Source: a virus
Reading direction: 5' to 3' (one strand)
DNA length: 20,835 nucleotides
IMG/VR virus record: IMGVR_UViG_3300030109_004096
Location: 1-20,835 of that record
Under the pieces are notes generated by a model that was not told the origin of the DNA, made no database searches, and was given only the letters and a program-made list of their open reading frames with translations. Below are positions 1 through 20,835 of this stretch, one piece after another. Within the stretch, counting starts at the first letter, position 1; each line of letters starts with the position of its first letter. Both the position numbers and the translations under genes were made by a program.

Positions 1-500
1 TCAGCTAAAAACCTTTTTAATTTATTTCCTAAACCTTTTTGAAGTACTGGTTCTGAAGATTCTTCTACTTCTCCACCATTTTGCATACCTTTGTGGGAAT
101 ATCCCATTTTTTTCATTCGTAAATGATCTTCATATGTCTTTGCAAGATATCCTTTGTCGTTTTTGTCGTACATCATATGCTCTTTAAAGTCTACTTCTCC
201 ACCCTTCTGCATATTGCGGGTAGCGTCTACTCTTTGTCGTACTGGAGAATCAGCAATGGGAAATCCATTTGCTTCTATCTTTACTGGAGAGTTATCTTGC
301 GGTTGCAAGTTTACAAGAGAGGCTGATACCATTAACTTATTTAATGCACCATGTGCACCGTCAGCTTGATTTAACAGTTCCATATTATCTTTACCAATTG
401 AATTTACCGCGTTACGTCTGACGACGTACTCACCCGGTTCTAGGTTGGCGTTAACAACGTCACCCATCGGATACTGTCGGTAGTGTGGCATGCCCTTCAT
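1..500 (-). CDS. Virion-associated protein with PGEYVVRR motif, 3' end cut by window edge
   Basis: The reading frame starts at the ATG at 500 and stays open to position 1, giving at least 166 residues; its stop lies outside the window. Residues 19-26 read LEPGEYVV and are followed by RRNAVNSIG. This 'PGEYVV.R.A' motif is known from tape-measure and other phage virion proteins. The visible C-terminal part has two short NGGEV/KGGEV glycine-rich repeats, also seen in marine phage structural proteins. No clear Shine-Dalgarno precedes the ATG, and an alternative ATG lies at 491. It sits downstream of the large terminase on the same strand, in the packaging/virion block. The virion role is inferred from motif and position; the exact structural role is not known. 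Confidence 0.7.
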   Translation of the reverse strand, partial: MKGMPHYRQYPMGDVVNANLEPGEYVVRRNAVNSIGKDNMELLNQADGAHGALNKLMVSASLVNLQPQDNSPVKIEANGFPIADSPVRQRVDATRNMQKGGEVDFKEHMMYDKNDKGYLAKTYEDHLRMKKMGYSHKGMQNGGEVEESSEPVLQKGLGNKLKRFLA

Positions 501-508
501 GTATGTGG

Positions 509-530
509 AGTATTTTATAAATAAAATACT
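509..530 (-). other. AT-only hairpin between terminase and next late gene
   Basis: Nine-base arms at 509-517 and 522-530 are perfectly complementary around a TAAA loop. On the minus strand this falls between the end of the large terminase gene and the next gene, a place for a weak terminator or a processing site. There is no G/C-rich stem or clean T-run, so termination is not assured. Confidence 0.4.
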
Positions 531-602
531 GAGGGTAAATTATGAAAGGAAAATTATATTTACAATATAATTTAAGAAAAAAGCTATAAAAACTTTATAT
601 TA

Positions 603-2231
603 TTAAAAATTGCGTGATCCAGTTATCCAATTATAAGTTTTTTTGACTGTAAACTTACGTGTTTCGTCTTCTTTTGTTTCAATTTCATCTTTTGACATCC
701 TTTGAGATTTTGGTGCTCTCGCATAATAGTCAGCATAGTATAAAGCATCCATGATGTCATCGTTGCGTGGTTTGGGGTGTTCAAAGAGTTCATCAACCAA
801 TTCCGTCATATGTCTTTGCAGGTATAACTTTTTTGAATTAACAATAGGCCCGAGTGTTGTTTCCAGCCTATCTTCTTTTTTAATTCTTGCTGGCGGCTTC
901 ACTCCTTTAAAAATACCGGGAAGTAGCCTTTTTTCGTTGGCGCTCATTCGTGTCACCATATCTCGCACCATTTCTTGGGCGGCAACAGTCTCAATAGTAA
1001 CTCTCCTTACTGGAGAATATTTCTTTGCCATCTCTATAATTTTTTGCGGAACGTCAAATGTGGGTATTCTTTCTCTAAAGTAGTCAATAACATACCTATT
1101 ATTGTTTGCATCTATACCCATAACTAGTATTACCTGAAAGTCTGATGTTTCCGTTGCTGTAGCGGCAAGGTCAACACCCATATATACATTAACAGGTATT
1201 GCATCTTCCCCTTCAATAATATAGTTAAACCCACCTTCATTCTTAAATACCCCACTATAGTACTGGATTCGATCAATTTTAAAAGAAGCATTGGATATAT
1301 CCCTTGCATCGTTCATATACTCCTGTGCAAACTTATTTACCAGACCCGCTTCGATAAACTCGCGCTTCTTTCTATCCAGCTTTTCAAGAGAGAATTGTTC
1401 AGGCCAAATAGATTTACTATCCTCTACTGCTCGATGAAAGACTACATCCCAAGGATAACTGCGATTGTCTTTCATTGCATTCTTATATCCGTCACACACC
1501 ATCTGTAAAAAGCTATCATAGTGAACAATAGTACCCGATAACCATATCCACCCTTCATTACCGGGGGTTTCTTCTAGCGCTGGATATACTGTAGATACTA
1601 CCCATTTTTTAATTTCTGCTCTACGTTCTGGTGTTTTGGTGTTTAATTCGGATTCAAAGTCATCAAGAACAATACCAGTATAGCGCACATCTACTTCTGC
1701 CCTACCTCTTAACCTTTGTGAAGTACCCTTTGCAATAACACGATCTCCCTTTGGAGTTACAATATCTTTCTCTGTCCACCTCTTTCCTGCTCTTCCACCG
1801 TCCATATTACCAAAGTAGTATTTTATTTTCTTATTTACCTCAAAATGGTTTCGTAAATATTTTAAGTGATCAATAGACTGACTTTGCTCTTCAGACACCC
1901 AAGCAACAAAATGTTGTTGATTCTCTCCAGAAAAGCATAGTTTATGCATAATTGCCGCTTTAGACAGTATAGACTTACCAAAACCTCTTGGCATAACAAT
2001 ACATGTCCTACCTCCGGGGGCAGTACTAATTAATTTTTTAGCAACGTCAAAGTGAAAACTGGGAGAAGCGGACTTATTTAAGAAATCGCGGGGTAAAAAT
2101 GCACGACCAAAGAATACAAGGTCTGTATATGCTTTTGCCAATATCTCATCCCGCTCGGCCATTAAGTTCGGAGCAGGGTTAATATTGAAGTTTGTTATGT
2201 CGTTATTGTCTTTTATGTCTTCAACTGACAT
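603..2231 (-). CDS. terL: Terminase large subunit (ATPase and nuclease)
   Basis: This 542-residue protein is the phage DNA-packaging motor, which pumps DNA into the prohead and cuts the concatemer. The N-terminal ATPase has a Walker A variant PRGFGKS at residues 81-87, a Walker B strand IVLDDFE at 187-193 and an SGT coupling motif at 232-234. The C-terminal RNase H-like nuclease shows D354 (VDLAATATETSD), E414 (TIETVAAQE) and an acidic cluster D491/D492/D495 (NDDIMDALYYAD). Length and motif order are normal for the family. The ATG at 2231 has no strong Shine-Dalgarno. The small subunit lies 81 nt upstream on the same strand, so both are probably on one late transcript. All key catalytic residues are present. 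Confidence 0.95.
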   Translation of the reverse strand: MSVEDIKDNNDITNFNINPAPNLMAERDEILAKAYTDLVFFGRAFLPRDFLNKSASPSFHFDVAKKLISTAPGGRTCIVMPRGFGKSILSKAAIMHKLCFSGENQQHFVAWVSEEQSQSIDHLKYLRNHFEVNKKIKYYFGNMDGGRAGKRWTEKDIVTPKGDRVIAKGTSQRLRGRAEVDVRYTGIVLDDFESELNTKTPERRAEIKKWVVSTVYPALEETPGNEGWIWLSGTIVHYDSFLQMVCDGYKNAMKDNRSYPWDVVFHRAVEDSKSIWPEQFSLEKLDRKKREFIEAGLVNKFAQEYMNDARDISNASFKIDRIQYYSGVFKNEGGFNYIIEGEDAIPVNVYMGVDLAATATETSDFQVILVMGIDANNNRYVIDYFRERIPTFDVPQKIIEMAKKYSPVRRVTIETVAAQEMVRDMVTRMSANEKRLLPGIFKGVKPPARIKKEDRLETTLGPIVNSKKLYLQRHMTELVDELFEHPKPRNDDIMDALYYADYYARAPKSQRMSKDEIETKEDETRKFTVKKTYNWITGSRNF

Positions 2232-2312
2232 AATTCAAGCATATATGTATCGTACTAGGGTATGATATGTGGAAAGGGTAGGCATAACTGGTAGTATCTG
2301 GATTATAATACA

Positions 2313-3044
2313 TTATTCACTTGCCTCTGGTAATAACCCCTGTTCAAATGCTTTTAGCTTTTCTTTTGAGAAACCAGTAAACTCCTGTATCAACGCTACT
2401 GATTCTGATTTCTTTTCTGTATTCAATAAGCCTGATATCTTCATTAATGTTTCTAATGCTCTTAATTTATCTCCATGACGTGCTTTTCTGCTATCTACCA
2501 CACTTTTCATCTCTTCTAACAGATATGTCTTACTAATACCTAGATCATCTAATAATAATTCTATTTCTTTATTTACCATAGTTCTTACTCTCTTTTCTCT
2601 TAATAAAGCCATTGATCTACTACGTGCATAGTCATAATCTTTGGTTTTAAAGCAATTAAGGTAGGCGTTTGCAGGTTTTGCACCCATTGCCACCATCTTT
2701 GCAAAATTCTTTTCTCTTATTGTAGTAATCTTATTATTTTTGTAATTAACAAAGCAGTATACGTTTTTTGCAGGTTCTCCTAATAACTTAGTATATTTCC
2801 CAGTAGAAGCAGTACCAAGCAATGTGCGTATAAAGTCACTCGTACTATTGTTTCTTACACTAGTATCTTTCATGTTCCACCTGTGAATAATACTCATAAC
2901 CTTACCATCGTCTGATTTTATCCATTCTCCAATCTGTGCCTTCCGCCAGTCGGGTACTATTTTTTCGCGGGGGTGATGTTGGCGGAACTCATTTTCATCC
3001 TTGTATAATGTATACTCAACCCCTTTTACTTTTTTCTTGTGCAA
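2313..3044 (-). CDS. terS: Terminase small subunit, TTG start
   Basis: The small subunit recognises packaging DNA and loads the large subunit. Starting at the TTG at 3044 gives 243 residues. This start has GAGG six bases upstream and lies one base after the stop codon of the upstream gene. An upstream ATG at 3104 would overlap that gene by 59 nt and adds a hydrophobic, atypical leader. An N-terminal WIKSDDGK segment (about residues 41-48) resembles the 'DWV..DDGKV' start of many phage small terminases. A helix-turn-helix-like region (about 111-160) with an A.AYL pattern follows, then a helical oligomerisation part containing GDKLRALETLMKISGLL (191-207), typical of the family. Adjacency to the large subunit supports the call. 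Confidence 0.82.
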   Translation of the reverse strand: MHKKKVKGVEYTLYKDENEFRQHHPREKIVPDWRKAQIGEWIKSDDGKVMSIIHRWNMKDTSVRNNSTSDFIRTLLGTASTGKYTKLLGEPAKNVYCFVNYKNNKITTIREKNFAKMVAMGAKPANAYLNCFKTKDYDYARSRSMALLREKRVRTMVNKEIELLLDDLGISKTYLLEEMKSVVDSRKARHGDKLRALETLMKISGLLNTEKKSESVALIQEFTGFSKEKLKAFEQGLLPEASE

Positions 3045-3045
3045 A

Positions 3046-3267
3046 CTAAGCCTCAGCTTCAGTCTCAGAAGTATACAGTAGTACCGGAATATCCATTTCA
3101 TCAATAATAATCATCATCTGCATTACATACTTATAATCTCCCGAAGCCTTGAATTTATCCGATAAGTCTTTTAATATCTCAATGGAAGGCCCCAATTCTA
3201 AAGAACGCTCATAATCGTATAAATCCATAATAGAATATAGATAGCATATAACTATTTTATCAATCAT
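3046..3267 (-). CDS. Small protein upstream of terminase small subunit, unknown function
   Basis: A 73-residue frame ends in an acidic SETEAEA tail one base before the preferred TTG start of the small terminase, so the two are probably translationally coupled. Two starts are possible: ATG 3267, or ATG 3228 giving a 60-residue protein beginning MDLYDYERSLELG. Neither has a clear Shine-Dalgarno. The shorter form looks more natural because the first 13 residues of the longer form are hydrophobic and AT-driven. The sequence is helical and methionine-rich (YVMQMMIIIDEM). I do not recognise a family. It is the first gene of the leftward block and lies next to the divergent control region. Confidence 0.6.
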   Translation of the reverse strand: MIDKIVICYLYSIMDLYDYERSLELGPSIEILKDLSDKFKASGDYKYVMQMMIIIDEMDIPVLLYTSETEAEA

Positions 3268-3328
3268 TTAATTTTTACTTGACAAACAGCTTATATAACA
3301 ATAAATTCAACCGTCCGTTTCAGGACGA

Positions 3329-3448
3329 TACTATTAATACTATTAATAGTACTATTATAGTACTATATAGTAATATTATAGTAATATATAGTACTACTCG
3401 CTATAACTATATATAGTTACTATAGTAATAAATAGTATTATATAGTAC
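3329..3448. repeat. Helically phased TAGTA/TACTA array
   Basis: TAGTA occurs at 3347, 3358, 3368, 3379 and 3389, a mean step of 10.5 bp, then TAGTT at 3414 and TAGTA at 3423, 3433 and 3443. TACTA, its complement, occurs at 3329, 3338, 3350 and 3361. A 16-bp perfect palindrome TAACTATATATAGTTA lies at 3404-3419 between the two half-arrays. The motifs therefore sit on one face of the helix. This could be a cooperative protein-binding site, a bend or an unwinding element. It lies just upstream of the leftward block. Confidence 0.75.
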
Positions 3449-3476
3449 CGCCAGAAAAATGAAGTAAGTAATCCCA

Positions 3477-3491
3477 ATGTCATAATGACAT
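3477..3491. promoter_or_regulatory. Operator-like palindrome ATGTCATAATGACAT
   Basis: Seven-base arms are perfectly complementary around a central A, the usual shape of a dimeric repressor site. No second copy was seen nearby and the binding protein is unknown. Confidence 0.45.
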
Positions 3492-3691
3492 CATACTTCT
3501 CTCCTACCTAATATTTCTAAAAATTTTAAAAAAATTATATAATTATGTGCGTGTCTCTTTTATTTTGGCGGGCTCCCCCCCTAATCCCATTTCAGGTTGA
3601 GATTTTGAGATTGAAAAAGCCATATTGAATTATATCTGGTTGCAATATCGGATCGGTTAACAGTGCCATGTGAAAATAATTTAAAATAAAT

Positions 3692-3722
3692 GGAACTTAT
3701 TAACCTTGCCGTGCGTATCAAT
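3692..3722 (+). promoter_or_regulatory. GGAACTT-class promoter of the first rightward genes
   Basis: GGAACTT lies at 3692-3698. Sixteen bases later comes GTATCAAT, a TAT..AAT-like -10 element, with TGC just before it as in an extended -10. It is one of six plus-strand copies and the nearest to the first rightward gene, 3900. Unlike three other copies it lacks TATGAA at +25. A long leader of about 180 nt would follow. Confidence 0.5.
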
Positions 3723-3746
3723 AGTAATTGCTTATTGACAATTACT
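3723..3746. promoter_or_regulatory. Inverted repeat in leader, operator-like
   Basis: Arms AGTAATTG (3723-3730) and CAATTACT (3739-3746) are perfect complements separated by eight bases. It sits just after the predicted start of the 3692 promoter, where a bound repressor could block transcription. Confidence 0.45.
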
Positions 3747-3755
3747 TATTTGCAA

Positions 3756-3770
3756 CGATGCATGGCATCG
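3756..3770. promoter_or_regulatory. Short palindrome CGATGCATGGCATCG
   Basis: Six-base arms CGATGC and GCATCG flank ATG. It could be an operator or a small RNA hairpin in the leader of the 3900 gene. Confidence 0.4.
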
Positions 3771-3799
3771 GATAGGGCTCTAATTCTGACCTGAAATAA

Positions 3800-3826
3800 C
3801 CTACCTCAGGGGCGCAAGGCGGTAGG
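3800..3826 (+). promoter_or_regulatory. G/C-rich leader hairpin upstream of gene 3900
   Basis: Arms CCTACC (3800-3805) and GGTAGG (3821-3826) enclose a purine-rich loop. The downstream leader adds a small AAGG/CCTT hairpin near 3840-3850. The leader is much richer in G and C than the surrounding DNA, which suggests conserved structure. No riboswitch class was recognised. Confidence 0.4.
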
Positions 3827-3899
3827 CAGAAGAAGAGATAAGGCATCCTTAGGGACAGTGTCTAGATGTTGGTTATAACTTATAAGTAAGGAGTACAAA

Positions 3900-4211
3900 A
3901 TGAAAGATGTGTACAGTACAATAGAAAATATCTTAGAATATAATTTATCTGTAAAAGATAGATATATTCTAAGTGAATTAAACGAATCCAAAACAGTTCA
4001 GGTAAGAACTACGAATTGGAATACACATTATAAAATACTATCATCTTTAGATGATCCTAAATATGGTGATAGATTAAATAATACGATACGTGAAGGGTGG
4101 TGCGAAGGGTTAAATAGACGAAAAGGTTCTGAAGGAGAAGAGTTTGTTCAATCAGGGTTAGAACATGGAGATATACAAGTGATAGAAGTTAGATTCAGAA
4201 AGGCGGTGTAA
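3900..4211 (+). CDS. First rightward gene, unknown function (103 aa)
   Basis: The start is well supported by AAGGAG at 3888-3893, six bases before the ATG. The protein is soluble and mixed-charge, with an N-terminal helical part (STIENILEYNLSVKDRYILSEL) and a Gly-rich, charged middle (GLNRRKGSEGEEF). The 15 bases from 3888 to 3902, AAGGAGTACAAAATG, recur exactly at the 4743 gene, suggesting a shared or duplicated initiation cassette. As the first gene after the control region it is likely expressed early. No domain was recognised. Confidence 0.75.
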   Translation: MKDVYSTIENILEYNLSVKDRYILSELNESKTVQVRTTNWNTHYKILSSLDDPKYGDRLNNTIREGWCEGLNRRKGSEGEEFVQSGLEHGDIQVIEVRFRKAV

Positions 4212-4212
4212 A

Positions 4213-4419
4213 ATGATAGTAGCAAACACACCAGAACAGATAGAGATGTTCCGTCTCTTAGCAATGAGAGGCGCTCTCAAGTTGGAACTGAAAGGCTTCC
4301 ATAGAAGAGGCAGATCAATCTATTCTGTTGTTAAACAGGAGTTTGGATTTAAAGGCAATAAACAAAAGGTCTTAGATCAATTCGAACTCTACATAAAAGA
4401 GAAAGGCGGGTTAAAATGA
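4213..4419 (+). CDS. Small conserved phage-type protein (68 aa), unknown function
   Basis: The ATG follows the previous stop by one base, and the purine-rich end of the previous gene (AGGCGGTG) serves as ribosome binding site. The sequence pattern 'MRGALKLELKG..RRGRS.Y..VK.EFGFKGNKQKVLDQFE.Y' resembles small hypothetical proteins that I recall from many unrelated phages. The protein is basic and helical, and could bind nucleic acid, but that is inference. Its stop overlaps the next start by four bases (ATGA), implying coupled translation. Confidence 0.8.
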   Translation: MIVANTPEQIEMFRLLAMRGALKLELKGFHRRGRSIYSVVKQEFGFKGNKQKVLDQFELYIKEKGGLK

Positions 4420-4688
4420 ATGAACTATTAGGATTGATGAACGCTTACAGATCGTGGGATTATTACGATTTTATAGAGATTTTCTTTGTAAATCGTTTTC
4501 CCGGTATAAAAGCTAGATCAACTACTGTTGACAATGGCCTTGATAGGTCGTTGTACTGGAAGGATGACTACGCCAGAGAAAAATGGATGAAATTCCAAAG
4601 TAATCCTGTTTCTTATATGTGTAGCATGGATAGTATGACTCTAAAGGCCTTTAGAGAGGCCATCACAAAAGAGATCAACAATCCCTAA
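4416..4688 (+). CDS. Unknown early protein (90 aa)
   Basis: The start overlaps the previous stop as ATGA and has AAAGGCGGG upstream. The protein is rich in aromatic residues and methionine (WDYYDFIEIFFVNRFPG; YMCSMDSMTLKAF). It has no transmembrane segment or recognised motif. It closes a three-gene run (3900, 4213, 4416) and is followed by a GAAA-capped hairpin. Confidence 0.7.
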   Translation: MNELLGLMNAYRSWDYYDFIEIFFVNRFPGIKARSTTVDNGLDRSLYWKDDYAREKWMKFQSNPVSYMCSMDSMTLKAFREAITKEINNP

Positions 4689-4701
4689 TCAATAACCAAA
4701 A

Positions 4702-4727
4702 GAGGGCGGGGCGAAAGCTCCGCTCTC
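4702..4727 (+). other. GAAA-tetraloop hairpin without T-run
   Basis: An 11-bp stem with two G-T pairs (4702-4712 with 4717-4727) is capped by GAAA. No T-run follows; instead an AAGGAG ribosome binding site begins four bases after the stem. It may stabilise the 3' end of the upstream mRNA or tune translation of gene 4743. AATAACCAAA at 4691-4700, just before it, recurs before the 4921 terminator and near 6432. Confidence 0.6.
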
Positions 4728-4742
4728 ATAAAGGAGTACAAA

Positions 4743-4910
4743 ATGCTAACTAGAAAGCACTTTAGATCAATTGCTAGTATTTTAGACGATTTCAGCGATA
4801 ATATCGATAAGCAAGATATTGTTGAGGCTATGTCTAGATACTTACAATCGCAAAATAGCAGGTTTCAAGCCGTAAGGTTTGAGGATGCTTGTTATCGTAG
4901 CGATGCTTAA
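4743..4910 (+). CDS. Very small phage protein (55 aa) of a recurrent type
   Basis: The 55-residue protein begins MLTRKHFRSIASILDD and contains the pattern 'AMSRYLQSQNSRFQAVRF..AC'. The layout R.HF..IA.IL ... L...Q..RF...RF..AC is, from memory, shared with short hypothetical proteins in many phages and some bacteria. AAGGAG lies six bases upstream, in a 15-base context identical to that of gene 3900. A strong terminator begins 10 bases after the stop, so this is the last gene of the first early unit. Function unknown. Confidence 0.78.
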   Translation: MLTRKHFRSIASILDDFSDNIDKQDIVEAMSRYLQSQNSRFQAVRFEDACYRSDA

Positions 4911-4920
4911 TAACCAAAAC

Positions 4921-4951
4921 AGGGGCGGTCTTCGGATCGCCTCTTTTTTTT
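4921..4951 (+). terminator. Strong Rho-independent terminator (UUCG loop)
   Basis: A 10-bp stem (4921-4930 with 4935-4944) is closed by a C(UUCG)G tetraloop and runs into eight T residues. It ends the first rightward unit and insulates the iteron region. Confidence 0.92.
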
Positions 4952-4976
4952 GTCTAATTTTAAATTTAATACCGCC

Positions 4977-5148
4977 AATTCACGTAACTAGATCAGCGCT
5001 AAAAACCATTTTATAGGCGCAATTCACGTAGCTAGATACTATTATATATATTATTCGGTCAATTCACGTAATTAACTATTAAATAACGTAAATTCACGTA
5101 ATTAGCTCTAATTTGGCTATTATAGAGAGATAATTCACGTAACTAGCT
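4977..5148. repeat. Five iterons AATTCACGTAryTArvT, candidate replication origin
   Basis: Seventeen-base direct repeats lie at 4977-4993, 5021-5037, 5061-5077, 5091-5107 and 5132-5148. All five share AATTCACGTA, then TA and a final T. Start-to-start steps are 44, 40, 30 and 41 bp, close to four, four, three and four helical turns. They occupy a gene-free gap between a strong terminator and a promoter. Iterons beside AT-rich DNA are typical of initiator-bound origins; a repressor operator array is the alternative. A replication-initiator-like gene lies at 10919. Confidence 0.85.
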
Positions 5149-5290
5149 TGTATTAGCTTAAATCAATAAAACGTGCTTAAAGGTATCAATTACCATTTAA
5201 TTATATTATATATAAATAAGCACTAACAAGAATAAAAACAAGGCGCGGTTTTTTATACTATTATTACATCTAAATAAATAAATATTAATT
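5149..5290. other. AT-rich segment beside iterons, possible unwinding element
   Basis: This stretch has long A/T runs, densest at 5185-5222 and 5255-5290, and no gene. Positioned directly after the iterons it could be the melting region of an origin. A short AAAAAC/GTTTTT hairpin lies around 5234-5253. Nothing else was seen. Confidence 0.4.
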
Positions 5291-5293
5291 ATT

Positions 5294-5333
5294 TTGGAAC
5301 TTTTATTGATTACGTGCATTTACAGGGTATGAA
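5294..5333 (+). promoter_or_regulatory. GGAACTT-class promoter before gene 5360
   Basis: GGAACTT at 5296-5302 is preceded by TT. The -10-like TTTACA begins about 16 bases later, and TATGAA lies exactly 25 bases after GGAACTT (5328-5333). Between the two boxes, GATTACGTGCATT (5308-5320) matches the inverted iteron core at 11 of 13 bases, so the iteron-binding protein might also control this promoter. Confidence 0.6.
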
Positions 5334-5359
5334 ACAAAATAAAATAAGGATTAAATAAA

Positions 5360-5569
5360 ATGAAATTAACTAAAAATAATATTGGTAAATCTTACTTCGA
5401 TCCCACAGTTAAAGGTGATCTAGTCGCAATTACATTTCAAAATATGAATAAAGGTTATTTAACAGGCAATATTGACATATGTAGTAATGGTGGAGAACCT
5501 CAAAAAATGTATGAAGTTGAAGGTATTGGTGAAGTATGGGAATGGTGCTTAGTTTGGATAAATAAATAA
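5360..5569 (+). CDS. Small phage-type protein (69 aa), unknown function
   Basis: The first gene after the iteron gap is preceded by AAGGA nine bases upstream. It begins MKLTKNNIGKSYFDPTVKGD and ends VEGIGEVWEWCLVWINK. The pattern 'IGK.F.DPT.KGDL...GY........YEVEGIGEVWEW.LV' is one I recall from small hypothetical proteins in several phages. The predicted fold is mostly beta strand. No catalytic motif is visible. It lies 19 bases before the next gene and is driven by the 5294 promoter. Confidence 0.75.
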   Translation: MKLTKNNIGKSYFDPTVKGDLVAITFQNMNKGYLTGNIDICSNGGEPQKMYEVEGIGEVWEWCLVWINK

Positions 5570-5588
5570 TAAAATAAAGGATAATAAA

Positions 5589-5813
5589 ATGACTATATAT
5601 AAAATAAAAGAGTTAACAAAAGAAACCGCACCATACTTTTTCGATAGAAAAACAATGAAGTTTTTCGGTCAAACTTTAAAGGATTTTACAGTTAAAAAAC
5701 AAAAAGATGGTAGGTATTTAATAACCGCACCAAGTAACGATTTTTATGGTAATAAAATGGATAAAACCATAAGATATTTTAACCCTAAAAATAATAAACT
5801 TGAATTTAAATAG
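5589..5813 (+). CDS. Small conserved phage-type protein (74 aa), unknown function
   Basis: The start has AAAGGATAATAAAATG, a ribosome-binding cassette used by many genes here. The core 'TKETAPYFFDRKTMKFFGQTLKDF.V' and end 'RYFNPKNNKLEFK' match, from memory, a short hypothetical protein common in phages of many hosts. It is basic and soluble with no transmembrane segment. Its role is unknown; conservation across phages suggests a general host-takeover or DNA-metabolism function, which is inference. The next gene starts 10 bases after its stop. Confidence 0.78.
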   Translation: MTIYKIKELTKETAPYFFDRKTMKFFGQTLKDFTVKKQKDGRYLITAPSNDFYGNKMDKTIRYFNPKNNKLEFK

Positions 5814-5823
5814 AGGTAACAAA

Positions 5824-6432
5824 ATGAACTTATTGACACAAAATAGTAAACTTAAAAAGACGTCTAAACATTTTAACAAGCGTGTATTTAATTTCGGTCT
5901 ACCTGCTTATAAATCTAGTACAGGCAAGGTAGTTTGTAGAATGGCAGATCAATGCATAAAATTTTGTTATGCTAAAAAAGGTGCTTATATATGGTCTAAT
6001 GTTGCACCTGCATTTGAAAAACGTCTAGAAATATCTATGCAAGATAATTTTATAGATTTAATGATAGCAGAAATAAAAAAGAAAAAAGTTGACTATGTAC
6101 GTGTACACGATAGCGGAGATTACTACGACAAAAGATATTTAGCTAAGTGGTTTAAAATAGCGGAATTATTACCGAATGTCAGATTTTATTCATATACAAA
6201 TGAAGTTGGTATGATTAAGAATTTAGAATCTATACCTAAAAACTATGATTTTATATTTTCTGATAGTGGTAAACAAAAAGACTTAATTAACAAAAAAACA
6301 GACAGACATACGAAAATATTTAGTAGTCTAGAAAATCTTAAAAAAGATAAATATACTAATTGTAGCGATTATGATCTATACGCTACTAAATGGTATAATG
6401 ACACTAAAAAAGTCGGTCTGATCTATCATTAA
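5824..6432 (+). CDS. GP88-family protein (202 aa)
   Basis: The best start is ATG 5824, which has TAGAGG eight to thirteen bases upstream; an earlier ATG at 5800 overlaps the previous gene and lacks one. Conserved features, from memory of the family: LPAY at 26-29, a cysteine set C38, C44 and C48 in a C-x5-C-x3-CYA..GAY arrangement, VRVHDSGDYY at 92-101, FYSYTNEV at 121-128 and a DRH at 160-162. These match the phage 'gene product 88' family first named in mycobacteriophages. The clustered cysteines suggest a metal or Fe-S site, but no activity is established to my knowledge. Length is somewhat short for the family; the C-terminal Cys region keeps only C180. Confidence 0.8.
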   Translation: MNLLTQNSKLKKTSKHFNKRVFNFGLPAYKSSTGKVVCRMADQCIKFCYAKKGAYIWSNVAPAFEKRLEISMQDNFIDLMIAEIKKKKVDYVRVHDSGDYYDKRYLAKWFKIAELLPNVRFYSYTNEVGMIKNLESIPKNYDFIFSDSGKQKDLINKKTDRHTKIFSSLENLKKDKYTNCSDYDLYATKWYNDTKKVGLIYH

Positions 6433-6455
6433 TAACCAAATAAAGGGATAATAAA

Positions 6456-6695
6456 ATGAATATAAAAGATTATGAAAATGTACTTTGGAATAGTATAAAA
6501 GATGATCTAAAAGCAATGGTAAATATTGCAGAGAGAAAACCAAAGACTACAAAAGATCATTACGGGGAGTATTTGCACCTTCTAACTAAATTAAAATCGC
6601 AAATAGGCTTGGACATTGCTAGATCATTATTAATTAAAGCAGGTGGCAATGAAAACGGAATTAATTCAGCTTGTAGAATAATTACAGGTAATTAA
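6456..6695 (+). CDS. Unknown small helical protein (79 aa)
   Basis: AAAGGGATAATAAAATG provides a clear start. The gene lies 23 bases after the GP88-like gene, and AATAACCAAA, also found at 4691 and 4911, occurs between them. The sequence looks helical (NVLWNSIKDDLKAMVNIAERK; HLLTKLKSQIGLDIARSLLIKAGG). No family was recognised. The stop is followed one base later by the ATG of a small membrane protein, so the two are likely co-translated. Confidence 0.68.
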   Translation: MNIKDYENVLWNSIKDDLKAMVNIAERKPKTTKDHYGEYLHLLTKLKSQIGLDIARSLLIKAGGNENGINSACRIITGN

Positions 6696-6696
6696 T

Positions 6697-6876
6697 ATGG
6701 TAGACTATACAAAAGTATTAAAAGATGATCACGATCAATTAAAGGAAGATTACAGGATACTAGAAGAAATAACCGAAGACTTAGACGTAGAACTACAAAG
6801 AGCAAGATTCTTTATATTTCTTAGTGGAATGGTGGGTTTTGTACTGGGAATATATACGGCTATTTTAGTACTGTAA
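6697..6876 (+). CDS. Small single-pass membrane protein (59 aa)
   Basis: The frame starts one base after the previous stop. Residues 1-35 are charged and heptad-like (LKEDYRILEEITEDLDVELQ), a likely short coiled coil. Residues 38-59 form one hydrophobic segment (FFIFLSGMVGFVLGIYTAI) ending at the C-terminus, so the protein would be a tail-anchored inner-membrane protein. Function is unknown; candidates are an accessory lysis or superinfection-exclusion protein, both speculative. It ends just before a GGAACTT promoter. Confidence 0.65.
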   Translation: MVDYTKVLKDDHDQLKEDYRILEEITEDLDVELQRARFFIFLSGMVGFVLGIYTAILVL

Positions 6877-6885
6877 AAATATATG

Positions 6886-6923
6886 GGAACTTTTTATCAT
6901 GTACGTAGTTATATAGATATGAA
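6886..6923 (+). promoter_or_regulatory. GGAACTT-class promoter before gene 6947
   Basis: GGAACTT at 6886-6892 is followed 16 bases later by TTATATAG and exactly 25 bases later by TATGAA (6918-6923). It lies in the gap between genes 6697 and 6947. TACGTAG precedes the -10-like box. Confidence 0.62.
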
Positions 6924-6946
6924 CAAATTAAATAAAGGAGTAAAAA

Positions 6947-7105
6947 ATGGACAAGGAAACTAAAAAATTAATTGGCGAAATATTTTTCAATGGCTATGAA
7001 AGATTAAAAGGAATTCAACACGAAAATTGGGAAGAGCGCATAAAATTTAATAGGAAATTAATTGAAGCTAGAAAAGAATTTGTAAAAGCAGAAAAGAATT
7101 TCTAA
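6947..7105 (+). CDS. Very small charged protein (52 aa), unknown function
   Basis: AAAGGAG with six bases of spacing supports ATG 6947. The 52-residue product is helical and charged (WEERIKFNRKLIEARKEFVKAEKNF) and probably coiled-coil. It is the first gene after the 6886 promoter. No family was recognised. Confidence 0.65.
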   Translation: MDKETKKLIGEIFFNGYERLKGIQHENWEERIKFNRKLIEARKEFVKAEKNF

Positions 7106-7122
7106 AAATATAGGTAAATAGA

Positions 7123-7338
7123 ATGAATCAGAAAATAAATACAGATGTAAATAGTATAAATCAAAAAGCATTGCTTTGGTGGAATAACCTAAGTAAAGAT
7201 TGGAAGTTAACTATGATACATAATCCAAATGTCAATAAGACGATGCAAGATTCTATAGTGGTAATTGGTAAATCTACTAGTATGGTACGTAGGATGTTTA
7301 TTAACTGGTTGAATTGGGATATGAAAGAAGATAATTAG
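7123..7338 (+). CDS. Unknown small protein (71 aa)
   Basis: A weak AGG lies about ten bases upstream of the ATG. The protein is tryptophan-rich (ALLWWNNLSKDWKL; NWLNWDMKEDN) and begins MNQKINTDVNSIN. The pattern 'W.nLs..wK......P........' recalls short phage hypotheticals but I cannot name a family. The HNH gene starts one base after its stop. Confidence 0.62.
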   Translation: MNQKINTDVNSINQKALLWWNNLSKDWKLTMIHNPNVNKTMQDSIVVIGKSTSMVRRMFINWLNWDMKEDN

Positions 7339-7339
7339 A

Positions 7340-7741
7340 ATGAAATACGTTAGAAGATGTAAAGAATGTGATAAATTAAAATCAATTATAGATTTTGATT
7401 TATCTGGCGGTACAGGTAAAGATGGAAATAGATATAGAAGATGGAAGTGTAAAGAGTGCAGATTACCATATAAAAGAAATAAACGTAGAGAGATAAAAGA
7501 ACGTAAGTTAAGTATACTTAAACCCGATACTCTCGAATGTTCTACGTGCGGATATTCAAAAGAAACACACCCGAATTTTACAATATCAGCTATTCAATTC
7601 CACCATACAGATAACAATAAGAAATTTAATGTGGGGGATATGTGGGGGAAAAAATTTGAAGATATTAAATCTGAAATAGATAAATGCATACCACTTTGTG
7701 TGAGGTGTCATGCAGAAATAACACAAAAGGAAAGAGAGTAA
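7340..7741 (+). CDS. HNH endonuclease-like protein with zinc-finger cysteines (133 aa)
   Basis: HNH nucleases nick or cut DNA with a beta-beta-alpha metal site. Here C67-x2-C70, H88-H89 (IQFHHTDNN) with K94, and C120-x2-C123-H124 (PLCVRCHAEIT) form the HNH core with its structural zinc. The phrase 'DKCIPLCVRCHAEIT' matches the usual 'KC..LC..CH' block. The N-terminal half adds two more CxxC pairs (C7/C10, C37/C40) that could form another zinc finger for DNA binding. The gene starts one base after its upstream neighbour. It could be a free-standing homing endonuclease or a host-DNA or replication nuclease; placement away from the terminases argues against a packaging role. Confidence 0.82.
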   Translation: MKYVRRCKECDKLKSIIDFDLSGGTGKDGNRYRRWKCKECRLPYKRNKRREIKERKLSILKPDTLECSTCGYSKETHPNFTISAIQFHHTDNNKKFNVGDMWGKKFEDIKSEIDKCIPLCVRCHAEITQKERE

Positions 7742-7744
7742 ATA

Positions 7745-7942
7745 ATGAGTAAACTATATAAAAATGAACATCAAATTTTTAATACTGGGATGGGTGTACC
7801 TACAGGATGGATTCAGATAACTAGACCTGATCTATTAGAGGAATTAGAGTTTGCAGTAGAGCAACTGGAAAAACGTGGTAAAAAATATGCAATTTGTGAG
7901 CATAGAGACAATAGAGTTTCTGTGTGGGTAAAGAGATCATAA
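7745..7942 (+). CDS. Unknown small protein (65 aa)
   Basis: The ATG follows the HNH stop by three bases. The frame is supported by tight packing rather than by homology. The sequence mixes an N-terminal Gly/Thr part (NTGMGVPTGWIQITRPDLL) with a helix (EELEFAVEQLEKRGKKYAI) and a basic tail (VSVWVKRS). No motif was recognised. Confidence 0.62.
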   Translation: MSKLYKNEHQIFNTGMGVPTGWIQITRPDLLEELEFAVEQLEKRGKKYAICEHRDNRVSVWVKRS

Positions 7943-7954
7943 AGGAGAGATAAA

Positions 7955-8473
7955 ATGCACATGATAATTAGAAATATAGTCTATGCACGTTCAAAACAGG
8001 AAGCACTAGACAAAGCAGAGGATAATATGTATTATATGATAGGAGACGATGGTAATGCACCATTTGATTACTATTCTACATTTAATACTGGTGCAAATAG
8101 CTACTGGGGAGATAAATACAAGCCAGTATCTACAATTAAGTCAAAAGAAGGTAGAAAACTGGTGTGTGATGGGTGGAAATTTACACTACAGGAAATACGT
8201 AGGCACGTAAAAGCAGTGAAAAAATACTTTAGAGGGAAGAGTCCACTTAATTTTCTAGAAACAGATGGTTATTTACAATACCATTTAAATCAATTAGGAG
8301 AGTATAGAGGATCAAGTTGTTGGTTATATGATGATGATGGTGAAGGTATTAAGACAAGAAAACACTTAAACAATACATTAAGTAAATGGGACGAAATGTA
8401 CAAAGTAAAGGGAGAAGTGAATCCACATAAGAATGATAGTATTTTTGTAGTACCCGCAGATGTACATTTTTAA
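7955..8473 (+). CDS. Unknown soluble protein (172 aa)
   Basis: AAAGGAGAGATAAAATG gives a clear start; a second ATG two codons on is also possible. The first 35 residues (MIIRNIVYARSKQEALDKAEDNMYYMI) look like a small beta-alpha domain of the kind seen in many short phage proteins with 'A.S.eEA...A'. The middle is rich in Tyr, Trp and Gly (FDYYSTFNTGANSYWGDKY) and the C-terminal part is charged. No catalytic motif was recognised. A GGAACTT promoter starts eight bases after the stop. Confidence 0.7.
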   Translation: MHMIIRNIVYARSKQEALDKAEDNMYYMIGDDGNAPFDYYSTFNTGANSYWGDKYKPVSTIKSKEGRKLVCDGWKFTLQEIRRHVKAVKKYFRGKSPLNFLETDGYLQYHLNQLGEYRGSSCWLYDDDGEGIKTRKHLNNTLSKWDEMYKVKGEVNPHKNDSIFVVPADVHF

Positions 8474-8481
8474 AATATATT

Positions 8482-8514
8482 GGAACTTTATACTTTAGAA
8501 CGCGTAACAATAAC
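8482..8514 (+). promoter_or_regulatory. GGAACTT-class promoter before gene 8529
   Basis: GGAACTT at 8482-8488 is followed after 16 bases by TAACAATA. The last boxes resemble the 3692 copy (shared GCGTA-CAATA). TATGAA is absent at +25; CAGAAA stands there instead. The leader to gene 8529 is short. Confidence 0.52.
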
Positions 8515-8528
8515 AGAAAGGATAATAT

Positions 8529-8942
8529 ATGCAGACATTTTTACCTTATGAAAGTTTTACCAAATCATTAGAAGTTTTAGACTATAAACGTCTAGGTAAG
8601 CAACGTGTAGAAGCGATGCAAATACTAAAAGCGCTACACATACCAAACTATGGTTGGAAAAACCATCCCTGTGTCAAAATGTGGCGCGGATACGATAATG
8701 CATTACGTGATTATATGAATAAAGCTATCTTACTATGGGTAGATAAAGGATTCAATAATACCATGCAATTACAACCAGTTAAACCAAATTACACACGTCC
8801 AGTATGGTTAGGCGATAAGAAACTACATATAAGCCATCAATCTAATTTATTAAAGAAAGATAGCGAGTTTTATAGTAAATATGATTGGAACGTATCCGAT
8901 GATATACCATACTATTGGTGCGGTTTTGGAAAAGGAGAATAA
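8529..8942 (+). CDS. Pyrimidine-dimer DNA glycosylase-like protein (137 aa)
   Basis: The protein begins MQTFLPYESFTKSLEVLDYKRLGKQRVEA and contains YGWKNHPCVKMWRGY (41-55), WLGDKKLH.SHQS (93-105) and a C-terminal DDIPYYW. This is the layout of the bacterial MSMEG_6728-type proteins, placed in the same Pfam group (Pyr_excise) as T4 endonuclease V. The T4 enzyme removes UV-induced pyrimidine dimers through its N-terminal threonine amine; here residue 2 is Gln and residue 3 Thr, so the activity is uncertain. AAAGGATAATATATG supports the start. It is the first gene behind the 8482 promoter. A repair role is a family-based inference. Confidence 0.8.
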   Translation: MQTFLPYESFTKSLEVLDYKRLGKQRVEAMQILKALHIPNYGWKNHPCVKMWRGYDNALRDYMNKAILLWVDKGFNNTMQLQPVKPNYTRPVWLGDKKLHISHQSNLLKKDSEFYSKYDWNVSDDIPYYWCGFGKGE

Positions 8943-8943
8943 A

Positions 8944-9243
8944 ATGAAAGAAGTAGAAACAGTAATAACAAAAACAAAAGGTGACTTAACCAATGATGAG
9001 TTTTGTCGTCAATATTGGAACGAAAAAGGAAAAGATATATTATTAGGCGCACAAATTGTTAATGTGGAATATATGCCCAAAAAAGTAACTGAAGAAATGG
9101 GTTGGTATGAACAACCAGTTTGTTTACTTCTAAAAAAGGGCAACAAAACATTTTGGGTATATCCGTCTAAGGATGATGAAGGTAACGATGGTGGTGCATT
9201 ATTTATGTCAAATAAAGAAGGCGTAATGCCAACATTAAGATAG
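8944..9243 (+). CDS. Unknown protein (99 aa)
   Basis: The ATG at 8944 has AAAGGAGAATAAAATG and starts one base after the previous stop. A start at 8881 in the same frame would overlap the upstream gene by 62 bases without a ribosome binding site and is rejected. The protein has a beta-rich middle (GAQIVNVEYMPKKVTEEMGWYEQPVCLLLKKGNKTFWVYPSKDDEGNDGGAL) like small phage beta-barrel proteins, where the 'GWYEQPVCLLLKKG....W.YPS.DDEGN..GAL' pattern recurs as far as I recall. No function is known. Confidence 0.72.
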   Translation: MKEVETVITKTKGDLTNDEFCRQYWNEKGKDILLGAQIVNVEYMPKKVTEEMGWYEQPVCLLLKKGNKTFWVYPSKDDEGNDGGALFMSNKEGVMPTLR

Positions 9244-9252
9244 GAGAATAAA

Positions 9253-9411
9253 ATGAAAAAATATAAAGTAAGAGTATACACATCGGCAATTGAGTTTTGG
9301 GAAGTCGAGGCGGAGAACGAACAGGAGGCTATGGATAATTACTGGGAAGGTGAAAACTATTTCACCAAACCAAAGGGTGAGGATATAGAAATATTGGAAG
9401 AAGTAAAATGA
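9253..9411 (+). CDS. Very small protein (52 aa), unknown function
   Basis: TAGGAGAATAAAATG overlaps the previous stop and supports the start. The sequence MKKYKVRVYTSAIEFWEVEAENEQEAMDNYWEG matches a general small phage fold: a beta strand pair, 'veA.nEeEA', then an alpha helix. It overlaps the next gene by four bases (ATGA). No specific function can be given. Confidence 0.7.
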   Translation: MKKYKVRVYTSAIEFWEVEAENEQEAMDNYWEGENYFTKPKGEDIEILEEVK

Positions 9412-9710
9412 AAGAGCAGAAAGAAATTTGTAGTATATGTGAAGGTGACTTCGACTTAGCAGGAGAAGGTGGTATCACTGGCGATCTAGGTATGCTACCA
9501 GTTGCTTTCTGTCCTTTCTGTCTAAGCGGAGTAACAGACTTAGCAGAACAACTAAGAGAAGGAGACTTAGAAATGGAACACACTGTTAGAAATGAAATTA
9601 GAAACTTTATACTTTGGTACTTCCATCAAAATGAAAATGAAGCTACAGATACGGCTAAAAAATTATATGATGGACTAGACACTTTTATGGATGAAGTGTA
9701 TAGCGAGTAA
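9408..9710 (+). CDS. Zinc-ribbon-like protein (100 aa)
   Basis: Two CxxC pairs, C8-x2-C11 (CSICEGDFDL) and C35-x2-C38 (FCPFCLSG), frame a Gly-rich AGEGGITGDLGMLP segment. The block 'C..C...FDL..EGGI.G..G.LPVAFCP.CL' recurs in small phage proteins, as far as I recall, and implies a zinc ribbon. The C-terminal half is helical and acidic. Translation is probably coupled to gene 9253 through the ATGA overlap. It may bind nucleic acid or a host protein; no evidence separates these. Confidence 0.73.
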   Translation: MKEQKEICSICEGDFDLAGEGGITGDLGMLPVAFCPFCLSGVTDLAEQLREGDLEMEHTVRNEIRNFILWYFHQNENEATDTAKKLYDGLDTFMDEVYSE

Positions 9711-9735
9711 TAATAAATAAAGGAGTGATTAGATA

Positions 9736-9957
9736 ATGGAAATAGATATACCAGATAATATAGAAGTTTACTATTTAGATAAAAAGTTCGGTAAGCATTA
9801 TATGTTTATAGCAGAAAACGTAATCTATATGTCAGATGATTCCGTAGTATATCCATTGAGGGAATACGCAGAATTGTTTAACAAAGGCGAACTTAATGGT
9901 TGGGTTACCTTTAGGAAAAAAGGGAACAGACCACCATCCAGAAAAAAGAGCGATTAA
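9736..9957 (+). CDS. Unknown small protein with basic tail (73 aa)
   Basis: AAAGGAG lies 11 bases upstream of the ATG, slightly long spacing. The N-terminal part is acidic and beta-rich (MEIDIPDNIEVYYLDKKFGKHYMFI); the last 14 residues are strongly basic (RKKGNRPPSRKKSD), suggesting a nucleic-acid contact. No family was recognised. Confidence 0.62.
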   Translation: MEIDIPDNIEVYYLDKKFGKHYMFIAENVIYMSDDSVVYPLREYAELFNKGELNGWVTFRKKGNRPPSRKKSD

Positions 9958-9994
9958 AATAATGGATATAAATATACTGAAGGAGATAGTTAAT

Positions 9995-10150
9995 ATGAGT
10001 AAAACTGGGGAACACTACGAAGAACTTAGAGAATTAAATAACTGGGATGATGCAGATAGACATTATGAAGATGAGCAGGTAGAGAAGTATTATAAAGAGA
10101 AAAAAAGGGAGAGAGATAATGATAAAAGTAAACAGAACAAAAGCGATTGA
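9995..10150 (+). CDS. Very small charged protein (51 aa), unknown function
   Basis: ATG 9995 has GGAG nine bases upstream and is preferred over ATG 9962, which lacks a binding site and adds only 11 residues. The product is highly charged (EELRELNNWDDADRHYEDEQVEKYYKEKKRERDNDK) and probably helical. Its last 32 bases overlap the next gene. Confidence 0.55.
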   Translation: MSKTGEHYEELRELNNWDDADRHYEDEQVEKYYKEKKRERDNDKSKQNKSD

Positions 10151-10400
10151 ACTTATAAAGGATACGAATGGAAGAATATTTTCCGTCGGATTCTACAAGA
10201 AAGATAAGTCTTTTCGCGCAATGGTGGCTCGTTTGGGTGTATATTCCAAAAGGAAAACAACCAACAGAAAGAGCTTTGCCCATAAGTTAGACAACAGTTA
10301 TGTACTGGTATTTGATATGCAAAAAAGAGAATACAGGATGGTAAATTTAGAAACTCTGAAGTATATCAAAATGAATGGTAGGAAGTACGCAATCTCGTGA
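10119..10400 (+). CDS. Small beta-barrel-type phage protein (93 aa)
   Basis: GGGAGAG shortly before the ATG supports the start. The pattern 'GRIFSVGFYKKDKSFRAMVARLGV ... YVLVFDMQKREYRMVNLETLKYIKMNGRKY' resembles, from memory, a recurrent phage protein sometimes annotated as an SH3-like beta-barrel protein. 'VFDMQK..YRMVNL.TL' is the most conserved part. It is basic and could bind DNA or RNA, but the function is unknown. Its stop overlaps the next GTG start (GTGA). Confidence 0.72.
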   Translation: MIKVNRTKAIELIKDTNGRIFSVGFYKKDKSFRAMVARLGVYSKRKTTNRKSFAHKLDNSYVLVFDMQKREYRMVNLETLKYIKMNGRKYAIS

Positions 10401-10513
10401 TTACCATAGCTAACTGGATCAGTAATCTAATGATTCTTTCTGTATCATTGCTATTTCTAGCAGTGGCGCTATTTGTAATATATCTTTTAATTACTACTAT
10501 ATTTCGCAAATGA
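10397..10513 (+). CDS. Tiny membrane peptide with GTG start (38 aa)
   Basis: A GTG at 10397 overlaps the upstream stop (GTGA) and opens a 38-residue frame that is almost one transmembrane helix (residues 10-35, LMILSVSLLFLAVALFVIYL) with a basic end FRK. Its own stop overlaps the next ATG (ATGA at 10510-10513). The double overlap is the main support. Possible roles include a small holin-like or host-membrane effector; this is speculative. Confidence 0.55.
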   Translation: MITIANWISNLMILSVSLLFLAVALFVIYLLITTIFRK

Positions 10514-10668
10514 ATAAAGATAAAAAAGATGTATTGGTATCATTAGCAGATAAGATACTGGCTATAAATACAGACAGGTCATTAGATAGGAAAATGTTAG
10601 CAGTGGTAAGAGAATACTTACAAAAAGCAGATAAAATATTGGAAGATATAATTAATAATGAAGATTGA
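10510..10668 (+). CDS. Very small helical protein (52 aa), unknown function
   Basis: The start overlaps the membrane-peptide stop by four bases. The sequence (MNKDKKDVLVSLADKILAINTDRSLDRKMLAVVREYLQKADKIL) is an amphipathic helical hairpin. No family was recognised. Confidence 0.6.
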   Translation: MNKDKKDVLVSLADKILAINTDRSLDRKMLAVVREYLQKADKILEDIINNED

Positions 10669-10679
10669 GGTAAATATAT

Positions 10680-10877
10680 ATGGCTAGTAAACATTATGAT
10701 TGGCAAACAAATAAACATAAACCAAGATTTGCTTGGAAAAATACAACCTGTAAGGAATATAAGAAAGATAGAGATGAGTTTTTTCAGAGAAACGGCAATG
10801 GTTGGTGGTGGACGGATGGAGTCGGTTCAAGTAGATTCCAATCTCAAGTTAATAGAAAAAACCGAAAAAGAAATTGA
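10680..10877 (+). CDS. Basic Trp-rich small protein (65 aa), unknown function
   Basis: GAGG lies nine bases before ATG 10680. A second frame, 10696-10881, overlaps it but has no binding site and was not chosen. The protein is strongly basic (KHKPRFAWKNTTCKEYKKDRDEFF; VNRKNRKRN) with a GNGWWWTDGVGSS segment, so it may bind nucleic acid. Moderate confidence only. Confidence 0.52.
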   Translation: MASKHYDWQTNKHKPRFAWKNTTCKEYKKDRDEFFQRNGNGWWWTDGVGSSRFQSQVNRKNRKRN

Positions 10878-10918
10878 ATAGATTATTTTTTAAACCAAAA
10901 CCAATAGATAAAAAATAA

Positions 10919-11434
10919 ATGCAAAAGGTAATTAAATATCCATATATGATTAGTTTTCCAGATATAGATGAATCGCAGTGGACTACTTGGTTAATAAAAT
11001 CTAAAGATGATGAGGATGAATTGTATAAAGTTTTACCAGAGTACTTTGGTAAAGAACCTAAGAATATAAGTAAATACAGGGCAAAACCTAAAGATGTTAA
11101 GATGGTAGAAGATTATTTTAAAGAAAAGAAGATTGTTGACCCGAAAGCAAATGCAGAATTATTTTATGCACACTATGAATCGGTAGGTTGGTTTCGCGGT
11201 AAATCAAAAATTAAGAACTGGCGGATGTGTATTAAGAACTGGGATTTTAAATCATCAGATGATAAGACAGAACAGGAAGCACAGTGGAAAATGGATACAA
11301 CTGGATTTTTTATGGGGTATTGTGATAAGTGCGGTAAGCTATCTTCATATAATAAATGGGAGATTAAAGAAGATTCTAGGTGTTGCAAGGCAAAAATATT
11401 AAAAAGAAGAAAAAGTGTGGAACTTTCTAGTTAG
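10919..11434 (+). CDS. Replication-initiator-like protein with C-terminal zinc ribbon (171 aa)
   Basis: Residues 58-110 (PKDVKMVEDYF ... AELFYAHYESVGWFRGKSKIKNW) closely follow the 'P.lEEV..Y......  .E.FY.HY...GW..GK..ikdW...v..W' block at the C-terminus of phage replisome organisers and DnaT-like initiators. That block is the main basis for the call. A CxxC (C135, C138) and a CC pair (C155, C156) suggest an added zinc ribbon, which is unusual. The N-terminal part (WTTWLIKSKDDEDELYKVLPEYF) is unrecognised and lacks an obvious winged-helix motif. There is no strong ribosome binding site. It could bind the iterons at 4977-5148; this link is inference. Its last bases contain a GGAACTT promoter. 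Confidence 0.68.
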   Translation: MQKVIKYPYMISFPDIDESQWTTWLIKSKDDEDELYKVLPEYFGKEPKNISKYRAKPKDVKMVEDYFKEKKIVDPKANAELFYAHYESVGWFRGKSKIKNWRMCIKNWDFKSSDDKTEQEAQWKMDTTGFFMGYCDKCGKLSSYNKWEIKEDSRCCKAKILKRRKSVELSS

Positions 11435-11457
11435 ATGTGCATTAAAGACTACATGAA
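11419..11457 (+). promoter_or_regulatory. GGAACTT-class promoter inside the end of gene 10919
   Basis: GGAACTT at 11419-11425 lies in the last codons of gene 10919. TTAAAG follows after 16 bases, and ATGTGCATTAAAG resembles the 5294 copy (shared GTGCATT). CATGAA lies 26 bases downstream, one off the TATGAA position of three other copies. A transcript from here would start about ten bases before the first folded RNA at 11468. Confidence 0.55.
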
Positions 11458-11467
11458 AAGAATTAAT

Positions 11468-11557
11468 AAAGGGACTCGGTTGATCTACCATTTTTTTGTT
11501 TTATTCATTTTGATCCTTTTGGTAGACAGTGAATTAACACCAATGTCGAGTCCTTTT
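11468..11557 (+). ncRNA. Structured RNA element S1 (three-way-junction-like leader)
   Basis: An 11-bp outer stem pairs 11468-11478 (AAAGGGACTCG) with 11547-11557 (CGAGTCCTTTT), one G-T pair. Inside, TCTACCA (11484-11490) pairs with TGGTAGA (11520-11526) around a 29-base T-rich loop, and GTG/CAC (11529-11540) can form a small third arm. It starts about 10 bases after the predicted 11419 transcript start. A reading frame through this region (11435-11644) is judged spurious. It may be a free small RNA or part of the leader of gene 11641. No known class was recognised. Confidence 0.6.
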
Positions 11558-11562
11558 AAGAT

Positions 11563-11642
11563 ATATGAGCCTCTTCTCGGAGAGAACCGAGACGTGGGCG
11601 AGATTCTAGACTCCACCCTAACGCAAAACCCGAGGCTCATAT
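11563..11642 (+). promoter_or_regulatory. Structured RNA element S2 that hides the start of gene 11641
   Basis: A perfect 11-bp stem joins 11563-11573 (ATATGAGCCTC) to 11632-11642 (GAGGCTCATAT). The 3' arm contains the GAGG ribosome binding site (11632-11635) and the first two bases of the ATG of gene 11641. Inside, TCTCGG (11575-11580) pairs with CCGAGA (11587-11592), and an imperfect arm runs from GTG (11594) to CAC (11616). The fold would block translation until opened by a ligand, protein, heat or transit of ribosomes. It is not a tRNA: there is no T-arm or anticodon arm. Confidence 0.7.
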
Positions 11643-11823
11643 GATTATTTTTATACTAATGTTAATGGTTAGTCTTATTACTGTATATCCATTAGGTATG
11701 TATTTATGTTATTACCATGACGAGGTTTGGGTAACGGTAATAGATGGAAAGCCAGAATTTAGTGGATATGTAACATATTATCACGTTGGTGATAAATTTA
11801 GAGTACAGGAGAAAAAGAAATGA
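11641..11823 (+). CDS. Small membrane-anchored protein (60 aa), translation likely controlled
   Basis: GAGG lies five bases before ATG 11641, and both sit in the 3' arm of element S2. Residues 1-25 (MIIFILMLMVSLITVYPLGMYL) are one hydrophobic segment, a transmembrane helix or uncleaved signal anchor. The rest is a short beta-rich, basic-ended domain (EVWVTVIDGKPEFSGYVTYYHVGDKFRVQEKKK). No family was recognised. The occluded start suggests its synthesis must be kept low or timed, fitting a membrane-active product such as a lysis or exclusion protein (inference). Its stop overlaps the next ATG (ATGA). Confidence 0.65.
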   Translation: MIIFILMLMVSLITVYPLGMYLCYYHDEVWVTVIDGKPEFSGYVTYYHVGDKFRVQEKKK

Positions 11824-11984
11824 ATTATATAATTAGTGGAGAACCATCAGAAAAAGAATGCCCTAATTGTGAAGAGCAATTAATATGGCAAGAATACGGC
11901 AAAGATGATATTGTTGAATATGGTTTGATGTGTGAAAACAATAAAGAGTGCGACGGCTATGAACTGTTGCCCGAAGAGTTATAA
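11820..11984 (+). CDS. Small four-cysteine (zinc-ribbon-like) protein (54 aa)
   Basis: The ATG overlaps the upstream stop. C14-x2-C17 (ECPNCEEQ) and C38/C44 (LMCENNKECDGY) form a likely zinc ribbon, framed by MNYIISGEPSEKE and an acidic tail. The layout is like short phage and bacterial zinc-finger proteins. Element S3 begins two bases after the stop. Confidence 0.68.
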   Translation: MNYIISGEPSEKECPNCEEQLIWQEYGKDDIVEYGLMCENNKECDGYELLPEEL

Positions 11985-11986
11985 AC

Positions 11987-12071
11987 ATGCGGGAGTGCCT
12001 AATGTACAACTTCCATACCCACAACTACTATGGGAGTACCTCCTTAGTTAACCTAATGGGTATTCCCGCAT
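11987..12071 (+). ncRNA. Structured RNA element S3 (three-way junction with anti-SD-like loop)
   Basis: The outer stem pairs 11987-12001 with 12057-12071 over 15 bp, three of them G-T; its base is ATGCGGGA. Arm 2 pairs 12009-12017 with 12029-12037 over 9 bp with an 11-base loop. Arm 3 is TTAG/CTAA (12044-12056). The junction strand ACCTCC runs into arm 3, giving ACCTCCTTA, the same nine bases as the bacterial 16S rRNA anti-Shine-Dalgarno end. It fills the gap between genes 11820 and 12090. It may act as a small RNA that binds ribosome binding sites, but this is unproven. Confidence 0.65.
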
Positions 12072-12089
12072 AAACTTGAGGAATCGAAT

Positions 12090-12287
12090 ATGTCAATGGA
12101 TGTATATTACGAAGAGCAAATAAAAGATATACCTGAAATAGAAGTGGATATTATTCTGGTTCTATCTAAGTATGAAGGTGGAAATCTTTCGTCGCCGTCA
12201 GCAAGGAAGGAAATAGCGCGCGAGTTACATCGCATGTTATTAAGTAAGAATTATGTTAAACGACAACAAAGAGATAGTGGAGTTTGA
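12090..12287 (+). CDS. Unknown small protein (65 aa)
   Basis: GAGG eight bases upstream supports ATG 12090; an ATG two codons on is also possible. The N-terminal half is acidic (YYEEQIKDIPEIEVDIILVLSKY) and the C-terminal half basic (ARKEIARELHRMLLSKNYVKRQQRD). No family was recognised. Its last 35 bases overlap the next gene. Confidence 0.62.
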   Translation: MSMDVYYEEQIKDIPEIEVDIILVLSKYEGGNLSSPSARKEIARELHRMLLSKNYVKRQQRDSGV

Positions 12288-12507
12288 TGTGTACATAGAC
12301 TATTGTCCAACATGTACCACAGATAAAGACGACCCTATCTATCTAAAAACATATGGGGAAGAATATAAAGAAATAATGTCATCCACCGTTAAAATGGATT
12401 GGTTCATGAAATGTCCGAGGTGTGAACAACTGTTTGACGGTGGTGATCTTTATGTAGAGAGGAATAATGGATATAAAAGCAGAAGTAGTATTGAAAAACA
12501 TTCGTAA
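12253..12507 (+). CDS. Zinc-ribbon-like protein (84 aa)
   Basis: Two CxxC pairs, C18-x2-C21 (YCPTCTTD) and C54-x2-C57 (KCPRCEQLF), indicate a zinc ribbon. The basic end (NNGYKSRSSIEKHS) overlaps the next gene. The start overlaps gene 12090 and lacks a good binding site, so coupling to the upstream gene is likely. Function unknown; such proteins often bind nucleic acid. Confidence 0.65.
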   Translation: MLNDNKEIVEFDVYIDYCPTCTTDKDDPIYLKTYGEEYKEIMSSTVKMDWFMKCPRCEQLFDGGDLYVERNNGYKSRSSIEKHS

Positions 12508-12685
12508 AGAAGTTCAGAAAATACGCGATAAAAATAGAAAATTAAAGAACCATCCCTATGCGGAAAATACAATGGTGATGGTAGGTCTATTAAGGTCTAT
12601 TGAGATAGTACAGGAGTTACGAGATCAAGAGATGGAGAAATTAATAGATTGGAATAATGAACAGAAAGAGTTAGTTTCTAACTGA
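12467..12685 (+). CDS. Unknown helical protein (72 aa)
   Basis: GAGAGG shortly before the ATG supports the start. The protein is helical, with a coiled-coil-like first half (NIRKEVQKIRDKNRKLKNHP) and an acidic second helix (SIEIVQELRDQEMEKLIDW). No family was recognised. A hairpin (TTCTAAC 12676-12682 with GTTAGAA 12691-12697) spans its stop codon. Confidence 0.65.
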   Translation: MDIKAEVVLKNIRKEVQKIRDKNRKLKNHPYAENTMVMVGLLRSIEIVQELRDQEMEKLIDWNNEQKELVSN

Positions 12686-12697
12686 ATATGGTTAGAA
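12676..12697 (+). other. Hairpin across the stop of gene 12467
   Basis: Perfect seven-base arms TTCTAAC and GTTAGAA enclose an eight-base loop that begins with the TGA stop. There is no T-run, so it is more likely an mRNA 3'-end or processing element than a terminator. It precedes element S4. Confidence 0.45.
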
Positions 12698-12705
12698 ATA
12701 ATAAT

Positions 12706-12799
12706 AATTTAAAGAAAGTTAGACCGTAGAGTAACCTTCCTTTCTGTTATCGGTCAGTGTTGGGTAGGTTGTTTGGTTTCCTACCCCGCACTTTAAATT
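12706..12799 (+). ncRNA. Structured RNA element S4 (three-way junction)
   Basis: The outer stem is AATTTAAAG (12706-12714) with CTTTAAATT (12791-12799), 9 perfect bp. Arm 2 pairs GACCG (12722-12726) with CGGTC (12751-12755) and, beyond a TAGA bulge, GTAAC with GTTAT, closing a CTTCCTTTCT loop. Arm 3 pairs about 12758-12768 with 12780-12790 with one mismatch and an 11-base loop. It fills the gap before gene 12819. The pyrimidine loop could pair with AAGGA-type ribosome binding sites (inference). Confidence 0.6.
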
Positions 12800-12818
12800 A
12801 AAATTGATTGGAGAGATG

Positions 12819-13055
12819 ATGTTAAATAAAAGTAAAGTACAGGAAGAGTTTCATAATTATGGAATTCAGATTAGCCGATCAACGGTGCGATCTATAAATG
12901 ATTTTATATATAAACTAGTTCGGTTCACTATTAAGAATGCGGTAGACAATAAAGTAAAACGCATTACCAAAAACAATTTAAATAATTTAATAGCTTTAAA
13001 AGATATAGATCAAATAGTTGAATTCAATTCCACAGACCTGAAAAACGATGATTGA
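12819..13055 (+). CDS. Possible histone-fold protein (78 aa)
   Basis: ATG 12819 has GGAG five bases upstream; the ATG just before it is too close, and an upstream TTG at 12804 is unlikely. The layout fits a minimal histone fold: helix 1 (VQEEFHNYG, 7-15), a loop with IQISRST, a long helix 2 (VRSINDFIYKLVRFTIKNAVDNK), loop KRITKNN and a short helix 3 (LNNLIALKD). Compared with archaeal HMfB, the helix-2 pattern and the K/R-x-T-K-x-x-[LI] loop line up, with a gap in loop 2. Single-fold histones are known from bacteria and some viruses. It could compact or mark phage DNA. Pattern recognition only; a small helical protein of another type is possible. Confidence 0.55.
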   Translation: MLNKSKVQEEFHNYGIQISRSTVRSINDFIYKLVRFTIKNAVDNKVKRITKNNLNNLIALKDIDQIVEFNSTDLKNDD

Positions 13056-13788
13056 TGTAGCAGACCTATACGATAACTATATATTAGATTTACGTGATAA
13101 ACATTTTGGTAAACGATACGAAGGTAAAGAGAGTTGGTATCATGCTTCTGGTGCGGGATTATGCATGCGAAAACACTACTTTCAAAGTGTAGAAAAGTTA
13201 GAACCTACTGAAAAAGATAGCGGTACTATGCGTTTATTTCGGCTTGGTGATCTCGTGCATGAGGACATCCAATATGCCTGCCAAGAATACGCCCGCAAAA
13301 ATGGTACCGCTATTTATGTTGAAAAGGAAATAGAGATACCCAGACTTAATGTTCGTAGTTGGATTGACCTTATGATGATTGACGATAATAGATTATATGA
13401 TATAAAAACATGTAATGATTGGTCGTGGAAAAGTATGTTTGGTAAGTATGGTAGTGGTAAACCGAAGGAGAATTACTGCTATCAAATGGGAACATATGGA
13501 TTATATTTTAGAGAAATGGGTCAAGATGTGGATAGTATGGCATTACTATTTTATAATAAAAATAATTCTCGAATGAAAGAGGTGGAAGTACCTTTAGAAT
13601 ATATAGACAGTGCTGAACAATACTGGAGTATGTTAGCTGAATATATAGAAGAAGGAGTACCGCCTGTTGATTTCGGAACCTCACCAGTAGAGGAGTGGGA
13701 ATGCAATGCAAAATATTGTTCATTCTTTGAACCTTGCGGTGGTGGAATAAGTGGTAGAGAGAAAAATAAAAAAGGAACTGAACTATGA
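13048..13788 (+). CDS. Cas4/RecB-like PD-(D/E)XK nuclease with Fe-S cysteines (246 aa)
   Basis: The protein has the RecB-family nuclease core: RLGDLVHEDIQ with H71, D107 in SWIDLMMID, D118-I-K120 (YDIKTC) and Q146/Y150 (CYQMGTYGLY). One cysteine before the core (C39, GLCMRKHYF) and three near the end (C219, C224, C230, ECNAKYCSFFEPC) match the four-cysteine Fe-S latch of Cas4 and AddB. In phages such nucleases process DNA ends for recombination. The length fits. There is no CRISPR array or other cas gene in the window, so an adaptation role is not indicated. The start overlaps gene 12819 by eight bases. Confidence 0.87.
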   Translation: MIDVADLYDNYILDLRDKHFGKRYEGKESWYHASGAGLCMRKHYFQSVEKLEPTEKDSGTMRLFRLGDLVHEDIQYACQEYARKNGTAIYVEKEIEIPRLNVRSWIDLMMIDDNRLYDIKTCNDWSWKSMFGKYGSGKPKENYCYQMGTYGLYFREMGQDVDSMALLFYNKNNSRMKEVEVPLEYIDSAEQYWSMLAEYIEEGVPPVDFGTSPVEEWECNAKYCSFFEPCGGGISGREKNKKGTEL

Positions 13789-14210
13789 GTCAAAATAGTG
13801 AACCCGATTGGGATAATATAAATCGCGGAAAGGTTAGGCACTTTTTTGCACTAGAGTTATATAAATACAAACTAAAAAACAATGAAAAAATAAGCCTAAA
13901 ACCTTCAGAGAAAGGTATAATAGAGGTGTTTGTTGATTATGTAATGAATGGTGATGATGAAAAAGATGAGAGTGTGTCGGTGCGATTAATGTCTATAAAG
14001 GAATGCGAGTCTATAATAACTGGTAATCCTAAAAAGATAACCGCAGAACAACATACGCGTGCCGTAATACATCTTGAAGTGCGCGGATTAAAAGATTCAG
14101 ACTTGAATAAAGTCTTGGATGCCCTAGATGATGGTAAAATAACACAAGATAATCTTACCGCATCTGTAGATAAAATAAACGATATAAAAAGTAAATATGA
14201 TAAGGAGTAG
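13785..14210 (+). CDS. Phage-type protein between nuclease and DUF669-like gene (141 aa)
   Basis: The ATG overlaps the nuclease stop by four bases and has AAAGGA upstream. The first residues (PDWDNINRGKVRHFFALELYKYKLK) match a recurrent opening 'PDWD.I..GKVRHG.A...' that I recall in phage proteins next to recombination genes. The C-terminal part (AVIHLEVRGLKDSDLNKVLDALDDGKITQDNL) is helical. No catalytic motif is visible. Position between the Cas4-like nuclease and a DUF669-like gene suggests a DNA-transaction accessory protein; this is inference. Confidence 0.73.
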   Translation: MSQNSEPDWDNINRGKVRHFFALELYKYKLKNNEKISLKPSEKGIIEVFVDYVMNGDDEKDESVSVRLMSIKECESIITGNPKKITAEQHTRAVIHLEVRGLKDSDLNKVLDALDDGKITQDNLTASVDKINDIKSKYDKE

Positions 14211-14212
14211 CA

Positions 14213-14674
14213 ATGGGAATAGCATTAGAACATGATAAAAAAATAGACGCGTTAACCTACAGGGTTTCCGAGCTAGAAGATAAGGTTCGTATACTAGCAA
14301 TTGCGATTATTACCAACGAAATTGGTCATCTACCTGTAGAAGATAAAGTGGTAGAAGAACCGATTGTGGATGAATCTGAAGTAGAAGATGATCCATATGA
14401 GCAAGCTGAAGAAGAAGTTGAAGAGGAAGAAGAGGAAGAGGAAGAGGAAGAGGAAGAACCTAAGCCTGTGAAAACGAAACCCGCACCTAAGAAAAAGGCA
14501 GTAAAGAAGGCCAAGAAAAAAGAAGAGCCTAGACAGACAAAGGTAACTATACCTAAAGCACCTGCTAAAGCAAAACCTGTAAAGAAACCAGAAGTAAAAC
14601 GAGTAGCAAAAGAAGAGAAAAAAGATAAAATAGATGGCTTGTTAGACAGTTTCTTTAGCAGGGGTCGGAAGTAG
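14213..14674 (+). CDS. Charge-segregated protein: coiled coil, Glu tract, Lys-rich tail (153 aa)
   Basis: AAGGAG lies seven bases before the ATG, overlapping the upstream stop region. Residues 7-30 look like a short coiled coil (HDKKIDALTYRVSELEDKVRIL). Residues 48-82 are strongly acidic, with an almost unbroken Glu run at 66-82 encoded by GAA/GAG repeats. Residues 83-138 are Lys/Pro/Ala-rich (KPVKTKPAPKKKAVKKAKKK). The end is IDGLLDSFFSRGRK. The layout recalls disordered histone-chaperone-like or DNA-mimic and DNA-binding tails; no family was recognised. It lies between DNA-processing genes, so a nucleic-acid-related role is likely but inferred. Confidence 0.75.
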   Translation: MGIALEHDKKIDALTYRVSELEDKVRILAIAIITNEIGHLPVEDKVVEEPIVDESEVEDDPYEQAEEEVEEEEEEEEEEEEEPKPVKTKPAPKKKAVKKAKKKEEPRQTKVTIPKAPAKAKPVKKPEVKRVAKEEKKDKIDGLLDSFFSRGRK

Positions 14675-14889
14675 TGAACAAGGAGATAGTTGAGTTAGTA
14701 GCTGAAAGAATAGAAAAGGGTAAAGAAACATACCCAGACACAATACCGAAAGAAGATGAGCGAGATTTTCTTCACGAAGCTCTCGAAGAAGCATTAGATA
14801 TGTGCGTATATCTTGCGGGTGAAATACTACGAATGAAGGAACTGAAGAAAAAGATAAACGCAGGTGTTCTTATAGGGAAGGACTATTAA
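14674..14889 (+). CDS. MazG-like small helical protein, GTG start (71 aa)
   Basis: The GTG overlaps the previous stop by one base. The sequence ERIEKGKETYPDTIPKEDE followed by HEALEEALDMCVYLAGEI gives the E..EE..D...Y pattern of MazG-type NTP pyrophosphohydrolases and of short phage relatives with 'RIEKG..TYG'. At 71 residues it holds only the core helices, so activity is uncertain. If active it would hydrolyse NTPs. Its position between the charge-segregated protein and the DUF669-like gene fits nucleotide or DNA metabolism. Confidence 0.62.
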   Translation: MNKEIVELVAERIEKGKETYPDTIPKEDERDFLHEALEEALDMCVYLAGEILRMKELKKKINAGVLIGKDY

Positions 14890-15348
14890 TTGTCTGACTC
14901 AACAGCCTACTTTGACCTTATTGGCAGTACTGGAAAAAGTAAACTGCCAAATGGAAACTATAGAGCAATAATAATAGACATGACTACCGTTACCGATATA
15001 AAATGTGGATCATTTATAGCAGACGTATTTAAACCTGTTTATAAGGTAACGTCTGGAGATTACAAAGATACAGAAGTAACTGACAATGGAATCTTTAGAT
15101 ATAAACAGGTTGACGGATATGATTATAAACCTAATAAAAATTGGGGAATTGCTAAGTTTATGCAACTAATGAATATGACTAAAGAAAAAGATGGTCGAAT
15201 AGATTTACCATATCTTAAAAAACCCGATTTAAATAATAAGAAAGTAAAGATAATGGTATGGAGTAAAAGTTTTACCAATGAAAAGAATGATGAGGTATAT
15301 TATCCAGTTGCTAGAGTTGTAGAATTAATAAATGAGGTACCATTCTAA
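14890..15348 (+). CDS. DUF669-like, possible single-strand DNA-binding protein, TTG start (152 aa)
   Basis: GGAAGGA seven bases before the TTG supports this start directly after the previous stop. The opening 'LPNGNYRAIIIDMTTVTDIKCGSFIADVFKPVYKVTSGDYKDTEV' follows the 'lp.G.Y...i......k...G.....F.vv.G.ykg..v' pattern of the phage DUF669 family. The C-terminal 'INEVPF' resembles the hydrophobic tip of single-strand DNA-binding proteins. Members of such operons often coat single-stranded DNA during recombination. Neighbouring nucleases and a resolvase-like gene agree. The OB fold is inferred, not seen. Confidence 0.68.
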   Translation: MSDSTAYFDLIGSTGKSKLPNGNYRAIIIDMTTVTDIKCGSFIADVFKPVYKVTSGDYKDTEVTDNGIFRYKQVDGYDYKPNKNWGIAKFMQLMNMTKEKDGRIDLPYLKKPDLNNKKVKIMVWSKSFTNEKNDEVYYPVARVVELINEVPF

Positions 15349-15545
15349 TGGAAAAACAAAAAATGTTAGGGCGAGCATTAATAAAATTTAGTGAAGCAGA
15401 AATTGATTTATTGTTAACCGCTTTATATAATACAGAAAAAATAAACATACCAAGAATAGAACCTAAATGGAAGAAGCCTTTCTCTAAACTAATTAGAGAT
15501 TTAATTATTATAAAAAACAGTATAGAAAAAGAGAAACAGTTATGA
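15348..15545 (+). CDS. Unknown small protein (65 aa)
   Basis: The ATG shares one base with the previous TAA stop; GAGG lies ten bases upstream. The protein is basic and helical (KFSEAEIDLLLTALYNTEKI; SKLIRDLIIIKNSIEKEKQL). No family was recognised. Its stop overlaps the next ATG by four bases. Confidence 0.65.
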   Translation: MEKQKMLGRALIKFSEAEIDLLLTALYNTEKINIPRIEPKWKKPFSKLIRDLIIIKNSIEKEKQL

Positions 15546-15787
15546 AAAAACCTTCAGCAACCAAACAAAAAAAGAAACCAACTATAAAACAATTAGCAGG
15601 TGATATAGAAAATTTATGGAACGGATTGATGTATCTAGATAACAATATGAAAGCAAGTCAACGATACTTTGAAGAATACTTAGTAATGAAAGGTGAGGTA
15701 GAAGAATTTCTTACTCACTTTGAAAAAAAGATAGAAGAAGCAAAAAATGAAAAAGAAAAAAAATCCAAAGAACATAAAGAGGGGTAG
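15542..15787 (+). CDS. Coiled-coil small protein (81 aa), unknown function
   Basis: The ATG overlaps the previous stop (ATGA). The ends are basic and Lys-rich; the middle is helical (IKQLAGDIENLWNGLMYLDNNMKASQRYFEEYLVMKGEVEEFLTHFEKKI), a likely coiled coil. Its last 41 bases overlap the resolvase-like gene in another frame. No family was recognised. Confidence 0.66.
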   Translation: MKKPSATKQKKKPTIKQLAGDIENLWNGLMYLDNNMKASQRYFEEYLVMKGEVEEFLTHFEKKIEEAKNEKEKKSKEHKEG

Positions 15788-16079
15788 GCGAAATCGTCAA
15801 CGCGGTGCTGAATTGCAACGTCAAGTTGTGCGAGCCGCAAAGGATTTTAAACTTAGTGCCTATAACCGAGATCGCGGTGGCGCCCAACATGAAAAGGGCG
15901 ACGTAGAGATTGAAGGAAAATATTATGGGTGTAAGCGCCGTAAAAGTATTGCTATCTGGGTAAAACCAGAAAAGCAAGAAAGCGGTGTAGTAATAAGAGG
16001 CGACAGGGATGAACCATTTATGGTTGTACCACTCGAACAATATTTATTGTTACTGTCATTAGTAAAGAAAACATTATGA
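15747..16079 (+). CDS. Holliday-junction-resolvase-like nuclease with altered active site (110 aa)
   Basis: The order G-x-E (E22, RGAELQRQVV), a conserved SGa-like turn (DRGGAQHEKGD), D52 and K63 (GCKRRKS) matches PD-(D/E)XK resolvase-like phage proteins of Hjc type. In the usual motif the residue two before the Lys is Glu ('ECKRR'); here it is Gly61 (codon GGG). The second acidic ligand may therefore be lost or supplied elsewhere. The C-terminal VVPLEQYLLLLSLV helix is typical. The gene overlaps its neighbour by 41 bases and ends inside element S5. A role in resolving recombination or replication junctions is inferred. Confidence 0.76.
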   Translation: MKKKKNPKNIKRGRRNRQRGAELQRQVVRAAKDFKLSAYNRDRGGAQHEKGDVEIEGKYYGCKRRKSIAIWVKPEKQESGVVIRGDRDEPFMVVPLEQYLLLLSLVKKTL

Positions 16080-16141
16080 TGATTCCTATAAGCTATCATC
16101 CGTTTGGTTGGCGCTAAAAGGGTTGACAGGTGAATCATCAT
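16076..16141 (+). ncRNA. Structured RNA element S5 (long hairpin between genes)
   Basis: A perfect 10-bp stem pairs ATGATGATTC (16076-16085) with GAATCATCAT (16132-16141), extendable by CCT/AGG with a bulge. The 5' arm includes the stop of gene 15747. The 46-base interior has no second strong stem, only short AGC/GCT pairings. It ends 30 bases before gene 16172 and may be a leader structure for it. Confidence 0.5.
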
Positions 16142-16171
16142 ATAATTGAATAAAAGAAAAGGAGTAAGTAA

Positions 16172-16408
16172 ATGGCTTACGAACATGAAGAAGGAACAGC
16201 TAGTATGTTCCAGAACGATTACAAAGAAGATGGCGATAAAAAACCAGACTATACCGGAAAAGGTAAAGTTGGCGGAGACTTAAAGGATTTCGCTTTGTGG
16301 AAACGTCAAACAAAAAAAGGCAAAGCTATGCTTTTTGTTAAATGGACTGATCCACAGGATAAATTCCAGTCAAATAAACCTAAACAGTCTGGATCAGACC
16401 CATTTTAA
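16172..16408 (+). CDS. Small phage-type protein (78 aa), DUF736-like pattern
   Basis: AAAAGGAG lies before the ATG. The sequence MAYEHEEGTASMFQNDYKEDGDKKPDYTGKGKVGGDLKDFALW resembles short phage and bacterial proteins with 'GSLFkNd.K....PDYtGk..v.G....iaaW.k....G..ylsl..', a pattern near DUF736. A beta-barrel fold is likely; nucleic-acid binding is possible but not shown. It is the last gene of its unit, followed by a long terminator. Its C-terminal KQSGSDPF ends in an SSB-tip-like DPF. Confidence 0.67.
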   Translation: MAYEHEEGTASMFQNDYKEDGDKKPDYTGKGKVGGDLKDFALWKRQTKKGKAMLFVKWTDPQDKFQSNKPKQSGSDPF

Positions 16409-16478
16409 GCCTAACCTTAAATAAGACACCTAATCGCCTGAATAACGAGCGATAGTTGTTTAATGGACAGTTATACCA

Positions 16479-16529
16479 AAAAACCCCTTTTAGAGCCTTG
16501 AACAAGATTCTAGAGGGGGTTTTTATTTT
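16479..16529. terminator. Long bidirectional-type terminator hairpin
   Basis: A 16-bp stem pairs 16479-16494 with 16509-16524 (two G-T pairs). Its base is an A-run facing a T-run and its core is CCCC/GGGG; the T-run continues as TTTTTATTTTA. The loop holds a further CTTG/CAAG pair. The A/T symmetry lets it act on both strands. A small ATCGC/GCGAT hairpin (16433-16453) precedes it. Confidence 0.92.
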
Positions 16530-16551
16530 ACATTGTCCAAAAATTGATGCA

Positions 16552-16755
16552 ATGTGTGCTTTCTGTGGAAAATCTAAGTGGAACCCTAAATTAAGAAGAA
16601 ATGATGATGAAAATAAATTGTTTTGCGGGTTAGCTACTGGTTATGATACCAGAGTTGAACCACTTCCAAAGTGTTGGGAACAAATGACAAAGCACGAAAG
16701 AAGTAAATATGCAAAAATGAAAAAAATTGAATATGAAACATTAATATTAAAATGA
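16552..16755 (+). CDS. Small cysteine-rich protein (67 aa)
   Basis: ATG 16552 is chosen because an upstream in-frame TTG (16456) would place the start before the strong terminator at 16479. Cysteines C2, C5, C25 and C41 (CAFCGKSK; LFCGL; PKCWEQM) suggest a zinc-binding fold, the motif 'CxxC...FC......C' being typical of short phage zinc proteins. No ribosome binding site is visible and no promoter lies between the terminator and the start, so expression is uncertain. Its stop overlaps the start of a tiny hydrophobic frame. Confidence 0.55.
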   Translation: MCAFCGKSKWNPKLRRNDDENKLFCGLATGYDTRVEPLPKCWEQMTKHERSKYAKMKKIEYETLILK

Positions 16756-16874
16756 TAGAATTTATTTTAGATATAATAATGGATATATTAACTTTTCTAG
16801 ATTATAATATTACACTGTTTACAATAGCAGTCCCCGCTAATAAAAACCCATTAATAAAATTATTTAATGATTGA
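16752..16874 (+). CDS. Tiny hydrophobic peptide frame (40 aa), tentative
   Basis: The ATG overlaps the previous stop as ATGA, and the frame's own end overlaps gene 16867 by eight bases. The product (MIEFILDIIMDILTFLDYNI ...) is mostly hydrophobic. There is no ribosome binding site. The double overlap, a common device in this region, is the only support. Confidence 0.35.
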   Translation: MIEFILDIIMDILTFLDYNITLFTIAVPANKNPLIKLFND

Positions 16875-17340
16875 GGTAAACATCAGTAACGATCAAATAT
16901 ATCAGGCGGAGCAACGCTCCATAGAAATGGGTGCCATTAAAAACAGCATTACAAAAGGAGCTGGTAATATAGCTGGCTTTATAGGAGAGTTAATTGTACT
17001 CGATACAGTCGGCGGTACTATGTGCGATACGTATGATTATGATATTATATATAAAGATAATGTGAAAGCCGATGTCAAAACAAAAAGAACTAAAGTAAAA
17101 CCTAAACCATTCTATGAATGTTCCATTGCTAATTATAATACACACCAACTCTGTGATGAATATGTATTTGTCCGCGTATTAAATGATATGTCTAAAGGGT
17201 GGATACTGGGATGGATGGACAAAGATGAATATTTAAATAGAGCTACCTTTATGGTCAAAGGTGAAATAGACCCAAGTAATAATTTCAGAGTGCGTGCCGA
17301 TTGCTACAATCTACCAATTTCTGAACTCCGCAGTTTCTGA
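16867..17340 (+). CDS. PD-(D/E)XK-type nuclease candidate (157 aa)
   Basis: Residues GFIGE (E41), YDYDI (D57/D59) and D69-V-K71 (KADVKTKR) form the spacing of a PD-(D/E)XK restriction-endonuclease-like core. The block 'CDEYVFVRV.ND...GWILGWM.K.EYL..A.F..KGE.DP.N.FR' follows, which I recall from phage proteins of the restriction-endonuclease-like superfamily. No ribosome binding site is seen; the start overlaps the previous frame. It could degrade host DNA or act on phage DNA; no target recognition domain is visible. A GGAACTT promoter follows its stop. Confidence 0.7.
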   Translation: MIEVNISNDQIYQAEQRSIEMGAIKNSITKGAGNIAGFIGELIVLDTVGGTMCDTYDYDIIYKDNVKADVKTKRTKVKPKPFYECSIANYNTHQLCDEYVFVRVLNDMSKGWILGWMDKDEYLNRATFMVKGEIDPSNNFRVRADCYNLPISELRSF

Positions 17341-17357
17341 CGACAAAAAACTTTTTT

Positions 17358-17395
17358 GGAACTTTTTTTTGTTCTACTAGTATAAGTAGTATGAA
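17358..17395 (+). promoter_or_regulatory. GGAACTT-class promoter before gene 17432
   Basis: GGAACTT at 17358-17364 is preceded by TTTTTT and followed by a T-run. TATAAGTAG begins 16 bases later and TATGAA lies exactly 25 bases downstream (17390-17395). It drives the last rightward gene. Confidence 0.62.
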
Positions 17396-17431
17396 TAAAA
17401 ATCTTAAACCGAAAAATGAAAGGAGGTTAAA

Positions 17432-17980
17432 ATGTCTAGGTATAACAATAATACTGTAAGTCGTCATGTTAGTTCTTATACACCTAAGTATGAACGATGT
17501 ACAGGCACATACATCTTTGAGTCAAAAGAACCCGGTTCTGCGCTGAATATTTTTGGTGGTATAGCAAGTGGTGATTTTAGACCAATAAAATGTATCTGGC
17601 ACAAGTATAGATGTGACACATGTGGAAAAACTCATTCTTCAACAAGCAGTCAGCGACGATTGAATCAATGTTCTAGAGAGTATGATATAGCAGACCCTCG
17701 CGGGATTAATATATTATGCAGAAAAGAAGATGATGGTACATATAGCTTAATTTGGGATGTACATGCTAATGATAGCCTGTATCCAGAAAGTTATTTAGGT
17801 TACCATAAAATCAAAAATCTGAAAGATGCAGATGAAGATGATGTTTTTGGAACAGTAAGAAAAGATGGACAAAAGTGGATCGCTACATCACCACTCACAG
17901 AGGAAAAGTTTAGGTTTAAAAATAGAACCTTAGCCATAACTCGACTGAGAAATCATCTAAGGAAGGAAAGGTTGAAGTAG
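17432..17980 (+). CDS. Last rightward gene: unknown protein with zinc-knuckle (182 aa)
   Basis: AAAGGAGG, the strongest ribosome binding site in the window, precedes the ATG. A CxxC pair (C62-x2-C65 in YRCDTCGKTHSS), with C55 and C82 nearby, suggests a zinc site. The start is Ser/Asn-rich (MSRYNNNTVSRHVSSY) and the C-terminal part is basic (RFKNRTLAITRLRNHLRKERLK), pointing to a DNA- or RNA-binding protein. It is transcribed from its own GGAACTT promoter and ends at a terminator, so it forms a single-gene unit; a late-gene regulator is one possibility. No family was recognised. Confidence 0.72.
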   Translation: MSRYNNNTVSRHVSSYTPKYERCTGTYIFESKEPGSALNIFGGIASGDFRPIKCIWHKYRCDTCGKTHSSTSSQRRLNQCSREYDIADPRGINILCRKEDDGTYSLIWDVHANDSLYPESYLGYHKIKNLKDADEDDVFGTVRKDGQKWIATSPLTEEKFRFKNRTLAITRLRNHLRKERLK

Positions 17981-17997
17981 TTATTTGACCGATAATG

Positions 17998-18022
17998 GGG
18001 GCGGGGAAACTCGCCCCTTTTT
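17998..18022 (+). terminator. GAAA-loop terminator between convergent genes
   Basis: An 8-bp G/C stem (17998-18005 with 18010-18017, one G-T) closes on GAAA and is followed by TTTTTATTT. It ends the rightward unit. No T-run follows on the minus strand, so leftward transcription from gene 18025 is probably not stopped efficiently. Confidence 0.88.
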
Positions 18023-18024
18023 AT

Positions 18025-20835
18025 TTAAGGGTTCATTTGCTTTTCATATTTATTTTCTAACCTACGGTTAATCGCCTTCGGGCCAATATCATCATACATA
18101 ATAGGTCTTTCGGGGAATGATCTATTCCATTCTCGTATTAATCTTCTTGCCATCCTGTCATTGCCATCAATCATATAATCTAATATTCTAGGGTGTATCT
18201 TACTGTATCTAAATTTAACATAAGATTCTCGCTGACCTTTAGTTTGTAATCTCTGAGCCGCTCTTCTTGGTACTGTACCAAGTATAGGAGCAATGTTTTT
18301 TAGAGATCGTTGCATAGTATGAAAACCTAATCCAAAGTCTTCTGTGTCTTTCATTAATTTTTGCATTGTATCATATGCTTTCATAGCATCTTGTACAATG
18401 GCTGGTTTAGCCGCAAATTCTAATGCCCGCCATTTGCTTTCTGAGGCCACTATATCAGATACTAAACCAAAAGCACCCACTGCGGCAAAGTTATCTAGTA
18501 TGTCATTAAAACCAAATTCATCCTCGCCCACTTTATATTGTTCATCAAATATATTTTCACCTGATATCAAATCCTGTAAAAATCTTTTCGCCGCATTTAC
18601 AAACATACCACCAGCCATACCGCCTGCGGCAAGTCTCAATACAATAGCCGCGTTTCCACGCTTCACTTCTTTGTTTAATTCCCTAGTAAGGTATTCTACC
18701 TGTCTATATCCAAATCGTTTAAATAAGAAGAATGGTCTAAATCTAGGGTCATTAGCAAAATCTGGTTCTCTCATAACGTTTTTCTGTAGCTGTGTATCTC
18801 TAGCAAATTCATACATTGCTCTCGACATCACCTTTTGATTTAGTTTTTGATTTATATCTGTCACTCCCATATCTTTTAAGTTTTCCTTAGCCCAGTTCCT
18901 TCTTGCTTTATACTTAGAAGTTTTTGCAATTTTCTGCCAGCGTAAGGCGGCTTCGTACCCTGTATATGCAGAAACGAGCATATTAACCCTGTTAATACCT
19001 TTAAATCCTGATATGGTAGTAATTTGATCTGCTCTCTTACCCCACCAACTTGTGTCTGCCGCGTGAAAGTCTGATAGCATTTGATGTAATTCTAGTGAAC
19101 CTGCACCAACATGTTTTTCCATTTGGTTTCTATATTTTTTACTGGTTAAATAATTATAAGAACCTCTTATAAATGGAGCGTATCCAGCGCGAAGAGTGCT
19201 AGAAATAAAAACCTGTGTTATATTTGGTATGGTAGCAAAACCCAAACCAATTTTTGTAGCAACTTGAAAATTAACCATATCATTTAAAAGTTTTTGAGAT
19301 TTAGGTTTCCAGTTATAAGCTTTATCTAACTCTATTTTTCCTGTATATGCATCAAATGCTTTCCGTAATAACTCTGCCTCTTCATACATTTTCACATTTT
19401 TATCTTCAAGAGTTTTTATATCTTTATAAACTTTCTCTCCTTTTTTCCCAGCTATCTCAACATAAGCCGCCCTTTTAGAAAGTTGGCTAGCATAATTAGG
19501 TAATACATATCTTGCATCTGTTTCAAAAAGCTCATCTGGTAAACTGTGTTTCTTTCTTTTTACCTCTAAATTATGATTTACAGATATATATTCACCAAAT
19601 ACCTCATCACGCATTATTTGAAACGCTTTTGCATATGCTCTTTTTTCATTTGCTAAATCTTTTGCTTCAAATTGTTTTACTATACCGTCTAAAGCTTTCA
19701 TTGTTTCTGGTGAAAAATCACCAGCTTTTTTAGCGGCAAGAATTTTACTTGCCACAGCTGTATTACCAGCAAGATTAGAACCAAACATGTTTAAATCTTT
19801 ATCATTTTCTATTATTTTACTTATATCTTTACGTAAAATGTTAGCGATTTTTTTATTAAGAAATCTGGGAAAATAATCTTCTAGTTTTTCCGCTAGTGGA
19901 ATGCCTGCTTTTTCAGCTATTTTATATTGTGCATTTAACATACGTTTATAGTTTCTAGACCTTGATCTGGCGGCTGGATCAGCACTACGTAAATCTGCAC
20001 CAAGCTCTGTAGCTTGTTTTTCATTTAAGTTAGATAAGCCTTTTATAGTTTTACCATCTTTAGTATAATATGCTAATTTATTTAATAAATAAAATTGAGA
20101 ACGATTTAATTGCGATTGCCTAGCATCTAAATCGTAGAATTTTTTAACAACAGCTCGAGATAAAGGATTGTCTGTTATCCTCATCCATTTTGGCTTTAAC
20201 CCATTAATCACATTATAGACAGAGGGCAAGTGTTCCTGTAATACTGATTGATAAGAAGCGTTTGGAATCTTAAACCCTAAAGATTCCCAGTTTTTTAAAT
20301 CTCTTTTTAAATCTCTTCTCACCTCTAAATCATTTAACAGTCTCTGTTTACCTTCATAAGATAATTTTTCGTAGTCTGTGTGAAACTCTCTCCCCTTTTG
20401 TTTTCCTTTATACTTTCTTGCCGCACCAAAAGTCTTACCACTATCTCCAAACTCTGCTCTGTCAACCATGTTTTTAAATTCTAAATCCGCTATTCCGCCT
20501 CTTTTCTTGTAATCAAAAGACCTTTTTTGCAATCCAGCTAAAACATCTCGACCTAATGTATCCTTCTTTCTCCTCCATTTAGCATCTTTAGAGAAGAATT
20601 CTGCTTTTGGTATTTTTTCTGTCTCTCCAGTTTTTACATTTTTTATTTTTAAAATTTCTTGGTTTCTATGTTCATTAAACCAGTCTGTTAATATCTTTAC
20701 TTCTTTACCTTCTTTATTTACCCACGTTTCTTCCTTCCGTTGCATTTTAGCGCTTTGTTCTGCTTTCGCAGTTGCAAAAGTATTTAACTTATGTTTCTGA
20801 AGCTCCCCTTCTAAAAACTTTTTTGGTGGTTGTAT
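18025..20835 (-). CDS. Giant virion/polyvalent-type protein, 5' end beyond right edge (at least 936 aa)
   Basis: The frame is open from the right edge to the TAA at 18025. The internal ATG at 20745 has no ribosome binding site, and coding sequence continues in frame upstream, so the gene is cut by the window. The first 300 or so visible residues are Lys/Arg-rich and charged. Helical segments follow, including hydrophobic GLGFATIPNITQVFISS near visible residue 532 and AAGGMAGGMFVNAAKRFL near 745; RFRPFFLFKRFGYRQVEY precedes the second. The end is basic. Size, helical content and lack of enzyme motifs fit internal virion or 'large polyvalent protein' (LPD-type) sequences of marine podovirus-like phages. 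I cannot name the exact family. Transcription runs leftward like the terminases. Confidence 0.7.
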   Translation of the reverse strand: MQPPKKFLEGELQKHKLNTFATAKAEQSAKMQRKEETWVNKEGKEVKILTDWFNEHRNQEILKIKNVKTGETEKIPKAEFFSKDAKWRRKKDTLGRDVLAGLQKRSFDYKKRGGIADLEFKNMVDRAEFGDSGKTFGAARKYKGKQKGREFHTDYEKLSYEGKQRLLNDLEVRRDLKRDLKNWESLGFKIPNASYQSVLQEHLPSVYNVINGLKPKWMRITDNPLSRAVVKKFYDLDARQSQLNRSQFYLLNKLAYYTKDGKTIKGLSNLNEKQATELGADLRSADPAARSRSRNYKRMLNAQYKIAEKAGIPLAEKLEDYFPRFLNKKIANILRKDISKIIENDKDLNMFGSNLAGNTAVASKILAAKKAGDFSPETMKALDGIVKQFEAKDLANEKRAYAKAFQIMRDEVFGEYISVNHNLEVKRKKHSLPDELFETDARYVLPNYASQLSKRAAYVEIAGKKGEKVYKDIKTLEDKNVKMYEEAELLRKAFDAYTGKIELDKAYNWKPKSQKLLNDMVNFQVATKIGLGFATIPNITQVFISSTLRAGYAPFIRGSYNYLTSKKYRNQMEKHVGAGSLELHQMLSDFHAADTSWWGKRADQITTISGFKGINRVNMLVSAYTGYEAALRWQKIAKTSKYKARRNWAKENLKDMGVTDINQKLNQKVMSRAMYEFARDTQLQKNVMREPDFANDPRFRPFFLFKRFGYRQVEYLTRELNKEVKRGNAAIVLRLAAGGMAGGMFVNAAKRFLQDLISGENIFDEQYKVGEDEFGFNDILDNFAAVGAFGLVSDIVASESKWRALEFAAKPAIVQDAMKAYDTMQKLMKDTEDFGLGFHTMQRSLKNIAPILGTVPRRAAQRLQTKGQRESYVKFRYSKIHPRILDYMIDGNDRMARRLIREWNRSFPERPIMYDDIGPKAINRRLENKYEKQMNP

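Follow-up and report, generated by a model that had tools for sequence, protein, structure and literature searches.

A promoter-coupled array of TACTA/TAGTA words at the early/late boundary of uncultured marine phages, a candidate site for a nucleating and spreading protein

Introduction

What does a 120-bp run of TACTA and TAGTA words do between the terminase genes and the early genes of a marine virus? The original prediction, made from a single stretch of DNA, placed it at the early/late divergence, with TAGTA motifs phased on one face of the helix on both sides of a central 16-bp palindrome, and proposed that it may be a cooperative binding site for a regulator, a bent or melting element, or a segregation or packaging site. 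That stretch, here called the window, comprises positions 1 to 20,835 (20,835 bases) of the IMG/VR virus record IMGVR_UViG_3300030109_004096 and belongs to a widespread family of uncultured marine viruses of bacteria. The phage collection that we searched held no isolate of the family at a TerL identity above 60%; isolated phages had no DNA similarity to the window region and gave no tblastn match to its TerS. TerL alignment, used to look for a host, found no relative in GTDB genomes, and Rfam gave no match.

The leftward genes up to 3228 encode TerL, TerS and a small acidic ORF. About 40 small early ORFs occupy the rightward strand between 3900 and 18 kb, and the far end of the window carries a leftward ORF of 906 aa.

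603..2231, minus strand: terminase large subunit (TerL)
2313..3044, minus strand: terminase small subunit (TerS), by phrog_51, Terminase_2 in 29 of 37 members, and predicted fold
3046..3228, minus strand: small acidic ORF, 60 aa, kept between the array and TerS in part of the family

The predicted model of TerS was closest to the small terminases of NV1, PaP3, E217 and Sf6.

Results

We analyzed the array by motif counts, repeat finding and comparison of relatives, and mapped the following elements, none of which has an assigned strand.

3329..3448: array of TpA steps with TACTA/TAGTA words, 120 bp
3347..3354: TAGTACTA dyad nearest the promoter, 68 bp from the start of the -35
3358..3365: second TAGTACTA dyad, from the sequence
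3389..3396: third TAGTACTA dyad, from the sequence
3404..3419: 16-bp palindrome TAACTATATATAGTTA, among the listed arrays only in the window's clade
3418..3427: TACTATAGTA palindrome, a word ~1000-fold enriched in arrays relative to the rest of the loci

The TAGTA words start at 3347, 3358, 3368, 3379 and 3389 (steps of 11, 10, 11 and 10 bp) and again at 3423, 3433 and 3443 (steps of 10 and 10 bp), as first described, and the 9-bp step reported earlier is due to TAGTT at 3414. The palindrome at 3404-3419 had also been read correctly and is perfect over its 16 bp. Tandem Repeats Finder placed a 21-bp unit over 3329-3447, and the autocorrelation against shuffled sequence that had been proposed as a check peaked at lag 21 (z of 3.2, family-wise p of 0.04 with dinucleotide shuffles). 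The period of 10.5 bp had a p-value of 0.0025 against shuffled TA units, a stricter null with the maximum taken over periods 7-14, in a test that was prompted by the finding itself. The number of TAGTA and TACTA words alone was ordinary for the composition (14 versus 11.1, p of 0.06).

Relatives were collected in two sets, one from a TerL search and one from the conserved flanking element, and lineage counts were based on k-mer de-duplication. Among 70 TerS loci with 600 bp or more of upstream sequence, 69 had the array; this set includes near-duplicates as well as a few loci that an array word had retrieved. All of the TerL-fetched loci that reach the same upstream length had it. Locus L108, which has the most divergent TerS (37% identity), was without the array. 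In relatives the array is 120-200 bp long and always adjoins terS, 55-340 bp upstream of it. Along the TerS strand, the region begins with a 110-bp non-coding element (G-run, A-tracts) and one or two CGCGGGTACTA boxes, continues with the array, CGGTTGA or a hairpin and the reverse complement of TTGACA, and ends with the small ORF (in part of the family) and terS. Between relatives the array mostly had 5-35% gaps while the promoter, the flanking element and terS mostly had 0-4%, and from this difference the array appears to turn over by slippage and duplication under a constrained grammar. The array is rewritten fast and almost never lost. The view of it as a special element at the early/late divergence was borne out, in that it is selected and is kept in close and distant relatives.

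On the other hand, the helical phase was not kept between relatives, which is the very outcome that the original prediction had set against its helix-face claim, and we abandon that claim. The repeat unit was lineage-specific, with 21 bp in the window, 9 bp in L052 and about 8 bp in L067. When 24 distinct arrays (window and relatives) were pooled, the period of 10.5 bp was absent (z of 0.7) while spacings of 8-9 bp dominated (z of 5-7); the favored distances were 5, 8, 9 and 16-19 bp. Since the unit differs by lineage, the phase in the window reflects its local 21-bp unit. Neither the multiples of 10.5 bp of a helically phased operator array nor the near-identical direct repeats of one unit that mark an iteron array were kept across relatives. 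Similarly, the central palindrome is real in the window but local to its clade, and the widely shared dyads are TACTATAGTA and TAGTACTA.

In the pooled arrays, 89% of the TpA gaps were 2 or 3 bp as compared to 77.5% in dinucleotide shuffles, and the longest TpA chain had 28.7 steps as compared to 12.6. C/G was nearly confined to ACT/AGT inside TACTA/TAGTA, the DNA being otherwise A/T, and 343 of the 629 single-base spacers were C/G. TACTATAGTA occurred 39 times in the 24 distinct arrays (3.9 kb; 10/kb) and twice in the 208 kb outside them (0.01/kb), with one of the outside copies in a second TA array beside the iterons of L014. We also shuffled the TA units within each array, which keeps the grammar and destroys the order. 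Relative to this null, TACTATAGTA was sevenfold enriched (39 versus 5.6) and TAGTACTA nearly threefold (38 versus 14). The TAGTACTA dyad nearest the promoter lay 64-78 bp from the -35 element, or ~30-40 bp past the predicted transcription start, in 17 of the 24 lineages, while 500 shuffles gave a mean of 1.9 and a maximum of 7. Among 15 longer records, TATAGTACTA words were nearly all in terS-proximal or iteron-linked arrays. Literature matches to the dyad words came only from papers on unrelated subjects, and a conserved 22-mer of the promoter-near array had no match in GTDB genomes. The window's clade has a further perfect palindrome, ATGTCATAATGACAT, at 3477-3491, in the gap that separates the array from the conserved element.

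A predicted promoter in front of the array is directed into it and would place the array at about +15 to +135 of the transcript.

3234..3263, minus strand: predicted divergent promoter TTGATA-N18-TATATT, leaderless, with its start about at the small ORF ATG
3279..3307, plus strand: predicted sigma70-type promoter into the array, TTGACA at 3279-3284, N17, TAAATT at 3302-3307
3312..3327, plus strand: hairpin CGTCC..GGACG at the 5' end of the predicted transcript, two of five pairs with compensatory changes

TTGAC followed by TANNNT at a spacer of 17 or 18 was present in 32 of 32 aligned lineages, an alignment in which L083 reads TTGCC and from which L106, having no recognizable anchor, was left out; spacers of 15, 16, 19 and 20 gave 1, 0, 0 and 2 cases, respectively. 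All cells (100%) of the 5' hairpin were paired in the 7 sequences of the window's clade, and its compensatory changes support real transcription. The divergent promoter, on the other side, would begin the transcription of terS. The neighboring early-side gene is reversed, against the array promoter, in L014, L055 and L058, so not every lineage can be using the array promoter simply to make early mRNA; this promoter is kept even where it is unable to make the adjoining gene's mRNA. Comparison of L041 with L069 gave 99% identity in the array, 100% in the promoter and 77% in terS, and that of L052 with L056 gave 99% in the array, 76% in the flanking element and 83% in terS. By these values, array and promoter have moved as a unit among phages whose TerS differ. 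Separately, dense TA steps extend for ~170 bp behind a TTGACA-N18-TATAAT promoter at the early/late boundary of an unrelated phage that carries a phiEco32-like amidoligase gene (MW202697.1; L136:2990-3185). This region, a weak match to another lineage's, is a plain TA-run without TACTA words, and we rejected homology.

Two elements lie on the early side of the array, neither with an assigned strand.

3519..3629: conserved non-coding element with A-tracts, (A/T)AAATAAAAGAGACRCACATA and a C7/G7 run at 3575-3581
4975..5150: iteron cluster of the TACGTGAATT type, ~1.6 kb from the array

The element at 3519-3629 was 73-87% identical across lineages and reads CAACCT..GATT-GGGGGG-N16-AAATAAAAGAGACRCACATA-A-tracts over its 110 bp on the TerS strand; L010 carries a C-run in place of the G-run, as if the core were inverted. 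The iteron cluster is likely to be the main replication origin. Iterons of this type occur in 4-7 copies, 1.4-2.4 kb from the array in most lineages, and were seen in the window, L014, L016, L067, L077, L083, L089, L117 and L133. TA-rich arrays of the same vocabulary adjoin the iterons in six loci (L014, L067, L077, L083, L085 and L089). Perfect DnaA boxes beside a TA array were found only at the L014 iterons, where TACTATAGTA lies beside them.

Several other features were seen on this side. A GGAACTTTT motif upstream of early genes near the iterons (window 5295-5305, L055, L067 and L083) may be a promoter element for early or middle genes that uses another type of sigma. In L051, L058, L055 and L014 the DNA from array to iterons is a cassette site: a DUF932-like gene of about 320-350 aa is present in either orientation, accompanied by unrelated DNA, and homology stops close to the conserved G-run element. 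An inversion of this cassette between L051 and L058 was rejected in favor of replacement, the genes being unlike at the DNA level. The leader of the early gene at 3900 contains CCTGA..CCTACC..TCAGG..GGTAGG (window 3790-3830), which may fold into an H-type pseudoknot; it is identical in L016 and has no Rfam match.

Discussion

We tentatively favor a promoter-coupled site on which a TACTA-reading protein would nucleate and spread, controlling the early/late boundary. In this view, proteins would assemble on the array as one part of a conserved control region that lies between the late (terminase-first) transcription unit and the rightward early one, with the sigma70-type promoter (-35 at 3279, -10 at 3302) reading into the array. 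A putative TACTA/TAGTA-reading protein, either a host nucleoid protein or a phage regulator, would first occupy the TAGTACTA/TACTATAGTA dyads near the promoter, from which it would spread along the flexible, easily opened TpA chain; the promoter may in this way be repressed or gated, which would contribute to setting the boundary. Recognition by a protein is preferred over melting alone because C/G fills more than half of the single-base spacers, the dyads are enriched and one dyad is fixed in position. Site spacing that is not helically phased across the family counts against this reading, as does the reversed early-side gene of L014, L055 and L058, and the 42 early ORFs of the window included no helix-turn-helix or nucleoid-protein family, most of them matching nothing.

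Nucleation and spreading of the H-NS type uses high-affinity core sites and a long permissive AT-rich tract near a promoter, and the array would combine like features. Known H-NS, MvaT and Lsr2 sites prefer pure A/T, whereas the array keeps C/G inside TACTA/TAGTA. A protein with such a DNA taste exists: the winged-helix protein Rok from Bacillus subtilis has a preference for multiple TpA steps and for AACTA, TACTA and ATATA (PMC6212790). The array has TACTA, ATATA, many TpA steps and no A-tracts in common with the regions of this xenogeneic silencer (PMC6212790); it is enriched for TACTA and TpA, and the lack of A-tracts follows from its TpA spacing. However, AACTA, ATCTA and TTCTA, which Rok accepts as well, occur rarely in these arrays, and no Rok or Rok-like gene was found, so the parallel is one of DNA taste and not of membership.

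Melting remains a strong rival, and with cooperative binding it makes up the two best of the functions first proposed, now without the helix-face argument. As a promoter-coupled unwinding element, the array would be a second, transcription-activated origin, where transcription melts the TpA chain and supplies an RNA that primes or assists replication, an account that we regard as possible if rather doubtful. In the window (z of 4.1) and in the complete 42-kb relative G001 (z of 4.8), the lowest stability over 120 bp is that of the array. The promoter always reads into it, its transcript cannot be the neighbor's mRNA where that gene is reversed, and arrays of the same vocabulary adjoin the iterons. 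Cumulative GC skew turns at 3.0-3.5 kb, but the skew follows gene orientation and is confounded by it. The iteron origin lies elsewhere, melting needs neither C/G spacers nor exact dyads, and we found no polymerase or helicase to be primed. Both the primary origin of T7 and oriF of T4 have a promoter followed by an AT-rich or unwinding region. The window likewise has a promoter reading into an easily opened AT-rich segment but differs in its separate iteron cluster and in exact dyads that melting leaves unexplained. Bacterial DnaA-trio origin elements are runs of TAG/TAA-like triplets. The array has such runs too, but its TpA steps alternate between 2 and 3 bp and so hold no steady triplet register. 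A broader account, somewhat unlikely in our judgment, is that an element selected for its DNA grammar (TpA every 2-3 bp plus TACTA/TAGTA dyads) rather than for a sequence, and opened by a nucleating-spreading protein or by transcription serves as both an early/late switch and an iteron-side origin opening region.

We consider it unlikely that the array is a packaging site, with a ring of small terminase binding it and the G-run element to start headful packaging. The pac/cos regions of P22, SPP1 and lambda lie upstream of or inside terS. The array resembles them in always lying next to terS, while terS and terL are parted by other genes in several lineages; G001 has a P22-like portal, and the self-closing records of G001 and G005 are joined at different places, as expected of circularly permuted genomes. 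It differs in being exchanged independently of terS sequence, near-identical arrays lying beside TerS genes only 77-83% alike, and in its absence from L108, which keeps TerS, TerL and the G-run element, so that the array does not occur wherever this TerS/TerL pair does. Contig ends showed no sharp pile-up at one base, and G001 and G005 close away from it. A cos site at the G-run, considered as the main idea, was rejected since contigs run through it and these two records close elsewhere.

It is less probable still that the array acts as RNA, as a leader with repeated UAGUACUA hairpins that is bound or folded in the transcript. The 5' hairpin with its two compensatory pairs speaks for this, as does the stronger folding of array transcripts relative to dinucleotide shuffles (mean z of -2.1), but once the TA units were kept the z was only -0.8, as palindromes alone would give, and several lineages' arrays have little self-pairing; we set array RNA structure aside as weak. 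A neutral slippage tract in an AT-rich intergenic region, though it would suit array indels that far exceed those of the flanks and a separate unit in each lineage, is very improbable given the near-universal presence, the kept grammar, the 1000-fold dyad enrichment and the fixed dyad.

The array is thus probably a docking or opening site that switches on virus genes or DNA copying. It represents a regulatory element in which a physical grammar is conserved and the sequence is not, and alignment-based searches for regulatory DNA would miss such an element. If a protein does read the array, the array would serve as bait in the search for that protein and also give the specificity to expect of it.

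Follow-up and report, generated by a model that had tools for sequence, protein, structure and literature searches.

Iteron-type theta origins commonly, though not universally, contain DnaA boxes, and helical phasing of their repeats is usual rather than defining. At the iteron origins covered by a review (PMC5043065), the iteron-bound initiator opens an AT-rich segment, possibly with help from DnaA, and opening is favored by a promoter that points away from the origin. Compared with the iteron plasmid origins (P1 oriR, F ori2, RK2 oriV, pSC101, and R6K gamma; PMC5043065), the locus studied here shares direct repeats of ∼17 bp, an adjoining AT-rich segment, a nearby promoter and—in sister phages only—DnaA boxes. 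It differs from them in that the array lies in a tailed-phage genome without a recognizable Rep gene, that its spacing is irregular instead of following whole turns, and that the subgroup under study has no DnaA boxes. With the phage lambda origin and its O-protein iterons, it shares repeated initiator sites, an AT-rich segment, nearby transcription, and a dependence on the host replisome, which we propose here. Yet in lambda the repeats are inverted and lie within the O gene (PMC5043065), whereas ours are direct and lie in a noncoding gap, and no O or P homologue was recognized, which places the locus outside the lambda type.

In this study, we analyzed a 20,835-bp record of an uncultivated virus (a viral fragment, here called the window) and argue from its sequence that positions 4921 to 5340 probably serve an uncultivated marine tailed phage as a replication origin of the iteron type, one in which the iterons are exchangeable. 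A repeat search found five direct repeats on the plus strand within 4977-5148, where a sequence-only reading had placed them: AATTCACGTAACTAGAT (4977..4993), AATTCACGTAGCTAGAT (5021..5037), AATTCACGTAATTAACT (5061..5077), AATTCACGTAATTAGCT (5091..5107), and AATTCACGTAACTAGCT (5132..5148), at steps of 44, 40, 30, and 41 bp. This is more than the three direct repeats of an initiator-sized site that we took as the minimum for such an origin. The core AATTCACGTA is identical in all five and the following five bases are nearly so. The pattern AATTCACGTAACTAG, with up to three mismatches, matches six times in the window, five of these being the array repeats, compared to a mean of 1.03 and a maximum of 4 matches in 100 dinucleotide shuffles. 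In the part of the literature that our search covered, we found no earlier description of a AATTCACGTA array. The proposal that the repeats are spaced by whole helical turns was not supported: the mean deviation of the window's steps from multiples of 10.5 bp is 1.6, which random steps equal in 12% of cases (p=0.12), and for relatives' steps of more than 20 bp the deviation of 2.61 is the random expectation. We count this lack of phasing against the origin reading. Over 35 distinct spacing patterns, the steps fall into 13-15, 25-44, and 48-56 bp, those of the relatives including 13, 25-32, and 36-39 bp; a single lineage comprises the window and its closest relatives, in which most steps are near 42.

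The gap at 4911-5359, between two rightward genes, contains no convincing gene, and the terminator with a UUCG tetraloop is real, with folding placing a hairpin at 4921-4944 (−18.1 kcal/mol, z −4.96) that together with its T-run (4921..4951, plus strand) ends the upstream transcript. The AT-rich flank was likewise borne out: a stability scan marks 5149..5280 as a low-stability segment and, judged by sequence stability, a candidate duplex-unwinding element. Immediately past the array, 100-bp segments rank with the weakest 0.5% that the window contains, and at the nine other arrays tested the equivalent segments are in the weakest 0 to 1.7%. The AT-rich segment is followed on the plus strand by a promoter-like element directed away from the array (GGAACTT-N16-TTTACA, 5296..5324), whose 16-nt spacing is constant at most arrays and whose GGAAC half we take to resemble the −35 boxes of ECF σ factors. 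The first gene downstream (5360..5569, plus strand, 69 aa in the list of open reading frames) is unlikely to encode a specific partner of the repeats because the gene at that position is highly variable between relatives.

AT-rich palindromes of the TATAGTACTATA type are clustered at 3329-3450, between the divergent TerS-side and early genes. One could argue that this cluster is the true origin and that the direct repeats are accessory: the least stable 100 bp of the window start there, at 3344, the cumulative GC skew reaches its minimum at 3593, ∼1.4 kb upstream of the array, and related clusters lie upstream of TerS in many relatives. We count both the lower stability of 3329-3450 and the position of the skew minimum against an origin at the array. 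However, the GC skew comparison that had been suggested as a check gives a sign change at ∼3.6 kb, at the switch in gene direction and not at the array, and because the sign of the skew follows gene direction here, it cannot locate an origin. Moreover, the exact DnaA boxes of sister phages are found at the direct-repeat array rather than at the palindromes, and such palindromes fit the control of divergent promoters, which is probably what the cluster serves. That replication starts at 3329-3450 thus seems very unlikely to us, and the array remains our preferred origin.

The same layout is present in about 50 other viral contigs from one uncultured group of ocean phages, whose large terminase subunits (TerL) are 75-98% identical to that of the window. 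In nearly all array loci, a small gene or DUF932 gene is followed by an intrinsic terminator (nearly all homologous arrays have a terminator-like T-run ahead of them), the array, ∼100 bp of AT-rich DNA, a GGAACTT-N16-TATA-like element, and a start codon, usually 160-270 nt past the array. The relatives carry 3 to 11 repeats per array, and in contigs having both array and TerL, the array is always on the opposite strand to TerL and ∼3 kb upstream of it. A pair-pattern search returned 36 stretches in viral contigs, most of them arrays of at least three copies, and a second pattern added more. In the consensus, (A/C)ATTCACGTA precedes a variable pair and TAG, and a T-rich TTTATA stands ∼10 bp ahead of the motif. 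With a third pattern and de novo searches, we also found the sister motifs GTTCACGTA, TGTGCACGTA, TATGCACGTA, and TCATGTACGTAT, and in several relatives with upstream DNA available, the de novo search found no array. No DNA match to the window was found among 50,697 phage records, isolate TerL proteins are less than 30% identical among the matches listed, and two early window proteins had no match in isolate searches. Bacterial genomes gave 36 scattered pattern matches in unrelated taxa, with no sign of a host. One 56,959-bp contig (L123, L124, and L069) appears to carry two TerL/structural sets, with TerL proteins 30% and 79% identical to the window's, and may be an assembly chimera or two phages joined together.

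Our search for DnaA boxes provided the main reason for preferring an origin to an operator. Exact TTATCCACA boxes occur in the arrays of L051, L208/L212, L210/L223, L224, L225, and L227, which carry the repeat variants TATGCACGTA and GTTCACGTA; they lie between or directly after the iterons, all in iteron orientation, and some stand in tandem (TTATCCACAAGTTATCCACA) and adjoin the AT-rich segment. In a count covering 37 arrays, 17 of 24 exact boxes lie inside 11.7 of 431.6 kb (2.7% of the sequence), an enrichment whose p value of ∼1e-21 is inflated by related contigs, with at least three lineages involved (L051; L208/L212; and L210/L223/L224/L225/L227). With TerL 75-83% and TerS 46-49% identical, these contigs fall within the same phage group and mostly share the terminator, the AT segment, and the GGAAC promoter. 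Arrays built from the window's own type of repeat (33 patterns) contain no DnaA box, exact or with one mismatch, which we count against the origin reading.

The alternative is an operator or enhancer array, on which a phage regulator would control the 5296 promoter and the early genes that it precedes. In most relatives, the conserved promoter-like element does follow the last repeat at a distance of 123-250 nt. Array sites number one per genome except in G001, a 44,124-bp record with two (L024:888-1117 and L027:9695-9920, near its two ends), and there each array has its own promoter, with paralogous small genes (MKQSV...) behind both, as if array and gene had been duplicated together. Yet a regulator would act from far upstream, across an AT-rich block, on a gene that differs almost every time, and would leave the DnaA boxes of the sister arrays unexplained. 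In addition, the same promoter class stands without an array elsewhere between early genes, again on the early strand: the window has a strict copy at 17358 and looser ones at 3692, 6886, and 8482. Most contigs tested have more strict copies (GGAACTT, 16-nt spacer, and TATA-like box) than the mean of their shuffles. The contrast between one array per genome and several promoter sites, and the conservation of array and flanks while the first downstream gene changes, both argue for an origin, and we regard the operator reading as unlikely.

A further argument for the origin reading comes from L045, a close relative with TerL 96% and TerS 90% identical to the window. Here, the terminator (92% identical) and the promoter (93%) are kept, whereas the array is only 42% identical and consists of seven TCATGTACGTAT-type iterons unrelated to the window's repeat; a scan for further arrays of this type matched the L045 contig itself and one 59,877-bp contig. 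An unrelated array between matching flanks suggests that the iterons are a replaceable cassette, the pattern expected, as far as sequence can tell, of iteron/initiator specificity groups. L045 also bears on the idea that the small terminase subunit binds the repeats as a packaging (pac/cosB) site. Such a site would suit the fixed position of the array ∼3 kb upstream of TerL and near TerS, as well as the many short contigs that stop just past it (L007, L011, L012, L018, L020, L022, L023, L109, L131, L142, and L149). These ends, however, are scattered over 0-600 nt and long contigs read through, which is most simply explained by assembly breaking where the conserved leader meets a hypervariable gene. 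Since L045 combines a nearly identical TerS and TerL with a different iteron, the small terminase is an unlikely binder, and we give a packaging site hardly any credence.

The protein encoded at 10919, put forward as a possible partner by the sequence-only reading, is confined to close relatives (five contigs counting the window) and absent from five near-complete genomes that share the window's repeat (G001 and G015-G018), and therefore is not a general partner; it matches PHROG families without function, and its AlphaFold model (pLDDT 47) is too poor to use. Of that reading, the candidate phage origin itself stands as the best explanation, on account of the sister DnaA boxes, the weak segment, the layout, and the iteron exchange, while this partner and the helical phasing fall away. 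No known initiator, helicase, primase, or polymerase was recognized among the proteins scanned against Pfam, PHROGs, and NCBIfam, a scan that covered part of the small proteins; we count the lack of a recognizable initiator against the origin reading, and the initiator possibly comes from an as yet undescribed protein family. Common to the group are an exonuclease (13048), a 141-aa protein (13785), a RusA-like protein (15747), the terminase, and a 152-aa protein (14890) that is SSB-like by context and has no family match. Two genes track the repeat type, 12467-12685 being present in 11/11 genomes with the window's repeat and 12804-13055 in 9/11, compared to 0/8 others for each, but this is confounded because the subgroup looks like a clade, and genomes of other repeat types have seemingly diverged homologues of 12467. 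The 83-aa product of 12804-13055, beside the recombination genes, is predicted to form a single histone fold (pLDDT 77.5), and the best structural matches of the model are the bacterial histones HLp and HBb and an archaeal histone (Z 6.1-6.8). Among the early genes of the window, 8529-8942 encodes a pyrimidine-dimer glycosylase-like protein (Pfam Pyr_excise, E 4.5e-19) and 5800-6432 a GP88-family protein (E 3.2e-34).

Clustered direct repeats are also a feature of ParB/ParR centromere arrays, and the array might accordingly be read as a partition site for a ParB- or ParR-like protein of an extrachromosomal phage. ParB-like proteins are indeed encoded in G001 and G007 (L119:395-1423 and L122:11217-12110). 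However, the two differ in their best PHROG family, none was recognized in the window, and no ParA/ParM-like partner was recognized among the proteins scanned. The DnaA boxes and the low-stability segment point instead to replication, and a centromere is, in our judgment, extremely unlikely.

For an origin at the array, we propose a mechanism modeled on the reviewed iteron origins, with which the layout agrees (PMC5043065). A putative sequence-specific initiator would bind the directly repeated CACGTANNTA-type iterons, and the resulting complex would melt the adjoining AT-rich segment at 5149-5280; in sister phages, host DnaA bound to the TTATCCACA boxes would assist. Host helicase and polymerase may then be loaded and start replication, which we propose because no phage-encoded ones were recognized. 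The upstream terminator would keep transcription from entering the array, and the downstream promoter, directed away from it, could both add negative supercoiling over the AT-rich segment and express the variable early genes.

Where uncultivated marine phages begin to replicate their genomes is almost never known. The module described here provides a searchable signature—terminator, CACGTANNTA array, AT segment, and GGAAC promoter—for a phage group represented by dozens of marine contigs; it predicts where a peak in read depth should lie and points to a putative initiator. More broadly, and as a tentative idea that we hold possible rather than probable, a widespread group of marine phages without replisome genes of their own may use plasmid-like iteron origins whose specificity is swapped as a cassette and read by an initiator of an undescribed family, the window's subgroup having given up DnaA boxes. 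Iteron exchange among phages that are otherwise near-identical would then show origin specificity evolving by swap and, if this is true, iteron alleles would define replication compatibility groups between coinfecting phages.
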